Position numbers and translations under genes: made by a program
DNA from: an uncultured Moraxella sp.
GTDB taxonomy: Bacteria; Pseudomonadota; Gammaproteobacteria; Pseudomonadales; Moraxellaceae
Direction: 5' to 3'
DNA: 64,000 bases
NCBI RefSeq assembly: GCF_945873075.1
Contig: NZ_CAMCBS010000005.1
Coordinates: 1 to 64,000, forward strand
The notes under the pieces: model-generated
What the model was told of the DNA's origin: nothing
Database searches by the model: none
The model's input: only the letters and a program-made list of their open reading frames with translations
In this document: positions 1 through 64,000 of the stretch, piece by piece
Layout of the letters: each line of letters begins with the position of its first letter
Position numbering within the stretch: position 1 is the first letter of the stretch

Positions 1-69
1 GCTGTCAAAATTTAAAATTCAAAAATGGAATATCGGTAGATGGTTTGGGGATATTCTGATTTGGCATAC

Positions 70-103
70 CAAAAAGACAAGAACCGCCCATAATGAGCGG
101 TTT
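70..103 (-). terminator. Possible terminator after alaA
   Basis: A short inverted repeat (AACCGC at 82-87, GCGGTT at 97-102) lies just past the alaA stop. On the minus strand it is followed by a T-rich stretch, CTTGTCTTTTT. The stem is only six pairs, so this is a modest prediction. Confidence 0.45.
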
Positions 104-131
104 GTCAGCTGATTTGAAACTTATCTTGATA

Positions 132-1700
132 TCACTCCGTCCCAAACTCACGGCGTTTTTTGGCAAAGAATCGATCCAAGCGATCCATCGCATCTTCAAG
201 ATCAATCAGATTTGGCAAAAATACCACACGGAAATGATCTGGCTGATCCCAGTTAAAGCCCGTACCTTGTACCATCAGCACCTTTTCTTCGATCAATAAA
301 TCCATCATAAATTTCATATCATTATCAATCGGATAGATGTCACGATCAATCTTGGCAAAGCAATAAAACGCCCCTTGTGGTAAGGTACAGCTGATGCCCT
401 TGATGGCGTTAAGTCGCTGTACCGCCAGATCACGCTGTTTGCACAGTCTGCCTGTCGGTGCGGTCAGCGCCTGCATGGACTGGTAGCCACCCATCGCCGT
501 CTGAATGGCGTACTGCGCAGGCACATTGGCACACAGACGCATACTAGCGAGCATGGTCAAGCCTTCGATAAAGTCGGTGGCGTGGTCTTTTTTGCCCGAG
601 AGCATCAGCCAGCCTGAGCGATAGCCTGCGATACGATGTGATTTGGATAAGCCATTAAAGGTAAGCACCAAGCACTCATCGGTGATGGTACACATCGGCG
701 TATGGGTAACACCATCGTACAAGATACGATCATAAATCTCATCTGCCATGATGACTAGCCCATATTTGGCAGCCAGCGCTGCAAGTTTTTGTAGCATCTC
801 ATCAGAGTACACAGCGCCAGTTGGGTTGTTTGGGTTGATGATGACGATGCCTTTGGTGCGTGGCGTGATTTTGCTTTCGATATCTGCCAAATCAGGCTGC
901 CAGTTGTCATCTTCGTTACAGCGATAATGTACCGCCTTACCACCGGCCAGATTTGCCGCTGCCGTCCACAACGGATAATCAGGCATCGGAATCAGCACTT
1001 CATCGCCATCATCGAGTAGCGCCTGCATGGTCATCACGATCAGCTCGCTCACGCCATTGCCGATATAGACATCCGCCACATCGGTCGCTGTCAATAAGCC
1101 TTTGGCTTGATAATATTGCAAAATCGCCTTACGAGCCGCAAAAATCCCTTGAGAATCCGAATAGCCCGACGCTTCATTCAGATTCATCGCCACATCACGG
1201 ATAATCTCATCCGGTGCAAGTAGCCCAAATGGCGCAGGGTTGCCGATGTTCAGCTTGATGATACGCTGACCTTCAGCTTCCATACGCACAGCGGTCTGTA
1301 GTAGCTCACCACGGATGTCATAGCAGACATTGGCAAGTTTGTTGGATTTTTTTAGGGGTTTTTGGGTGTCATGAGACATGGTCGTCGTTCCTGTAGATAC
1401 AGATAAAGTCGGTGCAGTCGTCGCTGTAGTCGCCGATGCGATGGCATCATCACCACGCAACAGATAGCTTTCGCTGACGCCCAGCACTTGGGCAAGAATG
1501 GGTAATTTGGCACTGGCGATGCCATTTTTGCCACATTCCCAATTGGCAATCGCCCCACGGCTGACTGGCGCACCGAGCTCGCCAAGCTTAGCTGCTAGAC
1601 TCTCGGCGGATAAGCCAAGTGCCTTGCGACGCTGTTTTAGGCGGATGCCTTGTGCTTGGGCTGTGGTTAGGATGTCATTGTCTTGCAAAATTTGGCTCAT
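132..1700 (-). CDS. alaA: XRE-type HTH domain fused to AlaA-like alanine aminotransferase
   Basis: A 522-residue protein in two parts. Residues about 17-75 resemble a Cro/C1 (XRE) helix-turn-helix, with the pattern SRGAIANWECG typical of such folds. A low-complexity A/T/S linker (about 85-107) follows. From about residue 118 the protein closely resembles E. coli AlaA, a PLP-dependent glutamate-pyruvate aminotransferase of about 405 residues; recognisable pieces are NVCYDIRG, NIGNPAPFG, INPNNPTGAVYS and the PLP-lysine motif NGLSKSHRIAGYR. The ATG at 1700 has no evident Shine-Dalgarno. An in-frame ATG at 1379 (residue 108) is preceded by AGGA nine bases upstream and would give a 415-residue enzyme without the HTH. 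Both products may be made. The enzyme call is firm; a DNA-binding role is inferred. Confidence 0.9.
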   Translation of the reverse strand: MSQILQDNDILTTAQAQGIRLKQRRKALGLSAESLAAKLGELGAPVSRGAIANWECGKNGIASAKLPILAQVLGVSESYLLRGDDAIASATTATTAPTLSVSTGTTTMSHDTQKPLKKSNKLANVCYDIRGELLQTAVRMEAEGQRIIKLNIGNPAPFGLLAPDEIIRDVAMNLNEASGYSDSQGIFAARKAILQYYQAKGLLTATDVADVYIGNGVSELIVMTMQALLDDGDEVLIPMPDYPLWTAAANLAGGKAVHYRCNEDDNWQPDLADIESKITPRTKGIVIINPNNPTGAVYSDEMLQKLAALAAKYGLVIMADEIYDRILYDGVTHTPMCTITDECLVLTFNGLSKSHRIAGYRSGWLMLSGKKDHATDFIEGLTMLASMRLCANVPAQYAIQTAMGGYQSMQALTAPTGRLCKQRDLAVQRLNAIKGISCTLPQGAFYCFAKIDRDIYPIDNDMKFMMDLLIEEKVLMVQGTGFNWDQPDHFRVVFLPNLIDLEDAMDRLDRFFAKKRREFGTE

Positions 1701-1837
1701 GGCAACGATCGCTTGTGAATGAATGGCACTATTTTACGCCCATCATACACATTTTGCAAGTTATGCTTTACAAAATTCGCACACTTTGCAAGATTCATCG
1801 GATAAGCATGGCAATTTTGCAAGATTTACTTGCAAAA
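1682..1837. promoter_or_regulatory. Cluster of five TTGCAA-centred sites upstream of alaA
   Basis: The palindrome TTGCAA, mostly as TTTTGCAAG or its complement, occurs at 1682-1690, 1752-1760, 1784-1792, 1815-1823 and 1829-1837. The last two face each other as an inverted pair. One copy overlaps the predicted alaA -35 hexamer and another lies in codons 4-6 of alaA. The cluster sits between alaA and the divergent msrB. The arrangement fits an operator, plausibly for the HTH domain encoded by alaA itself; that link is inferred. Confidence 0.55.
1731..1759 (-). promoter_or_regulatory. Predicted alaA promoter
   Basis: On the minus strand, TTGCAA (1754-1759) and TAAAAT (1731-1736) are separated by 17 bases. 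The -35 is also one of the TTGCAA sites, so a protein bound there would block polymerase. Confidence 0.45.
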
Positions 1838-1879
1838 ATCTTGGATACGCACCGATTTTGTGCTTATTTTGGCTAATTA

Positions 1880-1910
1880 TTGGGCTTATCCATCCATCTT
1901 GTGTTACAAT
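1880..1910 (+). promoter_or_regulatory. Possible msrB promoter
   Basis: TACAAT at 1905-1910 is a good -10 candidate. The only -35 candidate is TTGGGC at 1880-1885, with a long 19-base spacer, so this is weak. Confidence 0.3.
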
Positions 1911-1967
1911 CATCCCATAGCAACCCATCATTTCACACCATTTTACAGTATATATTCAAGGACACCC

Positions 1968-2390
1968 ATGAAAATCATCGACCAAGACACCTTACGCACC
2001 ATGACAGATGCCGACTGGCGAGAGCGACTTGATGAGTTATCCTACTATGTCCTACGCCAAAAAGGCACAGAACGCGCATTTACGGGTATCTATACCGATA
2101 CCGAGACGGCAGGCACTTATCATTGCAAGGGCTGTCATGCACCATTGTTTGCCAGTACTGCCAAGTTTCATTCGGGCTGCGGCTGGCCAAGCTTTGATCA
2201 AGTCATCGCTGACAACGCTGTCGATGAGACGCTGGATCTGTCGCATGGGATGCGCCGTATCGAAGTCACTTGCCATCACTGCGGTGGGCATCTGGGTCAT
2301 GTGTTTGATGATAATTATGTCACCGATACAGGGCTAAGATATTGTATCAATTCGGCGGCTATCGTACTTGATACGGATAAAAATTCTTAA
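1968..2390 (+). CDS. msrB: Peptide-methionine (R)-S-oxide reductase MsrB
   Basis: A 140-residue protein that reduces the R epimer of methionine sulfoxide in proteins. Visible signatures are the two zinc-binding CxxC pairs (CKGC near residue 53 and CHHC near 102), SGCGWPSF, and the catalytic cysteine in RYCINSAA near the C-terminus. The length is normal for a single-domain MsrB. The ATG at 1968 was chosen over longer upstream readings because the conserved MsrB sequence begins just after it and the predicted promoter lies upstream. It is 40 bases upstream of a glutathione peroxidase gene, so the two probably form an oxidative-damage pair. It is divergent from alaA, and the shared upstream region carries the TTGCAA cluster. 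Confidence 0.95.
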   Translation: MKIIDQDTLRTMTDADWRERLDELSYYVLRQKGTERAFTGIYTDTETAGTYHCKGCHAPLFASTAKFHSGCGWPSFDQVIADNAVDETLDLSHGMRRIEVTCHHCGGHLGHVFDDNYVTDTGLRYCINSAAIVLDTDKNS

Positions 2391-2430
2391 AGCCCTTAAA
2401 TAACACCCATACCCCACACTGGATACTGAT

Positions 2431-2910
2431 ATGACGACGATTTATGATTTTACCGCCCAAGACTTGATGGGTAATACTGTGGATTTTACTCAGTTTCGTG
2501 GCAAAGTGCTACTCATTGTCAATACCGCAAGCGAATGTGGCTTTACCCCGCAGTTTGCAGGCTTACAAGCCTTGCACGAACGCTATCATACCGAAGGGCT
2601 TGTGGTGATTGGCTTTCCGTGCAATCAATTTGGCAAACAAGAACCCAATGACGGCTCTGCCATCGGTGAATTTTGTCAAAGAAATTATGGCGTAGAATTT
2701 TTGATGATGCAAAAAATCGATGTCAATGGCGAGCACGCCCACCCGATTTATACTTGGCTAAAAGAGCAACAAGGCGGCCTGCTGACCGATGGCATCAAGT
2801 GGAATTTCACCAAATTTCTCATCGCTCGTGATGGCAAAGTCATCGATCGCTACACCCCAATGACCAAGCCTGAGAGCCTGACTGCTGATATCAAGACAGC
2901 TTTGGCATAA
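2431..2910 (+). CDS. Glutathione peroxidase family protein (BtuE/GPx type)
   Basis: A 159-residue thiol peroxidase of the thioredoxin fold that reduces hydrogen peroxide or organic hydroperoxides. The catalytic tetrad is visible: peroxidatic Cys36 in NTASECGFTPQ (cysteine where animal enzymes have selenocysteine), Gln66 in FPCNQFG, and Trp124 and Asn125 in KWNFTKFL. Cys82 is placed like the resolving cysteine of the non-animal members that use thioredoxin, so the natural reductant may be thioredoxin rather than glutathione. It lies just downstream of msrB on the same strand. No signal peptide is visible, so the protein should be cytoplasmic. Confidence 0.93.
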   Translation: MTTIYDFTAQDLMGNTVDFTQFRGKVLLIVNTASECGFTPQFAGLQALHERYHTEGLVVIGFPCNQFGKQEPNDGSAIGEFCQRNYGVEFLMMQKIDVNGEHAHPIYTWLKEQQGGLLTDGIKWNFTKFLIARDGKVIDRYTPMTKPESLTADIKTALA

Positions 2911-3047
2911 TCTGCGTGATTGTCTTTATGTGATTGCGTTTGCGTGATAATCTTGATAAATTCCGTGTTGCGTTTGATAATAAGTTGTTAATTTTCAATA
3001 AGTTATAAACTTTATCACAAAATTATCAAATTTTTGCCAAAAAATGT

Positions 3048-3075
3048 TTGACACCTGTGTAAATTTCTATATAAT
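3048..3075 (+). promoter_or_regulatory. Strong promoter for the tRNA-Val/tRNA-Asp transcript
   Basis: TTGACA at 3048-3053 and TATAAT at 3070-3075 are both perfect consensus hexamers, with a 16-base spacer. The next features downstream are the two tRNA genes. A hairpin (TTTTCCA 3160-3166, TGGAAAA 3172-3178) just before tRNA-Val may be part of precursor processing. Confidence 0.8.
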
Positions 3076-3187
3076 ACGCACCACAACGAACGAACACAGC
3101 AACATAATCTAGCGTGTACGGTTCAAAACTTAAAATGTGATACCTTGACACAGTATCAGTTTTCCAAATGATGGAAAAGACATTTTA

Positions 3188-3263
3188 GGGTGGTTAGCTC
3201 AGTTGGTAGAGCATCTGCCTTACAAGCAGAGGGTCAGCGGTTCGATCCCGTTACCACCCACCA
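3188..3263 (+). tRNA. tRNA-Val (TAC)
   Basis: A complete cloverleaf: acceptor stem GGGTGGT with ACCACCC, D-loop TTAGCTCAGTTGGTAGAGC, anticodon stem-loop CTGCCTTACAAGCAG with anticodon TAC, T-arm containing GGTTCGATCC, discriminator A and an encoded CCA. It reads GUA valine codons. Confidence 0.97.
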
Positions 3264-3267
3264 CTAT

Positions 3268-3344
3268 GCAGCGGTAGTTCAGTTGGTTAGAATACCGGCC
3301 TGTCACGCCGGGGGTCGCGGGTTCGAGCCCCGTCCGCTGCGCCA
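3268..3344 (+). tRNA. tRNA-Asp (GTC)
   Basis: A complete cloverleaf: acceptor stem GCAGCGG with CCGCTGC, D-loop TAGTTCAGTTGGTTAGAATA, anticodon stem-loop CCGGCCTGTCACGCCGG with anticodon GTC, T-arm GCGGGTTCGAGCCCCGT, discriminator G and an encoded CCA. It lies four bases after tRNA-Val and is surely co-transcribed with it. Confidence 0.97.
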
Positions 3345-3379
3345 CTTTTAGTGTAGCTTTTATAAGCTTTTCACTTTCT

Positions 3380-3416
3380 CCCCAAGTCTCCCCTGGCTTG
3401 GGGATTTTTTCTTTTT
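3380..3416 (+). terminator. Intrinsic terminator of the tRNA operon
   Basis: Inverted repeat CCCCAAG (3380-3386) and CTTGGGG (3397-3403) followed by an almost unbroken run of Ts. From here to 3558 the sequence is AT-rich and I see no other gene or clear signal. Confidence 0.85.
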
Positions 3417-3558
3417 GACAGTTTTTTGTTTTAAGACTTTAAATGCTCAAACTACCTTCTTAATTTGTCGCAATAATCATTCAGTTGGGATGCACATAAA
3501 GCCGATAGGATTTTTTGCATCAATTATCATATAATAGATTTATCAATTTATTGTTCAT

Positions 3559-4131
3559 TTGGTATTAGCTTTATTTGGCATCACACTATGTTTATTTGCA
3601 AATGTTAGCTTTGCAGCAGATTGGACGCCTGTTTTTAAAACATGGGAAACCCATGCGGAAGATTCAGATATTTTAAGATCTGTTACTTACAACCCTAATG
3701 TTGGTTGGGATGATTTGCATGGCTGGACTACTGCGGGACGACCAAACCCCGATTCAAATGACTTGGTTTTAATTAAGAAATTTGATACAAGCCAACTTTT
3801 GCATATTCCTGAACCTTATCACAGTGACATCATTTTAATAGAATATGAATCCGTTTATGATACACATATAGGCAATATGAAAGACACTATATACCTTCAG
3901 AACGCCACCCTTTATGGACTGCCCATCACCAAAATCGTTGATTATGGTGCTGAAGGTGAGGAAATGCATACGACAATCTATTTTGATAAAATGTCAAACG
4001 CTCAATATAGAAGTTTAAAAAAGATTAAACTTAAGCACAGACATGATGACTGGTGCGATGGTGGCCATCAAGCAGAATTTAGAAAAGATAAATACAATCA
4101 AGTCACCTTGTTTTTCTCTCAAGGCTGTTGA
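3559..4131 (+). CDS. Putative secreted protein of unknown function, 5' end uncertain
   Basis: The reading frame encodes about 190 residues. It opens with a hydrophobic segment ending in ANVSFAAD, which looks like the core and cleavage region of a signal peptide, but the usual positively charged start of such a peptide is missing. There is no ATG or GTG: in-frame stops lie at 3532 and 3535, and the only start options are a TTG at 3559 or rarer codons, none with a Shine-Dalgarno. The 5' end may have been lost or frame-shifted, making this a possible pseudogene. The mature part is rich in aromatic and charged residues, with two cysteines near the C-terminus (WCDGGHQ and a final SQGC) that could form a disulfide. 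I do not recognise the family. GC content is lower than in neighbouring housekeeping genes. Confidence 0.5.
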   Translation: MVLALFGITLCLFANVSFAADWTPVFKTWETHAEDSDILRSVTYNPNVGWDDLHGWTTAGRPNPDSNDLVLIKKFDTSQLLHIPEPYHSDIILIEYESVYDTHIGNMKDTIYLQNATLYGLPITKIVDYGAEGEEMHTTIYFDKMSNAQYRSLKKIKLKHRHDDWCDGGHQAEFRKDKYNQVTLFFSQGC

Positions 4132-4190
4132 TATCTTTAAAATAATTTTCAATTTTGCTATCTTACTTATTAATTGAGTTTTAGTTGGTA

Positions 4191-4241
4191 AAGTTGTTTC
4201 AAATTTATGCTAAAATACACCCAATTTTTAATTGAAAATTT
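4191..4241 (+). repeat. 51-bp direct repeat, copy 1 (carries extended -10 promoter)
   Basis: This copy matches 6462-6512 over 51 bases with about five mismatches, including 27 consecutive identical bases. It contains TGC followed by TAAAAT (4208-4216), an extended -10 element that would start transcription into the structured RNA region just downstream. Confidence 0.85.
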
Positions 4242-4571
4242 GGGGCTGGTGCAGATAACACGCCTGCCGAAATACCTGTTTTAGTCGCTCTATAAGCGAA
4301 TTGGCTCATGCTTTAGTAACCTACCGTTGCTGGGTTGTGCTCTGAATTACTTTGTGATACATTAAGTTTTGTTTGAGGCTCCCATATCAGTACGCACGGA
4401 ATAGGACTGATATGCATAGGACTGGTTTTGCCATCATCCTTGCCAGTTCCATCTTTAAATATGTTTTATCAGATGCTCCCACGCCAGTACGAGAAAGTAT
4501 AGGATTGGTCGTGCATAGGTCAGAAGTGGTCGCACCCCTGCTCTGATTCATCATCTGGTTTATATTTAAAG
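4240..4571 (+). ncRNA. Candidate structured noncoding RNA with two tandem related units
   Basis: This stretch has no credible open reading frame but much pairing. Unit 1 (about 4374-4459) and unit 2 (about 4470-4557) share the order CTCCCA, stem A, GCATAGG, stem B. Stem A of unit 1 pairs 4383-4391 with 4406-4414; stem A of unit 2 pairs 4480-4488 with 4504-4513 (one bulge). Between the units three base pairs have changed on both sides, preserving pairing. Stem B is GGACTGG with CCAGT (unit 1) or TCAGA with TCTGA (unit 2). Unit 2 is closed by CAGATG (4470-4475) with CATCTG (4552-4557) and by a perfect ten-pair stem, 4453-4462 with 4562-4571. A 5' domain (4240-4373) holds smaller hairpins, for example TCGCT/AGCGA at 4285-4299. 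The extended -10 in direct-repeat copy 1 lies just upstream. I recognise no known RNA family; it could be a free sRNA or the leader of the next gene. Confidence 0.5.
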
Positions 4572-4964
4572 CCTTCTCACTTCTTAGACAACCATTGTCA
4601 AAAAAAACAAACTAACACCTCCTCGCTTTAACATTAAACTTATTTTAACAATATTGACAATTTTATATAACGAAAATGCTTTGATTTACTTTTAGCTCAT
4701 ACAACAAGATAAAATTTTATATTATAACTCTATTAAACTTCTCGTCATTCTATGCTAAACTTATATATTGCCAGGATACTAAACTTTGCGAACTATTTGC
4801 ATAATTGTCATCAGGATGGATATCGCAAATAAGTATAAATTATCCTAAATACAACCATATCCCAATCCTCAATACGATGAACATACATCTTATTGAATAG
4901 ATATTAACATGCCAGCAGAGACTTAGTTACGCAATTAGTGCAATGCCATCAATAAGGAATCAAT
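4572..4964. other. AT-rich intergenic stretch without recognised gene
   Basis: Very AT-rich sequence with no plausible coding frame. It holds a TTGACA at about 4662 without a good matching -10, and an extended -10-like TGCTAAACT at 4753-4761 that could serve the following membrane-protein gene. Nothing else is identifiable. Confidence 0.4.
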
Positions 4965-6422
4965 GTGCAAGTTCGAGGACTATTTACACTATCTATACTT
5001 TATTTTATTGCTGAAATTTATCTTAATTTTAGTATATACCAGCAAATGTCGTTTTTAAGCACTCCTGTACATTTAGAAATATTAGAACATCAAGGTAAAA
5101 TCATTGCTGGCATAGGTCTAGCACTGTTATTAACACGAATGTACATTGCTTTTCGCATAAAAAATTTACAAGCAAGGCATATTGCTCAGTCCACAATTAA
5201 TGCAAAGACTCCTTTTTTGAAATTACTTTGTGTTTGCATTCCAATCAGTTTTTTTGTACAAAACCAAGTTATCAACTATATCATAAATCAAGCAACTCCT
5301 GAAAACAAAAATACAGCAATGCTAATTACGGCGGTACATTCCACATTTGTGCCACACTACACTGGTGACAATGCTATCAATGTCCATTCAGAAATCAAAC
5401 CATCATTGTTACAAAAAACCTTTTTTCCTTTTGTGGATATTGGCAATGATGATTTTTCATACCAAAACTTTAGCCAAAATGCCTCTGCTTATAAAAAAGG
5501 TGCAGTATCATGTGATAAGTCGAATTACTATGCCACTCCAGGTATTCAACGGGCATTTCAACCGTTTATCCAATTATCAAAGCAGTCTGATTTTCGTAAA
5601 AATGAGAAATTGCATATTGATCATATTCATGCATTTTACTATTGCCTGTTAAATTCTGAAGAATATTTGCAATATCACAGCAAGCAAGGGAAAAGTGGCA
5701 AACAGATGCTCAAAGATGCGTTTAAAGAGTATCAAAGCGCTAGTCAGAAATTTCAAAAATCCACACGCTATCTCGTAAGTTGGAGACTCGACCGTGCTCA
5801 TCGAGAATGGCGTACTCAGATGGATAACAAATTTAGATTTTCAACAACTATCAAACCAGGCTTGAATTTTAAGCAATTTGTCAACCACCCAGATGTCCGC
5901 AGATATTATTTGAATGAGGCTGGAGATAAAAAAGCTCAATATCCGTTTGATAAAAATTACGATATTATTCATAAGCAACAATACAATACATTAATCTCAA
6001 ATAAAGTTTTGCCCTACTACCAACACTTGAATGGCAAGCGCAATATGACAGCCGATCAGCATATCATAGATGAACATGGAAGACAGGCATATAAGGCAAT
6101 CATAATGCCCATGATTGGGTTTTGGGTATCATTCATTGTCCTCAGTCTAAATATATTAATATTGTTTTATGGTTTCTTAACTCGTTTCAGTGGAACTTTT
6201 ATCGGCGCAATTGAGACATGCGGTTTTTTGCTTTGTATTATCAGTCTATTTGTTTGGAAAATTCCAAAATCTGAACCAAACGAACATCCTAATATATTTA
6301 TGAAATTAACTTATTATCCATCAAGTGTTATCACTCGCTATTATGATGACATTATTCATCAAAACGAAAAGGATGTATATTGGAACCAATCCGAAAGTGA
6401 TCGATATCACCAATACAAATAA
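4965..6422 (+). CDS. Membrane protein of unknown function with large soluble loop
   Basis: A 485-residue protein with a GTG start at 4965, supported by AAGGA six bases upstream; the ATG two bases earlier is out of frame. By eye there are five hydrophobic segments: about 6-24, 45-63, 85-100, 380-404 and 412-431. About 280 residues between the third and fourth form one large hydrophilic domain rich in Tyr, Gln, Lys and His. I see no known catalytic motif. Codon use and base composition are strikingly AT-rich compared with rimO next door, which suggests acquisition by transfer. It lies between the two copies of the 51-bp direct repeat, downstream of the candidate RNA, so the RNA and this gene may be one cargo unit. 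Function unknown; the call rests on a long open frame, good ribosome binding site and plausible membrane topology. Confidence 0.75.
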   Translation: MQVRGLFTLSILYFIAEIYLNFSIYQQMSFLSTPVHLEILEHQGKIIAGIGLALLLTRMYIAFRIKNLQARHIAQSTINAKTPFLKLLCVCIPISFFVQNQVINYIINQATPENKNTAMLITAVHSTFVPHYTGDNAINVHSEIKPSLLQKTFFPFVDIGNDDFSYQNFSQNASAYKKGAVSCDKSNYYATPGIQRAFQPFIQLSKQSDFRKNEKLHIDHIHAFYYCLLNSEEYLQYHSKQGKSGKQMLKDAFKEYQSASQKFQKSTRYLVSWRLDRAHREWRTQMDNKFRFSTTIKPGLNFKQFVNHPDVRRYYLNEAGDKKAQYPFDKNYDIIHKQQYNTLISNKVLPYYQHLNGKRNMTADQHIIDEHGRQAYKAIIMPMIGFWVSFIVLSLNILILFYGFLTRFSGTFIGAIETCGFLLCIISLFVWKIPKSEPNEHPNIFMKLTYYPSSVITRYYDDIIHQNEKDVYWNQSESDRYHQYK

Positions 6423-6461
6423 TTCCAAAACCATGTTTTCTGCATATAATTTCAGATGTAT

Positions 6462-6512
6462 AAGTTGCCACCAATTTATGCTAAAATACACCCAATTTTT
6501 CATTGAAAATTT
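6462..6512 (+). repeat. 51-bp direct repeat, copy 2 (rimO promoter region)
   Basis: Second copy of the sequence at 4191-4241. The 27-base identical core carries the extended -10; the adjoining AATTTTT/AAAATT stretch is nearly palindromic. Here it lies directly upstream of rimO and is probably the original location. Confidence 0.85.
6479..6487 (+). promoter_or_regulatory. Extended -10 promoter element of rimO
   Basis: TGC followed by TAAAAT. No good -35 is present, as is common for extended -10 promoters. The same TATGCTAAAAT string occurs before pyrH and, as TATGCTATAAT, before nuoA. Confidence 0.5.
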
Positions 6513-6542
6513 TATTCAAAATCAGTCAGCCAAGAGCCAGCC

Positions 6543-8039
6543 ATGACAAGCACGCCAACCGTATTTGACCCAAAAAATCCAACCACCACGCAAAGTTCTG
6601 AACCTTATCACCACAAAGCCAATCACAACCAAAACCGCAGTATCGACCAAAGTGGTATGGTTGCGACATCCACAGCAAATGGCGCGCCAAAAATCGGCTT
6701 TGTATCGCTAGGCTGTCCAAAAGCACTCGTCGATAGCGAACGCATCATCACTGAGCTTAGCCGTGAAGGTTATCAAGTCGCCAAAGATTATGACGGTGCG
6801 GATTTGGTGGTCGTCAATACTTGCGGTTTTATTGAATCTGCTGTCCAAGAATCGCTCGATGCCATTGGCGAAGCCATCAACCAAAACGGTAAAGTCATCG
6901 TCACAGGCTGTCTAGGCAAAGATGCCGAAAAAATCCGCACCATGCACCCATCTGTGCTTGCCGTGACTGGGGCGCACGCTTATGATGAAGTGGTATCAGC
7001 CGTCACCCATCATGTGCCGAAGCCTGTTAAATCAAAGACTTATGACCCAAAAATCGATCTCATCAATGATGCAGGCATCAAGCTAACACCTAAGCATTAT
7101 GCCTATCTAAAAATCTCTGAAGGCTGTAATCATCGCTGTACATTCTGCATCATCCCATCACTGCGTGGGGATTTGGTCAGTCGTACCATCGATGGCGTGA
7201 TGAAAGAAGCGGTCGCACTCAAAAATAGCGGTGTCAAAGAGCTACTCATCATCTCCCAAGACACTTCTGCGTATGGCGTAGACACCAAATACAAGACGGT
7301 CTTTTGGGATGGTCAGCCGATTAAGACGAAGTTTTTTGATCTGTGTGAGCAGATGGCGAAGCTTGGCATCTGGGTACGCCTACACTATGTCTATCCTTAT
7401 CCACACGTGGATCAAGTGGTGCAAATCATGGCGGACAGTATGGCAAAGTCAGGCGGTACAGGCGGACTACTCCCCTATCTTGACATCCCATTTCAGCACG
7501 CAAGCCCAACCGTGCTAAAAGCCATGAAACGCCCTGCGATGAGCGAAGACACCCTTGAGCGTATCCGTGCGTGGCGTGCGATTTGCCCGGATATTGTCAT
7601 CCGCTCGACTTTTGTGGTGGGCTTTCCGGGCGAAACCGAAGCCGACTTTGAATACCTGCTTGACTGGCTAAAACAGGCGCGCCTTGACCGTGTCGGCTGT
7701 TTTACTTATTCAGAAGTCGAAGGTGCGGTGGCGAACGATTTGCCAAATCCTGTACCTGATCATATCAAGCAAGAACGCTATGAGCGACTGATGGCACTTC
7801 AACAACAAATCAGCAGTGATAAGCTTGCCGAAAAAGTCGGCAAACGCCTAGTCGTGCTCGTCGATGAGATTGATACCGAAGAAAATATCGCCATCTGCCG
7901 TAGCTATGCCGATGCACCTGAGATTGACGGTCATGTCTATGTGGACAATATCGACGCCACTGTCAAAGCAGGTGATATGCTGACGGTGACGATTGATGAA
8001 GCGAGCGACTATGATTTGTTTGCAAGTTTTGGTTCGTGA
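6543..8039 (+). CDS. rimO: Ribosomal protein S12 methylthiotransferase RimO
   Basis: A radical-SAM enzyme that adds a methylthio group to the conserved aspartate of ribosomal protein S12. It is 498 residues long, against about 441 in E. coli. The radical-SAM cluster cysteines are C195, C199 and C202 in CNHRCTFC; the N-terminal UPF0004 domain has the auxiliary-cluster cysteines C58, C94 and C123; a TRAM domain forms the C-terminus. The first 47 residues are a polar, low-complexity extension not found in the E. coli enzyme. An internal ATG at residue 39 would remove most of it, so the start is not certain. A terminator follows the gene. Confidence 0.95.
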
Positions 8040-8070
8040 TTGATTTGGCATCATGACAAGCATTCACCCA

Positions 8071-8097
8071 AGCCATTCCGCTGAATGGCTTTTTTTA
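8071..8097 (+). terminator. Terminator after rimO
   Basis: AGCCATT (8071-8077) and AATGGCT (8084-8090) form a seven-pair stem with a six-base loop, followed by a T run. Confidence 0.8.
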
Positions 8098-8117
8098 TAA
8101 AATAACGATAAATCACC

Positions 8118-9275
8118 ATGACCCACGCCCAGCAAAGCTTTGTCCCTGTCATTATCCTTGCGCTATCGGCGTTTGTGTTTAATACCACAGAGTTTATCCC
8201 CATTGCGCTGCTGACCGACATCGGTGCAAGCTTTGGCATGACAGCAAGCCAAACAGGTATCATGATGACGGTGTATGCATGGATTGTCGCCCTGCTGTCA
8301 CTGCCGATGATGCTACTGACTGCCACCATTGAGCGTAAAAAGTTACTACTGGCGCTCTTTGCACTCTTTGTCATCAGTCACGGCGTATCTTATCTGGCAA
8401 CAAGCTTTACCATGCTACTCATCAGCCGTGCGATGGTGGCGCTGACCCATGCGGTGTTTTGGTCAATCACGGCAAGCCTAGTCGTACGCCTAGCACCCGA
8501 TGGCAAGCAAACACAAGCACTAGGGCTACTCTCCACAGGCGGTGCATTAGCGACGGTGCTTGGCTTACCCTTAGGGCGAGTGCTTGGGCAATTGCTTGAT
8601 TGGCGGACAAGCTTTGGGGTGATTGGCTTGATTGGGCTTATCATCATGCTACTACTCACCTATCTGTTGCCACGCTTGCCTGCACAGAACTCGGGGAATT
8701 TATCTAGCCTACCTGATATTTTACACAACAAGCCACTGCTTGGCGTGTATCTGATGATTGTGCTTGCGATTACGGCGCATTTTGGGGCGTATAGCTATAT
8801 TGAGCCATTTGTGCTGACGGCGACGGATTTTGGTGCGGATTTTGCGACGATGGTACTGCTGATTTTTGGGGTGGCAGGTATCGTGGCGAGTATCTTATTT
8901 GGGCGGTATTATGAAAAACCTGGCAATCGCTTTATTGGACTGGCTTTTGGCGGTATGCTTATTGGCTTGATGGCGCTTACACCGATGAGTAGATTTCAAA
9001 CCGTCTGGACGGTTTTGGTATTTGTTTGGGGTGTGTCGCTGACTGCGTTGGCACTCTCGCTACAAATCCGTGTGCTAAAACTCGCCCCAAAAGCCACCGA
9101 TGTCGCCATGTCGATATTCTCGGGGATTTTTAATGTTGGTATTGGTGGTGGCGCGATGGTGGGCAGTCTTGTGATTGCAGGGCTTGGCATTGGTATGATT
9201 GGTTATGTCGGTGCACTGATTTTGATGGGTGCGATTGGGGTGTTTATGATAAGTACCAAAAAGCAATCGTCATAA
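8118..9275 (+). CDS. sotB: Sugar efflux transporter of the SotB/YdeA type (MFS)
   Basis: A 385-residue inner-membrane protein of the DHA1 branch of the major facilitator superfamily, with about twelve hydrophobic helices. It matches E. coli SotB in many long pieces, for example FNTTEFIPIALLTDIG, FWSITASLVVRLAP, SYIEPFV and ATDVAMSIFSGIFNVGIG. SotB exports arabinose, IPTG and related sugars in E. coli; the true substrate here is unknown. It stands alone between the rimO terminator and a bidirectional terminator shared with pncA. Confidence 0.88.
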   Translation: MTHAQQSFVPVIILALSAFVFNTTEFIPIALLTDIGASFGMTASQTGIMMTVYAWIVALLSLPMMLLTATIERKKLLLALFALFVISHGVSYLATSFTMLLISRAMVALTHAVFWSITASLVVRLAPDGKQTQALGLLSTGGALATVLGLPLGRVLGQLLDWRTSFGVIGLIGLIIMLLLTYLLPRLPAQNSGNLSSLPDILHNKPLLGVYLMIVLAITAHFGAYSYIEPFVLTATDFGADFATMVLLIFGVAGIVASILFGRYYEKPGNRFIGLAFGGMLIGLMALTPMSRFQTVWTVLVFVWGVSLTALALSLQIRVLKLAPKATDVAMSIFSGIFNVGIGGGAMVGSLVIAGLGIGMIGYVGALILMGAIGVFMISTKKQSS

Positions 9276-9309
9276 ATGACCATTAGGATGGATATTTATC
9301 ACATGATTA

Positions 9310-9357
9310 AAAATAAGCCAATGAGATATTAATACCGCATCATCTCATTGGCTTTTA
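9310..9357. terminator. Bidirectional terminator between sotB and pncA
   Basis: Twelve-pair inverted repeat AGCCAATGAGAT (9316-9327) and ATCTCATTGGCT (9342-9353), with T runs on both outgoing strands. It separates the convergent sotB and pncA. Confidence 0.85.
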
Positions 9358-9382
9358 GATTAAGTAAATCATTCTACTTGAT

Positions 9383-10006
9383 TTAGCTAAATTTCCCAAA
9401 ATCCAGCACCACATCCATCGCCTGCATATCATCGATGGCAGCTTGTAGTGAGCCATCTTGGTCGATGGCAGCGGTCGCATCCATCAGCACGGTGCAGTGA
9501 TAGCCCAGATTGGCAGCATCCATCGCCGTCCACGCCACACAAAAATCTGTGGCAATCCCCACCACATAGACGGTATCAATGCCACGCTGTTTGAGATAGC
9601 CATCCAGCCCCGTCATCGTGCCATCCGCTTCCATAAAGCCAGAATAACTATCCACCCGCCAATGATGGCCCTTGCGGATAATCAGCTGTGCGTGCGGAAT
9701 GTCTAAGTCGGGATGAAAATTGGCATCGTCCGTGCCTTGTACACAGTGGTCAGGCCACAGCACCTGCTCGCCATAGTTTAGCACGATGGTGTCAAATGGC
9801 TGTTTGTCCGCATGATTGGATGCAAATGAGATATGATTGGCAGGATGATAATCTTGGGTCAGCACCACATGCTCAAACTGCTTGGCAAGCTCGTTAATGA
9901 TAGGCACGACACGCTGCGCCCCCTGAACCGCCAGATTGCCTGTGATAAAGCCATTTTGGACATCGACCACGATGAGCGCCGTGGTTGCTTGATTGATATT
10001 TTTCAT
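9383..10006 (-). CDS. pncA: Nicotinamidase / pyrazinamidase PncA
   Basis: A 207-residue isochorismatase-fold hydrolase converting nicotinamide to nicotinic acid for NAD salvage. The catalytic triad is visible as Asp15 (VVDVQNGF), Lys112 (IRKGH) and Cys156 (ATDFCVAWT). Metal ligands Asp52, His54 and His58 sit in QDYHPANH. Length matches E. coli PncA (about 213). It lies 24 bases downstream of fpr on the same strand and is probably co-transcribed with it, a pairing that joins NAD salvage to an NADP-dependent reductase. Confidence 0.95.
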   Translation of the reverse strand: MKNINQATTALIVVDVQNGFITGNLAVQGAQRVVPIINELAKQFEHVVLTQDYHPANHISFASNHADKQPFDTIVLNYGEQVLWPDHCVQGTDDANFHPDLDIPHAQLIIRKGHHWRVDSYSGFMEADGTMTGLDGYLKQRGIDTVYVVGIATDFCVAWTAMDAANLGYHCTVLMDATAAIDQDGSLQAAIDDMQAMDVVLDFGKFS

Positions 10007-10030
10007 AATTTCCCAACAGTTTATAAATCG

Positions 10031-10834
10031 TTACCAATAATTCTCAACAGCGATATTGCCCACGCCACGACGGTTCATGGTCAGCCCCTTTGCCTTCAGC
10101 GCTTCTTTGGTGTCATCGACCATCTGCGGATTGCCACAGAGCATCACATGGCTATCAGCATCAAAAGCCAATCCCGCCGCCTGCTCAAGCTCACCACGCT
10201 CAATCAATGTCGGGATACGAGCTTGTAGGCAACCTTCAACCGCTTCACGAGTCACAATCGGGATGTAGCGAAAATTCACCGCCTGCTCGCTCATCTCGGA
10301 GAATGTTTTGGCAAGTTCATGGATTTTGTCTTGAAAGGCAAGTTCCGCACTCGTGCGAGCACTATATACCAAGATGATATTTTGATAATTTTCCCAAGTA
10401 TATAAATCTTGCAGCATCGATAAAAATGGTGCAAGCCCTGTGCCTGTGGACAGTAGCCACAGCGTCTTTGGTGCAGGTTCTTGATAGCGTGATAAGGTCA
10501 AAAAGCCAAACGGCATGGGATTAAGCCACAGCGTATCACCGACTTGTAGATGCTGTAGCTGTGAGGTAAACGCCCCATCAGGCACAACCACCGAAAAAAA
10601 TTCAAGCACTTCATCATATGGTGATGATGCCACCGAATACGCCCGAAAAATCCGCTCATCGGGTACATCGTTGCCTTGATTGGCATGAAGTTCGCTGGGA
10701 TTGACACCCAATCGTACAAACTGCCCCGCTTCAAAGCGAAAGCCATCAGGGCGAGTGGTGGTAAAGCTAAATAAAGTATCCGACCAGACGGTCTTTGAAA
10801 GCACGGTGAGTGCGGTGGCTTTGTCGTCGCTCAT
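10031..10834 (-). CDS. fpr: Ferredoxin/flavodoxin--NADP+ reductase
   Basis: A 267-residue FAD enzyme moving electrons between NADP(H) and ferredoxin or flavodoxin. The FAD-binding motif RAYSVASSPYDE is followed by the NADP-binding motif STGTGLAPFLSM and CGNPQM. The protein ends in ENYW, and a C-terminal aromatic stacking on the flavin is usual in this class. Length and ending resemble the bacterial subclass of Azotobacter and Pseudomonas reductases. It shares a transcript with pncA. The short gap to the nuo terminator upstream (10835-10877) must hold its promoter, though I see no strong hexamers. Confidence 0.93.
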   Translation of the reverse strand: MSDDKATALTVLSKTVWSDTLFSFTTTRPDGFRFEAGQFVRLGVNPSELHANQGNDVPDERIFRAYSVASSPYDEVLEFFSVVVPDGAFTSQLQHLQVGDTLWLNPMPFGFLTLSRYQEPAPKTLWLLSTGTGLAPFLSMLQDLYTWENYQNIILVYSARTSAELAFQDKIHELAKTFSEMSEQAVNFRYIPIVTREAVEGCLQARIPTLIERGELEQAAGLAFDADSHVMLCGNPQMVDDTKEALKAKGLTMNRRGVGNIAVENYW

Positions 10835-10877
10835 AAGTCATCATTCATCATTTAAAAAATACAATATACCAAAGCCA

Positions 10878-10914
10878 TCAAAACAAAACAAGCACCAATG
10901 ATGGTGCTTGTTTT
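10878..10914 (-). terminator. Terminator of the nuo operon
   Basis: A thirteen-pair perfect stem (10885-10897 with 10902-10914) and a four-base loop directly after nuoN, followed on the minus strand by TTTTGTTTTG. Confidence 0.88.
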
Positions 10915-10931
10915 AAGTCAATGGCAAACGA

Positions 10932-12410
10932 TTAGCGAATCATCGCAAGTCCTGCCAATTGCATCATACCTTCTGGTAGGACACCAAAGATAAGCACAAT
11001 TGCAGTGACAATCATCACCATCACGCCACCTGCTTTGACGCCCCAATGTTGGTGCGCATCAAACTCAAGGTTGGTTTTTGGTTTTTGGTATAGATTAACG
11101 AGTACTCGCAGATAGTAATACAAACCGATGGCACTGCCAAGGATAATCATACCTGCCGCCCAAAAACGCATCCCTTGTACTGCTGCAAAGAAGATGGTGA
11201 ACTTGGTGATAAAGCCTGCTGTCAATGGAATACCTGCCAATGACAATAGCATCACCGTCAGCACCGCAGTCAGGACAGGACGACGCCAGAACAGACCTTG
11301 ATAGAATCGCATCTCATCAGCTTCGCCACTGATTGATGTATGTCCACGCTCACGGTATGGGCTAGACATCAGTGCAATCACGCCAAAAGCACCAATCGAT
11401 GTCAGCGCATAGATACCCATGTACATACTTACCAAGCCTGCGCCACCACCTTGTACTGCCAACAGTGCAATCAGCGCATAGCCAATATGGGCAATCGATG
11501 AATACGCCAACATACGCTTGAGATTGTCTTGGCGGATGGCAAGCAAGTTACCAATCAAAATCGACAATGCCACGACCACAACCAATGCTGTATCAAATGC
11601 AGGTACTGTCTGTGCAAGGCTACCGGCAAAGAAACGCAGTGCCAATGCCATCATCGCAACCTTGCTGACGCTTGCCAAAAATGCCGCCACCGGCGCAGGT
11701 GCGCCTTCATAGACATCTGACACCCACGCATGAAACGGCGCTGCTGATAGCTTAAAGGCAATCGACGCAAGCATCATCACCGCACCGACGACGAACAAGC
11801 TAGAGACTTCTTGGGCAAGTAGCAGTTTTGCCAGTTCTTTGAATACCAATGTACCTGCATCCGCAAAGATGAGCGCCATACCCATCAATAGTGTCGCTGA
11901 TGCAGCTGCTGATAGCACTAGGTATTTGAGACCCGCTTCGAGCGAACGCGACCGCAAGAAAGTATAAGCGAGCATCCCATACATCGGCACAGACAACAGC
12001 TCAAGGCTCATGAAGAATGCTGCCAAGTGCTCAGCACCTGTCATCAGCATTGCACCTAATGTTGAAATTAGCATCAACAAATACAGTTCATCTTTATTGT
12101 CTTTGAGCGTCTCAAAATAGCCATAAGACAGCGTACAGCACGCCAATGACGCAATCAAAATCACGCCCATATTAAACTTGGCAAAGCCGTCAAACATAAA
12201 CAGACCACCAAGTGTACCGCCTGATAGTATCAAGCCCATCGCCTGCGCCAATAAAGCAAGTAAAGCAATGTTTAGACCGACGACGCTGATGGTCGCCGTC
12301 CAAAAGTGCGAACGCTTCATGGCGATGGCGAACATCACCACCAAAGCAGTCACCGCCACCACAACCATCGGCAGTAATGACGAAACAGATGCGAAAATCA
12401 TATGATCCAT
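10932..12410 (-). CDS. nuoN: NADH-quinone oxidoreductase subunit N
   Basis: A 492-residue antiporter-like membrane subunit of complex I (proton-translocating arm), with about fourteen hydrophobic helices. The conserved charged helix regions are present, including KMLAYSSIAHIGYALIAL and HAWVSDVYEGAPAPVAAFLASVSK, typical of NuoN/ND2. It is the last gene of the operon; its start is two bases past the nuoM stop, so the two are translationally coupled. A strong terminator follows. Confidence 0.96.
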   Translation of the reverse strand: MDHMIFASVSSLLPMVVVAVTALVVMFAIAMKRSHFWTATISVVGLNIALLALLAQAMGLILSGGTLGGLFMFDGFAKFNMGVILIASLACCTLSYGYFETLKDNKDELYLLMLISTLGAMLMTGAEHLAAFFMSLELLSVPMYGMLAYTFLRSRSLEAGLKYLVLSAAASATLLMGMALIFADAGTLVFKELAKLLLAQEVSSLFVVGAVMMLASIAFKLSAAPFHAWVSDVYEGAPAPVAAFLASVSKVAMMALALRFFAGSLAQTVPAFDTALVVVVALSILIGNLLAIRQDNLKRMLAYSSIAHIGYALIALLAVQGGGAGLVSMYMGIYALTSIGAFGVIALMSSPYRERGHTSISGEADEMRFYQGLFWRRPVLTAVLTVMLLSLAGIPLTAGFITKFTIFFAAVQGMRFWAAGMIILGSAIGLYYYLRVLVNLYQKPKTNLEFDAHQHWGVKAGGVMVMIVTAIVLIFGVLPEGMMQLAGLAMIR

Positions 12411-12412
12411 AA

Positions 12413-14128
12413 TTACTCTCCGTGTGTGTGGTTGTGACCGTGATGACCATGATGCCCGTGTTCAGGCTTGGCATCATGACCTACGCCATGCAGATGATCG
12501 GCGTGCTCATGCATAAAATCACCCATATGACCATCAATCAAGCGTACACCGTGTTCAGGGCTACCTGCTTTGACATCATAGGTATAAGCTTGTGAAATCC
12601 ACTGCATTGAGCTTTGTGATTTATCCAGTACAGGCTGTGGATATAGACCAAGCCATACCAAACCAGCACCCAAAGTCACTAGTAGTAGCAATTCACGCTT
12701 ACCAAGATCTTTGAGCTTACCGCCGTTTTGTTTAACTAATTCTACAGTGGTATTTTTGCCAAAGAGAGCTTGATAAATCATAATCAGCGAGTACAGACCT
12801 GCCAGTACAAGGCTCACGGTTGCAAGCACCGTTGCAATCGGATGCAGCTCAAATGCGCCAAGCAAAATCAAAATCTCACCGATAAAGTTACCCGTACCCG
12901 GAATACCAAGCAGTGCCGCACTAAAGAACATCAATAGCGGTGCAAAGTAGCGGAACTGACCCCACATACCACCCATCAAGGTCAAATCACGGGTGTGCAG
13001 ACGCTCATACAACTGACCTGCCATGATGAACAGTGCCGCACTTGATAGACCATGTGCAATCATCTGCACCATCAAGCCCTGTAGCGACACCAAAGTACCG
13101 GCATAAATTGCAAGCACCACAAAGCCCATGTGCGAGATACTGGTATAAGCAAGCAGTCGCTTGACATCGGTTTGGGCAAATGCCAAGAACGCCCCATAAA
13201 ATACGCCAATCATACCAAGCACAATCGCAATCGGAGCAAATTCAGCCGATGCAGCAGGGAACAATGGCAATACAAAACGCAATAAGCCAAATGCCGCTGT
13301 CTTAATCAAGATACCTGCCAAGTCCACAGAACCTGCGGTCGGTGCTTGGGCGTGTGCTTCAGGTAGCCAGCCATGCAGTGGAAAAATTGGCAACTTTACT
13401 GCAAAACCGATAAAGAAGCACAGCATGATGATGTATTCCCAACCGCCAAGATTTAGACCCAATAAGTCATGATAATCAAAGCTGAGCACCCCTGTTTGGC
13501 TAAAGTGAATGATGACCAGTAGCAAAATACCAATCAGCATAATCAAGCCTGATGCTTGGGTGTAGATGAAGAATTTGGTAGCGGCGTATTCTTTGGTGCG
13601 ACCGCCTGTGGCATTATGACCCCACAACGCAATCAAGAAATAAATTGGCAACAGCATCAATTCCCAAAAGAAGAAGAATAAGAATAAGTCAATTGCCAAA
13701 AAGACACCGATAACACCACCCAAGCTCCACAGTAGATTTAGGTGGAAAAAACCAACTCGGCGCTGAATCTCACCCCACGAACAGCCGACTGCCATGATGC
13801 CCAAAAATGCTGTCAAAGCAATCATCAGTAGCGATAGTCCATCCATCGCCAAGTGGAATTTGATGCCAAAGGTTGGAATCCACGGTAGGATAAACTGCGC
13901 TGCCCAAGGTAGGTTGTTCTTATCCACCGCCCCTTCGGTGGCAAGCAAGGTATTCATACCACCTTGTTGCCATAGCACCAAAGTCAAACCAAAGGTAATC
14001 ACCATACCAATCAGTGCAATCCACCGTGGCAAGCGATCATCCACTTTCTCAATCAGCCAGCAAAGCAAGCCTGCAATAAACGGAATTGCAATCAATGCTG
14101 GCAGTATCCAATTTTGTTCTAATGCCAT
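12413..14128 (-). CDS. nuoM: NADH-quinone oxidoreductase subunit M with histidine-rich C-terminus
   Basis: A 571-residue antiporter-like subunit of the complex I membrane arm. Conserved segments include LPLHGWLPEAHAQAPTAGSV, with the key charged and helix-breaking residues, and RLLAYTSISHMGFV. After the last helix the protein carries a soluble tail in which 13 of the final 32 residues are histidine, in patterns such as HGHHGHHGHNHTH. E. coli NuoM (about 509) has no such tail. It may bind metal or be a dispensable lineage-specific addition. The nuoL stop is one base upstream. Confidence 0.96.
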   Translation of the reverse strand: MALEQNWILPALIAIPFIAGLLCWLIEKVDDRLPRWIALIGMVITFGLTLVLWQQGGMNTLLATEGAVDKNNLPWAAQFILPWIPTFGIKFHLAMDGLSLLMIALTAFLGIMAVGCSWGEIQRRVGFFHLNLLWSLGGVIGVFLAIDLFLFFFFWELMLLPIYFLIALWGHNATGGRTKEYAATKFFIYTQASGLIMLIGILLLVIIHFSQTGVLSFDYHDLLGLNLGGWEYIIMLCFFIGFAVKLPIFPLHGWLPEAHAQAPTAGSVDLAGILIKTAAFGLLRFVLPLFPAASAEFAPIAIVLGMIGVFYGAFLAFAQTDVKRLLAYTSISHMGFVVLAIYAGTLVSLQGLMVQMIAHGLSSAALFIMAGQLYERLHTRDLTLMGGMWGQFRYFAPLLMFFSAALLGIPGTGNFIGEILILLGAFELHPIATVLATVSLVLAGLYSLIMIYQALFGKNTTVELVKQNGGKLKDLGKRELLLLVTLGAGLVWLGLYPQPVLDKSQSSMQWISQAYTYDVKAGSPEHGVRLIDGHMGDFMHEHADHLHGVGHDAKPEHGHHGHHGHNHTHGE

Positions 14129-14129
14129 C

Positions 14130-16001
14130 TTACACCACCATCATCATTGCCAAGATTAGAAGAATGACCAAACCAAAGCCAAAGCTAATCGCATGGGTGC
14201 GCAGTAGTCCAGTTTGGGTTTTTGTGGTCAATTTATTACCCACTGACGCAAGCGCAGGGAAAATATTAATCAGCTTATCAACTGGGTCATTGCGTAGCGC
14301 TTTGGTGATTGCCAAAAATGGCTTAACAAAGATAATGTCATACAACGCATCAAAGCCAAGCCCATGATAGCACCAGTGATACAATGCACCACCGATGGCA
14401 GTCTTTTTAAAGCACTCAAGCAGACGACCTTTGTTAAACACATACAAAATCACCGCCAGTAGTAAGCCTGCCGCCATAAAGCCAACAGCGATGTATTCGG
14501 CTGTGTGCTTGGCATCAGCATTACCTGCTTGCTCAAGTAGCGCGCCCGGGCCTAGTGGTAGTACGCCTGTCAAAGGCGGTACAAGCAGTGCACCCACACC
14601 CGTTGATAGTACCAGTAGCACGGTCAAAGGTAGCCAGTATGAGATGCCTGATAGCTTATGCGCATGAGTTTTTTCTTCGCCAAAGAAGGTAATCCAAATC
14701 AAGCGGAAAGTATAAACCGATGTCAAGAATGCACCAGCAACGCCCGCCCAAAACAGGGTTTGATAACCGCCTGCATAAGCTTCCCAAAGAATCGCTTCTT
14801 TTGAGTAGAAACCGACAGTCACCCAAGGTAGTGCAACGAGCGCACCGCCACCGACGACAAAGCAAGCGAACACCAGTGGAATTTTCTTATACAGACCACC
14901 CATCTTAAAGATGTTTTGTTCGTGATGCACTGACAAAATCACCGCACCCGATGCCAAGAATAAGAGCGCCTTAAAGAATGCGTGCGTCATCAAGTGGAAA
15001 ATCGCCACTTGCCATGCACCCACACCCAGAGCGATGAACATATAGCCAAGCTGACTCATGGTTGAGTACGCCAAGATACGCTTGATGTCTGTCTGCGCCA
15101 AGGCACAAAAACCTGCAACGAGCATTGAGATTGCACCGACGCCGCCTACCCAGTACAGTAGCACTTCAGGGGTCAGGACAAATAGCGGATGCATACGAGC
15201 AATCAGATACACACCTGCGGTAACCATCGTCGCTGCGTGAATCAGTGCCGATACCGGTGTCGGGCCTGCCATCGCATCAGCCAGCCATGTATGTAGTGGA
15301 ATCTGCGCTGATTTACCCCAAGCACCACCCACGAGCATCATTGTAGTCAAAATCATCGTTGGGTTATTGACGCTGAATACTTCAGGTGCTTTGGCGATAA
15401 TCTCTGTGATGGTCAATGTACCAAATTCACGGAACAATAAGAACAGACCAATCGCCAAGAACACATCACCCACACGAGTGACAGTAAATGCCTTGATTGC
15501 AGCACGACCATTGGCACGCTCAGTATAATAAAAACCAATCAACAGGTACGAGCAGATACCAACCCCTTCCCAACCTAGATATAGTAGCAATAGGTTATCG
15601 CCTTGTACCAGTAGTAGCATACTGGCGACGAATAGGTTCAGGTAGCTAAAAAAGCGAGCAAAGCCATCTTCACCCTTCATATACCATGAAGCAAATAGGT
15701 GAATCAAAAAGCCCACGCCCGTAATGATGGCGGTCATGGTCAAAGTCAGACCATCAAAATACAACCCAAAAGCAGGTGCAAAATCCCCCACTTTTAGCCA
15801 AGTCCATAGCGGTACATTCACCGCTTGTCCGTTATAATTTTGGAAATAATCGAGCGATGTCATCAAGGCAAAGATTGCCGACAATGCCATACTACCCACG
15901 CCCACAATGGTAGCCATTGTTTCAGATAGGCGATCACGCAAGCTTGCTAAGATCAAAAAACCAATCAGTGGGCAAATAAAAGTCCACGCTAGCATACTCA
16001 T
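14130..16001 (-). CDS. nuoL: NADH-quinone oxidoreductase subunit L
   Basis: A 623-residue subunit at the distal end of the complex I membrane arm, homologous to Mrp antiporters. It shows the classic block PLHTWLADAMAGPTPVSALIHAATMVTAGVYLIAR, here in pieces around residues 235-270, and ILAYSTMSQLGYMFIALG. The C-terminal part includes the segment expected for the long lateral helix spanning subunits M and N. Length matches E. coli NuoL (613). It begins three bases after nuoK and ends one base before nuoM. Confidence 0.96.
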   Translation of the reverse strand: MSMLAWTFICPLIGFLILASLRDRLSETMATIVGVGSMALSAIFALMTSLDYFQNYNGQAVNVPLWTWLKVGDFAPAFGLYFDGLTLTMTAIITGVGFLIHLFASWYMKGEDGFARFFSYLNLFVASMLLLVQGDNLLLLYLGWEGVGICSYLLIGFYYTERANGRAAIKAFTVTRVGDVFLAIGLFLLFREFGTLTITEIIAKAPEVFSVNNPTMILTTMMLVGGAWGKSAQIPLHTWLADAMAGPTPVSALIHAATMVTAGVYLIARMHPLFVLTPEVLLYWVGGVGAISMLVAGFCALAQTDIKRILAYSTMSQLGYMFIALGVGAWQVAIFHLMTHAFFKALLFLASGAVILSVHHEQNIFKMGGLYKKIPLVFACFVVGGGALVALPWVTVGFYSKEAILWEAYAGGYQTLFWAGVAGAFLTSVYTFRLIWITFFGEEKTHAHKLSGISYWLPLTVLLVLSTGVGALLVPPLTGVLPLGPGALLEQAGNADAKHTAEYIAVGFMAAGLLLAVILYVFNKGRLLECFKKTAIGGALYHWCYHGLGFDALYDIIFVKPFLAITKALRNDPVDKLINIFPALASVGNKLTTKTQTGLLRTHAISFGFGLVILLILAMMMVV

Positions 16002-16004
16002 GTC

Positions 16005-16379
16005 TTACCCCTTTAATCGACTGGCTTGATTTACATCAAGATTGCGGAATCGATGGTAGAACTGAAGCAAAATTGCCAAACCAATCGCCGCTTCTGCTGC
16101 TGCCAATGTCAGCACAAAAATGAACATGATTTGACCATCTGGGCTGCCCCACATATTACCTGCAACCACAAAAGCCAAAGCGGTCGAGTTCATCATAATC
16201 TCAAGGCTCATCAGCATAAATAGCACATTACGGCGTGCCATCACACCCACCAAGCCAATGGCAAATAAAATCGCTGCCAAAATCAGTGCGTGCGATGATG
16301 GAATACCCAAATTCGCCACTTGTTGCCCTGCTTGTACTGCCACATCGCTGACAGCTGTCTGCAAATTTGTCGCCATCAC
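16005..16379 (-). CDS. nuoK: NADH-quinone oxidoreductase subunit K
   Basis: A small membrane subunit with three helices and the conserved glutamate-containing segment [20 protein letters not shown], essential for proton transfer in the family. It has 124 residues against the usual 100-102. The extra 20 or so are a polar N-terminal extension before [18 protein letters not shown]. There is no internal ATG close to the usual start, so the extension seems real. It overlaps nuoJ by four bases. Confidence 0.95.
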
Positions 16380-17017
16380 AGACCCCCTTGGCGTTTGTTA
16401 TGATCGGTAAAGACAGGACCATCAGGCTGATGGTTTGGTGCATTTGCCCCATCTTCGGTATCTTGGTAATGACTAAAGTTCTCATCATCGAGTGCTTTTT
16501 TGCCAAGATGATAAGCTGCAACCAGTGCGCCCAATAGCAAAAATGCCGCCACTTCAACGAGTAGCACATATTGGGTAAATAAGCTTGTGCCGACGGCTTT
16601 GGCATCGATGGTTTGGGCATTTAGCATTTGATTGGCATCAGATGATGATAAAATCAGACCCACAAGCACGGTGGCGATAATCAGCATCAAGCAAACAGGC
16701 GTCGCCCAAGCACTCGATGTCAGCCATGATTTTTCTTCGCTGACATCCGTGCCAAGATTTAGCATCATAATCACAAAGACAAACAGCACCAAAATCGCAC
16801 CAGCATACACAATCACTTCAAGCACGCCGGCAAATGGCGCACCTAGAATAAAGAAAATACCTGCCACTGCCAATAATGACACAATCATCGATAAGATGGC
16901 GTGCACAGGATTGGCGTGCGTCACCACTCGAAAACTAGCAAAAACTGCCACAGCTGCCAAGGCATAAAAGCCGACCAAATTGGCATTGCTTAAAATGTCG
17001 GATAAAATCGTCATCAT
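16376..17017 (-). CDS. nuoJ: NADH-quinone oxidoreductase subunit J
   Basis: A 213-residue membrane subunit of complex I with five hydrophobic helices; conserved blocks are [22 protein letters not shown] and [21 protein letters not shown] (in pieces around residues 35-100). The C-terminal 45 residues are hydrophilic. It overlaps both nuoI and nuoK by four bases, indicating tight translational coupling. Confidence 0.95.
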
Positions 17018-17562
17018 GGTAATAAACTCCGCACATCAATCGGTGCAGCTTCGTTTTGGTGCGAGCCTTTTGGTTGATTTTCGGTCGCCATGCCAGTCAC
17101 ACGATAGTAGTTATAATCAGGATATTTACCCGGCCCTGAGATGAGCAGATGCTCTTTTTCATAGACTAGGTTTTGGCGGTTGTATTCACCAATTTCAAAA
17201 TCTGGCGTCAGCTGAATGGCGGTGGTTGGACACGCTTCTTCGCACATCCCACAGAACACACAGCGAGAGAAGTTGATACGGAAAAATTCTGGATACCAAC
17301 GACCATCTTCTCGTTCGGCTTTTTGTAGGCTGATACAGCCAACAGGACACGCCACCGCACATAGGTTACACGCCACACAGCGTTCATCGCCATCAGGGTC
17401 ACGGGTCAGGACAATGCGACCACGAAAGCGTGGCGGCACTGGCACAGGTTGCTCTGGGTACAAAATGGTGTCACGGGGACGCAAGGCATGGCTATTGACC
17501 ATCCACATTGAGCGGACGATACTTGCGATACCAACTGCTGTATTTTTTAGAGTTGTTAGCAT
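17014..17562 (-). CDS. nuoI: NADH-quinone oxidoreductase subunit I (2x[4Fe-4S])
   Basis: A 182-residue ferredoxin-like subunit carrying clusters N6a and N6b at the junction of the peripheral and membrane arms. Both cluster motifs are intact: [15 protein letters not shown] and [15 protein letters not shown]. Length equals E. coli NuoI (180). It begins 13 bases after nuoH and overlaps nuoJ. Confidence 0.97.
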
Positions 17563-17575
17563 AATTTCATCATCC

Positions 17576-18607
17576 TTATTGTGCCAGTAGAATGACTGCG
17601 GCAGTCACCAATAAGTTAATCAAGGTCACCGGCAGGCAGACTTTCCAACCAAAGTTCATCACCTGATCATAGCGTGGACGCATGAGCGAGCCACGAGCTA
17701 GAACAAACAAGGTCATAAAGAACAAAGTCTTTAGCATAAACCATACCACAGGTGGAATAAATGGAATATCAATGCCAAACGGTGGCAACCAACCGCCAAA
17801 GAACAAGCAAGTCATCAGCGCTGAAATCAGCACCACATTGACATATTCACCGATAAAGAACATACCAAATTTCATGCCTGAATATTCCACATGATAACCT
17901 TCGGCTAATTCTTGTTCGGCTTCTGGTTGGTCAAATGGATGACGGTGCGTCACAGCCACGCCTGCCACCACAAAGGTCAAAAAGCCAAAGAACTGTGGCA
18001 CGACATTCCATACGGTTGTTTGGGCTTCGACAATGTCACGCAGGTTGAATGAGCCTGCCATCGCCACCACACCCATTAGGGATAGACCCAAGAATACTTC
18101 ATAGCTGATGGTTTGGGCTGATGAACGCAGACCACCTAGTAGCGAGAATTTGTTCGCTGATGCCCAGCCACCAAACATCACGGCATATACCGCAAGACCT
18201 GCCATCGCAAAGAAGAACAACAGACCGATGTTCCAATCAGCCGCACCCAAAGTTGGACTTAGCGGAATAATGGCAAAGCTTGCCAAAGCGGTGAACATCG
18301 CAATCGCCGGTGCTAGTGTGAAGATTTTTTTGTCAGCAAATTCTGGCGTCCAGTCTTCTTTAAAGAAGATTTTTAGCATATCTGCCACAAGTTGTAACGA
18401 GCCTTGCCAGCCCACACGGTTTGGACCATAGCGGTCTTGCCACAGCGCAAGCATACGGCGTTCATAGACAATCATCAAGGCAGCAACAATCACAAGCCCC
18501 AAGAAAATCACCAATGCTTGTACCACCAAAAACAGCACCGACCAAGCATCAAAGCTCATCATATTTGCCAAAAATGTCGGCATTTCTGGAATAATACGCG
18601 TACTCAT
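17576..18607 (-). CDS. nuoH: NADH-quinone oxidoreductase subunit H
   Basis: A 343-residue membrane subunit with about eight helices that forms part of the quinone chamber with NuoB and NuoD. Conserved regions include [20 protein letters not shown] near the N-terminus and the acidic loop [20 protein letters not shown], typical of ND1/NuoH. Its ATG shares one base with the nuoG stop codon (TAATG), implying coupled translation. Confidence 0.96.
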
Positions 18608-21600
18608 TACACAGCCTCCACAGATGGTGCGACTTTGATCGGTGTATCACTCACCTTAAACAGCGGATTACGGTGATGGCTAGGCAAGTGATCCAAGCTC
18701 ACCGCATAAGCGGGACGATAAATCGGATCGACCGTATCGGCACGCTTAATGGTGGTTGGGACTTTTGGTGACAGCGGCACTTGACCTGCTGCATAGCCGA
18801 TACAACCATCAGGGATAAATTCGACCAGTTTCACCGGTAGGACAATCTCACCTTGCACGCTTTGGATGGATAACAAATCCCCTTCACGCACTTGCCAATG
18901 ATCGGCATCTTCTTGGGTCATGTACCAACCGATGTCTTGGTTTTGGCTTGCGACCACAGGGCTTCTTGATGCCATTGGGCTTGAGCCAAATAGCGTATGC
19001 ACAGGGATTAAGCGTACCACGCCATTGAACACGCTAGTGCTGGCTGGGTCTTGTACCATCATACGATTTGACGCATAGACCACCTCTAGGCGTGGCAAGC
19101 TGTCAAATAGACGCACGCCGACATCACCGCCTTTGAGCTTACCGCCAACTTTGTCTTGGTATTTGTTCCAAGCTTGTGGCGAGTTCCAACCTGCCGCCCA
19201 TGCAAATGGGATGCTGGCAGGATTAGTTTGGTTACCCACATAACCTTCCATTGAGAAAGTCAGTGCGGTATCTACATCTTTTGGTTGCATTGGCTCATGG
19301 ATTGATAGCGGTGCACGCATCGCTGTACGACCTGAATAACGGCGTGGTTCACGAGCGATTTTTAGGCCCGTGATACGATAGTCCGCTTCAGGGGCGGCAT
19401 CTTTGATACCTGCAAGCTGCGGATAATCAGCGGCAATATCCGCAATCACTTCATCTAGGTGTGCTGCTGATGCTACTTGTCCTGCATCATGTGCCAACGC
19501 ATAGAGCCAACGCCATGCATCTTTGATGTCGCTTGTTGGGTCGTAGTATTTTTTGTCATAAGCTTGGAAGAAACGCTGTGCACGGCCTTCTGCGGACACG
19601 AGCGTACCATCACTTTCTGCAAAGCTTGATGCCGATAGTACCAAATTCGCCTTGTCATGCCATGCATAGTACTGATGATCGATGACAATCACAGTTTTGC
19701 CATCAATCTTATCAAGCACATTGATGCTATTTAGCTGACTTAGATCGTTTTCGAGCACTACCACCGCATCAAAGTCTTTTGCCAAGACTTCTTCGATCGA
19801 CTGACCACCGAGTAAGCTTAGACCTGCGCTGTTCGCTGATGGTAGGCACAGATAGATACCCGCCATCGTCACAAACTTAGCATCAAGTGCTTTTGGCTTT
19901 GGTGTACGCACAAGCTGAGCTTGTACATCTTTATCCGTCCCTGTGCCGTCATGTTCAGGCTTGGCGACAAGCTGTGGATCGTGCTCAGGCACAGTTTGTG
20001 CAGCATCTTCGAGTGCTTGATAGGCGGCAAGTTCTGCATCATTGACAGACTTAATCGCACGGCGTTTATTGCTAAGCGCTTGAGCGATATAGCCTGCCGC
20101 TTCGATAACTTGAGCTGATGCCAATGATGTACCTGATACCACAAGCGGTTGATTGGCAGTAACCAAATCGACAGCGATTTGATATGCCAAATCCAGCATA
20201 TCGGCATCGGCATTGAGCGCAGGTTTGCTTAGGTTCTCAAGGTGCGCATCAAAGCTTTCGATCACTTCACCGACCAAATAGCCAAGACGGGCAATCTCTT
20301 CTATACTCGCCACCGCTGACACTTTGGCAATGTCATCAAGCTTGGTATCGACCACATCCACCACATAAATCGGACTATAAGCCGACTGACCGATACGCTT
20401 GACAGGTTCAGCCAGCCAATGATCGGTGCGTAGTGCGGTTGCCATTTTTTTGGCTTCGTTTTTGGCGGCTTGGCGGACTGACAGTGCCACACGAGCGGCA
20501 GTCTGCGTGATGTCTTCGCCTAGCACGAACACCGCATCAGCTTGTTCGATTTGGGCAAGCGAGACATTATACACGCTGTCATTACGCAGGATTTCAACGG
20601 ACTTTTCTACCAAAGCTTTGGTTGCCATGGATTGACCTGTGCTGTAATTGTCCGCACCGACCAGTTTTTTGAGCGCATAGTTATTTTCTAGGCTGGTCGC
20701 ATCAGTGCCGATACCGATGGTTTTTTTGCCTTTTAATAATTCAATAGCACTATCAAGGGCTTGGTTGGCATCCATCAGCTGTTTGCCTGATGCGCCATTG
20801 GCGTATGGGCGTACAGGACGGTCGGCACGATTGACATAACCATAACCGAAACGACCACGGTCGCATAGGAAATAGCCATTGACATCATGGTTGTAGCGGT
20901 TCTCGATACGGCGGATTTCACCATAACGCTCGCCTGCTGAGATATTACAGCCACTTGAACAGCCATGACAGACGCTCGGTGCGTACTGCATATCCCATTT
21001 GCGGTTGTAGCGGTCTGAATGCGTCGCATCGGTGAATACACCGGTTGGGCACACTTCGGTCAAGTTGCCGCTAAATTCGCTCTCAAACTGACCATCTGCT
21101 TCACGGCCGAAATACACACGGTTATTCGACGCATAGACGCCCATGTCTTCGCCACCGGCATAGTCTTTATAAAAACGCACACAGCGGTAGCAAGCGATAC
21201 AGCGGTTCATCTCATGATTGATGAACGGGCCTAAGTCTTGGTTGTGGTGCGTACGCTTGGTAAAGCGATAGCGTCTTTGGCGATGCCCTGACATATAAGT
21301 CATGTCTTGTAGATGGCAATGACCGCCTTCTTCGCAGGTTGGGCAATCGTGCGGATGATTGGTCATGATATACTCAACGATACGCTTACGAAAACCCTTT
21401 GCTTCTTCGTCATCGACTGAGATATACATATCATTAGTCGGTGCGACCATGCAGCTCATCACTAGGCGGCCACGACCTGCTTCATAGTCTTCGGCATTGT
21501 TGTACTGCTTGACCGCACACTGACGGCATGAGCCCACTGAGCCAAGCGCAGGATGATAACAAAAATACGGAATATCAATACCAAGCGACAAGCAGGCTTG

Positions 21601-21663
21601 CAATAAGTTATCGGCGCTATCGACTTCTACTGTCTTGCCATCAATATGAATGACTGCCATCAC
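18607..21663 (-). CDS. nuoG: NADH-quinone oxidoreductase subunit G
   Basis: A 1018-residue iron-sulfur subunit of the peripheral arm. The N-terminus holds the [2Fe-2S] cluster region ([18 protein letters not shown]), then the HxxxC-type N5 motif in [16 protein letters not shown], the 4Fe-4S motif CIACYRC, and CHGCSSGC with a later cysteine in YFLCDRG, the ligands of the extra N7 cluster that only some bacteria keep. The molybdopterin-oxidoreductase-like domain follows. It is about 110 residues longer than E. coli NuoG (908). A likely insertion is the hydrophilic region around residues 540-600, rich in Glu, Pro, Asp and Lys. It overlaps nuoF by four bases. Confidence 0.96.
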
Positions 21664-23084
21664 GCACCCCCTTGTTGAGTGGCATCGCTTGAAGCGGTGT
21701 CGCTGTTTTGGATTTTATTGTCAAATTCATGGCGGAAATACTTGAGTGCACTCATCAACGGCTCCATCGCCCCCGGTGCGTGCGCACAAAATGTCTTACC
21801 AATCCACAAATCTCGTGTCAATTCAGACAGCTTTTCAATGTCTTCAGGCTTACCTTGACCATTATCAATCGCATCAAGCATCTTGACACCCCAAGGCAGA
21901 CCATCACGGCACGGCGTACACCAGCCACAGCTTTCTCGTTGGAAAAATTGTTGTAAGTTCTTGGACAGGCTCACCATATCTTGGGTCTCATCCACGACCA
22001 TCATCAAGCAAGTACCCAGACGGCTGCCTGCTTTCATAATCGGGTCAAAGTCCATCACCAAATCCAGATGCTCATCGCTTGCAGTCAAAAAGTCGGTACT
22101 CGCCCCGCCCGGTAGCCAAGCTTTGAGCTTAAGTCCATCTTGCATGCCACCAGCCAGCTCAATCAGCTCACGAGCGGTATAACCAAATGGCACTTCCCAC
22201 AGACCTGCATCCTTGACACGACCTGAGCAGCCCATGATTTTGGTGCCCGGGGTTTCTGATTTGCCTTTTTTCTTTGGCAAATCTAGATACCATTCAACGC
22301 CATTGAGCATAATAGCTGACATATTGTTCAGCGTCTCAACATTATTGACAACGGTCGGACGACCCCATGCGCCTGAGACTTGTGGGAAAGGCGGTTTGGT
22401 GCGTGGGTTGGCACGGCGACCTTCTAGGCAGTTAATCAACGCCGTCTCTTCGCCACAGATATAGCGACCTGCACCTGTATGTACGTGCAAATCAAAATTA
22501 AACGCCGTACCCAAGATGCCATCACCCATCAGACCCGCTTCATGCAGCTCTTTGATGGCGGCTTCTAGACGCTCGGCAGCTAGGATATATTCACCACGGA
22601 TAAAGATATAGCCCACGCTTGCGCCGATGGCATAAGCGGTAATCAGCATCCCTTCAATCAGCTGAAACGGCAGACGCTCCATCAATAGGCGGTCTTTGAA
22701 TGTGCCCGGCTCCATCTCGTCAGCATTACAAATCAAGTAACGCACGCCCCCATCAGGCGGTGTCATAAAGGTCCATTTTAGACCTGCGTTAAAGCCTGCG
22801 CCCCCACGACCACGCACATTGGCGGTCTTAATCATCTCGCCGACTTCTTTTGGGGTTTTTGATAAAGCGATTTTTAAGCCTTCAAAGCCTTTTAGTGCCA
22901 AATAATCAGCCAGCTTTAGCACGGCATCTTGGTGAAACAGTCGCCAAGTCAATGGGTGTGTCAAAGAAGTTGGCTCTTCGCCTTCTGCCAAGCCCACGCC
23001 ATAAATCGGCACACGCTGATTGTTCAGCTGACTTGGTGCAAGACCATTTTGGCGAGCTTGTATTTGTTCTGCTACGGTTTTCAT
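21660..23084 (-). CDS. nuoF: NADH-quinone oxidoreductase subunit F
   Basis: A 474-residue subunit that binds NADH, FMN and cluster N3. The NADH/FMN loop GRGGAGFNAGLKW, the ICNADEMEPGTFKDR segment and the cluster motif ESCGWCTPCRDG are intact. Length is close to E. coli NuoF (445) with a longer N-terminus. It overlaps nuoE by four bases and nuoG by four bases. Confidence 0.97.
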   Translation of the reverse strand: MKTVAEQIQARQNGLAPSQLNNQRVPIYGVGLAEGEEPTSLTHPLTWRLFHQDAVLKLADYLALKGFEGLKIALSKTPKEVGEMIKTANVRGRGGAGFNAGLKWTFMTPPDGGVRYLICNADEMEPGTFKDRLLMERLPFQLIEGMLITAYAIGASVGYIFIRGEYILAAERLEAAIKELHEAGLMGDGILGTAFNFDLHVHTGAGRYICGEETALINCLEGRRANPRTKPPFPQVSGAWGRPTVVNNVETLNNMSAIMLNGVEWYLDLPKKKGKSETPGTKIMGCSGRVKDAGLWEVPFGYTARELIELAGGMQDGLKLKAWLPGGASTDFLTASDEHLDLVMDFDPIMKAGSRLGTCLMMVVDETQDMVSLSKNLQQFFQRESCGWCTPCRDGLPWGVKMLDAIDNGQGKPEDIEKLSELTRDLWIGKTFCAHAPGAMEPLMSALKYFRHEFDNKIQNSDTASSDATQQGGA

Positions 23085-23590
23085 GCGTATTGCTCCAGCA
23101 ACATCGATACTTCGCTTGGCAGGACAGGGCCATAAGTATCTTCATCGATTAGCACGCTTGGGCCTTTGTCACAGTTACCCAAACAGCAAATTGGCAATAG
23201 TGTAAAGCGACCATCCGCTGTCGTCTGACCAAATTCAATGCCAAGCTCACGCTTGAATGCGTCTGCCAAAGCTTCATAACCTGTCAAATAACACGCAATC
23301 GAATCACAAATCAAAATCACATGGCGACCCACAGGACTGCGATAAATGCGGTTAAAAAATGTCGCCACACCTTCCACATCCGTGGTGGCAATGTCTAGCA
23401 TATTGGCAATGGCAGCGACTTGGGCATCATCCACCCAGCCGTTTCGCTTTTGAACCAATTTTAGGGCATCAAGCACCGCAGCACGAGCTTGTGGGTAGTG
23501 ATGAATGTATTCATCAATGCCTACAATCTCTTCACTGGTCAAAATGGATGCCACATCCACTTTGGGGGTTTTATCAGTTACAATTTTCAT
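23081..23590 (-). CDS. nuoE: NADH-quinone oxidoreductase subunit E
   Basis: A 169-residue thioredoxin-like subunit holding the [2Fe-2S] cluster N1a. Ligand cysteines are in CDSIACYLTG and CLGNCDKGP. I chose the ATG at 23590, giving MKIVTDK, because AAGGG lies six bases upstream; the longer frame begins at a TTG that falls inside the predicted promoter's start region. It is separated from nuoCD by a foreign gene and has its own likely promoter. Confidence 0.95.
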   Translation of the reverse strand: MKIVTDKTPKVDVASILTSEEIVGIDEYIHHYPQARAAVLDALKLVQKRNGWVDDAQVAAIANMLDIATTDVEGVATFFNRIYRSPVGRHVILICDSIACYLTGYEALADAFKRELGIEFGQTTADGRFTLLPICCLGNCDKGPSVLIDEDTYGPVLPSEVSMLLEQYA

Positions 23591-23616
23591 AGAAACCCTT
23601 GTTGTTATTATCAATC

Positions 23617-23645
23617 AATCTATCGTCCACAGTCATTCATGTCAA
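23617..23645 (-). promoter_or_regulatory. Predicted internal promoter for nuoE-N
   Basis: Minus-strand TTGACA (23640-23645) and TAGATT (23617-23622) with an exact 17-base spacer, in the 147-base gap before nuoE. It would keep nuoE-N transcribed independently of nuoA-CD. Confidence 0.5.
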
Positions 23646-23737
23646 TTGCGTAAAACTACTGATATTAGACATTATGAACAATAATGATACTTCTTTATTC
23701 ATGCCAATTCTTTTAAAGAGTTAGGCAATTTACCAAA

Positions 23738-24133
23738 TTAACTATTTGTCACCATCTCCAAGAATTCGGCTTCGGTCAATTTGGGTGTGTCATTAGCAAG
23801 TTCGTAATAACACGCTTTTTTATCAATAAAAATTTGTGAAGTCAGTTTAAAATTCACATCATCAAACAGCCCTGCTGACAAATAATAATTGTCCGTGCCT
23901 AGCTGATGAAAATACAAATGCGTACCACAGATTTTACAGAAATTGCGAGTACCCCAATCTGATGACTGATAAGTACCAATTTCTTGGGCATTATCGGTGG
24001 TTATACTTTGTGCTTGTACGGTAAATCCTGCTGAACCACCCCATTTACGGCAGTGATTGCAATGACAGGCATGAAGTGCATCATTGCTTGCCACTTCTAT
24101 AGTCACCGCCTGACACAAACATTGACCTTTCAT
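23738..24133 (-). CDS. GFA/CENP-V family zinc-binding protein inside the nuo operon
   Basis: A 131-residue protein with the zinc-binding pattern of the GFA family (glutathione-dependent formaldehyde-activating enzyme, CENP-V fold): CLCQAVTIEV, CHCNHCRKWGGSAGF and CKICGTHLYF. Such proteins are often called glutathione adduct or S-hydroxymethylglutathione handling proteins, but most members have no proven reaction. It starts nine bases after the nuoCD stop, so it is co-transcribed with the first part of the nuo operon. It is not a known complex I subunit; nuoE normally follows nuoCD directly. Its presence there suggests either a chance insertion or a lineage-specific accessory role. Confidence 0.88.
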   Translation of the reverse strand: MKGQCLCQAVTIEVASNDALHACHCNHCRKWGGSAGFTVQAQSITTDNAQEIGTYQSSDWGTRNFCKICGTHLYFHQLGTDNYYLSAGLFDDVNFKLTSQIFIDKKACYYELANDTPKLTEAEFLEMVTNS

Positions 24134-24142
24134 TTTAGCCCC

Positions 24143-25900
24143 TTATCGATCACAGTCAGCCATGACAATGTCAATACTTGCCAAATAAATAATCGCATCA
24201 GAGACCAGCGAGCCATTGATTACGCTTGGCATCTGCTGAAGGTGGGCAAAGGTCGGCGTACGGATACGAGTACGATAGCTCATGGTTGAGTTATCTGAAG
24301 TGACATAGTAGCTGTTTAGACCCTTGACACCTTCGACCATCGCACAGCTTTCGCCCGCTGGCATCACAGGACCCCATGACACAGAGACGAAGTGGTTAAT
24401 CAAGGTTTCGATGTCTTGGAGCGTGCGGTCTTTTGGCGGTGGTACAGCCAGTGGGTGCTCGGCTTTATAAGCACCGCTTGGCATATTGTTTAGACACTGC
24501 TCAATGATGCGTAGCGATTGGCGAATTTCTTCGATTTTTACCAAGCATCTATCATAGGCATCACCATTGTAGAATACAGGCACTTCAAAGTCGAAGTTCT
24601 CATAGCCCATATACGGACGCGCCTTACGCAAGTCAAAATCAATACCTGTCGCACGCAGACCGGCACCGGTTACACCCCATGCCAAAGCTTGCTTGGCATC
24701 ATATTGGGCGACCGCTTGGGTACGGCCTTTTAGCACGGTGTTGGTCATGGTGGCTTTGACATATTCATCGATACGCTTTGGCATCCAGTCAAGGAAATCT
24801 CGTACCAGTTTTTGCCAGCCATTTGGCAAATCGTGCGCCGTACCGCCGATACGGAACCATGCAGGGTGCATACGGTAGCCTGTCACCGCTTCGATGACAT
24901 CATAGGCTTTTTGACGGTCGGCAAACATATAAAATACTGGCGTCATACCGCCTGCGTCTTGGATGAATGTACCCCAATATAGCAGGTTATTGGTGATACG
25001 GAAAAATTCGCTCATCATCACACGGATGGTCTGCGCACGCTCAGGCACGGTGATGCCTGCCAATTTTTCGACCGCCATGATGTACGGTAGCTCATTCATC
25101 ACACCGCCCAGATAGTCGATACGGTCGGTATAAGGGATGAACGAATGCCAAGTCTGACGCTCTGCCATCTTCTCCGCACCACGATGGTGATAGCCGATGT
25201 CAGGGATACAATCCACAATCTCTTCACCATCTAACTGTAGCACCAGACGGAACGCACCGTGCGCTGATGGATGGTTTGGGCCGATGTTTAGGAACATAAA
25301 GTCTTCGTCACGGCCGCTACGCTTCATACCCCACTCTTCAGGGACAAAGCGTAGATTTTCTTGTTCAAACTGCTGTTTGGCAGTGTTTAGGAAATATGGG
25401 GTAAATTCGGTCGCACGCGCGTGGTATTCTTTACGCAGTGGATGACCTTCCCAGTATTTTGGTAGTAGGATACGAGTCAGATGTGGATGACCATCAAAGA
25501 TGATGCCAAACATATCATAAGCTTCACGCTCATACCAGTTGGCATTTGGATAAATCTTGGTGGCGCTTGGCGTGCTTTGACCTTCTTTTAGGGCAACCTT
25601 GACACGGATGTCGCTGTTACGCTCAAGGCTCATCAGATGATAAAACACCGTAAAATCACTTGGCGGCAGACCATGACGATGCGTACGCAGGCGCTCATCA
25701 ATGGCAGATAAGTCCACCAGCATCACATACGGCTTTGGCAAGGTACGCAGGGTCATCAGCACATCAAGCACATGCTCAGTACTTACCCAAATCGTTGGGA
25801 TACCATCGGCAGTTTCTTGGATGGTGTACTGACCTTGATGCTTGGCATTTAGTTCATCAAAAACCGCATGCTTTGATAATGCGTTGTCAATGATGCTCAT
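24143..25900 (-). CDS. nuoCD: NADH-quinone oxidoreductase fused subunits C and D
   Basis: A 585-residue fusion of NuoC (about residues 1-190) and NuoD (about 200-585), as in E. coli and other gammaproteobacteria (about 596). The NuoC part has the motif [13 protein letters not shown] and LRKEYH; the NuoD part starts near [17 protein letters not shown], where the quinone-site histidine lies, and contains [14 protein letters not shown]. It sits 70 bases downstream of nuoB and is followed after nine bases by the GFA gene. Confidence 0.97.
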
Positions 25901-25970
25901 TGTTATTTTCCTTATATCGCCATATTCATCGATATGGACAAAAGCTAAAACTTGAAATTAAATAATCGAA

Positions 25971-26642
25971 TTACCAAGCATCATCTTGGCTACGCAAATT
26001 GACCGTCGCAATACGGTCGGCATTTTTGCGGTCACGCTCTGGTGTCATCACAGGCTGGATAATGCCCTGCTCATCTAGGTGAATACCAAGCGGACGGCGT
26101 TCGTGCGTGATGGAATTTTGTAGGAGCATCAGCGCTTGGATGACCGCTTCTGGGCGTGGCGGACAACCCGGGATATAGACATCGACAGGTAGGATTTTGT
26201 CCACACCTTGTACGACAGAATAGATGTCATACATACCGCCCGAGTTGGCACACGCACCCATTGAGATGACCCATTTTGGCTCAAGCATCTGCTCGTATAG
26301 ACGCAGGATAACCGGCGCCATCTTGACAAAACAAGTCCCTGCCACAATCATCACATCCGCCTGACGGGGAGATGCACGAATCACTTCAGCACCAAAGCGT
26401 GATAAGTCATGCACGCCTGTCAAGGTGGTGGCATACTCAACATAGCAGCAGCTAGTACCGAAGTTAAACGGCCAAAGTGAGTTTTTGCGACCCCAGTTGG
26501 CAGCAGCATGGGTTAGGTCTGATAATTTTGCCATAAAGACATTCTTATCAATCTCTGCTTGGGTGATGTCGTCAATCAACTCTCGTGATTGTTTTGGGTA
26601 TTGTTCTGCCGATTGATTGGCACGGGTTAGTGTGTATTTCAT
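25971..26642 (-). CDS. nuoB: NADH-quinone oxidoreductase subunit B
   Basis: A 223-residue subunit carrying cluster N2, the last iron-sulfur centre before quinone. The tandem cysteines appear in [12 protein letters not shown], with the other ligands in GTCFVKMAP and PGCPPRPE. Length matches E. coli NuoB (220). Unlike the rest of the operon it is not tightly packed against its upstream neighbour: 146 bases separate it from nuoA, and the nuoA end of that gap holds a hairpin with a T run. Confidence 0.97.
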
Positions 26643-26750
26643 AGCGGTACACTTTATTTGGTCTGTATAGAATAGATGAATTGCTGGATAAAATCTGGCT
26701 TAAGCGTTTTGCATTCCTTTGCAGTGCGATGTGTGCAATTTGCATAAGGC

Positions 26751-26784
26751 AAAAAACGCCACAGCCAAAGCCGTAACGTTTTTT
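26751..26784 (-). terminator. Hairpin with T run just after nuoA (possible attenuator)
   Basis: On the minus strand, AAAAAACG and CGTTTTTT enclose an inner stem ACGGC/GCTGT with a TTTG loop, ending in a six-T run. The hairpin begins five bases after the nuoA stop. It looks like an intrinsic terminator inside the operon and may reduce the supply of downstream transcript. Confidence 0.6.
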
Positions 26785-26788
26785 GTGG

Positions 26789-27388
26789 TTAGTCATCCTG
26801 ACGAAAATCGTGCGTGGTGACGCGTCCTGTGGTGTTGATATGGTCAATATTTGCCATATGTGCACGGTTTTTTTCGATATCGTTAGAGACATTGATGCGA
26901 CCTGATGACTGCGCAGGCACTTTGCCCGTTGGGTCAGTGTGTAACTCATCGATGCCGTTGAATGCTGTAATGGCAGCCAAATCAAAGTTTTCAGGGCGAG
27001 TTAAAATGCGTGGTTTTTTGCGACGCTTATCAGCCGGTGCCCAGTTCATCGCACCCAGTCGCATCTCATAGACCAAACCGACGAATAAGATGGCAATAAA
27101 AATCGCAGCCGCCGTAAAGCCAAGCCAATTGACTTCACGCACACTGACTGCGTAAGCGTACAAAAATAATGCTTCTAAATCGAAAATAACAAAGAAAATC
27201 GCAACCAAATAGAACTTGGCAGACAGTCGAATGCGTGCCGAACCTGCTGACACAACACCCGCTTCGAAGGTTTCTTGTTTTTGAGAACCTGATGAACGAC
27301 CACCCAATAATCGTGGTACTACCAACATAAATACCACAAGCCCTGCGGCGGCTAACAAAAATGCAATCGCTGACCAATTGGCTAACAT
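26789..27388 (-). CDS. nuoA: NADH-quinone oxidoreductase subunit A
   Basis: A 199-residue membrane subunit and the first gene of the operon. Three helices and the conserved FYLVAIFFVIFDLEALFLYAY region identify it. E. coli NuoA is 147 residues; here a hydrophilic C-terminal tail of about 60 residues is added, with no recognised motif. The start is the ATG at 27388, preceded by AGAGG five bases upstream; the GTG six bases earlier overlaps that signal. Confidence 0.95.
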   Translation of the reverse strand: MLANWSAIAFLLAAAGLVVFMLVVPRLLGGRSSGSQKQETFEAGVVSAGSARIRLSAKFYLVAIFFVIFDLEALFLYAYAVSVREVNWLGFTAAAIFIAILFVGLVYEMRLGAMNWAPADKRRKKPRILTRPENFDLAAITAFNGIDELHTDPTGKVPAQSSGRINVSNDIEKNRAHMANIDHINTTGRVTTHDFRQDD

Positions 27389-27427
27389 AATCACCTCTGT
27401 GTGATTTTTTTGGAATAAAACTGATGT

Positions 27428-27436
27428 ATTATAGCA
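27428..27436 (-). promoter_or_regulatory. Extended -10 of the nuo operon promoter
   Basis: Minus-strand TGCTATAAT: a consensus TATAAT (27428-27433) with the extended TG element. No clear -35. The start site would be about 35 bases before nuoA. Confidence 0.55.
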
Positions 27437-27524
27437 TAGATAACAAAATTACATCATTTTAGCAATAAATTCAGATAAAAATGGCATTTTTTAAATTTAT
27501 ATCTGTTATATATGTAACAAATAA

Positions 27525-27740
27525 TTAATTTACCGCTGACACATCAAATCCTGCGTCCTCGATCGTCTCACTCAGCGCCTGTACGCTCACTATCGCTTCA
27601 TCAAAGCTGATGACAGCTTGCTGATTCTCAAGACTGACCGAGATCGACTGTACGCCATCGACTGCCTGCAACGCCTTTTGGACACTGGCTGTACAGCCAC
27701 CACAGGTCATGCCTGAGATATTAAAAGTTTTGGTTGTCAT
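27525..27740 (-). CDS. copZ: CopZ-like copper chaperone (HMA domain)
   Basis: A 71-residue single heavy-metal-associated domain with the copper-binding motif GMTCGGCTASV near the N-terminus and the usual beta-alpha-beta-beta-alpha-beta pattern. Such chaperones carry Cu(I) to CopA-type ATPases in the cytoplasm. I chose the ATG at 27740 (MTTKTF) over a TTG two codons upstream; AAGGG lies nine bases before it. It is last in the copper cluster, with the DUF305 lipoprotein, lolA and copA upstream on the same strand. A terminator separates it from DUF305, so it may need its own promoter. Confidence 0.92.
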   Translation of the reverse strand: MTTKTFNISGMTCGGCTASVQKALQAVDGVQSISVSLENQQAVISFDEAIVSVQALSETIEDAGFDVSAVN

Positions 27741-27790
27741 AATCAAAAACCCTTGTCAGCTGATTTTTGGCTAATTTTACTCTTTTTGAC

Positions 27791-27828
27791 CAAAAAAAGC
27801 AAAAACCCAATGTGACTGCACATTGGGC
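27791..27828 (-). terminator. Terminator after the DUF305 lipoprotein gene
   Basis: Nine-pair stem (27806-27814 with 27819-27827) with a four-base loop, followed on the minus strand by TTTTTGCTTTTTTT. Confidence 0.85.
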
Positions 27829-27833
27829 TTGAC

Positions 27834-28586
27834 TTAGCGTTTTTTATCAGATTTTAGCCATGCTTTCATCGTATCGATGTGATGCTGCTGCTCCATCATC
27901 ATTTGATTGACAAAGTCATCAATCTCAGATGCAAGTGACTGTTTTTGGTAAATTTTTGCCATATTGACTGCCAGCTTGTGATGACCAATCATCACCTTGG
28001 CAAACGCTGTATCAGCATCTGGATCGTTGCTGTCATCGATCATGTGATCAAAGGCTTGTTGATCGATTTTTGCAATTTGTTGTTGCACATCTGACAAATC
28101 ATCAGAGATGTCTTTTTGTTTTGGCTGTGCAATCAGCCAATCTTTCATCCATCCGATTTCAGCCTGCTGTGTATCAATAACTGCCTGCGCCATCTCACGA
28201 ACTTGTGGATTTTTGCCGTGTTTGAGCTCCACATACGCCATCGATACCGCCGCTTGGTGATGCGCGATCATACTTTTTATAAAAGCCATATCTACATCTC
28301 GAGCCTTGATGGCATCCGATAGTTGCTCTTTGATGTCTTGGATGATGGCATGGTATTTTTGGGTATGCTCGGTGCTCTCTTGCGTGACTGCGGTCGCTTG
28401 TGCTTGTGTTGACTGGCTTTGCACTGGTGAAATTTCACTTTGTGCTACCGACTGCGCCACCGATGGCGATATAGGTGCAGACTGCTCAGAAGTTGATGCG
28501 TTTTGGCTGCATCCCACCAAGCAAAGCACCCCAAGTATCGCAGGTGCCACAATCTTATACATCGCTTTTGGACTGTCACTATTCAT
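27834..28586 (-). CDS. DUF305 lipoprotein, probable copper-handling (CopM-like)
   Basis: A 250-residue protein with a lipoprotein signal (lipobox LVGC, modified cysteine at residue 26), a Ser/Gln/Thr-rich linker, then two similar halves of the DUF305 type: FIKSMIAHHQAAVSMA with a following Met/His-rich helix, and FAKVMIGHHKLAVNMA followed by MMMEQQHHIDTM. The His and Met pairs are suited to binding copper, and related proteins such as cyanobacterial CopM act in periplasmic copper resistance. Its location between copA/lolA and copZ supports that role. The ATG at 28586 was chosen because the frame upstream begins only with GTG and the lipoprotein signal fits this start; another ATG eight codons later is possible. 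Confidence 0.85.
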   Translation of the reverse strand: MNSDSPKAMYKIVAPAILGVLCLVGCSQNASTSEQSAPISPSVAQSVAQSEISPVQSQSTQAQATAVTQESTEHTQKYHAIIQDIKEQLSDAIKARDVDMAFIKSMIAHHQAAVSMAYVELKHGKNPQVREMAQAVIDTQQAEIGWMKDWLIAQPKQKDISDDLSDVQQQIAKIDQQAFDHMIDDSNDPDADTAFAKVMIGHHKLAVNMAKIYQKQSLASEIDDFVNQMMMEQQHHIDTMKAWLKSDKKR

Positions 28587-28658
28587 AGGCTTTGGTCTAT
28601 ATCGATGATGGTTGAGATTGTCATGCGCACAAGTCACATGACAATCATTGGATTGGGA

Positions 28659-29330
28659 TTATTGGCTAATCACATCTACGCCTGCAGGTGGCTTAAAATC
28701 AAACTGCGATGCGGCGATTTTTTTGTTCATTGTAATATTGCTAAAGCGAATCGATGTCTCCTGACCTAAGTTATCATTTAGCACCATCATCACAGGACGG
28801 CCGCCATTGAAGCTGATAGAGACATTTTTGAAGTTTGCATTGGCAGACTTTGGTGTCAGCACAAAGTAGTTTTTATTGCTGTATGGCTGACTGACGCTAA
28901 AGCTACGGTTAATCTGATTAACATCACCAGATAAAAGTAGCGCAGGTGTTTCACCGACTTGATTATTTACCGACTGCTTGGTCACTTGCTGCAAATCTTT
29001 GTCATAGATCCATAGCGTGCTACCGTTTGCGACAATCAACTGTTCAGCAGGTGATTTAGTTTCCCAACGGAACTGATTTGGACGCTGCACACTCATCGTA
29101 CCAGAAAAATTACTAGTTTTATTACCTGCTCGTGTCTTTTGGCTAAAATTCGCCGACATAGATTTGACATTGCCAAGTAAGCGGTTTAGGCTTTTTGTGG
29201 CATCCGCTTGGCTGACGGCGGCAGCGTGTGCACTTGTCGTCATTAAAGGCACTGCAACAACGCCAACTGTGGTCACTGCCAAAGCAGCTTTAACCACTGC
29301 CGCCTGAATCAAAGATAAAGTTTTAGTCAT
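28659..29330 (-). CDS. lolA: Outer-membrane lipoprotein carrier LolA
   Basis: A 223-residue periplasmic chaperone that takes lipoproteins from the LolCDE transporter and delivers them to LolB. A signal peptide ends near SAHA around residue 36. The mature part shows the LolA pattern: FSQKTR, SGTMSVQRPNQFRWE, LIVANGSTLWIYDKDLQQVTKQ and ALLLSG. The ATG at 29330 has GGAG seven bases upstream; the longer frame begins with TTG and was rejected. A good -10 (TATAAT, 29353-29358) just upstream suggests its own promoter. Its place inside a copper cluster is unexpected, since lolA usually neighbours ftsK or rarA. Confidence 0.9.
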   Translation of the reverse strand: MTKTLSLIQAAVVKAALAVTTVGVVAVPLMTTSAHAAAVSQADATKSLNRLLGNVKSMSANFSQKTRAGNKTSNFSGTMSVQRPNQFRWETKSPAEQLIVANGSTLWIYDKDLQQVTKQSVNNQVGETPALLLSGDVNQINRSFSVSQPYSNKNYFVLTPKSANANFKNVSISFNGGRPVMMVLNDNLGQETSIRFSNITMNKKIAASQFDFKPPAGVDVISQ

Positions 29331-29561
29331 TATATTCTCCAAAATTGAAAATATTATAAATCAAAACACAATCTAAAGCACAAAAGATTCGTGTTTTATT
29401 TCGCTATGTGGGTATTTTGCCAAGTTTATATGTTGCAATCTACTGCAAAAATGCTAATGATGACACCGAATTGTTACACAGTTGGTTAATTTTTGAGCAT
29501 TTACTGTAATTTTTGGCAATAATTCACCATTTCAGCGATATTTGTAACAAAATATGACAAT

Positions 29562-31712
29562 TTATTCTGTCATCAAATTCAGTCGCTTGAGTCGAAGTGC
29601 ATTCATCAGCACCGATATTGAACTTAGTGCCATTGCTGCCGCTGCCATCACAGGGCTAAGTAGCCCCATTGCTGCTAGCACAATACCAATACAGTTATAA
29701 ATCAGCGCAAAGAATAAGTTTTGTTTGATGGTATCAAGCGTACGCTTGGCAATGTGGTAAGCATAATAGACATGGCTGAGTGACTCACCAAGCAATGTCG
29801 CTGATGCCGTATGCCGTGCCACATCGGTCGCACCACCGACTGCAAAGCTTGCTTGCGCTGCTGCCATCGCTGGTGCATCATTGACGCCGTCTCCGACCAT
29901 CGCCACCTGATGACCTGCCTTGACCTGTGTTTCGACGGCGGATAGCTTATCTCGTGGTGACATCTGGGCTTGTGCGTGTTCAATGCCAAGCCCCTTTGCA
30001 ACAGCATCGACCGCCGACACTCGGTCGCCACTCATCAGCATCGTGGTGATACCCTGCTGATGTAGGCGCTCGATGATGGCTTTGGCATCAGGCTTAATGG
30101 CATCTGCTAGCCCAACTATCGCCACAGGCTCATCATTAATCGCCACCGCCACCACACTCATTGCGTCCCAGTCATCACTTTGCCGACTATCACCTTGCCA
30201 GTTATCAAGTCCGACAAATGATGGCGCACCCACCTTGATATGACCCACACCATCAATCATGGCATCCATCCCCTGACCTGTATGTGTGCGTACATCCTGC
30301 ACAGTGTATAAGGTTATGGCACGCTCTTTGGCAAACTGCACCAACGCCACTGCCAACGGGTGCGTGGCATACTGCTCGACACTCGCAGTCACCGCAATCA
30401 GCGTCTGCTCCGACCATGCCGAACTTAGAGATTGCCACTTTGCCACCACAGGCTCGCCTTTGGTCAGCGTACCTGTCTTGTCAAAGACAATCGTATCAAT
30501 CCGCCCTGCCATCTCAAGGCTTGGCGCATCACGAAACCACACGCCATGCCGTGCTGCCACGCCCATACCCGCCATGATAGCAGCAGGCGTCGCTAGTCCT
30601 AGAGCACACGGACAAGCAATCACCAGCACCGCCACCGCTCGCATCAATGCCGTATCAAATCCCGTGCCAAACCATAGATTCACCCCAAAGGTCAGCAGGG
30701 CTATCGCCACCACCACAGGCACAAAGACCGCCGACACCGTATCGGCAAAGCGTGCAATATTCGCCTTAGACCCTTGTGCATCTGCCAGTGCCGTCATCAT
30801 ATCGCCAAGCTTGGTCTGTGCGCCGGTTGCACAAGCCTTATAAGTTACACTGCCGTCACTTAGTACACTGCCTGCATAGACCATCTGTCCCACCGCCTTG
30901 TGCACGGGTGCACTCTCGCCCGTCAGATGTGCTTCATTTGCCCATGCTTGACCACTGATGACGACACCATCGACTGCGATTTTATCCCCTGTATTGGCAA
31001 GAAGTACATCACCCACCCCAATCTCATCAATCGCCACCTGCACAAAGCCATCACCCACCTGCTTATGCACCATCGATGGTACAAGCTTGGTCAATAGCTC
31101 AAGACTATCAAGGCTCTGGGTCTTGGTACGATGCTCAAGGTATTTGCCCAGTCGTACAAAAGCAATCACCATCACCGATGCTTCAAAATACACCCCATGC
31201 ATCGCATCAGGATGAGTCAGCCAGACATAAGTCGAATACGCCCAAATCGCCGTCGTACCAATCGCCACCAGCACATCCATATTGGCAAGTCCGCCCTTGA
31301 TACTCGCCCACGCCCCTTGATAAAACTTCGCCCCATATGCCACCTGCACAACGGTCGCCAGCATAAACTGCACCCACACAGGCATCATCAGCGCATGACT
31401 GCCGACCATCATGCCAATCATCCCCACCCAAAACGGCAAGCTTAAGCCCCATAACACCCACAACTGCCACGGCATCTGCGTATCCATCATAGACTTATCA
31501 AGCGTCGCACCAAAGCCCGTCTTGGCAACCCAAGCCACTATCTCATCTGGACTGGTCTTGGTATTATCATAGCTGACTTGCAGTGTCTCTGTAGCAAAGT
31601 TCACCGTCGCCGTCTCAATGGCAGGTTTTTTATTCAGCACTTTTTCGATGCGATTGGCGCACGCTTGGCAGGTCATGCCGGTGATGGCGAAATTTTGGTG
31701 AATGATTGGCAT
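29562..31712 (-). CDS. copA: Copper-exporting P1B-type ATPase CopA
   Basis: A 716-residue inner-membrane pump exporting Cu(I) from the cytoplasm. One N-terminal HMA domain has GMTCQAC (residues 12-18). The transmembrane copper site is CPC at 367-369, the phosphorylated aspartate is D411 in DKTGTLTKG, and GDGVNDAPAM marks the hinge. Many CopA proteins have two HMA domains; this has one. The start at 31712 has GGAG seven bases upstream. Its promoter has the long spacer and inverted repeat of MerR-family control. Confidence 0.96.
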   Translation of the reverse strand: MPIIHQNFAITGMTCQACANRIEKVLNKKPAIETATVNFATETLQVSYDNTKTSPDEIVAWVAKTGFGATLDKSMMDTQMPWQLWVLWGLSLPFWVGMIGMMVGSHALMMPVWVQFMLATVVQVAYGAKFYQGAWASIKGGLANMDVLVAIGTTAIWAYSTYVWLTHPDAMHGVYFEASVMVIAFVRLGKYLEHRTKTQSLDSLELLTKLVPSMVHKQVGDGFVQVAIDEIGVGDVLLANTGDKIAVDGVVISGQAWANEAHLTGESAPVHKAVGQMVYAGSVLSDGSVTYKACATGAQTKLGDMMTALADAQGSKANIARFADTVSAVFVPVVVAIALLTFGVNLWFGTGFDTALMRAVAVLVIACPCALGLATPAAIMAGMGVAARHGVWFRDAPSLEMAGRIDTIVFDKTGTLTKGEPVVAKWQSLSSAWSEQTLIAVTASVEQYATHPLAVALVQFAKERAITLYTVQDVRTHTGQGMDAMIDGVGHIKVGAPSFVGLDNWQGDSRQSDDWDAMSVVAVAINDEPVAIVGLADAIKPDAKAIIERLHQQGITTMLMSGDRVSAVDAVAKGLGIEHAQAQMSPRDKLSAVETQVKAGHQVAMVGDGVNDAPAMAAAQASFAVGGATDVARHTASATLLGESLSHVYYAYHIAKRTLDTIKQNLFFALIYNCIGIVLAAMGLLSPVMAAAAMALSSISVLMNALRLKRLNLMTE

Positions 31713-31808
31713 GATAATTCTCCTTTTCTTAATGGTTTTATCATAATTAACTCATGGTTATCAGCATAATCGCTCATCGCCATCATGCCCAACCTTATGA
31801 TAAGCCTT

Positions 31809-31839
31809 ATGATAAACCTTGACCCATGGTTAATGTCAA
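31809..31839 (-). promoter_or_regulatory. copA promoter with MerR/CueR-type operator
   Basis: Minus-strand TTGACA (31834-31839) and TATCAT (31809-31814) are separated by 19 bases, the overlong spacer typical of MerR-family promoters. The spacer region carries an inverted repeat, CTTGAC and GTCAAG, 11 bases apart. A CueR-like copper sensor is the expected activator; none is encoded in the window. A CCTTATGATAA direct repeat overlaps and follows the -10. Confidence 0.7.
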
Positions 31840-31910
31840 GCCAAATATCAAGATGATAGCTACCGCTAGACACATGAATGACACAACAGTTTCATAAAGT
31901 GTTAATTTGA

Positions 31911-31939
31911 TTGATACATCAGTAATAATTTGGTAAAAT
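31911..31939 (+). promoter_or_regulatory. Predicted promoter of the SH3-domain lipoprotein gene
   Basis: TTGATA (31911-31916) and TAAAAT (31934-31939) with a 17-base spacer and a TGG extended -10. Confidence 0.55.
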
Positions 31940-31980
31940 TCTATGATGGTTATAGTTTATCTCATAATTTAGGAGTAGTT

Positions 31981-32631
31981 ATGAAACGTGTTTTAATCGC
32001 AGCATCATTAAGCCTAGCCATGACAGGCTGTGACGGTGATGTCATCAAGAGTATGGCTCGTGCTGTATTGGCTGACGAAATCAATCAAAATCAGCAACAA
32101 GCACCACAACAACAAGCCCAACAACCTGTAGCAACCGACCCAAATGCACAGCTACAACCTGTTCAGCCTGTAACCACTGCACCTGCACAGCCAACCACTC
32201 AAGCACAACAACAACCAGTGCAACAGCCCGTACAGCAACCTGTTGCAGTAGTGCCTGCACAGCCAGCTCAACAACCTACAACTGTTCAAGTACAAACCGT
32301 GCCTGCACAACAGCAACCAACAACCATTATCGTGCAAGCTGAACAGCCACAACCACAAAAGACCGTTGTGGTTAAACAAGAAAAGAAATCAAACTTCAAC
32401 CCAACACACATTGTGGTAACATCAAATGATCCGCATATCTTTATGCGTGCTGAACCATATACGGAGGCAAAAAAAATCACCAAACTACCTAGAGGCACCA
32501 AAGTTCGACAAATTTATTGCAATGATATGGAATATAGACCAGACCAAAATGAGCATGGCAGATGGTGTCAAGTTAGCACTCAAAAAGGCACTACCGGCTA
32601 TGTATTTGATGCCTACCTTAGTCCGCTATAA
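31981..32631 (+). CDS. Lipoprotein with Gln/Pro-rich linker and C-terminal SH3-like domain
   Basis: A 216-residue protein. A lipobox LAMTGC puts the lipid-modified cysteine at residue 17. Residues about 35-130 are an unusual run rich in Gln, Pro, Ala and Val, a flexible or wall-spanning linker. The last 75 residues resemble a bacterial SH3 (SH3b) domain: IFMRAEPYTEAKKITKLPRG followed by KVRQIYC, then GRWCQVSTQKGTTGYVFDAYL. Such domains often bind cell wall. The ATG at 31981 has TAGGAG just upstream; the longer frame lacks a credible start. A terminator follows. The exact role is unknown; cell-wall attachment is inferred. Confidence 0.8.
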   Translation: MKRVLIAASLSLAMTGCDGDVIKSMARAVLADEINQNQQQAPQQQAQQPVATDPNAQLQPVQPVTTAPAQPTTQAQQQPVQQPVQQPVAVVPAQPAQQPTTVQVQTVPAQQQPTTIIVQAEQPQPQKTVVVKQEKKSNFNPTHIVVTSNDPHIFMRAEPYTEAKKITKLPRGTKVRQIYCNDMEYRPDQNEHGRWCQVSTQKGTTGYVFDAYLSPL

Positions 32632-32650
32632 TAAAACTTTCTCATCATAC

Positions 32651-32682
32651 ACCACCCAAAATTCGTTTGGGTGGTATTTTTT
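32651..32682 (+). terminator. Terminator after the SH3 lipoprotein gene
   Basis: Ten-pair stem ACCACCCAAA (32651-32660) and TTTGGGTGGT (32666-32675), loop ATTCG, followed by ATTTTTT. Confidence 0.88.
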
Positions 32683-32705
32683 AATCAATGAAACAAGAAA
32701 TTATC

Positions 32706-33689
32706 ATGCACACATCTAAGTTTCTTTTCACCGCTCTGCTTGGTTTGGCAACGATGAATACTGCCTGCTCTAACAATTCTAGCGAGCAAAGCCAAGCATC
32801 GACATCCAACCCGCAAACTCAAGCCGTCAGCACAGACACTGCAAGCCAAAATACAGGGAGTAATGACGACAAGGCGACACCCACCGAAACAACTACTGCA
32901 AACAACGAAAATTCGCCTTGCCCTGTACAAGTGCCGAACGATGATAAAGATTTGCTAAGTCGTGGTAATTTACAACTGCTTGAAAAACATGGTATTCAAG
33001 TTTCTCAATGCCAAGTGATGCTAAATAACCAATCTTTTAAAATTGATATTTATAAAAAAGAACCGATTGGCAATGTGCGATACTTAGCCCTGCACGATAG
33101 CGAAGATGCAGCATTTGATGGCGGACTTGATGCCATCAAAGATGGTGGATTGATGGTGGTACTTGAAAATAATGAGCAACGCTATTTTTATGACCAAGCT
33201 CGTCAAGCCGTCACCAAAAAAGACCCTAATCGTATTTTTACACCATCGGATGAGTTTTTCCCATTGGGTGAGTTTATTTTACAACAACTTCACATCACGC
33301 CTGATGCATACATTATCTCGTTGCACAATAACAATCCCGACGGCGGATTTGGGATGAAAAATATCAAAAAATATGGTGCGACAGACATTCTTTGCCATCA
33401 ACATTCTGATGATAAAAATCTGTTTTGGTTGCCATATTCAGCCACCACACCTGATATTAAAGAGCTTGGCGACAAACTTTGTGCAAAAGGAATTTACAAT
33501 GTCGTGCTAGAAAATGTGCCTGCTGTCGCTGATGGTGATGGCTCATTATCAATCTACGCTGCAAATCAAGGTTATCGATATGTCAATATCGAAATTCGTG
33601 CAGCGAAACGCAACAATGTCGATAGTGAACAGCTTGCAAAATCTGAACAAATTAAGCACATCCAAGAGTTTCTACAAGCTGTGCAATAA
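32706..33689 (+). CDS. Putative lipoprotein of unknown function, possible metallohydrolase fold
   Basis: A 327-residue protein with an apparent lipoprotein signal (MHTSKFLFTALLGLATMNTA then Cys21), followed by a Ser/Thr/Gln-rich linker to about residue 75. The globular part contains LALHDSEDAAFDGGLDAI, LMVVLENNEQRYFYDQA, DPNRIFTPSDEFF and YIISLHNNNPDGGF. The series of His, Glu and Asp residues in these motifs is reminiscent of zinc carboxypeptidase or amidase-like folds, but I cannot assign a family. I chose the ATG at 32706 over 32688 because it gives a proper lipoprotein signal. The upstream terminator suggests a separate transcript, though I see no strong promoter. Confidence 0.7.
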   Translation: MHTSKFLFTALLGLATMNTACSNNSSEQSQASTSNPQTQAVSTDTASQNTGSNDDKATPTETTTANNENSPCPVQVPNDDKDLLSRGNLQLLEKHGIQVSQCQVMLNNQSFKIDIYKKEPIGNVRYLALHDSEDAAFDGGLDAIKDGGLMVVLENNEQRYFYDQARQAVTKKDPNRIFTPSDEFFPLGEFILQQLHITPDAYIISLHNNNPDGGFGMKNIKKYGATDILCHQHSDDKNLFWLPYSATTPDIKELGDKLCAKGIYNVVLENVPAVADGDGSLSIYAANQGYRYVNIEIRAAKRNNVDSEQLAKSEQIKHIQEFLQAVQ

Positions 33690-33747
33690 GTAAAGTCAAC
33701 ATACAGCTTATCAAATACGCTGTAATCTCTAAGACTTCTATAATCAA

Positions 33748-33780
33748 AACCACTCATCTACTACAAATGAGTGGTTTTTT
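33748..33780. terminator. Terminator between the lipoprotein gene and argC
   Basis: Ten-pair stem AACCACTCAT (33748-33757) and ATGAGTGGTT (33767-33776), with a T run on the plus strand. It lies between convergent genes. Confidence 0.8.
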
Positions 33781-33807
33781 ATTATGATAAATCAGCTTTT
33801 TATTCCA

Positions 33808-34887
33808 TCACGGCACGACAGGCACCAGCTCAAGCCCTGTTGTTTCGGGTAGTCCGCATAGGATATTCATATTTTGTACCGCTTGACCTGCTGCACCTTT
33901 GACCAGATTATCCTGCACCACCAGAATCGTTAGCATATCGCCGTCTTGATGGATGGCGATGCGTAGTTTGTTCGACGCACGCACCGAGCGAGTATCAGGT
34001 AGCACGCCTTTTGGCAACACATCCACAAAATACTCATCGGCATAACACGCCTCAAACACACTTTGCCAATCCTGCGCCTCGCCTGCCTCAGACAGTGGCA
34101 CATGAATGGTGCTAAACATCCCACGAATCATCGGCACCAGATGCGGTACAAAGCGTAGCTTGTGCGGGAATTTGGCGGACAAAATCTCATTCACCCCTTG
34201 GGTAATCTCAGGGCTATGGCGATGCCCTGCCACGCCATACGCACTAAAGTTATCCGCCGTTTCAGCATAGCTGATACCCAGCTTGCCTTGGCGACCTGCG
34301 CCCGAGATGCCCGATTTGGCATCAATGATGATACGCCCATCGACTAGGCTTGTCCCTGCTTGATTCTCCGCATCAATCACAGGTTTTAGCCCCAAAATCG
34401 CCGTCGTCGGATAACAGCCCGGATTGGCAATCACAGATGCAGCCGCAATCTTATCACGGCTCACTTCAGGTAAGCCATAGACGCTGTCTTTGAGCACATC
34501 TGTGCAAGTATGCACCATACCGTACCACTGTTCAAAGTCATCAAGCGACTGCAAGCGAAAATCTGCGCCCAAATCAATCACCTTCACGCCCTTTGCCACC
34601 AGTGCAGGCGTATGTGCCATCGCCACACCATGCGGTGTCGCAAAAAACACCACATCACAGCCATCTGCCATCTGTGCCATCGTCTCATCCGTCATATCGC
34701 TAAATGCCACATCGCACACGCCACGCAGACTTGGGAAAATCTCACTCACTGCCTTACCCGCTTCACTGCGAGAAGTCAAAAACTTCACCGCCACAGACGG
34801 GTGACGGCTCAAAATACGCAATAGTTCAACCCCTGTATAGCCCGTACCACCGACGATACCGACACGGATTTTCTCATTCATAGTCAT
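33808..34887 (-). CDS. argC: N-acetyl-gamma-glutamyl-phosphate reductase ArgC
   Basis: A 359-residue NADPH enzyme, third step of arginine synthesis, reducing N-acetylglutamyl phosphate to the semialdehyde. The nucleotide loop [17 protein letters not shown] is at the N-terminus and the catalytic cysteine lies in [25 protein letters not shown] and the C-terminal [16 protein letters not shown] fit the family. The ATG at 34887 has AAGGG about eight bases upstream; ATGs at 34881 and further upstream are alternatives. It stands alone, convergent with the lipoprotein gene and divergent from metY. Confidence 0.96.
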
Positions 34888-35086
34888 CTCTACTACCCTT
34901 ATTATCAAAGCCTATAAACTCATCCATATTAGCCCAAAGACACCCAAAATGCAATGATATTCATCACGCCACATCAGCAAATCCTACCGTTGCACTTAGG
35001 GCTTAGTTTGACTGATAAAGATAAGATTACTGATAACAGCCCAGCGGTTTATGAAAATTCATCATAAGTATGTGGTGCAATCTGAA

Positions 35087-35115
35087 TTGAGCATGACTAA
35101 AATTTTTATTATAAT
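35087..35115 (+). promoter_or_regulatory. Predicted metY promoter
   Basis: TTGAGC (35087-35092) and TATAAT (35110-35115) with a 17-base spacer. It ends upstream of the chosen metY start and rules out a longer reading frame. Confidence 0.7.
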
Positions 35116-35150
35116 TGCTTAAATTTATTCAATGTTATGGAGTAACACTC

Positions 35151-36428
35151 ATGAGCTACAAAGACGAAACCCTAGCCATTCACGCAGGCTACAGCCCAGA
35201 GCCCACCACCAAGGCAGTTGCCGTGCCGATTTATCAGACCACTTCGTATTCCTTTGATGACACTCAGCACGGGGCGGATTTGTTTGATTTAAAGGTGCAA
35301 GGCAATATCTATACCCGCATCATGAACCCGACCACCGCAGTGCTAGAAGCACGAGTGGCGGCACTCGAAGGTGGTATTGGTGGCTTGGCATTGGCATCGG
35401 GCATGGCGGCGATTACTTATGCCATTCAGACCATCGCCGAAGCAGATGATAATATCGTCTCAGTCTCTCAGCTGTATGGTGGGACTTACAATCTATTTGC
35501 CCATACCCTACCAAAACAAGGTATTGAAGTTAAATTCTTTGATGGCAACAATCCTGATGAACTACGCCACAAGATTGATGACAAAACCAAGCTGGTCTTT
35601 GTAGAATCTATCGGCAATCCACTGGGCAATATCATTGATTTACAAGCGGTGAGTGCCATCGCTCATGAATTTGGCGTGCCTGTCATCGTCGATAATACCG
35701 TTGCCACGCCTGCCCTACTCAAGCCCTTTGAGCATGGGGCGGATATTGTGGTGCATTCTTTAACCAAATATATCGGCGGTCATGGCACGAGCATTGGCGG
35801 TATTATTGTGGATAGCGGTAAATTCCCTTGGGGCGATTATCCAGAACGCTTTAAATCCTTAAACACCCCTGACCCAAGCTATCACGGTGTCAATTATGTT
35901 GAAGCCTTAGGCGAAGCTGCCTATATCGCTCGTGCCCGCGTCGTGCCACTTCGCAACACAGGGGCAGCGATTAGCCCGATGAATGCATTTTTGATTTTGC
36001 AAGGCTTAGAAACCTTAAATCTACGCATGGAGCGACACACCTATAATGCCCAAAAAGTCGCTGAATTTTTACAAAATCATCCTAAAGTAAACTGGGTCAA
36101 TTATGCAGGACTGCCAAGCCATCCACAGCATGAGCTAGCGGTCAAGTATCTTGGCGGTAAACCATCAGGTATCTTATCCTTTGGGGTTAAAGATGGTCGT
36201 GAAGGTGGTACACGCTTTATTGATGCCTTGCAATTATTCACCCGCCTAGTCAATATCGGCGATGCCAAAAGCCTTGCTTGCCACCCTGCGACCACCACCC
36301 ATCGTCAGCTCAATGCCGATGAGCTCAAATCCGCCGGTGTCAGCGAAGACATGGTGCGTCTATCAGTAGGTATTGAGCATATTGATGATTTGATTGCTGA
36401 TTTAACGCAAGCACTTGAAAAAGTGTAA
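35151..36428 (+). CDS. metY: O-acetylhomoserine sulfhydrylase / aminocarboxypropyltransferase
   Basis: A 425-residue PLP enzyme of the Cys/Met metabolism family that makes homocysteine from O-acetylhomoserine and sulfide. Motifs include YSPEPTTKAVAVPIYQTTS, ASGMAAITYAI and the PLP-lysine motif VHSLTKYIGGHGTSIGG. HPATTTHRQL and VRLSVGIEH close the family signature. The ATG at 35151 has GGAG eight bases upstream and a promoter ends 36 bases before it. A terminator follows. MetZ-type O-succinylhomoserine enzymes are shorter, about 400 residues; the length and YxGGTYNLF region favour MetY. Confidence 0.93.
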   Translation: MSYKDETLAIHAGYSPEPTTKAVAVPIYQTTSYSFDDTQHGADLFDLKVQGNIYTRIMNPTTAVLEARVAALEGGIGGLALASGMAAITYAIQTIAEADDNIVSVSQLYGGTYNLFAHTLPKQGIEVKFFDGNNPDELRHKIDDKTKLVFVESIGNPLGNIIDLQAVSAIAHEFGVPVIVDNTVATPALLKPFEHGADIVVHSLTKYIGGHGTSIGGIIVDSGKFPWGDYPERFKSLNTPDPSYHGVNYVEALGEAAYIARARVVPLRNTGAAISPMNAFLILQGLETLNLRMERHTYNAQKVAEFLQNHPKVNWVNYAGLPSHPQHELAVKYLGGKPSGILSFGVKDGREGGTRFIDALQLFTRLVNIGDAKSLACHPATTTHRQLNADELKSAGVSEDMVRLSVGIEHIDDLIADLTQALEKV

Positions 36429-36451
36429 ATCTTACAACTTAAGCAACGCAG

Positions 36452-36485
36452 ACAGGGCGAGCAATCCACTTGCCCTGTTTTTTTT
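36452..36485 (+). terminator. Terminator after metY
   Basis: ACAGGGC (36452-36458) and GCCCTGT (36472-36478) followed by an eight-T run. Confidence 0.88.
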
Positions 36486-36495
36486 GTTGTGATAC

Positions 36496-36524
36496 AAAAA
36501 AACCGCCCGAACAATCGAGCGGTT
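36496..36524 (-). terminator. Terminator after aarC
   Basis: AACCGC (36501-36506) and GCGGTT (36519-36524); on the minus strand a seven-T run follows. It lies just outside the CoA-transferase stop codon. Confidence 0.75.
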
Positions 36525-36546
36525 TTGGCTTAAGCCATCAAATTGA

Positions 36547-38073
36547 TTATTTGATACGCATATCACCAGTTTCAACGAAGCGTTGGTGCCATGATAGCGC
36601 TTCAAGCAAGATGTGTGGCGTGTGGATACCACCTGCTTTCTCACTCACTGCCAATGCACGATCATAGTAGTCACGCAGCATATCACGATAGTCAGGGTGT
36701 GAGCAGTTCTCGATGATTAGCTTAGCACGCTGTTTTGGTGACTTACCACGCAAATCTGCCATACCTTGTTCGGTCACGATGAACATCACATCATGCTCGG
36801 TGTGGTCGTGGTGGCTGACCATTGGTACGATTGATGAGATTGCACCGCCTTTGGCAGTTGATGGGCTGACATAGAACGAGAAGAAACCGTTACGGGTAAA
36901 GTCGCCCGAACCACCGATACCGTTCATCATCTTAGTACCCATGACATGAGTTGAGTTCACATTACCGTAGATGTCCGCTTCGATCATCGCATTCATACCG
37001 ATGATACCTAGACGGCGGATGATTTCTGGGTTGTTGCTGATTTCCATTGGGCGTAGGATTAGCTTGTCACGCAAAAACTCAATGTTGTCATTGAAGCGTT
37101 GTAGCGCATCTGGGCTAAATGACAATGCAGTCGCCGAAGCGTGCTTCATCTTGCCTGCCAAGATCAGATCCAGCATACCATCTTGTAGTACTTCAGTGTA
37201 GCCGGTTAGATCTTCAAATGGCGCATCCAATAGACCTGCCATCACAGCATTGGCGACGTTACCCACGCCTGATTGTAGCGGCAATAGGCTCTTTGGTAGG
37301 CGACCTGCCTTGACTTCATGATCAAGGAAATCGATGATTTGCGCTGCGATACGCATTGAGACATCATCAGGATCAGCGAATTTTGAGTTACGGTCACCGC
37401 CATTGGTCAATACGATAGCGATTACTTTGTCAGCAGCGCACTCGATATATGGCGTACCGATACGGTCAAATGCACCAACCAATGGGATTGGCTTACGATG
37501 TGGTGGCAGACCGACTTCGCCATAGATATCATGCATACCTTCTAGGCCAGCATTTTGGGCAGCGTTCACTTCGATGATAACATGCTTAGCGCATTTGATG
37601 GCTTCGACCGCATGACCGATACCCATTGCAGGGATGATATGACCTTCTTCGGTGATGCCTGATGCTTCGATGATAGCGATGTCAAACTGACCGTAGAAAC
37701 CTTGACGCATTTGTTGCTCAACGTGCGATAGGTGCATATCTTGATAAGCGGTACGGCCTGCGTTGATGTTGTTACGAAGTGTTGGATCTGATTGGAATGG
37801 TGAGCGGAAATGTACCGCATTGGCTTCGGCTAGTACACCATCACACTCAGGAGCGGTTGATGCACCTGTCACCATACCGATGCTGAACTGCTCGCCACGC
37901 TCATGCGCTGCTTTGGCTTTATTTGCAATTGCAGTTGGTAGTGCTTTTGGATAGCCTGCACCTGTAAAGCCTGTGATGGCAAGGTTCATACCATTTTGGA
38001 CGAACTCAGCAGCTTGCTCAGCGCTCATCACTTTATCACGCAGACCTGCGTGGCGAATACGATCGATAGACAT
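36547..38073 (-). CDS. aarC: Succinyl-CoA:acetate CoA-transferase / acetyl-CoA hydrolase family
   Basis: A 508-residue class I CoA-transferase of the AarC/Cat1 type, which moves CoA between succinyl-CoA and acetate and can complete an acetate-tolerant TCA cycle. The sequence around GYTEVLQDG places a glutamate at residue 294, the number of the catalytic Glu in Acetobacter AarC. Other family pieces are FTGAGYPKALP, LQSGVGNVANAVMAGL, GMNAMIEADIYGN and VTEQGMADLRG. The ATG at 38073 has AGGA seven bases upstream. Hydrolase or transferase activity cannot be separated from sequence alone. Upstream lie an extended -10 and an inverted-repeat candidate operator. Confidence 0.9.
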   Translation of the reverse strand: MSIDRIRHAGLRDKVMSAEQAAEFVQNGMNLAITGFTGAGYPKALPTAIANKAKAAHERGEQFSIGMVTGASTAPECDGVLAEANAVHFRSPFQSDPTLRNNINAGRTAYQDMHLSHVEQQMRQGFYGQFDIAIIEASGITEEGHIIPAMGIGHAVEAIKCAKHVIIEVNAAQNAGLEGMHDIYGEVGLPPHRKPIPLVGAFDRIGTPYIECAADKVIAIVLTNGGDRNSKFADPDDVSMRIAAQIIDFLDHEVKAGRLPKSLLPLQSGVGNVANAVMAGLLDAPFEDLTGYTEVLQDGMLDLILAGKMKHASATALSFSPDALQRFNDNIEFLRDKLILRPMEISNNPEIIRRLGIIGMNAMIEADIYGNVNSTHVMGTKMMNGIGGSGDFTRNGFFSFYVSPSTAKGGAISSIVPMVSHHDHTEHDVMFIVTEQGMADLRGKSPKQRAKLIIENCSHPDYRDMLRDYYDRALAVSEKAGGIHTPHILLEALSWHQRFVETGDMRIK

Positions 38074-38124
38074 AATATTTTCCTCTTGAGTTATGTATCC
38101 CAACAATGCGGTAAAACGCAAATG

Positions 38125-38142
38125 AATTTACACTTGTAAATT
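38125..38142. promoter_or_regulatory. Perfect 8-2-8 inverted repeat at the aarC start site
   Basis: AATTTACA and TGTAAATT separated by CT. It lies just downstream of the predicted -10, about where transcription should begin, so a bound protein would block initiation. The regulator is unknown. Confidence 0.5.
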
Positions 38143-38148
38143 AGCATG

Positions 38149-38157
38149 ATTTTACCA
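38149..38157 (-). promoter_or_regulatory. Extended -10 of the aarC promoter
   Basis: Minus-strand TGGTAAAAT (TAAAAT at 38149-38154). No clear -35. Confidence 0.4.
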
Positions 38158-38237
38158 CTAGATGACAGTGAAATAAATAGTCAGTGTTCTATTTTTTGGT
38201 ATTTTTTATTAAAATTAAGTAGTCTAATTTATAAAAT

Positions 38238-38274
38238 AGAAAAACACGCCAAACGAGTGCTTGGCGTGTTTTTG
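38238..38274 (-). terminator. Terminator after metS
   Basis: Ten-pair stem AACACGCCAA (38243-38252) and TTGGCGTGTT (38261-38270), with T runs on both strands. Confidence 0.82.
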
Positions 38275-38287
38275 GCAAATCATCAGA

Positions 38288-38416
38288 TTAATGATCTGCA
38301 GGGACTTTATCCATATCAATGTCAGGGTGCTTGATCAGATGGACGGATGATAAAATCAATCCACCCCAAATTGCAATCATTGCAACCAACATGACGATTA
38401 ATGCTGTCGTACTCAT
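38288..38416 (-). CDS. metS: Methionine/alanine importer small subunit MetS
   Basis: A 42-residue single-helix protein. The translation begins MSTTALIVMLVAMIAIWGGL, continues with a short hydrophobic run and ends with HPDIDMDKVPADH. It matches the pattern of MetS, the small partner of the sodium-coupled transporter MetP (known in Corynebacterium glutamicum): one N-terminal membrane helix with a W-G-G/L-like end and a short charged tail. AAGGAG lies five bases before the ATG, and the gene starts nine bases after the metP stop, so the two are surely co-translated. MetP needs MetS for transport in the studied system. Confidence 0.85.
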   Translation of the reverse strand: MSTTALIVMLVAMIAIWGGLILSSVHLIKHPDIDMDKVPADH

Positions 38417-38425
38417 AATCACTCC

Positions 38426-39913
38426 TTATTCTTCGTGCGACTTATGTCCTTTGATGTTTGGCAATAGCAAAGCGACAATCGCACAGATAATCACCACGCT
38501 CCAACCATAAGTAAACAGCACATCAGTTGGATAGCCGCCATAGCCTTCTTTAAACAGTGATTGCAATGACAATGCCAGTGTAACGATCAGCACCACTGGT
38601 GTCACCACAGTCAGCATAAATGTCCACACAAAGCCGACTTTCACGCTTGAGATGGCGTTGATGTGGTTGATAAGCTTAGGCAATAGGCCACGATTTAGCC
38701 AAGTTACCCAGATGATTGACAAGATTGCACCCAGTACGATGCCGATGTTGTTGGCGAAGTTGTCGATGATATCCACGAAAGTGATGGCGTTTTTGGTGCC
38801 AAACATCGCAATCGAGATGATCGCAGAGCCTAGACCAACGATGGTCACTGACTTGTTTTTTGACCAGCCGAATTTGTCTTGTACTGCTGAAATTGGCACT
38901 TGTAGGATCGATACCATCGATGTGATACCTGCTACTGTCAATGACGCAAAGAACAAGATACCGACGATGTGGCCTGCATCACCCATGGTTGAGATGATTT
39001 TTGGGAATGCGATAAACGCAAGACCGATACCGCCTTTGACCACATCAGCAACTGGTACGCCCGATGCCTGCGCCATAAAGCCAAGCACTGAGAAAATACC
39101 AATACCTGCCAACAACTCAAAGCTTGAGTTGGCAAAACCGACCACCAAACCAGAACCTGTCAAGTTGGCATTGCGCTTTAGGTATGAGGCATAGGTCACC
39201 ATAATACCAAAGCCGATCGACATTGAGAAAAATACATGGCCATAAGCGGCGAGCCAGACTTTTGGATCAGCCATTTTCTCCCAGTTTGGGGCAAAGAAAG
39301 TGTCCAGACCCAAAGTCGCACCTGGCAATGTCACCGCACGGCCAACCAAAATCGCAAACATCACCACAAGTAGCGGAATGAAGATTTTGTTCGATAGCTC
39401 AACGCCTTTTTTGATACCGCCGTACATGATGAACAGGACAATCGCCCATACCACCACCAAGCCAATCAATAGCTCAGGTGAGTAGCTAAGCGTCATCTCA
39501 CTGGCATTTTGAAGGTAAGTATTAAAGAAGAAACCTTCGGTATCCTCGCCCCATTTTTGCCCGAAAGCAAACAGCGTATAGCTACCTGCCCAGCTCAGTA
39601 CCGACGCATAGTAGATACCGATGATGGTACACACAGCCACCTGCCACCAGCCGATGCCTTCGGCGGATTTGACCATACGGCGGTATGCAGTCGGTGGTGC
39701 GCCTTTGTACTTTTGACCAACTACATAATCCAAAAACAGCAGTGGAAAACCTGCAGTCGCCAATGCGACCAAATATGGAATAAAAAATGCACCACCGCCG
39801 TTTTCGTACGATACATACGGAAAACGCCAAATGTTGCCCAAACCGACAGCCGATCCGATGGCTGCCAAAATAAAGCCAGAGCGTGCTGACCAACTTTCTC
39901 GTTGCGCCGACAT
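38426..39913 (-). CDS. metP: Sodium-dependent transporter of the NSS family (MetP-like)
   Basis: A 495-residue inner-membrane protein of the neurotransmitter:sodium symporter family, with about twelve helices. The N-terminal signature SRSGF-like stretch SARSGFILAAIGSAVGLGNIWRFPY forms the unwound helix 1 with the sodium and substrate site; ENGGGAFFIPYL and NSSFELLAGIG also fit. It is followed by metS, which indicates methionine and alanine uptake as in the corynebacterial MetPS system, although other amino acids are possible. The upstream region 39914-40130 is AT-rich with no obvious operator. Confidence 0.88.
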   Translation of the reverse strand: MSAQRESWSARSGFILAAIGSAVGLGNIWRFPYVSYENGGGAFFIPYLVALATAGFPLLFLDYVVGQKYKGAPPTAYRRMVKSAEGIGWWQVAVCTIIGIYYASVLSWAGSYTLFAFGQKWGEDTEGFFFNTYLQNASEMTLSYSPELLIGLVVVWAIVLFIMYGGIKKGVELSNKIFIPLLVVMFAILVGRAVTLPGATLGLDTFFAPNWEKMADPKVWLAAYGHVFFSMSIGFGIMVTYASYLKRNANLTGSGLVVGFANSSFELLAGIGIFSVLGFMAQASGVPVADVVKGGIGLAFIAFPKIISTMGDAGHIVGILFFASLTVAGITSMVSILQVPISAVQDKFGWSKNKSVTIVGLGSAIISIAMFGTKNAITFVDIIDNFANNIGIVLGAILSIIWVTWLNRGLLPKLINHINAISSVKVGFVWTFMLTVVTPVVLIVTLALSLQSLFKEGYGGYPTDVLFTYGWSVVIICAIVALLLPNIKGHKSHEE

Positions 39914-40130
39914 AAGCCCTCCAATTCAATTCAACTCGTGCAAATACACATCCTGCGTTCGTTTCTTGTATTCCTCCAAGAAATGCGACGCCCTAATACA
40001 TAGCGTTTTAGACCCTTGATTTATTCCATGAAGTTTTTATAAATATAAAAAATGTTTATAAATCATAGAGTTTACAAAACCTAGAATAATAGTTTGAATT
40101 AAGAAACAAAAAAAGTCAAATCCTAAATGT

Positions 40131-40168
40131 AAAAAACACCCACAAATTTATGTACTTGTGGGTGTTTT
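40131..40168 (-). terminator. Terminator after lpxA
   Basis: Thirteen-pair stem (40133-40145 with 40156-40168) followed on the minus strand by a six-T run. It ends the long envelope cluster; lpxB does not follow. Confidence 0.9.
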
Positions 40169-40185
40169 ATGGTTGATTTGGGTGT

Positions 40186-40959
40186 TTAGCGGATCAGACC
40201 TCGCTCACTGTTTTTGATTGAGTTGATCAATAACTGTACTTTCGGTTCTTTTTCGACCATCTGCTCAAGCTGTGCTACCGCTTCATCACGCAGTAGCCCT
40301 GAGCGAAATACCACACGATAAGCTTCATCGATGGCTTTGATCGTCTCGGCTGACCAGCCTTTGCGGCGCATTCCTTCTTTGTTCAGACCATGAGTTTTGG
40401 CAGGATTACCTGATACGGTGACAAAAGCGGCGACATCTTTTAGGATTAGGCTAGCACCACCGATCATGCTGTAGTCATCGATACGGCAGAACTGATGGAT
40501 GCCAGACTGACCACCGATGATGACATGATTACCGATATGACTATGCCCTGCCACGCCCACATTATTAGCCAGTACATTGTAATCACCAAGCACGCAGTCA
40601 TGGGCAATATGCACATTAACCATCAGTAGATTATGGCTACCGATCTTGGTCATGGCTTGATCTTGCGCCGTGCCACGATGGATGGTACACGCTTCACGGA
40701 TACGGTTATAATCACCAACTTCTAGATAAGTCTGTTCGCCTGCATATTTGAGATCTTGTGGATTTTCGCCGACGCTTGCAAATTGATAAATGTCGTTATG
40801 CTTACCGATGGTCGTATTTTCACCGATGACGACATGGCGACGCAGTACGGTATGAGCGCCGATTTTGGCATTTTTGCCAATGATACAATACGGGCCGATG
40901 ACCGCTGTTTCGTCGATTTCGGCAGTTGGGTCAATGATGGCGGTTGGATGGATATTCAT
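40186..40959 (-). CDS. lpxA: UDP-N-acetylglucosamine acyltransferase LpxA
   Basis: A 257-residue cytoplasmic enzyme that adds the first 3-hydroxyacyl chain to UDP-GlcNAc, the first step of lipid A. Left-handed beta-helix hexapeptide repeats (such as IGENTT, IGKHND, IGGQSG) fill residues 1-185, and the helical C-terminus follows. The catalytic histidine is H120 in NVHIAHDCVLG, equivalent to H125 in E. coli. It is the last gene of the cluster, 47 bases after fabZ, with a strong terminator beyond. Confidence 0.97.
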   Translation of the reverse strand: MNIHPTAIIDPTAEIDETAVIGPYCIIGKNAKIGAHTVLRRHVVIGENTTIGKHNDIYQFASVGENPQDLKYAGEQTYLEVGDYNRIREACTIHRGTAQDQAMTKIGSHNLLMVNVHIAHDCVLGDYNVLANNVGVAGHSHIGNHVIIGGQSGIHQFCRIDDYSMIGGASLILKDVAAFVTVSGNPAKTHGLNKEGMRRKGWSAETIKAIDEAYRVVFRSGLLRDEAVAQLEQMVEKEPKVQLLINSIKNSERGLIR

Positions 40960-41006
40960 AGTTTACCTTAATAAAAAATCAATAAAAAATTGTCAAATAG
41001 CATGAA

Positions 41007-41537
41007 TCAATTTTTTATCGCATCCAACTTTTGGCGAGCAATCATAATCTCTGCGCTACACGCAAGCTGGCCATCAACATGCGCCGTACATTCAAATTTA
41101 TAAATATCTCGCTTATTCATAATCGTTTTTGAGCGGATAACAAGCTGATCACCTGGGACTACAAGCTTCTTAAAGCGCACCTTATCCACACCGGCGAACA
41201 GATACAGATAGCCATCTTCGGATGTCTGCCCTGCACTGATAAAGCCAAGCATACCAGACAGCTGCGCCATCGCTTCGACCATCAGAACCCCTGGCATAAT
41301 CGGATTATCAGGGAAATGACCGTTAAATAACTCTTCATTGATACTGATATTTTTATAGCCTGTAATCCATTCATCGACACGACACGCAGTCACACGGTCA
41401 ATCAGCATAAACGGATAGCGATGTGGCAAATAGTGCTTGATTTGGTCATATTTTAGCGGTAGTGTGACGCCACGCTCTTTAAGCGATTGTACATCGGCTT
41501 CGCTGAGTAATTCTTCATCAAATAATGATACTGACAT
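41007..41537 (-). CDS. fabZ: 3-hydroxyacyl-ACP dehydratase FabZ
   Basis: A 176-residue hot-dog-fold enzyme that dehydrates beta-hydroxyacyl-ACP in fatty acid synthesis, sharing substrate with LpxA and LpxD. The catalytic His is in LPHRYPFMLIDR and the catalytic Glu in PGVLMVEAMAQLSG. I used the ATG at 41537 (MSVSLFDEE), with GGAA upstream; the longer frame overlaps the lpxD end. It is about 25 residues longer than E. coli FabZ at the N-terminus. It starts 20 bases after lpxD. Confidence 0.96.
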   Translation of the reverse strand: MSVSLFDEELLSEADVQSLKERGVTLPLKYDQIKHYLPHRYPFMLIDRVTACRVDEWITGYKNISINEELFNGHFPDNPIMPGVLMVEAMAQLSGMLGFISAGQTSEDGYLYLFAGVDKVRFKKLVVPGDQLVIRSKTIMNKRDIYKFECTAHVDGQLACSAEIMIARQKLDAIKN

Positions 41538-41557
41538 GATTGTATTCCAATAATAGA

Positions 41558-42577
41558 TTATTTTTCGCCCATTTGGCGGAATTTGACCGCAGCACGGCGC
41601 CATTTGGCTTGTGGCATAGCAACCGTCCCTGATGAATAAGTACCAGACTCGGTGACATCACTGATCACCATCGCCATACCAGTAAAGGTGACGCCATCAG
41701 TGATCGTCAGATGGCCATTGATACCGACAGCACCGCCGATGATGCAGTTTTTGCCGATGGTGGTACTGCCTGCGATACCTGCCTTGGCAGCGATCGCTGT
41801 GCCACGACCGATACGCACATTATGCGCAATCTGCACCAAGTTATCGATGATGACATGATCTTCGATGACGGTATCTTCGACAGCGCCACGATCAATACAA
41901 GTATTGCTACCGATGCGCACATCATCACCGATGACGACTCGTCCAAGCTGTGCGATGCGTTGCCACTCAACACTTTGTTCACCCATCAGTGGCGCAAAGC
42001 CAAAGCCTTCTGAGCCGATACTGGCATGGCTATGGATACGCACTCGCTGACCGATCACGCATGAATGACCAATCGTCACCTGTGGCATGATGACGCTATC
42101 AGCACCGATGGATGCGCCATCAGCAATGATACAATGTGCGCCGATGGACACACCATCAGCGATGATAGCATCACGACCGACGACGGCATAGGCACCGATT
42201 GACACACATTCACCGATCGTCGCACGCTCATCGATCTGCGCTGTCGGATGAATCGATGGTAGGCTCGCAGGTGCAAATAAGACACTTACGCACGCATAAG
42301 CCAAATAGGCATCATTGACCAGTAGCACGATACCTTCGATTGGATAGTCTGTCAGCTTATCGGCGAATTTCTTAGAGATCAGCACCACGCCTGCTTTTGA
42401 GCCAGCAAGCTCTGGCAGATACTTTGGCTGAGCCAAAAAAGCAAGCTTGGTCGCTGTCGCATCCGCTAGATTTGCCACGCCATCGATACTGATGCTGTGT
42501 GCATCGTCAAGCTCTGCCTTGTTCAGGACAGGCTGTCGTCGCTCGATGGTGGTGATAATTTTTACCAAATCCACCAT
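41558..42577 (-). CDS. lpxD: UDP-3-O-(3-hydroxyacyl)glucosamine N-acyltransferase LpxD
   Basis: A 339-residue enzyme of the third lipid A step. An N-terminal uridine-binding domain (to about residue 105) precedes a hexapeptide-repeat beta-helix and a short C-terminal helix. Conserved segments include IGSEGFGFAP, RIGSNTCIDRGA and NLVQIAHNVRIG, whose histidine is the catalytic base in the family. Its ATG overlaps the bamA stop by one base (TAATG), so translation is coupled. In most relatives skp lies between bamA and lpxD; here it does not. Confidence 0.97.
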   Translation of the reverse strand: MVDLVKIITTIERRQPVLNKAELDDAHSISIDGVANLADATATKLAFLAQPKYLPELAGSKAGVVLISKKFADKLTDYPIEGIVLLVNDAYLAYACVSVLFAPASLPSIHPTAQIDERATIGECVSIGAYAVVGRDAIIADGVSIGAHCIIADGASIGADSVIMPQVTIGHSCVIGQRVRIHSHASIGSEGFGFAPLMGEQSVEWQRIAQLGRVVIGDDVRIGSNTCIDRGAVEDTVIEDHVIIDNLVQIAHNVRIGRGTAIAAKAGIAGSTTIGKNCIIGGAVGINGHLTITDGVTFTGMAMVISDVTESGTYSSGTVAMPQAKWRRAAVKFRQMGEK

Positions 42578-45078
42578 TAGAACACGCTACCGATTTGGAA
42601 CTGAATGTTATCTGTCTCGTCATATTCTTTGGCATTGAGTGGCTTAGCATAGCTTAGAGAAATCGGACCAATCGCCGTGTACCAAGTCACACCAACACCT
42701 GCGCTATAACGAAGCTCGTTATCCGCATTCATTAGCTTAGCAGTACCTGTCAGATTCGGGTTGATGGTCGATAGATCTACCGTCTCATCAGCACGACCTG
42801 TGGTATCAAAGACTTGGCCGCCTTCGACAAATAGTACTGGGCGTACTTGACTTGTCCAATCCCCCTTAAACGGCATCGGCAAAATCAGCTCAGCGCCAAA
42901 GGTTGCCAAAGCATTACCACCCACTTCTTGGCCACGATTAGTAGTGGTAGAAGCTGTACCATCTAGAATGGATTGCCAATACGCCTTACCTTCTTCAGTG
43001 GCTGTAGCGCCATCTGCTACAGCTTTTAAGTTGCCTGCCGCCCATTCAATTGCATTATATGGCTGCGACAATGGGCCAAGTGTTGATTGATCAAAGCCAC
43101 GCACCGAGCCATAGCCACCGGCATAGAAGTTTTCATAAAATGGTAGGTTGTGACCATAGCCAAGCTTGGCATAGCCACGCAGGATTGAGCCTTTGATAAA
43201 TGGGTGATAATAGTTACCATTATAGACGACTTTTTGATAATTCTTATCACCAAAACCAAGTGTCAAATCCACCGAGTGGCTTTGACCTTCGGTTGGAAAT
43301 ACAGGACGATCCAGACTTGAATAGTTCCAACCAATCAATCCATTATAAGTATTGTATTTATTTTCAAAGCTTTCAATATTACCGCCATTATAAAAACGCG
43401 TACCACCATCTTTGACCAAGTCATTGACATTACTTAGTCCCATTCTGCTACTACCTTGCACCTTGACACTATCTAAGTTGATACCGCCACTGATGCGCTG
43501 ATTTTCATCAATCGGATAGCTGTAAGTTAGGTTACCGCCATAGGCATCGATGACATAGTTGCTCAGGTTTTTTGGATCGTATTTGGTACGGCGATAATAA
43601 GCACCAATGGTCTGTGATACGCCATTGACCGTAAAGAATGGATTGGTCATCGATAGATTGTACGAGTCACGAGTCTCTGAACGAGAAAAACCTGCAGCGA
43701 CACGATTACCTGTACCCATAAAGTTATTTTGTGACACATCAAATTGGAAAGTCACACCACCGCTTTGAGAATAACCTGCAGCAATCGATGACGAGCCTGA
43801 TGGTTGTTCTTCAACTACGAAGTTTACATCGATTTGGTCTGGTGAATTTGGTACTGGTTGTGTATCAACCACGACATTCTTAAAAAAGCCAGTACGCATT
43901 AGGCGTGCACGAGACAGCTGAATTTTTTGGTTCGATGCCAACGCTCCTTCTAGCTGACGCATCTCACGGCGTAGCACTTCATCTTTGGTCTTGTGGTTAC
44001 CATTAAAATTGATACGGCGTACATAGACAGGACGCACAGGGTCAATGTAATAATCGATATCAACGGTACGAGTAGCATCATTGATGCGAGTGACAGGGCG
44101 GATTTGGGCATAATAATAGCCATCATCACCGAATTTGTTAGCGACAGCGCTACTGGTTTCATCCATTTTGGCTTGAGAATAGGTTTCACCTTCTTTAAAG
44201 GCAATCAATTTATTTAGCTCATCCATTGGATAAGTCACATCACCTGCAAAGCTAGCTTTGCCAAATTGATACTGCTCGCCTTCGCTGATAGCCACTTCAA
44301 TAAAGACTTTTTGTTTTTCTTCATCGATATTTAATGTCGCATCATCGATATTAAATTTTACAAAACCAGAATTTAGATATTTTGCACGCAGTCGTTCGAC
44401 GCTAGCGGCTAGCTTTTCTTGGGTGTAGCGATCAGCACGAGATAGTGGATTGATGACATCATCTTTGACGACGAAGGTTTGGCGTAGCTCATCATCGCTA
44501 AAGTGATTATTGCCGATGATATTAATATCCGCCACACGAGCACGCTTACCTTCGGCAAACTCAATGTCTAGCTTGACGCGGTTACCTTCAAGGTCAGTTT
44601 GTTTGACAGTGATATCGGTATTGTAGTAGCCTTGCGATGCGTACTGGTTGGTCAATTCGCTCTCAAGCGCATGGATGGTTGATTGCTTTAGCACACCGCC
44701 GACAACCAAACCACTCGCTTTTAAGCCTTGCTCAAGCGCATCTTTTGGAATCAGACGATTGCCTTCAAAATTCAGCTCGGCAATGGTTGGGCGTTCTGTC
44801 ACTCTAAAGACAACACGGTCGCCATTGACATCGGCTTGCACATCCGAAAAATTACCTGTGGCATACAATGCACGGATACTCTCGGCAAGCTGTTCATCGC
44901 TGACCGTCTGACCCATGCGAATCGGCAATGTCGTCTGCAGGCTCTCAATAGTCACTCGCTGCAGACCCGAGATGGAAATGTCATTGGCAACAAACTCTGC
45001 ATGAGCTGTGCTCATCGCCATCGTCACTGCCAATGCAATGGCTGTTGCCTTAAAACCTTGAAAAGTTGAAATACGCAT
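42577..45078 (-). CDS. bamA: Outer membrane protein assembly factor BamA
   Basis: An 833-residue outer-membrane protein that inserts beta-barrel proteins. A signal peptide ends near STAHA (about residue 27). Five POTRA domains fill about residues 27-420 (starts such as ISISGLQRVTIESL and VYVRRINFNGNHKTKDEV), followed by the 16-strand barrel with SGGVTFQFDVSQNNF, the RGFDQSTLGP loop (the conserved VRGF/Y lock motif) and a C-terminal signal ending in IQFQIGSVF. The ATG at 45078 begins a clean signal peptide; the longer frame does not. It is 174 bases downstream of rseP, the largest gap in this cluster. Confidence 0.97.
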   Translation of the reverse strand: MRISTFQGFKATAIALAVTMAMSTAHAEFVANDISISGLQRVTIESLQTTLPIRMGQTVSDEQLAESIRALYATGNFSDVQADVNGDRVVFRVTERPTIAELNFEGNRLIPKDALEQGLKASGLVVGGVLKQSTIHALESELTNQYASQGYYNTDITVKQTDLEGNRVKLDIEFAEGKRARVADINIIGNNHFSDDELRQTFVVKDDVINPLSRADRYTQEKLAASVERLRAKYLNSGFVKFNIDDATLNIDEEKQKVFIEVAISEGEQYQFGKASFAGDVTYPMDELNKLIAFKEGETYSQAKMDETSSAVANKFGDDGYYYAQIRPVTRINDATRTVDIDYYIDPVRPVYVRRINFNGNHKTKDEVLRREMRQLEGALASNQKIQLSRARLMRTGFFKNVVVDTQPVPNSPDQIDVNFVVEEQPSGSSSIAAGYSQSGGVTFQFDVSQNNFMGTGNRVAAGFSRSETRDSYNLSMTNPFFTVNGVSQTIGAYYRRTKYDPKNLSNYVIDAYGGNLTYSYPIDENQRISGGINLDSVKVQGSSRMGLSNVNDLVKDGGTRFYNGGNIESFENKYNTYNGLIGWNYSSLDRPVFPTEGQSHSVDLTLGFGDKNYQKVVYNGNYYHPFIKGSILRGYAKLGYGHNLPFYENFYAGGYGSVRGFDQSTLGPLSQPYNAIEWAAGNLKAVADGATATEEGKAYWQSILDGTASTTTNRGQEVGGNALATFGAELILPMPFKGDWTSQVRPVLFVEGGQVFDTTGRADETVDLSTINPNLTGTAKLMNADNELRYSAGVGVTWYTAIGPISLSYAKPLNAKEYDETDNIQFQIGSVF

Positions 45079-45252
45079 AAGTCTATCCAAACTTAATTTT
45101 AAATTAATCTGTTTAATATGGCATAATTTGATACAAAAATCCACTCATGCCACATATTTATCCTGCTAAAGGTAAGCCAAAAATGAGATTTTGGCAAGTA
45201 TAAAAACGCAATTTGGGTGAAAATTTCACATACTTTAGCACAAAAGCAGGAT

Positions 45253-46644
45253 TTAGCCAAAAATACGCATGATGTCGTTACTAATCGCTAGCACCATGAA
45301 ACATAAAAGCAATATCGCACCCACACGAAATGCCATCGCTTGCACCGATTCGGCAACCGCTTTGCCACGAATCAGCTCATAAAAATAAAACAACAAATGA
45401 CCGCCATCAAGCATCGGTATCGGCAATAAATTGAGCACGGCAAGACTTAGGCTAATCAGCGCCGCTGTCGATAGCACCTGTTGCCAGCCGATTTCAAAGC
45501 TGGTCTTGGACACTTCAGCAATGGTAATCGGCCCTGATAGATTCTCAAGCCCAATCATCCCTGTAATCATCTTGGCGATTGAATTGACGGTCATCACTGA
45601 CAAATCATAAGTCTTGGTCAAAGACTTTTGTAGTGCTTGTATCGGCGTATATTGGATGGTTGTGCGATATTCGGGCGGTATCAGTGTCTCGCTGTCGATT
45701 TTTGGCTTGATACCAAGCTGACCGATGACACCATCACGAGTCTTGATGCCACGGGGCATCAGCCTAATGGACTGCTCTTGACCATCACGCACGATGGTGG
45801 CGTTTAGCATGATTTCTGGATGCTTGCGAATTTGCTCGGCAACTGACTGCCAGTCATTGACCGCTGTGCCATTGATGGCGACAAATCGATCATTGACCTT
45901 GAGCCCCATCAGCGCACCTGCACCATCTGCCACCATCTCACCCACCACAGGCTCAATGACAGGCTGATACGGCATCACCCCAAGACTCGTCAGCGGATCT
46001 TTTTGGCTATTATCCGCCGTATCACTTTGTGTCATGCCACTTTGCATAAAGTTCTTGACCGCTACATCAGCACTCAAGTGCTGTCCATCACGATCGATGC
46101 CTACAGTGATATTTGTGCTCTCACCCATCTTATCAGCCAGTGCATAAGCAGTCTGTTGCCATGTCTCCACTGCCTTGCCATCAATACTGACAATTCGATC
46201 GCCAACAATCAGCGCACTGTGCGCAGCAGGCGACTCAGGGATGATGCGACCGATTTTGGTCAAAAGCTGTTCACTTGGGAATAAGAACAGCACCCAAAAC
46301 AGCACAATGGCAATGATAAAATTCATCACAGGCCCTGCTGCGACGATAGCGATTTTCTTTAGGGGATGTTGAGTATTGAACGCCACCGATTTGAGCGCAT
46401 CAGGTACAGGCTCGGCACGCTCATCGAGCATCTTGACATAGCCACCTAAGGGAATGGCAGCGATTTGATACTCAATCCCCGAACGGCGACTTGTCCAGCC
46501 GAATAATCGTGGCCCAAAACCAATCGAATAGGTCAGCACCTTGACCCCACACAGGCGAGCGACGATATAATGCCCAAACTCATGCAATGCCACCAGTGGC
46601 CCAAGCACACAGATGGCTGCCAATATCATATACAGCGCATTCAT
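45253..46644 (-). CDS. rseP: Site-2 protease RseP
   Basis: A 463-residue intramembrane zinc metalloprotease that cleaves anti-sigma factor RseA and remnant signal peptides. The HEFGH motif (H21, E22, H25) is in the first helix and the third zinc ligand in NLLPIPMLDGGH near the C-terminus. Two PDZ domains lie between. It overlaps dxr by four bases. Confidence 0.95.
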   Translation of the reverse strand: MNALYMILAAICVLGPLVALHEFGHYIVARLCGVKVLTYSIGFGPRLFGWTSRRSGIEYQIAAIPLGGYVKMLDERAEPVPDALKSVAFNTQHPLKKIAIVAAGPVMNFIIAIVLFWVLFLFPSEQLLTKIGRIIPESPAAHSALIVGDRIVSIDGKAVETWQQTAYALADKMGESTNITVGIDRDGQHLSADVAVKNFMQSGMTQSDTADNSQKDPLTSLGVMPYQPVIEPVVGEMVADGAGALMGLKVNDRFVAINGTAVNDWQSVAEQIRKHPEIMLNATIVRDGQEQSIRLMPRGIKTRDGVIGQLGIKPKIDSETLIPPEYRTTIQYTPIQALQKSLTKTYDLSVMTVNSIAKMITGMIGLENLSGPITIAEVSKTSFEIGWQQVLSTAALISLSLAVLNLLPIPMLDGGHLLFYFYELIRGKAVAESVQAMAFRVGAILLLCFMVLAISNDIMRIFG

Positions 46645-47900
46645 GCGTCCGCCACCGTCCGCACAAGTGTCTCAAGCTTGGCTTTGGCGACTTGGCGTAC
46701 CTTATCATCCATTGCCAAAATCCGTGCCAAGCCCTGTGCTTCGTCAGCAAATTCTTGGTCAAAATCAGCAATCAGCGTATCATCCATCAGGCACGCTTCG
46801 ACAATCTTGGCAATGTCAGTCAAGCGAATCTGCCCTGCCAAAAATGCTGCCACCGCCACTTCATTGGCAGCATTGAGCGTAATACACGCCCCCGTGCCAC
46901 GCTGTGCCGCCATGCGAGCAAGCTTAAGGCAGGCAAATTTATCCAAATCCGGCGCTAAAAATTTCAAATCCGCCAATTGGTACAAATCCAAACGACTCAC
47001 CCCCGCATCTATCCGCTCAGGATAAGCGAGTGCATGAGCAATCGGCGTTTTCATATCTGGACTGCCAAGCTGCGCCAAAAAACTGCCATCGACATATTCG
47101 ACCAGCGAATGCACCACGCTATTTGGATGAATCACGACGCTGATACGAGACTCAGGCAGATTGAACAAATGACACGCTTCAATCAACTCAAGCCCCTTAT
47201 TCATCATCGTCGCCGAATCGATAGAGATTTTTTGTCCCATTGACCAGTTGGGATGAGTGATGGCGTCGGCGACACTGGCATTTTGCATTTGTTCAATCGA
47301 TTTGTACAAAAATCCACCGCCCGATGCCGTCAGCCACAGCTGTCTGATGCCATGCTGATCGTCATGAATGGCGGTATTATCCGCTTGTACAGATTGTGGC
47401 AGGCACTGAAAAATCGCATTATGCTCAGAATCAATCGGTAAAATCACCGCCCCATGCTGACGAGCGGTATTCATCACAAGCTCGCCTGCCATCACGAGCG
47501 ATTCTTTATTGGCAAGTAAAATTCGCTTGCCTGCTTTGGCAGCTGCTAAAGTCGATGACAACCCCGCCGCACCCACGATAGCCGCCACCACCGTATCCAC
47601 CGCAGGATCACTTGCCAAAGCTATCAAGCCATCATCGCCTGCTAGCACTTCGATGTCAAGATTTGCACTGTGTAATTTGTCTTGTAAACTCTGCTGATTA
47701 TCCACTGATGTACAGACCCGCACAGGACGAAATTCACACGCCAACTCAAACAGCTTATCCGCTCGCCCATAGCCTGATAAGGCATGGATACGATAGCGAT
47801 CAGGATGCTGGCGAACCAGTGCCAAAGTACTATCACCGATTGAGCCTGTCGCACCTAGGATGGCTAAGCGTTGTGCAGTAAAGTTGCTGTGAATGTTCAT
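46641..47900 (-). CDS. dxr: 1-deoxy-D-xylulose 5-phosphate reductoisomerase Dxr
   Basis: A 419-residue NADPH enzyme of the MEP isoprenoid pathway, making MEP from DXP. The nucleotide loop LGATGSIGDSTL is followed by ANKESLVMAGELV, LPIDSEHNAIFQ, SGGGF, NWSMGQKISIDSATMMNKG and HPNSVVHSLVEY, all family landmarks and metal/substrate site segments. It supplies the precursors used by UppS two genes upstream. The start follows cdsA after 40 bases. Confidence 0.97.
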   Translation of the reverse strand: MNIHSNFTAQRLAILGATGSIGDSTLALVRQHPDRYRIHALSGYGRADKLFELACEFRPVRVCTSVDNQQSLQDKLHSANLDIEVLAGDDGLIALASDPAVDTVVAAIVGAAGLSSTLAAAKAGKRILLANKESLVMAGELVMNTARQHGAVILPIDSEHNAIFQCLPQSVQADNTAIHDDQHGIRQLWLTASGGGFLYKSIEQMQNASVADAITHPNWSMGQKISIDSATMMNKGLELIEACHLFNLPESRISVVIHPNSVVHSLVEYVDGSFLAQLGSPDMKTPIAHALAYPERIDAGVSRLDLYQLADLKFLAPDLDKFACLKLARMAAQRGTGACITLNAANEVAVAAFLAGQIRLTDIAKIVEACLMDDTLIADFDQEFADEAQGLARILAMDDKVRQVAKAKLETLVRTVADA

Positions 47901-47940
47901 CAGTGTGTCAAATCTTTATAAATATCAATAAAATCAAGGA

Positions 47941-48789
47941 TTAAAAAGGAATCCGCATGGCGGCAAAGTGCATCTTAACCCACACTTCGGTGAATACGCC
48001 AAGTCTGAGTAGCATCCAAAAGCCAAACGCAAAAATCGGTGTCGCTGACAATAGCGAATCAATACGATCAAGCACACCGCCATGACCCGGTAGGATGCTG
48101 CCAGAGTCCTTGATACCGGCACGGCGTTTGAGCATGGATTCAAACAAATCACCCAAGACACTTGCCGCCACTGTGATGGCAGATAGGATAAGAAATAAGA
48201 ATAATGCCGTGCCTGACAGCTGTAGATAATTGCCGACAATGATGGCGACCACGCCTGCGGTCGCAAGACCACCAATCAGACCTTCGATGCTTTTGTTTGG
48301 TGAGACATTCGGCGCAAGCTTGCGTTTGCCAAATTTACGACCGACAAAATATGCCCCACTATCAGCACACCACACAAGCAAAAACACATACATCAGCCAC
48401 CACGGTGACATCTGCCACAGTCCATACATGGCAGTGATGGCAGCGGTCAAAATCACCACGCCCATATACGCCAATCGCTTGCCGTACCATTTTTCCTTAG
48501 CAGGATATTGTAGCACCCAAGCTGTCGCCATCGCCCAAATCGCAATCGACGCCGCCCACCAAAACGCCCAAGTCCACGGCACAAAGATGGCAATCATCGT
48601 CAAAAGCAGCACCGCTAAGACAAAGCGCGCTGGGTACTTGACCTTTGGCATGAGCTTCGTCCATTCATGGGCTGCAATCAGCACACCGATGGCAAGTAGT
48701 GGCACAACAAAAATCGGCATCGAACTTGCAAACAGTGCAAAGCCAACAATAATCACCAATACAATTGCGGTTTTAATTCGTTGCCACAT
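47941..48789 (-). CDS. cdsA: Phosphatidate cytidylyltransferase CdsA
   Basis: A 282-residue inner-membrane enzyme making CDP-diacylglycerol from phosphatidate and CTP, the branch point of phospholipid synthesis. About seven to eight hydrophobic helices; the C-terminal signature appears as KRRAGIKDSGSILPGHGGVLDR then IDSLL. It sits between uppS and dxr in the usual order. Confidence 0.95.
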   Translation of the reverse strand: MWQRIKTAIVLVIIVGFALFASSMPIFVVPLLAIGVLIAAHEWTKLMPKVKYPARFVLAVLLLTMIAIFVPWTWAFWWAASIAIWAMATAWVLQYPAKEKWYGKRLAYMGVVILTAAITAMYGLWQMSPWWLMYVFLLVWCADSGAYFVGRKFGKRKLAPNVSPNKSIEGLIGGLATAGVVAIIVGNYLQLSGTALFLFLILSAITVAASVLGDLFESMLKRRAGIKDSGSILPGHGGVLDRIDSLLSATPIFAFGFWMLLRLGVFTEVWVKMHFAAMRIPF

Positions 48790-48827
48790 AAGGTGTCCTA
48801 TGGTGTCCTTAGGTTATAAATGAGTGC

Positions 48828-49580
48828 TTAGCGTGCTGTGTCAGCTTGCACTTGCTCACTGGTTTTGCCAAATCGCCTTTCACGATTGGCAAAGCTTGCC
48901 ATCATCGTATCAAGCTCATCCACGCCAAACTCTGGCCACAGCGTCGGTGTAAAAAACAGCTCGGCATAAGCGATTTGCCATAGCAAGAAGTTTGAGATAC
49001 GATAATCCCCACCAGTGCGAATCAGCATATCTACAGCAGGTAAATCCGCCAATTGTAGCTTGCTTGCCAACGCATCTACCGTGATGTCATCAACGCTAAG
49101 CTTAGCATCTGCGACTTCTTGGGCAAGCATTTTGGCAGCATTGGCGATATCCCATTGTCCGCCGTAGCTGATGGCAATTACCAAAGTCATCGCATCAAAC
49201 TGCGCCGTCGTCGCTTCGGCATCCGCCATCAGCTGTGCCAACTCATCAGATAGCAAACTACGGTCACCGATGAAACGTAGGCGAATGCGATATTTATGCA
49301 TACGGGGCATCTGCTCATGAATGGTCTGCTCAAGCAGACGCATCAACAGCTCAACTTCTGCCTTAGGTCTAGCCCAGTTTTCGCTCGAAAAAGCAAACAC
49401 CGTCAAGACCTGCACGCCACGAGCCAAGCAATGCTCGACAATCGGGTCAAGCGCATCTTTACCCGCCACATGACCTGCACCTGTCGCAAGCTGATTGGCT
49501 TTACCATAGCGGTTATTACCATCCATGATGATGGCGATGTGCTGTGGGACGGTGGCAAGCGGTGCTAAGGGTGTGATCAT
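48828..49580 (-). CDS. uppS: Undecaprenyl diphosphate synthase UppS
   Basis: A 250-residue cis-prenyltransferase making the C55 lipid carrier used for peptidoglycan and other surface polymers. Signature regions are IAIIMDGNNRYGKAN (with the catalytic aspartate), LTVFAFSSENWARP and DMLIRTGGDYRISNFLLWQ. Length matches E. coli (253). Confidence 0.97.
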   Translation of the reverse strand: MITPLAPLATVPQHIAIIMDGNNRYGKANQLATGAGHVAGKDALDPIVEHCLARGVQVLTVFAFSSENWARPKAEVELLMRLLEQTIHEQMPRMHKYRIRLRFIGDRSLLSDELAQLMADAEATTAQFDAMTLVIAISYGGQWDIANAAKMLAQEVADAKLSVDDITVDALASKLQLADLPAVDMLIRTGGDYRISNFLLWQIAYAELFFTPTLWPEFGVDELDTMMASFANRERRFGKTSEQVQADTAR

Positions 49581-49661
49581 GGTGTTTATACTTTTGTTAA
49601 ATGACTATGACACAGGAAGAGCATCGCTCCGCCCATGTCAGTGTAGAATGACTTAAGTAAA

Positions 49662-50216
49662 TTATACTTCCATCAATTCGCTTTCTTTTTTCTCTAGACG
49701 GGTATCGATGGCAGCGATGAATTTATCGGTCAGCTTTTGGATGTCGTCAGCTGCACGGCGTTCATCATCTTCAGAGATTTCTTTTTCTTTTAGCAAATCT
49801 TTGATGTCGCCTAACATATCACGGCGGATATTACGCACAGAGACACGCGCTTGCTCAGCATCGCCACGAGCGATTTTTTGCATATCACGGCGAGTCTCTT
49901 CGGTCAAAGCAGGCATCGGCACACGGATGACATCAGCAGTCATCGGGTTTAGACCCAAATCCGCTTCACGAATCGCCTTATCCACCGCTTGTACCATCGA
50001 GCGGTCAAATGGCTGCACCAGTAGCGTACGGCTGTCTTCGACATTGATGCTGGCTACTTGGTTAAGTGGTGTCTCAGAGCCATAGTAGCTGACCATCACG
50101 CCTGATAGTACACCCGGATGAGCACGACCAGTACGCAATTTAGCAAACGCCCCTTCAAGCGCTTCTAGCGTCTTATTCATACGAGCTTCGCCGTCTTTTT
50201 TGATGTCATTAATCAT
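49662..50216 (-). CDS. frr: Ribosome recycling factor
   Basis: A 184-residue protein with the three-helix bundle of RRF, which with EF-G splits post-termination ribosomes. [33 protein letters not shown] and [14 protein letters not shown] are family landmarks. Length equals E. coli RRF (185). It follows pyrH, as in most gammaproteobacteria. Confidence 0.97.
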
Positions 50217-50296
50217 ATCAATTTCCTTTCAAATTCTTAAAATCTACCAATCAATCATCGCCATGATACCAAATCATCAGTATCATGGCTTATTTA

Positions 50297-51022
50297 TCAA
50301 TGATAAACACGAGTGCCTTCAGCTTCGCCCATCACGACATTGAGTAGTGCATTTGGCTTATTCATATCGAACACTTGTAGCGGTACATTATGCTCACGGC
50401 ATAGCGCAATGGCGGTCAAATCCATCACGCCAAGTTTCTTTTCAAGCACTTCATCAAAGCTTAGACTGTCGAATTTCACCGCATCATCATTGGTGGTTGG
50501 GTCTTTGTCATAGACGCCATCGACTTTGGTTGCTTTTAGGATTAGGCCTGCTTCGATTTCGATACCACGCAAGCACGCTGCGGTATCGGTGGTAAAAAAT
50601 GGATTGCCTGTACCTGCAACAAAGATACACACTTCGCCGTTATTGAGATGACGAATCGCATCACGGCTAGAATATGACTCAACCACGGTATCAATGGCAA
50701 TGGCTGACATCAGGCGAGTCTTGATGTTACGGCGAACCAGCGCATCACGCATGGCTAGACCATTCATCACAGTCGCAAGCATCCCCATTTGGTCGCCTGT
50801 AACACGGCCAACCAGACCTTCTTTTTGTAGTTGGCTACCACGATACAAGTTGCCACCGCCGACGACGATACCGACTTGTACACCCAGACCACACAGATGA
50901 GCGATTGAAAGGCTCATTTGGTCAAGGATAGACGCATCAATACCCATGCCACGACCACCTGCCAAGGCTTCGCCCGACAGTTTTAGTAGAATGCGAGAAA
51001 ATTGTGGATTTTTATCAGACAT
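50297..51022 (-). CDS. pyrH: Uridylate kinase PyrH
   Basis: A 241-residue amino-acid-kinase-fold enzyme phosphorylating UMP to UDP, the same length as in E. coli. [14 protein letters not shown] and [10 protein letters not shown] are the nucleotide and substrate loops. I chose the ATG at 51022 (MSDKNPQFS), preceded by GGGGG, over a longer frame. First gene of the ten-gene cluster running to lpxA. Confidence 0.97.
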
Positions 51023-51083
51023 ATCGCCCCCAAAGCTTTCGTTAGGCTGATTTAAGCCCATAACAACTAGACAAATTGCCTAG

Positions 51084-51092
51084 ATTTTAGCA
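51084..51092 (-). promoter_or_regulatory. Extended -10 of the pyrH cluster promoter
   Basis: Minus-strand TGCTAAAAT in the string TATGCTAAAAT, about 60 bases before the pyrH start. It likely drives at least pyrH and frr. Confidence 0.5.
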
Positions 51093-51155
51093 TAGTTGCC
51101 AATTTTTTGATATAGCTTTGACAAAAGATGTGCTTGTTTTGGTAAGTTTGTTCAG

Positions 51156-51186
51156 CAATAAGCCACCGACTTGCGATGGCTTATTG
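51156..51186. terminator. Inverted repeat after the YjgR-like gene, no T run
   Basis: Ten-pair stem CAATAAGCCA (51156-51165) and TGGCTTATTG (51177-51186). There is no T run on the minus strand, so intrinsic termination is doubtful; it may just protect the transcript end. Confidence 0.35.
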
Positions 51187-51215
51187 GGATAATTTGGGTC
51201 AGTGAGCCAAACCAA

Positions 51216-52748
51216 TTATTTTAATAAATTCTTAATCACGCCCATCAGACCACGACTGATGGCTTGAGTGGCTTGTTTGTTAAGCTGACTGCCAAGCGCA
51301 TCAGCGACATTGTAGGCTGTGCCTTGACCGGTTTTTTTGCGACCGCCGGTTAAGCCACCCAAAAAGCCTTCGAGCGCACTACTGCCTGCGGATTTTTCAG
51401 CGGATTGGTTGTTCGCTTGTTCGGCTTGAGCAGTTTGGGCAGTTTGCACTTGTTCAGCTTGTGCTTGTTCGGCTACTGCTTGCTCGTTCAATGCTTCATA
51501 AGCAGAATAATTATCAACCATATCTTTATAATAACGATACAAGACATCGCCTTGATAATCTTGGTCACGCTCATCACTTGACAGCGGTGTCAGCTGTGAT
51601 GATGGCGGTAGGATGTAGGCACGCTCAACCACCGTCGGCATCCCTTTTTCGTCCAAGAACGACACAAGTGCTTCACCCACACCAAGCTCGCTGATGACTT
51701 CGGCGACATTGAGCGACTCATTACTGCGGAAAGTCTCAGCGGCAGATTTGACTGCTTTTTGGTCTCGTGGGGTAAAGGCACGCAAGGCGTGTTGGATACG
51801 GTTACCAAGCTGACCCAGGATGGTATCAGGCAAATCCAGTGGATTTTGGGTGACAAAATACACGCCCACGCCTTTTGAGCGGATTAGGCGTACCACTTGC
51901 TCGATTTGCTTGGTCAAAGCAGGTGGCATATCGTCGAACAATAGATGCGCTTCATCAAAGAACAGCACGAATTTTGGCTTATCCAAGTCGCCTACTTCGG
52001 GGAATGTCTCAAAAATCTCTGCCAAAAACCACAGCAAAAACGCCCCATACAAGCGTGGCGAACGCATCAGTTTCTCAGAATTTAGGATATTAATCACGCC
52101 CTTGCCGCCTTCGGTCTGCACCCAGTCTTCTAGGTTCAACGATGGCTCACCAAAAAACTCATTCGCCCCTTCGCTCTCAAGCTGTAACAGCTGACGCTGA
52201 ATCGCCCCGATACTCGCTGCCGAGACATTGCCATACTGCACACGAAACTCAGAGGCATTATCCGCCACATACACCAGCATACTGCGTAAGTCTTTGAGAT
52301 CCAGCAAATGCCAGCCACGATCATCAGCAACTTTGAACACTAGGTTCAATAGGCCTTCTTGGGTGTCATTAAGCCCCAATAGGCGTGCCAATAGCGTACT
52401 GCCAAGCTGTGAGATGGTCACACGCACAGGAATCCCCGTCTCGCCATACACATCCCAAAAACGCACCGGAAAGCCTGTCAAATACTCATCACCAAGCCCA
52501 TATTCTGCCATACGCTCGCCAACTTTGCCGGTGGCTGTACCAGCTTTGGCGATACCTGATAAGTCGCCTTTGACATCCGCCAAAAATACCGGCACACCCA
52601 GTCGGCTAAAGCTCTCAGCCATCTTGCGCAGGCTGATGGTCTTACCTGTACCTGTCGCCCCTGCGATCAAGCCGTGTCGGTTCGCCATCTTGGTATGGAT
52701 ACCTAGATCAGCACCTGTTGAGACGGTTTTTGCGAGTGTTAAAATCAT
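51216..52748 (-). CDS. HerA-like ATPase, DUF853/YjgR family
   Basis: A 510-residue protein with Walker A GATGTGKT near residue 30 and a Walker B-like FVLFFDEAHLLFDD region, closely resembling E. coli YjgR (about 500 residues). Family members are HerA/FtsK-type motor ATPases of unknown function. Residues about 425-465 form a low-complexity Gln/Ala stretch, and the last helix pair follows. Two ATGs stand in tandem; the second (52748) has better spacing from AAGGA. It is a single-gene unit transcribed away from the DUF2798 gene. Confidence 0.85.
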   Translation of the reverse strand: MILTLAKTVSTGADLGIHTKMANRHGLIAGATGTGKTISLRKMAESFSRLGVPVFLADVKGDLSGIAKAGTATGKVGERMAEYGLGDEYLTGFPVRFWDVYGETGIPVRVTISQLGSTLLARLLGLNDTQEGLLNLVFKVADDRGWHLLDLKDLRSMLVYVADNASEFRVQYGNVSAASIGAIQRQLLQLESEGANEFFGEPSLNLEDWVQTEGGKGVINILNSEKLMRSPRLYGAFLLWFLAEIFETFPEVGDLDKPKFVLFFDEAHLLFDDMPPALTKQIEQVVRLIRSKGVGVYFVTQNPLDLPDTILGQLGNRIQHALRAFTPRDQKAVKSAAETFRSNESLNVAEVISELGVGEALVSFLDEKGMPTVVERAYILPPSSQLTPLSSDERDQDYQGDVLYRYYKDMVDNYSAYEALNEQAVAEQAQAEQVQTAQTAQAEQANNQSAEKSAGSSALEGFLGGLTGGRKKTGQGTAYNVADALGSQLNKQATQAISRGLMGVIKNLLK

Positions 52749-52819
52749 CATTTTTCCTTAAAAAAGACCTATGAAATTGGCTCATTATACTGTGAATCCC
52801 CAATCAGTTTGCAGTGAAA

Positions 52820-52837
52820 TTTTGTAAATTTACAAAA
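52820..52837. promoter_or_regulatory. Perfect 18-bp palindrome in a divergent intergenic region
   Basis: TTTTGTAAATTTACAAAA lies between the YjgR-like gene and the DUF2798 gene. It uses the same TGTAAA/TTTACA half-sites, in opposite order, as the repeat at 38125-38142. It may be an operator; no regulator is evident. Confidence 0.35.
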
Positions 52838-52951
52838 CAGCGCCGATGGTCATTTATCAACTTTTGGTTTTCATTTATCAATTAAAATGATGACCAAGCT
52901 GATGTATCCGTTTTACAATGTCATCATCCATCAGAATATTTAGGACATATT

Positions 52952-53212
52952 ATGAAATCAAAACAAAACTTTGCATTCATTCCTGCTCGATTTGCGCACA
53001 TTGCTTTTGCTTTTTATATGGCTAGTATCATGGCGTTTTTGATGTCGATTATTTTGGTGTGGATCAATACAGGGTTTGATGCAGGGTTTATGACTCGTGT
53101 GCTGCATTCTTATGTCATTTCGGTGCCGATTGCTGGCTGTTGTGTTATTATGGTGCGACCTTTGGTTCAAAAACTCATCAACATCACGGTCAAATCTGAA
53201 GATCCGCCGTGA
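52952..53212 (+). CDS. DUF2798 small membrane protein
   Basis: An 86-residue protein with two hydrophobic helices (about 14-38 and 50-70) and the pattern IPARFAHIAFAFYMASIMAFLMS, typical of DUF2798. Members are small inner-membrane proteins of unknown function, often with two copies of this unit. AGGA lies upstream of the ATG. It is followed after 13 bases by a DUF2939-like gene. Confidence 0.8.
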   Translation: MKSKQNFAFIPARFAHIAFAFYMASIMAFLMSIILVWINTGFDAGFMTRVLHSYVISVPIAGCCVIMVRPLVQKLINITVKSEDPP

Positions 53213-53225
53213 CATAGGATTGATT

Positions 53226-53774
53226 ATGAAAAAATTTCTCGGCGCCATTGTTGTCATATTCATACTTGCCTTTGGTGGCTATTATCTCGCTTCACCCTAT
53301 CTGACGCTGTATCAGCTCAAATCCGCCGTCGATGCCAAAGACACCGCCACGCTCATCGATGCGGTGGATTTCCCCCAAGTCAAAAGCAGTGTCAAAGAAC
53401 AACTCAAAACCAAAGTCGCCCAAGAAATCCCTGCGCTCGACACTGCCGATGATGGCGCACTACTGGGTGCAATGTTCGCCACTGCTATGGTGGATGGTGT
53501 CGTCGATGCCGTCATCACGCCAAAGGCTGTCGAGCTGATACTCGATGGCAAAGATATCGGCAAACAGCTTGCGCTCGGTGATGCCGCCACGCCACAGACA
53601 GACACGGCAGATACTGCCACCAGCCATGACTGGCAATATGACTTGGGCTATCAGTCGCTGGATCGCTTTGGCGTCACACTGACCAAAGACAATGGCAAGC
53701 CTGTCACCGTCATCATGGCACGAGATGGCTTATTTGATTGGAAAATTGTTGATGTGCAGTTGCCACTAGAATAA
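53226..53774 (+). CDS. DUF2939-like membrane-anchored or secreted protein
   Basis: A 182-residue protein with an N-terminal hydrophobic segment (KKFLGAIVVIFILAFGGYYLA) that is either a membrane anchor or uncleaved signal. Then come YLTLYQLKSAVDAKDTATLIDAVDFPQVKSSV and a C-terminal domain ending in ARDGLFDWKIVDVQLP, a pattern I associate with DUF2939. AGGA lies six bases before the ATG. It is probably co-transcribed with the DUF2798 gene. Function unknown. Confidence 0.78.
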   Translation: MKKFLGAIVVIFILAFGGYYLASPYLTLYQLKSAVDAKDTATLIDAVDFPQVKSSVKEQLKTKVAQEIPALDTADDGALLGAMFATAMVDGVVDAVITPKAVELILDGKDIGKQLALGDAATPQTDTADTATSHDWQYDLGYQSLDRFGVTLTKDNGKPVTVIMARDGLFDWKIVDVQLPLE

Positions 53775-53862
53775 ACAGGACCGCTAAACAGCATCATTTA
53801 ATTGCCCATTTTACCAAATTCTGATACATTATTTATCAACTAATTCTTATCATGGAAAATTT

Positions 53863-54933
53863 ATGAAACACCCCATCACTCATACCATGCGTCATTTATC
53901 ATCCGCTCTGCTACTGACGGGCGGTATCTTATTTAGCCAAAATCTATGGGCATGCGAGCGACCAGTGGTATACGGATATGATTATGTGGATTGCCTATCT
54001 GAAGGATTGGCAGTGGTTAAGCGTGATGGTAAATACGGCTTCATTGATCAAATCGGCAAGGTGGTGATTCCGCTGAAGTATGATGACGCTTGGTCTTTTA
54101 GCGAGGGATTGGCAAAAGTTTCGCAAAATGACAAATACGGCTTCATTGATCAAACCGGCAAGGTGGTAGCTCCGCTAAACTATGATTGGGCTTGGTCTTT
54201 TAGCGAAGGATTGGCAAGGGTTGAGCAAAATGGCAAAGTGGGATTTATTGATAAAGCTAGCAAGGTGGTAATTCCGCTAAACTATGATGATGCTTGGTAT
54301 TTTAGCGAAGGATTGGCACAGGTTCGGCAAAATGGCAAATGGGGGTTTGTTGATAAAACCGGCCAGATAGTAATTCCGCTAAAATATGATTGGGCTTGGA
54401 ATTTTAGCGAAGGATTAGCAAGTGTTTCACAAAATGGCAAATACGGATTTATTGATAAAGCCGGTAAGGTGGTGATTCCGCTAAACTATGATTGGGCTTG
54501 GTATTTTAGCGAAGGATTGGCAAGCGTTAAGCAAAATAACAAATACGGATTTATTGATAACACTGGCAAGGTGGTGATTCCACTAAACTATGATTGGGTC
54601 GGGTCTTTTAGCGAAGGATTGGCAGCGGTTGAGCGTAATGGTAAATGGGGATTTATTGATAACACTGGTAAGATAGTGATTCCATTTAAATATAATTCGG
54701 CTGAGTCTTTTAGCGATGGATTGGCAATGGTTAAGCATAATGACAAATTCGGATTTATTGATAAAACTGGCAAGGTAGTAATTCCACTACAATATGATGA
54801 AGCTTATTCTTTTGATAATGGTGTTGCGAGTGTTGTAGATTACTCCACTGGCGAAGCGTTTTATATTAATCAACAAGGTGAGCGCCTTAACTGGACGGGT
54901 AAACCCATCTTTATTGGCTATAATGATCAATAA
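53863..54933 (+). CDS. Secreted WG-repeat protein
   Basis: A 356-residue protein with a signal peptide (ending near LWAC, residues 29-31; the cysteine may allow lipidation although the motif is not ideal). Eight 34-residue repeats follow from residue 44 to 315, each of the form SFSEGLA-V-NGKYGFID-TGKVVIPL-YDWAW, and a degenerate ninth. This is the WG (KWG) repeat, a beta-rich module found in secreted or surface proteins and in some toxins and enzymes, where it may serve in binding. The repeats are also strongly conserved in DNA and so could expand or contract by recombination. It is a single-gene unit with a strong terminator behind it. The partner or ligand is unknown. Confidence 0.85.
   Translation: MKHPITHTMRHLSSALLLTGGILFSQNLWACERPVVYGYDYVDCLSEGLAVVKRDGKYGFIDQIGKVVIPLKYDDAWSFSEGLAKVSQNDKYGFIDQTGKVVAPLNYDWAWSFSEGLARVEQNGKVGFIDKASKVVIPLNYDDAWYFSEGLAQVRQNGKWGFVDKTGQIVIPLKYDWAWNFSEGLASVSQNGKYGFIDKAGKVVIPLNYDWAWYFSEGLASVKQNNKYGFIDNTGKVVIPLNYDWVGSFSEGLAAVERNGKWGFIDNTGKIVIPFKYNSAESFSDGLAMVKHNDKFGFIDKTGKVVIPLQYDEAYSFDNGVASVVDYSTGEAFYINQQGERLNWTGKPIFIGYNDQ
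53992..54807 (+). repeat. Eight tandem 102-bp repeats inside the WG-repeat gene
   Basis: The eight protein units correspond to exact 102-bp periods, with no length variation between units. The first is the most diverged. Confidence 0.85.
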
Positions 54934-54943
54934 TCACACAGCA

Positions 54944-54976
54944 AAACCACCTTGTATAATCCAGACAAGGTGGTTT
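54944..54976. terminator. Bidirectional hairpin between WG-repeat gene and M3 peptidase gene
   Basis: Perfect eleven-pair stem AAACCACCTTG (54944-54954) and CAAGGTGGTTT (54966-54976), between convergent genes. Confidence 0.8.
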
Positions 54977-54988
54977 GGCTTAATTTAC

Positions 54989-57142
54989 TTATTGAATACC
55001 ATAGTTAGCAAGCAGTGCATCGAGTTTTGGTTCACGACCACGATACTCGACATACAGCTCCATCGGCGGACGAGAGCCACCTTGCGCTAGGATGGTATCT
55101 TCTAGACGCTTACCGGTGACTGGATTTAGCACGCCATCTTCTTCAAACTTGGCAAAGCCGTCATTGGCCAGTAGCTCCGACCACAGATAGCTATAATAGC
55201 CTGCCGCATAGCCCCCAGAGAAAATATGCGTAAATGAATTTGGGCGACGCACATAGTCAGGCAGTGTCAGCACGCCCACATCACGGCTAACTGCCAAGAA
55301 CTGCTCTTGCGCCCAGTTCTCTGGCTTATCGGCGGTGTATTGGGTATTGACCGTCATATCAAAAATCCCAAACTCCAGCTGACGAATCAGATTGAACGCC
55401 CCTTGATAGTGTTTGGCTTCGAGTAGTTTATCCAGTAGCTCGCTCGGTAGTGGCTCGCCTGTCTGATAATGCGATGAGATGAGCGGCAGACTCGTGCGGT
55501 TAAAGGTAAAGCCTTCCATCAGCTGACTTGGTACTTCGACCGCATCCCACGGCACGCCATTGAGCCCCGTCACACCCTGAATATCCATCTGCGTCAGCAT
55601 CAGATGCACGCCATGACCGAACTCATGGAACAAGGTCGTCACTTCATCATGCAGTAGCAATGACGGCTCGCCATCGGCAGGCTTGCGAAAATTCCCCACC
55701 AGCACCGCCACAGGCAGCTGCACACTGCCATCAGCATGACGGATACGGTCAATGGCGGTACTCATCCATGCGCCGCCCCGCTTATTCTCACGGGCATATA
55801 GGTCAAGATAAAACGACGCTTTGTGCTTATCCGACGCATCATACACTTCAAAGAACTTCACCGATGAATCCCACACATCCGCCGATGCAGGTCGGATGGT
55901 GATGCCAAAGATACGCTTGGCAATCTCAAATAGTCCCGCCAAGACTTTATCTTCCGGGAAGTATTCTCGCAAAGTCTCTTTATCAAATGAATACAATGCT
56001 GCCTTGTGCTTCTCGGTATAGTAGGCGATGTCCCAAGGGTTTAGCGTCTCCACGCCATATTCACGCTTGGCAAAGGCAGCAAGCTCATCGTACTGCGCCT
56101 GTGCCTTAGCACGGCTACGCTTGGCAAGCCCATCCAGAAAATCCATCACCTGCTTTGGCGAGTCCGCCATCTTGGTCGCTAGCGAATATTCGGCATAGTT
56201 ATTAAAGCCAAGCAGTTTTGCCATCTGTAGGCGTAGTTTTAGGATTTCGGCGATGACAGGGTTATTATTCCATTTGCCGGCATTTGGCCCGACATCAGAT
56301 GCTCGGGTGAGAAACGCTTCGTACATCTCTTGGCGAAGTGCGCCATCATCAGCATAGTTCATCACTGCCAAGTAGCTTGGGGTGTCAAGACCAATGCGAT
56401 AGCCTGTTTCGCCTTTTTCTTCGGCTTTTTGTTTGGCGCTTGCCAGTGCTGAATCATTCAGCCCCTTGAGCGCATCGCCACTGACCGTCTTATGCCAGCC
56501 GTTGGTCGCATCTAGCACATTATTACTAAACTGCGTTGATAACTCTGATAAGCGTGCGTTGATTTGGGCAAGGGTTTTTTGGTCGCTGTCTGACAAATCG
56601 ATACCTGATAGGCGAAACTCACGCAAGGTATCTTCGATGGCTTTTTGCTTAGGTGTATCAAGCGTGGCAAATTCTGCTGAGTTCTTGATCGCCTGTACCT
56701 GCTGATACAGCCCCTTGTGCATACCACGCCATGTCGAGTATTCGGTCAAGCTTTTTTGGGCATCATTAAAAGCCGCTCTAAACGCATCGTCATTTCGCAC
56801 TGAATGCAGGTTCGCCACCGCCGACCATGCTTTGGATAATTTATCATCAATATCCAGCAGCGAAAAATAATAGCGATCCCACGAGATCGATGGGATGGCG
56901 GCGATGTCATCGATGGTTTTTTTGGATTCTACGATCAAAAAATCCATCGCAGGCACGACATCGGCGGCGCTGATTTTGGAGTATTTTGGCAAGCCAGTAA
57001 AATCAAGCAGTGGATTACCCATCAAGGTTTCTGGGACTTGCAGGGCGACAGTTGGTACGACAGCGGATGCGATTTTTGGCAAACCTACCAAACCAATCGC
57101 CATCAAAGATAGTCCGCCTTTTAAGACATTTCTACGGTTCAT
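54989..57142 (-). CDS. M3 family oligopeptidase with Tat-like signal peptide
   Basis: A 717-residue zinc peptidase resembling oligopeptidase A (PrlC/OpdA, about 680 residues). The zinc motif HEFGH is at 506-510 and the third-ligand region is EVPSQLMEGF. Unlike the cytoplasmic E. coli enzyme, it starts with MNRRNVLKGGLSLMAIGLVG, a twin-arginine motif followed by a hydrophobic segment and an ASA-type cleavage site near residue 27. This predicts folding in the cytoplasm and Tat export to the periplasm. The ATG at 57142 has AAGGA seven bases upstream; the longer frame begins with a weak start. Dipeptidyl carboxypeptidase (Dcp) is a related alternative. Confidence 0.9.
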   Translation of the reverse strand: MNRRNVLKGGLSLMAIGLVGLPKIASAVVPTVALQVPETLMGNPLLDFTGLPKYSKISAADVVPAMDFLIVESKKTIDDIAAIPSISWDRYYFSLLDIDDKLSKAWSAVANLHSVRNDDAFRAAFNDAQKSLTEYSTWRGMHKGLYQQVQAIKNSAEFATLDTPKQKAIEDTLREFRLSGIDLSDSDQKTLAQINARLSELSTQFSNNVLDATNGWHKTVSGDALKGLNDSALASAKQKAEEKGETGYRIGLDTPSYLAVMNYADDGALRQEMYEAFLTRASDVGPNAGKWNNNPVIAEILKLRLQMAKLLGFNNYAEYSLATKMADSPKQVMDFLDGLAKRSRAKAQAQYDELAAFAKREYGVETLNPWDIAYYTEKHKAALYSFDKETLREYFPEDKVLAGLFEIAKRIFGITIRPASADVWDSSVKFFEVYDASDKHKASFYLDLYARENKRGGAWMSTAIDRIRHADGSVQLPVAVLVGNFRKPADGEPSLLLHDEVTTLFHEFGHGVHLMLTQMDIQGVTGLNGVPWDAVEVPSQLMEGFTFNRTSLPLISSHYQTGEPLPSELLDKLLEAKHYQGAFNLIRQLEFGIFDMTVNTQYTADKPENWAQEQFLAVSRDVGVLTLPDYVRRPNSFTHIFSGGYAAGYYSYLWSELLANDGFAKFEEDGVLNPVTGKRLEDTILAQGGSRPPMELYVEYRGREPKLDALLANYGIQ

Positions 57143-57217
57143 GATCCAATCCTTAAAATAAATACCATCCATACAATACCCAATCTGACACCAAAAAACC
57201 AGTGTCATTCATCGGTA

Positions 57218-57598
57218 TTATGCTTGCTGATAAGTTGCTATCAAGTGTACTTTTTCCTGTTCATCGACCGCCAGCGCATAGACCCATGCTATTTGCTGTG
57301 AGCCGTCCGCCATCGTGACCATCACCTGCGTACGCACATAGCCCTCGCCCTCAAAGTCATCAAGCGCCTGCCAATGCTCAGGCAGATTATCAGAGCAGAA
57401 TAAATAACCCTCAACCATCCGACCCTGCTCGCATGGGATGATGGCAGGATAACCTTCGGCTGCACCCCACCCTTGTGGGATCAGCACGCCCGTCATGCTT
57501 GCCGTCTCAAAGCGGCCACCGATATTGGCAAGCCAATGATGATTGGGTTGATTTGGCATGAGCGTGCCATAGACAAACAGTTGATTCAGCGCTGTCAT
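57218..57598 (-). CDS. Gamma-glutamylcyclotransferase-like protein (GGCT/AIG2 fold)
   Basis: A 126-residue protein with the YGTLMPNQPNH motif at the N-terminus and the acidic DDFEGEGYVR segment, where the family's catalytic glutamate lies. Related proteins, such as YtfP, are thought to act on gamma-glutamyl amines or amino acids, but many are untested. I chose the ATG at 57598 with AGGA seven bases upstream rather than the GTG before it. It is transcribed toward the M3 peptidase gene, 75 bases away, and may share its transcript. Confidence 0.85.
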   Translation of the reverse strand: MTALNQLFVYGTLMPNQPNHHWLANIGGRFETASMTGVLIPQGWGAAEGYPAIIPCEQGRMVEGYLFCSDNLPEHWQALDDFEGEGYVRTQVMVTMADGSQQIAWVYALAVDEQEKVHLIATYQQA

Positions 57599-57647
57599 CA
57601 CTTAATCCTAAAATAAAAACATTGTAACACACTTTGCTATAAGCAAC

Positions 57648-57677
57648 AAAAAAGCACCCATCGGCTGATGAGTGCTT
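57648..57677 (-). terminator. Terminator after oprM
   Basis: Eleven-pair stem (57652-57662 with 57667-57677, one G-T pair), followed on the minus strand by a T run. Confidence 0.85.
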
Positions 57678-57701
57678 TTGTCACCTAATTAAGACTTAGG
57701 C

Positions 57702-59309
57702 TTATTTAGGTTCGGCGACAGGAATCGTCTCTGGTGTAGGCTGTATGATCTGTGTACCTGTGCCAGTTTCGATGGTTGTCGGTGCTACTTGCTGATTTGT
57801 AGCCAGTTCAGCGGTTTTCATCGCTTGTTTTTGGCGATTAAACTCAGTGATCTGTTCAGCGGTCAGATTTGCTCCACCACCCAGCACTTGATACAGCTCG
57901 ATTTGGCTGATCATATCTTGTAGTTCAAGTTGCAAGATGCCTTGTTGGTTGGCGAACAATGAACGCTCGGCATCAAGCACGGTCAGATAATTATCCAAAC
58001 CCGAACGGAAACGAGCATGGGCAATATCATAAGTCTGCTGATAGTTGCGCTGCAATCGATACTGCGCTTCAAGCTGACTGCCAAGTGTCGCACGAGTCGC
58101 TAGCACATCACCAACTTCCTTAAAGGCAGTTTGGATGGCTTTTTCGTAACTGACGAGTGCAGATTTTTGGGCGATTTGCGCAACTTCATAGTTGGCACGG
58201 CGAGCACCTGCATCAAAAATCGGCAAGCTGACGCTTGGTCCAAACGACCAACCAAAAGCACTCGATTTTAATAGATTATCAAGGCTACTGCTACTAAATC
58301 CAATATTTGATGCCAATGAGATCGATGGGAAATAGGCAGCACGAGCGACATTGATATTCGCGCCAGCGGCTTTTAGGCTGTGCTCAGCTTGGATAATATC
58401 AGGGCGATAATACAACAGTTCACTTGGCAGACCTGTACTAAATAAAGTCTGCGATGTGATTGGCGATACTTCTGTGGTGTTATTCACAAAAATATCCGGC
58501 AACAGCTCATTTGGCACAGGCATACCGATCAGAAGCTGCAAGGCATTGCGTGCTTGCAAGATGCCCGTATCTGCTTGATAAACCGCAAGTTTTGCTGATT
58601 CAAGCGACGCTTCTGCTTGTAGGCTTGGCGTCTTTGAATCCACGCCTGCACCGAAGCGTTTTTGGTTAATCATCAATGAGTGCTCACGCGTCTTGACCGT
58701 CGCTGCAGCAAGCTTGCGCTGGGCGACCGCATAAGCTAGGTTGGCATAGCCTTGAGCCACGCTTGAGATGATCGAGATTTGCGCTGCGTCTTTTGCGGCA
58801 TTGGTTGCTAGATACTCATGCAATGCTTGCTCTTTTTGGCTTGCGACCTTGCCCCACAAATCCAGCTCATAGCTACTCATCGCAAGATTAACATTATAAG
58901 CTGTTGATGGGTTGGCATCGACACGGTTGTTCGCCGAACGAGTCGCACCACCTGAAGCACCGATGGTCGGCAGACCTGATGCTTCGGTGATTTGATATTG
59001 TGCTCGAGCTGATTGCACTGCCAGTACAGACTTTTGTAGGTCTTTGTTATTATCTAGTGCCAATTGAATCAACGCTTTTAATTTGGCATCGGTATAATAA
59101 TCCTGCCAACGCATTGAAGCAACACTTGGTGCTTCAGCGGTGCTGATAGTGTCCTTATCAAGCACTTCATAAGACTGATCAAGCTTGACATTCGGCACAG
59201 CAAGCACAGGTTTGCTTGTATCGATCTTTTTTGGGATCGTGCTACAAGCAGCCATGCTGACTGCCAGTGCCGTAAGCCCAAAGATGCGTACAGTATGTGT
59301 TGTTTTCAT
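57702..59309 (-). CDS. oprM: Outer membrane factor of RND pump (OprM/AdeK type lipoprotein)
   Basis: A 535-residue TolC-family channel. The N-terminus is a lipoprotein signal (lipobox MAAC, Cys22). Two repeated halves of the outer-membrane-efflux type follow, each with coiled-coil and barrel segments; SSYELDLWGKVAS, LQARNALQLLIGMPVP, RPDIIQAEHSLKAAGANINVARAAYFPSISL and RFRSGLDNYLTVLDAERSLF are typical. A Thr/Pro/Gln-rich tail of about 40 residues ends the protein. Last gene of the three-gene efflux operon, nine bases after acrB. Confidence 0.94.
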   Translation of the reverse strand: MKTTHTVRIFGLTALAVSMAACSTIPKKIDTSKPVLAVPNVKLDQSYEVLDKDTISTAEAPSVASMRWQDYYTDAKLKALIQLALDNNKDLQKSVLAVQSARAQYQITEASGLPTIGASGGATRSANNRVDANPSTAYNVNLAMSSYELDLWGKVASQKEQALHEYLATNAAKDAAQISIISSVAQGYANLAYAVAQRKLAAATVKTREHSLMINQKRFGAGVDSKTPSLQAEASLESAKLAVYQADTGILQARNALQLLIGMPVPNELLPDIFVNNTTEVSPITSQTLFSTGLPSELLYYRPDIIQAEHSLKAAGANINVARAAYFPSISLASNIGFSSSSLDNLLKSSAFGWSFGPSVSLPIFDAGARRANYEVAQIAQKSALVSYEKAIQTAFKEVGDVLATRATLGSQLEAQYRLQRNYQQTYDIAHARFRSGLDNYLTVLDAERSLFANQQGILQLELQDMISQIELYQVLGGGANLTAEQITEFNRQKQAMKTAELATNQQVAPTTIETGTGTQIIQPTPETIPVAEPK

Positions 59310-59318
59310 AATTACCTC

Positions 59319-62300
59319 TTAGTGATCTTGTGTCGTCTGGGCAGGCTTTGTCTTATATGGGAACACGGTACGCACCCACACATAGAACATCGGGATAAAG
59401 AACACACCTAAGAAGGTCGCTGTGATCACCCCACCAAGTACGCTTGTACCGACAGCATTTTGGCTGCCTGAGCCTGCGCCACTTGCGATGTATAATGGCA
59501 CAACACCAATACCAAATGCAAGTGATGTCATGATGATTGGGCGCAGACGCATACGAGCCGCCTGCATCACTGATTCTTTGAGTGTTTTACCAGATTCTTG
59601 CAGTTCTTTGGCAAATTCAATGATCAAAATGGCGTTTTTGGCGGACAAACCCACGACGGTCAATAGACCAACTTGCAAGTACACATCATTACTCAGCCCA
59701 TGTATGGTGGTTAATAAAATCGCACCCAACACGCCCAATGGAATCACCAGCAGTACCGAGAATGGGATTGACCAGCTTTCGTACAATGCCGCCAAGCACA
59801 AGAATACCACCACGACAGCTAGTGCGTAAAGGAGTGGTGCTTGACCGCCAGATTTTTGCTCCTCTAAAGACAAGCCACTCCACTCAATACCAACACCTTC
59901 AGGCAACTGCTTGGCAAAATTCTCCATCTCAGCCATCGCATCACCCGAGCTCTTGCCAGGGATAGCATTACCCGATAGCTCCATCGATGGTACGCCATTA
60001 TAACGGACGACACTTGGGCTAGCGTACTCCCATTCGCTCGTTGCAAAAGCACTATACGGCACCATCTGACCATCGTTGTTACGCACATACCATTTGCCAA
60101 TATCTTCTGGTATCACACGACTATCAGGCTCACCTTGCATATAGACTTTTTTGATACGGCCACGGTCAATGAAGTCATTGACATAGCTACTACCCCATGC
60201 CATTGCAAGTGTTGAGTTAATATTGCTTGCAGGGATGCCAAGCACTGCTGCCTTTTCATAATCAACATTGAGTTTTAGCTTTGGTGCATCTTCTTGACCA
60301 CCTGGACGGACACCAGTCACTACCTGACTTTGTGATGCCATACCAAGTAGCATATTACGTGCTTCAAGTAGCTTTTCTCGTCCGACACCACTATTATCTT
60401 TGAGCTGCAGGTTAAAACCATTTGAGTTACCAAAACCCATAATCGCAGGCGGTGCCATTGAAATTACCATACTTGCTTCAGGAATGGTCATATTCATCAT
60501 CATAGCACGATTGGCGATATTTGCCGCGGCATTCTCATCGCCCGTACGCTCGCTCCAGTCTTTGAGCTTGATGAACGCCATACCCATGTTTTGACCACTA
60601 CCCATAAAGCTAAAGCCAGTAATCGAAAATACGCTTTCGACATTCTTTTCTTCTTGGGTTTGATAATACTGACGAACCTTGTCCATCACTGCTGAAGTCT
60701 TATCTTCGGTTGTGCCTGCTGGCATCTGCACCATCGCAAATAGCACGCCTTGGTCCTCTTCAGGGACAAACGCGCTTGGCAGACGCACAAAGAAAAAGCC
60801 AAGTACAGCAATAATCGCCGCATAGACAACGACATAAATCAGCTTGGCATTAAAGGTTTTGCCAACAAATTTTTCATAACCGCTACTTGCCTTATAAAAA
60901 GCACGGTTAAACCAACCAAAAAAGCCTTTTTGGGTTTGGATGTCTTGATGTTTTTTACGCTTAAGAATTGACACGCATAGCGCAGGCGTAAACACCAACG
61001 CCACAATCGCCGACAGCACCATACTGGTAATCAGCGTCACAGCAAATTGACGATAAATCACCCCTGTCGAACCACCAAAGAAAATCATCGGAACAAACAC
61101 CACTGACAAAATCAGTGCAATACCGATAACCACTTTACTGATCTCTTGCATCGATTCAATGGTGGCAGTCATTACTGACATTTCAGGATTTTCTTCAAGT
61201 AGACGCTCAACATTCTCCACGACGACGATCGCATCATCGACCAATAGACCAATAGCAAGCACCATTGCAAACATCGTCAAGATATTGATACTCATACCAA
61301 ACATCGACAGCACAGCAAATGTACCTAGAATTACCACAGGCACCGCCAAAGTCGGGATGATGGTCGCACGCCAGTTTTGAAGGAATAAGAACATCACCAC
61401 AAATACAAGTGCAATCGCCTCAAGTAGAGTACGCACAACTTGCTCAATCGACAAGCGGACAAACGGCGTGGTATCAAATGGCACAACATAGGTCAAGCCT
61501 TTTGGAAAGTTGGCTGACATTTGAGTCATTTTATCTTCGACCGCCTGACGCACTTCAAGCGCATTAGCACCAGATGCTAGGCTGATTGCCATACTTACTG
61601 CGGTCTGACCGTTATTTTTGGACGTCCAAGAATAATCTTGTGAACCCAGCTCCACACGAGCGACATCTTTTAGATATACCTTTGCCCCTGCGGTATCAGT
61701 TTTTAGCAGAATATTTTCAAACTCTTCTGGAGTCTGCATCAGGCTTTGAACGCCAATACTAGCACTAATCAAAGCACGCTCATTATTGGTCGGTAGGCTT
61801 GCCAACTGACCTGCTGAGACTTGCACATTCTGCGACTGAATCGCCGCTGAGACATCAGATGGCATTAGGTTATAGGCACGTAGCTTGGCAGGGTCTAGCC
61901 AAATGCGCATCGCATAAGATGAACCAAACACCTCTACTGAACCCACGCCCTCGACACGGCTTAGACCATCAACAATATTGGTATTAAGATAATCACCAAT
62001 ATCCGCCTCATCCATACTATCATCTTCTGAGACAAAGCCATAAAACATCAAAAAGCCACTGGATGACTTATTGACCGAGACACCTTGACGCTGCACACTT
62101 TCTGGTAATGAACTGGTCGCTGATTGTAGTTTGTTTTGTACTTGGACTTGTGCTGTATCAGGGTCAGTACCACTTTCAAAGGTAAGCGTAACGCTTGCTT
62201 GACCGTTTGCAGATGAGCTAGATGACATATACATCAAGCCATCCAAGCCTTTCATCTGTTGCTCAATCACCTGCGTCACTGAGTTTTCGATGGTCTGTGC

Positions 62301-62459
62301 ATCAGCACCTGGATAGACAGCGGACACCTGTACAGTTGGGGGTGCAATCTGCGGATACTGCTCAATAGGCAATCCACGAATGGACAAAATACCCACCAAC
62401 ATAATCAATAATGCAATGACCCATGCAAAAATCGGTCTTTGAATAAAAAATCGAGACAT
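59319..62459 (-). CDS. acrB: RND multidrug efflux inner-membrane transporter (AcrB/MexB/AdeJ type)
   Basis: A 1046-residue inner-membrane proton/drug antiporter of the HAE1 family, the motor of the tripartite pump. Twelve helices and two large periplasmic loops. The essential proton-relay aspartate pair is in AIGLLVDDAIVVVENVERL and the lysine in VVGLSAKNAILIIEFAKE. The length equals that of AcrB/MexB (about 1049). This class exports a wide range of antibiotics, dyes and detergents. Operon with acrA before and oprM after. Confidence 0.97.
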   Translation of the reverse strand: MSRFFIQRPIFAWVIALLIMLVGILSIRGLPIEQYPQIAPPTVQVSAVYPGADAQTIENSVTQVIEQQMKGLDGLMYMSSSSSANGQASVTLTFESGTDPDTAQVQVQNKLQSATSSLPESVQRQGVSVNKSSSGFLMFYGFVSEDDSMDEADIGDYLNTNIVDGLSRVEGVGSVEVFGSSYAMRIWLDPAKLRAYNLMPSDVSAAIQSQNVQVSAGQLASLPTNNERALISASIGVQSLMQTPEEFENILLKTDTAGAKVYLKDVARVELGSQDYSWTSKNNGQTAVSMAISLASGANALEVRQAVEDKMTQMSANFPKGLTYVVPFDTTPFVRLSIEQVVRTLLEAIALVFVVMFLFLQNWRATIIPTLAVPVVILGTFAVLSMFGMSINILTMFAMVLAIGLLVDDAIVVVENVERLLEENPEMSVMTATIESMQEISKVVIGIALILSVVFVPMIFFGGSTGVIYRQFAVTLITSMVLSAIVALVFTPALCVSILKRKKHQDIQTQKGFFGWFNRAFYKASSGYEKFVGKTFNAKLIYVVVYAAIIAVLGFFFVRLPSAFVPEEDQGVLFAMVQMPAGTTEDKTSAVMDKVRQYYQTQEEKNVESVFSITGFSFMGSGQNMGMAFIKLKDWSERTGDENAAANIANRAMMMNMTIPEASMVISMAPPAIMGFGNSNGFNLQLKDNSGVGREKLLEARNMLLGMASQSQVVTGVRPGGQEDAPKLKLNVDYEKAAVLGIPASNINSTLAMAWGSSYVNDFIDRGRIKKVYMQGEPDSRVIPEDIGKWYVRNNDGQMVPYSAFATSEWEYASPSVVRYNGVPSMELSGNAIPGKSSGDAMAEMENFAKQLPEGVGIEWSGLSLEEQKSGGQAPLLYALAVVVVFLCLAALYESWSIPFSVLLVIPLGVLGAILLTTIHGLSNDVYLQVGLLTVVGLSAKNAILIIEFAKELQESGKTLKESVMQAARMRLRPIIMTSLAFGIGVVPLYIASGAGSGSQNAVGTSVLGGVITATFLGVFFIPMFYVWVRTVFPYKTKPAQTTQDH

Positions 62460-62478
62460 AAATTACCTATTTGTTGGG

Positions 62479-63930
62479 TTATTGAGCTTGTTTTGTGGTT
62501 TCGCCATCTACTTGCTCAGCAGGTCGTGCCATTGGCACAGCTGGTTGAGCTGGTGCTTGAGTTGGTGCTTGAGTTGCGCTTTGTGCAGGCACACCCTGCT
62601 CAGTAGAATTGGATGTTGGCGCAGTTTGCCCCTGAGCTTGTTCTTGGCTGACACCTGCCGGCGGCAGCTCACGCACATCAACTTCTTGATCTGCTTTGAC
62701 TTTTGAGCCTCCGATGATGACAACACGGTCGCCATTATTGATGCCACCTGTCACGATCCAGTTACCATTATAAGTGCCTGCAGTGGTAACATCACGCACT
62801 TCGATTTTGTTTTGGGCGTTGACCACATAGACTTGGGTTTCGCCTTTTGCGGTGCGAGTGATGGCGCTTTGTGGCAACAAGGCAGCATTTGGCACAACCG
62901 TCTGAATCAGACGTGCATTGACAAACATACCCGGCAATAGCTGCCCGTTAGGATTTGGGAATAAGGCACGCAAAGTCACTGCGCCTGTTTTTTCATCGAC
63001 TTTAGCATTGGCAAGTAGCAAGCGACCAATGATAGGATAAGTTGTACCGTCTTCTAGTACCAACTGCACCTCTGGGCTACCTTGACCCATCTTGCCCGAT
63101 GCGATTTCTTCACGCATCTTAAGCATCTCAGCAGAGGATTGACTGATATCGACATAGACTTGGTCAAGACGGTTAATGGTAACCAGTGCCGTTGTTTGGT
63201 TAGCTGACACCAATGCACCTGCCGTCACCGCCGAAATGCCTGTCACACCGCTAATCGGTGCTTTGACAATGGTGCGTGATGCATCAAGCTGGCTAGCATT
63301 CAGGCTAGCTTTGGCACTGGCGATAGATGCTTTGGCACTGTTGATGGATGCATCTGCTTGATTGACTGCTTCCATAGATGCTTTGACATTCGCCTCAGCG
63401 GTACGCACTGCGGTTACTGCTTGGTCATGTAGCTGCTCTGAAATTGCACCAATCTCAAGCAGCCCCTTATAACGGTTCAAATCCGCCTGCGCTTGTGCAA
63501 GATTTGCCTGCTGTGCGACCAAATTCGCTTGTGCTGATGCTCTAGCCGCTTGTGCATTTTGCATGGTTGCCTCAGCATTGGCGACGGCTGCTTGCCCTGC
63601 CTCTAGCGAGCTTTGGTAGCTGTCTAGATTAATGCGATACAAAGGCTGACCTGCTTGCACGGTGCTACCTTCACGAAATAGCACTTCTTCAACAATACCT
63701 GTCACCTGTGGACGCACCTCGGATGTCTCACTGGCAGCAATACGCCCCGAAAAGGTCTGAATCACCGGCACAGCCTGCAAGCTGATGGTCTGCACATCAA
63801 CGGTTGTCTTTGGCATTTGTTGCTGCTGTGCCGCCGCTGCATCTGCTTGCTCAGATTTGCTACAGGCGGTCAGTGCAGTTGCACCCGCCATGATTGCAAC
63901 AATCATCGCCGTTTGAACATTTAACTTCAT
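62479..63930 (-). CDS. acrA: RND efflux periplasmic adaptor (AcrA/MexA/AdeI type lipoprotein)
   Basis: A 483-residue membrane fusion lipoprotein (lipobox LTAC, Cys23) that bridges the pump and the outer-membrane channel. It has the barrel-sandwich PLYRINLDSYQSSLEAGQA entry, a long Ala/Gln coiled coil with a QADLNRYKGL pattern, DASRTIVKAPISGVTG in the lipoyl part and the beta-barrel with LLPGMFVNARL. About 50 residues after residue 430, rich in Gln, Pro, Thr and Ala, form an extra tail absent from E. coli AcrA (397). Only 70 bases of upstream sequence remain in the window, so its promoter and any regulator lie partly beyond the end. Confidence 0.95.
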   Translation of the reverse strand: MKLNVQTAMIVAIMAGATALTACSKSEQADAAAAQQQQMPKTTVDVQTISLQAVPVIQTFSGRIAASETSEVRPQVTGIVEEVLFREGSTVQAGQPLYRINLDSYQSSLEAGQAAVANAEATMQNAQAARASAQANLVAQQANLAQAQADLNRYKGLLEIGAISEQLHDQAVTAVRTAEANVKASMEAVNQADASINSAKASIASAKASLNASQLDASRTIVKAPISGVTGISAVTAGALVSANQTTALVTINRLDQVYVDISQSSAEMLKMREEIASGKMGQGSPEVQLVLEDGTTYPIIGRLLLANAKVDEKTGAVTLRALFPNPNGQLLPGMFVNARLIQTVVPNAALLPQSAITRTAKGETQVYVVNAQNKIEVRDVTTAGTYNGNWIVTGGINNGDRVVIIGGSKVKADQEVDVRELPPAGVSQEQAQGQTAPTSNSTEQGVPAQSATQAPTQAPAQPAVPMARPAEQVDGETTKQAQ

Positions 63931-64000
63931 AAAAAACCTATCTTACGTTGTCTTAACTTGTTTTAATAATGATTTTAAGGTCTTTGTCTACTTAATTATC

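Follow-up and report, generated by a model that had tools for sequence, protein, structure and literature searches.

A covarying three-way-junction RNA, present as two tandem units in a Moraxella genome, is encoded antisense to phage PBECR1-type nuclease domains and is a candidate RNA antitoxin

Two tandem RNA units in the Moraxella window

The window analyzed here is the whole stretch of 64,000 nucleotides from the start of contig NZ_CAMCBS010000005.1 of an uncultured Moraxella sp., and near its beginning two RNA units lie side by side on the plus strand (Table 1). Each unit is a three-way junction of about 91 nt, composed in order of an eight-pair closing stem (P1), the stretch CUCC(C), a nine-pair stem (P3), the stretch GCRUAG, a seven-pair stem (P2), a short linker and the 3′ arm of the closing stem (P1′). 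An earlier note, made from the letters of the sequence, had proposed two tandem units of selected structured RNA at this place, and the covariance model and the homologues with covarying stems described below bear this out. Its stem A coincides with P3 to the base in both units, including the single bulge of unit 2, and its stem B is the P2 of the family; the three two-sided changes that it had seen between the two copies of stem A (T-A to C-G, A-T to G-C and T-A to C-G) also hold. The closing stem P1, which is conserved in each unit, was absent from that description. Taken together, 47 of the 48 model pairs in the two units are standard.

The note had further described a perfect ten-pair outer stem, which does exist outside the closing stems of both units. 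Its 5′ arm and the closing stem of unit 1 share positions 4453-4459, so this segment has two possible partners, the 5′ arm of unit 1 P1 or the 4562-4571 side, as had been suggested. Folded by itself, unit 1 is predicted to form all eight P1 pairs, and for 4371-4571 or longer segments the ten-pair stem is chosen, at about 4 kcal/mol better than a fold with P1 forced; the closing stem of unit 2 stays intact in this joint predicted fold. Single-sequence folding energy was unremarkable (z 0.02 for 4222-4590 and z -1.30 for 4374-4583) and was dropped as evidence of structure since the z values are not significant. The proof of structure in the window units, drawn from related sequences, is comparative and not energetic.

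A 51-bp stretch upstream of the units recurs at 6462-6512, just upstream of a RimO-like gene, and the two copies flank a segment that holds the RNA units and the gene of an unknown 485-aa protein (4965-6422). The statement that the units belong to no known RNA family was confirmed, as no Rfam 15 family reached its gathering threshold there: the scan of the window returned two tRNAs only at threshold, and the scan of 4100-4980 together with six relatives gave below-gathering matches only, none of them credible.

Table 1. Positions of the RNA units, their stems and neighboring features in the window
Feature	Position	Strand	Evidence and remarks
51-bp stretch, 90% identical to 6462-6512	4191..4241	+	E 5.9e-13; candidate second upstream promoter
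Weak promoter-like site TTGTGC-17-TACATT	4335..4363	+	start near first base of unit 1 P1; about the usual distance
Remnant of nuclease-side coding sequence	4368..4462	-	tblastn pieces against the L003 protein; two different frames
RNA unit 1, 90 nt three-way junction	4371..4460	+	R1 65.0 bits, E 7.8e-16; 24/24 model pairs standard
Unit 1 P1 arms	4371..4378 with 4453..4460	+	three G.U pairs; 3′ arm shared with ten-pair stem
Unit 1 P3 (stem A) arms	4383..4391 with 4406..4414	+	model R1, pair check
Unit 1 P2 (stem B) arms	4420..4426 with 4442..4448	+	model R1, pair check
Ten-pair stem arms	4453..4462 with 4562..4571	+	competes with unit 1 P1; no part of the family fold
RNA unit 2, 92 nt three-way junction	4468..4559	+	R1 62.9 bits, E 3e-15; 23/24 model pairs standard
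Unit 2 P1 arms	4468..4475 with 4552..4559	+	one U.G; model R1
Unit 2 P3 (stem A) arms	4480..4488 with 4504..4513, one bulge	+	model R1, pair check
Unit 2 P2 (stem B) arms	4519..4525 with 4541..4547	+	model R1, pair check

Identification of the RNA family

DNA similarity revealed one clear homologue of the units among 96 related genomes (L003, 85% identity over 75 bp). It lies on the opposite strand and falls within a phage-type ORF of 4081 aa that has the Pfam domains PBECR1 (PF18809) and LPD39, and it was this homologue that led to the PBECR1 nuclease. A second genome of the same genus (L033) aligns with both window units at 62% over 237 bp, and the aligned stretch directly follows the PBECR1 domain of that locus. 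A profile of PBECR1 domains (A1) was then employed on viral sequences and yielded 80 loci, the best 80 of 93 confirmed. Among these best 80 of 93 the downstream sequence takes 35 distinct forms, and in most of the 80 it is nearly the same as in Acinetobacter phage ABMM1, so they represent fewer than 80 independent cases.

The covariance model R1 was built from a training set (A4) of 17 of 37 units, with both window units (W1 and W2) excluded. Units for which the search for P1 failed or was doubtful were left outside A4 for that reason (L070b, L133b, L134a/b, L135b, L138b and L057); the others outside it, besides W1 and W2, are L003, L042a, L052, L065, L067, L070a, L128, L133a, L136, L137a and L140. 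The two window units, which are outside the training set, match the model with all three stems, at the scores given in Table 1. Searched against all 64 kb on both strands, R1 found exactly units 1 and 2 (E about 1e-15) and had no other match with E up to 10, and in other genomes the search returned homologues with covarying stems. Second units of a divergent subtype score 24-31 bits in L070, L133, L135 and L138 (at 1983-2067), and L134 holds a further one near 2004-2051.

Among titles and abstract openings in a limited collection of literature, no published description of a PBECR1-linked RNA was found, and PMC5512222 was the one paper of that collection to name PBECR1. By sequence, this is an RNA family for which we found no description, supported by strong covariation and provided with a definite candidate protein partner.

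Association with PBECR1-type nuclease domains

R1 matches all 80 of the viral PBECR1 loci (the best 80 of 93), in every case antisense to the nuclease domain and directly downstream of it. Viral contigs were also scanned blind to the nuclease, with a pattern of conserved unpaired bases that was itself drawn from nuclease-linked units; this gave 31 sites in 28 stretches, and R1 confirmed the RNA in 28 of the 28. Of these sites, 22 of the 31 have a PBECR1 profile match (E ≤0.01) on the strand opposite the RNA, at a distance of 41-194 nt. Four of the other nine adjoin a missed PBECR1 domain or a diverged relative of it: L193 has a PBECR1 above the Pfam cut-off, and in L170, L175 and L191 a diverged domain of BECR-like type was recognized by eye at the corresponding place (Pfam PBECR1 E 0.03, none and 0.032, respectively). 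At L173 the sequence piece ends at the locus, and at L177, L180, L188 and L194 no nuclease was found beside the RNA. With the Pfam family itself, PBECR1 is above the curated cut-off in L003, L060, L072 and L193, below it in L170, L176, L186 and L191 (E 0.0022-0.032), and gives no match in L175.

The position of the RNA relative to the nuclease ORF takes two forms. On the nuclease strand, the RNA segment begins 0-10 nt past the stop codon in L034, L050, L052 and L054, and it lies within the nuclease ORF at the other 24 of the 28 loci checked, 21 of which have an ORF that continues for more than 1 kb beyond the RNA. In L039, one ORF has two PBECR1-like domains, the second recognized by eye, and an RNA follows each. 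The RNA was found in none of three tested Helicobacter phage loci with distant PBECR-like domains (28-31% identity), and two A. baumannii plasmid records carry it. The annotation of L054 (Acinetobacter phage vB_AbaM_ABMM1) has a ‘hypothetical protein’ ORF over the stretch that contains the RNA (2790-3380) and leaves the RNA itself unannotated.

In the available text of Iyer et al. (2017, PMC5512222), PBECR domains are predicted to be RNases and belong to phage proteins that probably enter the host by injection, so the RNase activity of PBECR1 is a published prediction; the PBECR1 domain considered here belongs to this linked nuclease family of phage polyvalent proteins (PF18809). AF modeling of the PBECR1 domain was confident (pLDDT 94.2, pTM 0.85). 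The AlphaFold model had no significant match in the PDB, the best being a designed protein with E 0.035, and RelE/HigB-type toxins appear among its sub-threshold fold matches only. A sequence search of solved structures likewise returned nothing significant, and PADLOC and NCBIfam gave no defence match. By genomic position the RNA is tied to a predicted BECR-type nuclease of phages, whose gene runs on the other strand. The earlier note had missed this link, and also the absence of the nuclease from the window genome.

Covariation and coding constraint

In the P3 cores of 37 units, 78.9% of alignment cells are paired, compared with 24-40% in slid controls, and none of 500 shuffles reaches this value. 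The 17 full-length units of A4, without those of the window, have 86.5% of cells paired against 36-43% in slid controls; two-sided changes occur in 22 of the 24 pairs, all three stems covary, and the covariation score of 0.827 compares with at most 0.199 in slid controls and is reached by 0 of 500 shuffles. In an enlarged alignment of 40 distinct rows, window units included (45 matches from 37 searched sources), the score was 0.863, a value that leans towards the model since the alignment was fitted to R1. The most conserved unpaired stretches are CUCC(C), UAGG and GCRUAG, and parts of the P3 loop are conserved too. A pseudoknot between the P3 and P2 loops was considered and found no support, since their complementarity does not exceed that obtained with shuffled partners (P 0.84).

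Most of the loci checked have the unit inside an ORF. In a set of 14 such units, 285 of 336 pairs are kept, compared with 213 ± 6.9 (maximum 235) under synonymous-codon shuffles, although L033b and L138a taken individually are unremarkable. The shuffles stay below the observed pairs, so coding constraint does not explain the pairing. That the stems are an artefact of coding constraint or of palindrome-templated DNA mutation, with no RNA function, is scarcely credible: the 24 of 28 in-ORF loci would suit it, but it has against it this control, covariation in three separate stems, the strand polarity and aligned promoter-like sites described below, and the existence of units outside ORFs. A palindromic mobile element was also considered as a source of the units and dropped because of their fixed place beside the nuclease.

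Strand and promoter-like sites

An A.C mismatch read on one strand is a G.U pair on the other, and the P3 core was used to determine which strand the structure belongs to. Read on the nuclease strand, the 37 units have 36 A.C and 3 G.T mismatches; when units are clustered at 90% identity, the inner seven pairs of the 32 that remain give counts of 24 and 3, where shuffling expects 41 and 28. The polarity of P1 is weaker, with 13 G.U and 7 A.C in 31 of the 37 units when scored without favouring a strand. This polarity places the RNA antisense to the nuclease, which in the window is the plus strand, and the promoter-like sites of the relatives agree with the plus strand, which the earlier note had also read. 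On these two grounds the nuclease sense strand was rejected as the functional one.

In 37 units, the RNA strand ahead of P1 was scored for sigma-70-like sites against local control windows. By eye, 25 of these units were classed as first in line when read in the antisense direction and 12 as downstream of another; the first units are partly non-independent, with related pairs (L065/L067, for example) among them. Of the 25 first units, 19 have a promoter-like site that ranks within the top 2% of local controls and 6 fall outside this range, versus 1 of the 12 downstream units within it. In 11 of the 19 sites, 14 nt separate the end of the -10 element from the final base of the P1 5′ arm, so that the predicted start falls at about P1. 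Examples on the RNA strand are TTGAAA-17-TATTAT in L052 and TTGAAC-17-TACAAT in L050. In an A. baumannii prophage, the RNA antisense to and downstream of the PBECR1 gene would have its predicted 5′ end at AAAGCCCG of P1. These sites strongly suggest that the RNA has its own promoters in phages.

In the pairs with a second unit of the divergent subtype (L070, L133, L134, L135 and L138), it is this second unit that bears the promoter-like site. By eye, the 3′ arm of P1 in L052 runs into a T stretch, which the terminator scan did not list. In the window, the site upstream of unit 1 is not significant, since 20.7% of local controls score as high, and neither is the best site of unit 2, with 10.7% of controls as high. 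The 51-bp stretch at 4191-4241 is a possible second promoter upstream of the units, judged by its sequence.

A proposed antidote of PBECR1-type nucleases

As its gene opposes the end of the gene of a predicted RNA-cutting toxin, the RNA is probably the antidote of that toxin. We hypothesize, with somewhat better than balanced confidence, that it is a convergent RNA antitoxin of a new family that blocks the PBECR1-type predicted endoribonuclease. In phages and prophages, the RNA gene converges on the 3′ end of the sequence for the PBECR1-type predicted endoribonuclease domain and is antisense to it; this domain often belongs to a giant polyvalent protein of virion type. The RNA gene sits where other phage toxins have the gene of an immunity protein. 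The folded RNA may bind and block the nuclease in the phage-producing cell, and the injected nuclease would be active in a naive cell that does not have the RNA. Where the RNA is transcribed from inside the nuclease ORF, as it often appears to be, one DNA segment could serve as both protein linker and RNA antidote. Stand-alone copies, such as those of this Moraxella and of some phages, may be kept as protection against such nucleases. The broader proposal, on which we are evenly divided, is that this would be an unrecognized kind of toxin immunity, in which the producer cell is shielded from a virion-borne RNase by an RNA of the antisense strand and bacteria and some phages keep stand-alone copies.

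The conserved fold and unpaired bases, the tracking of the nuclease through divergence and the stand-alone copies fit an RNA that binds the nuclease. Inhibition would be the best fit to the orphan copies and to the need to protect the producing cell. The same data do not separate activating from inhibiting binding, and close nuclease linkage with conserved unpaired positions would also be expected of a cofactor, specificity guide or preferred substrate that forms a ribonucleoprotein with the nuclease without inhibiting it. We consider this unlikely, since RNAs kept without a nuclease (the window, L177, L188 and L194) are more readily understood as antidotes.

Decidedly unlikely, in our view, is a cis-antisense RNA of the type I kind, which would pair with the nuclease mRNA and trigger its decay with no protein binding. 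Type I antitoxin RNAs act by such pairing, either blocking translation of the toxin or destabilizing its message. The cis-encoded antisense position is shared with type I toxin-antitoxin RNAs, as are promoter-like sites of its own, and by position the RNA is perfectly complementary to the nuclease transcript. It lies, however, at or after the 3′ end of the nuclease domain: in L034, L050, L052 and L054 it overlaps post-stop sequence only, and in 21 of 24 in-ORF loci the reading frame extends beyond it by more than 1 kb, so no ribosome-binding site is covered. A fold of about 91 nt with unpaired CUCCC, UAGG and GCRUAG, conserved in diverged phages, exceeds the needs of pairing, and such a strongly conserved fold and core suggest a protein partner; RNAs without a nuclease target found in cis also exist.

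The unpaired CUCCC could instead pair in trans with Shine-Dalgarno regions of host or phage mRNAs, as C-rich seeds of this kind are used by other sRNAs, and CUCC(C) is indeed among the most conserved unpaired positions. We regard a trans-acting sRNA as quite improbable, because it leaves the close tracking of PBECR1-type nucleases unexplained, and the CUCCC sits in the junction and shares its conservation with GCRUAG and parts of the P3 loop.

The proposed antidote resembles type III toxin-antitoxin systems (ToxIN, CptIN and TenpIN) in that a small structured RNA, often in tandem, would neutralize an endoribonuclease by binding it. In type III systems the endoribonuclease also processes the RNA that inhibits it. 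In the available text of PMC5086642, the antitoxin RNA repeats of type III systems lie upstream of the toxin in the same operon with a Rho-independent terminator between them, fold as pseudoknots and have ToxN-like toxins as partners. In contrast, the RNA described here is antisense to and downstream of the domain in 80 of 80 loci (the best 80 of 93), has promoter-like sites of its own and forms a three-way junction in which the two hairpin loops gave no sign of a pseudoknot, and its candidate partner is a BECR-type toxin domain, often in a giant phage protein. The domain is PBECR1, and no ToxN-type Pfam match is listed at E up to 1. Since both gene order and toxin family differ from those of ToxN, CptN and TenpN systems, the RNA was not filed as type III.

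Polymorphic toxins usually have an immunity ORF immediately downstream, according to the available text of PMC5576092, and the phage polymorphic (MuF) toxins offer the closest positional likeness, with a presumed antidote encoded immediately downstream of a phage toxin domain; the candidate antidote here differs in being an antisense RNA gene, often overlapping the toxin ORF, and not a small protein gene. The available text of PMC5512222 does not mention an RNA partner of PBECR, and noncoding RNA, RNA structure and immunity protein are absent as terms from its main text.

If the RNA is an antidote, it suggests how a phage can produce a large virion protein that includes a toxic RNase domain while leaving the factory cell unharmed, and RNA antitoxins would extend to a toxin fold and a gene order that the available text of PMC5086642 does not describe for type III. 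It would also give a simple handle on what PBECR1 nucleases do. The family is, in addition, a case of one DNA segment whose two strands carry different products, a protein-coding sequence and a folded RNA under selection. Orphan RNA copies would provide bacteria or phages with a new kind of immunity.

Stand-alone copies and the state of the Moraxella locus

To this family belong several RNAs that have no intact nuclease alongside, namely those of the window and of L145, L149, L177, L180, L188 and L194. R1 was searched in 299 Moraxellaceae genomes, 13 of which had matches (E up to 0.1), nine at 49 bits or more and four at 21-24 bits. PBECR1 is present in six of the nine genomes with a strong match, and the strong matches without an intact nuclease are in the window genome (two units), G016 and G008. 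Among 369 class-wide genomes, six had matches (E up to 0.01), the window genome included; one of these, G556, has both an R1 match and PBECR1. The window genome, 93.6% complete, has no PBECR1 match. The presence of two RNA units in a genome with no nuclease match points to protection of the host against nuclease-bearing phages or to a recent relic.

On the minus strand of the window, the coding remnant consists of frame-shifted pieces, which correspond to the peptide found after PBECR1 in relatives. The reading of the units as merely decayed minus-strand coding remnants was rejected, since P3 covaries in intact genes and in non-coding copies alike; as judged from these sequences it is true in part and not the whole story. 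Whether the two window units have themselves become functionless relics of a lost phage gene is a separate question, compatible with each of the other readings, and we place this slightly on the less probable side of balance. It would agree with the lack of a nuclease match in the genome, the frame-shifted remnants, the non-significant promoter-like sites, the joint predicted fold that disfavours unit 1 P1 and the visible decay of the G008 unit beside a deleted nuclease. Against it stand the 47 of 48 standard model pairs and a drift test of unit 1 with its closest in-gene relative, L042a, in which 0 of 23 pairs are broken where drift predicts 3.1 (P 0.02). This is suggestive, and not proof, that pairing in unit 1 has been kept beyond drift. 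If the units are transcribed in the window strain, the proposed antidote could protect this host.

The other stand-alone copies differ in their state. In G008 (L149, contig C23, 1208-1590), a prophage-like PBECR1 gene is internally deleted to a 98-aa ORF and is followed by an RNA unit of 49.6 bits with several broken pairs. The phage copies L177, L188 and L194 have an identical sequence before CUCCC, GATACTGG. Weak matches at L150-L153 and L160-L161 (21-26 bits), with no recognized nuclease nearby, were treated as chance and not as members of the family. Outside Moraxellaceae, L157 (G393:C217, 37.3 bits) and L159 (G643:C15, 32.4 bits), where no nuclease was recognized, are possible further orphans by their sequence scores. 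G002 has a pattern match with two mismatches (L045). In G016 (L145, contig C3, 1501-2206), the orphan RNA scores 63.3 bits and abuts a CRISPR array of 36-nt repeats; Iyer et al. speculate, in the available text of PMC5512222, that some PBECR nucleases attack CRISPR RNAs. The first repeat of this array is shortened to 23 nt at the edge of the RNA unit.
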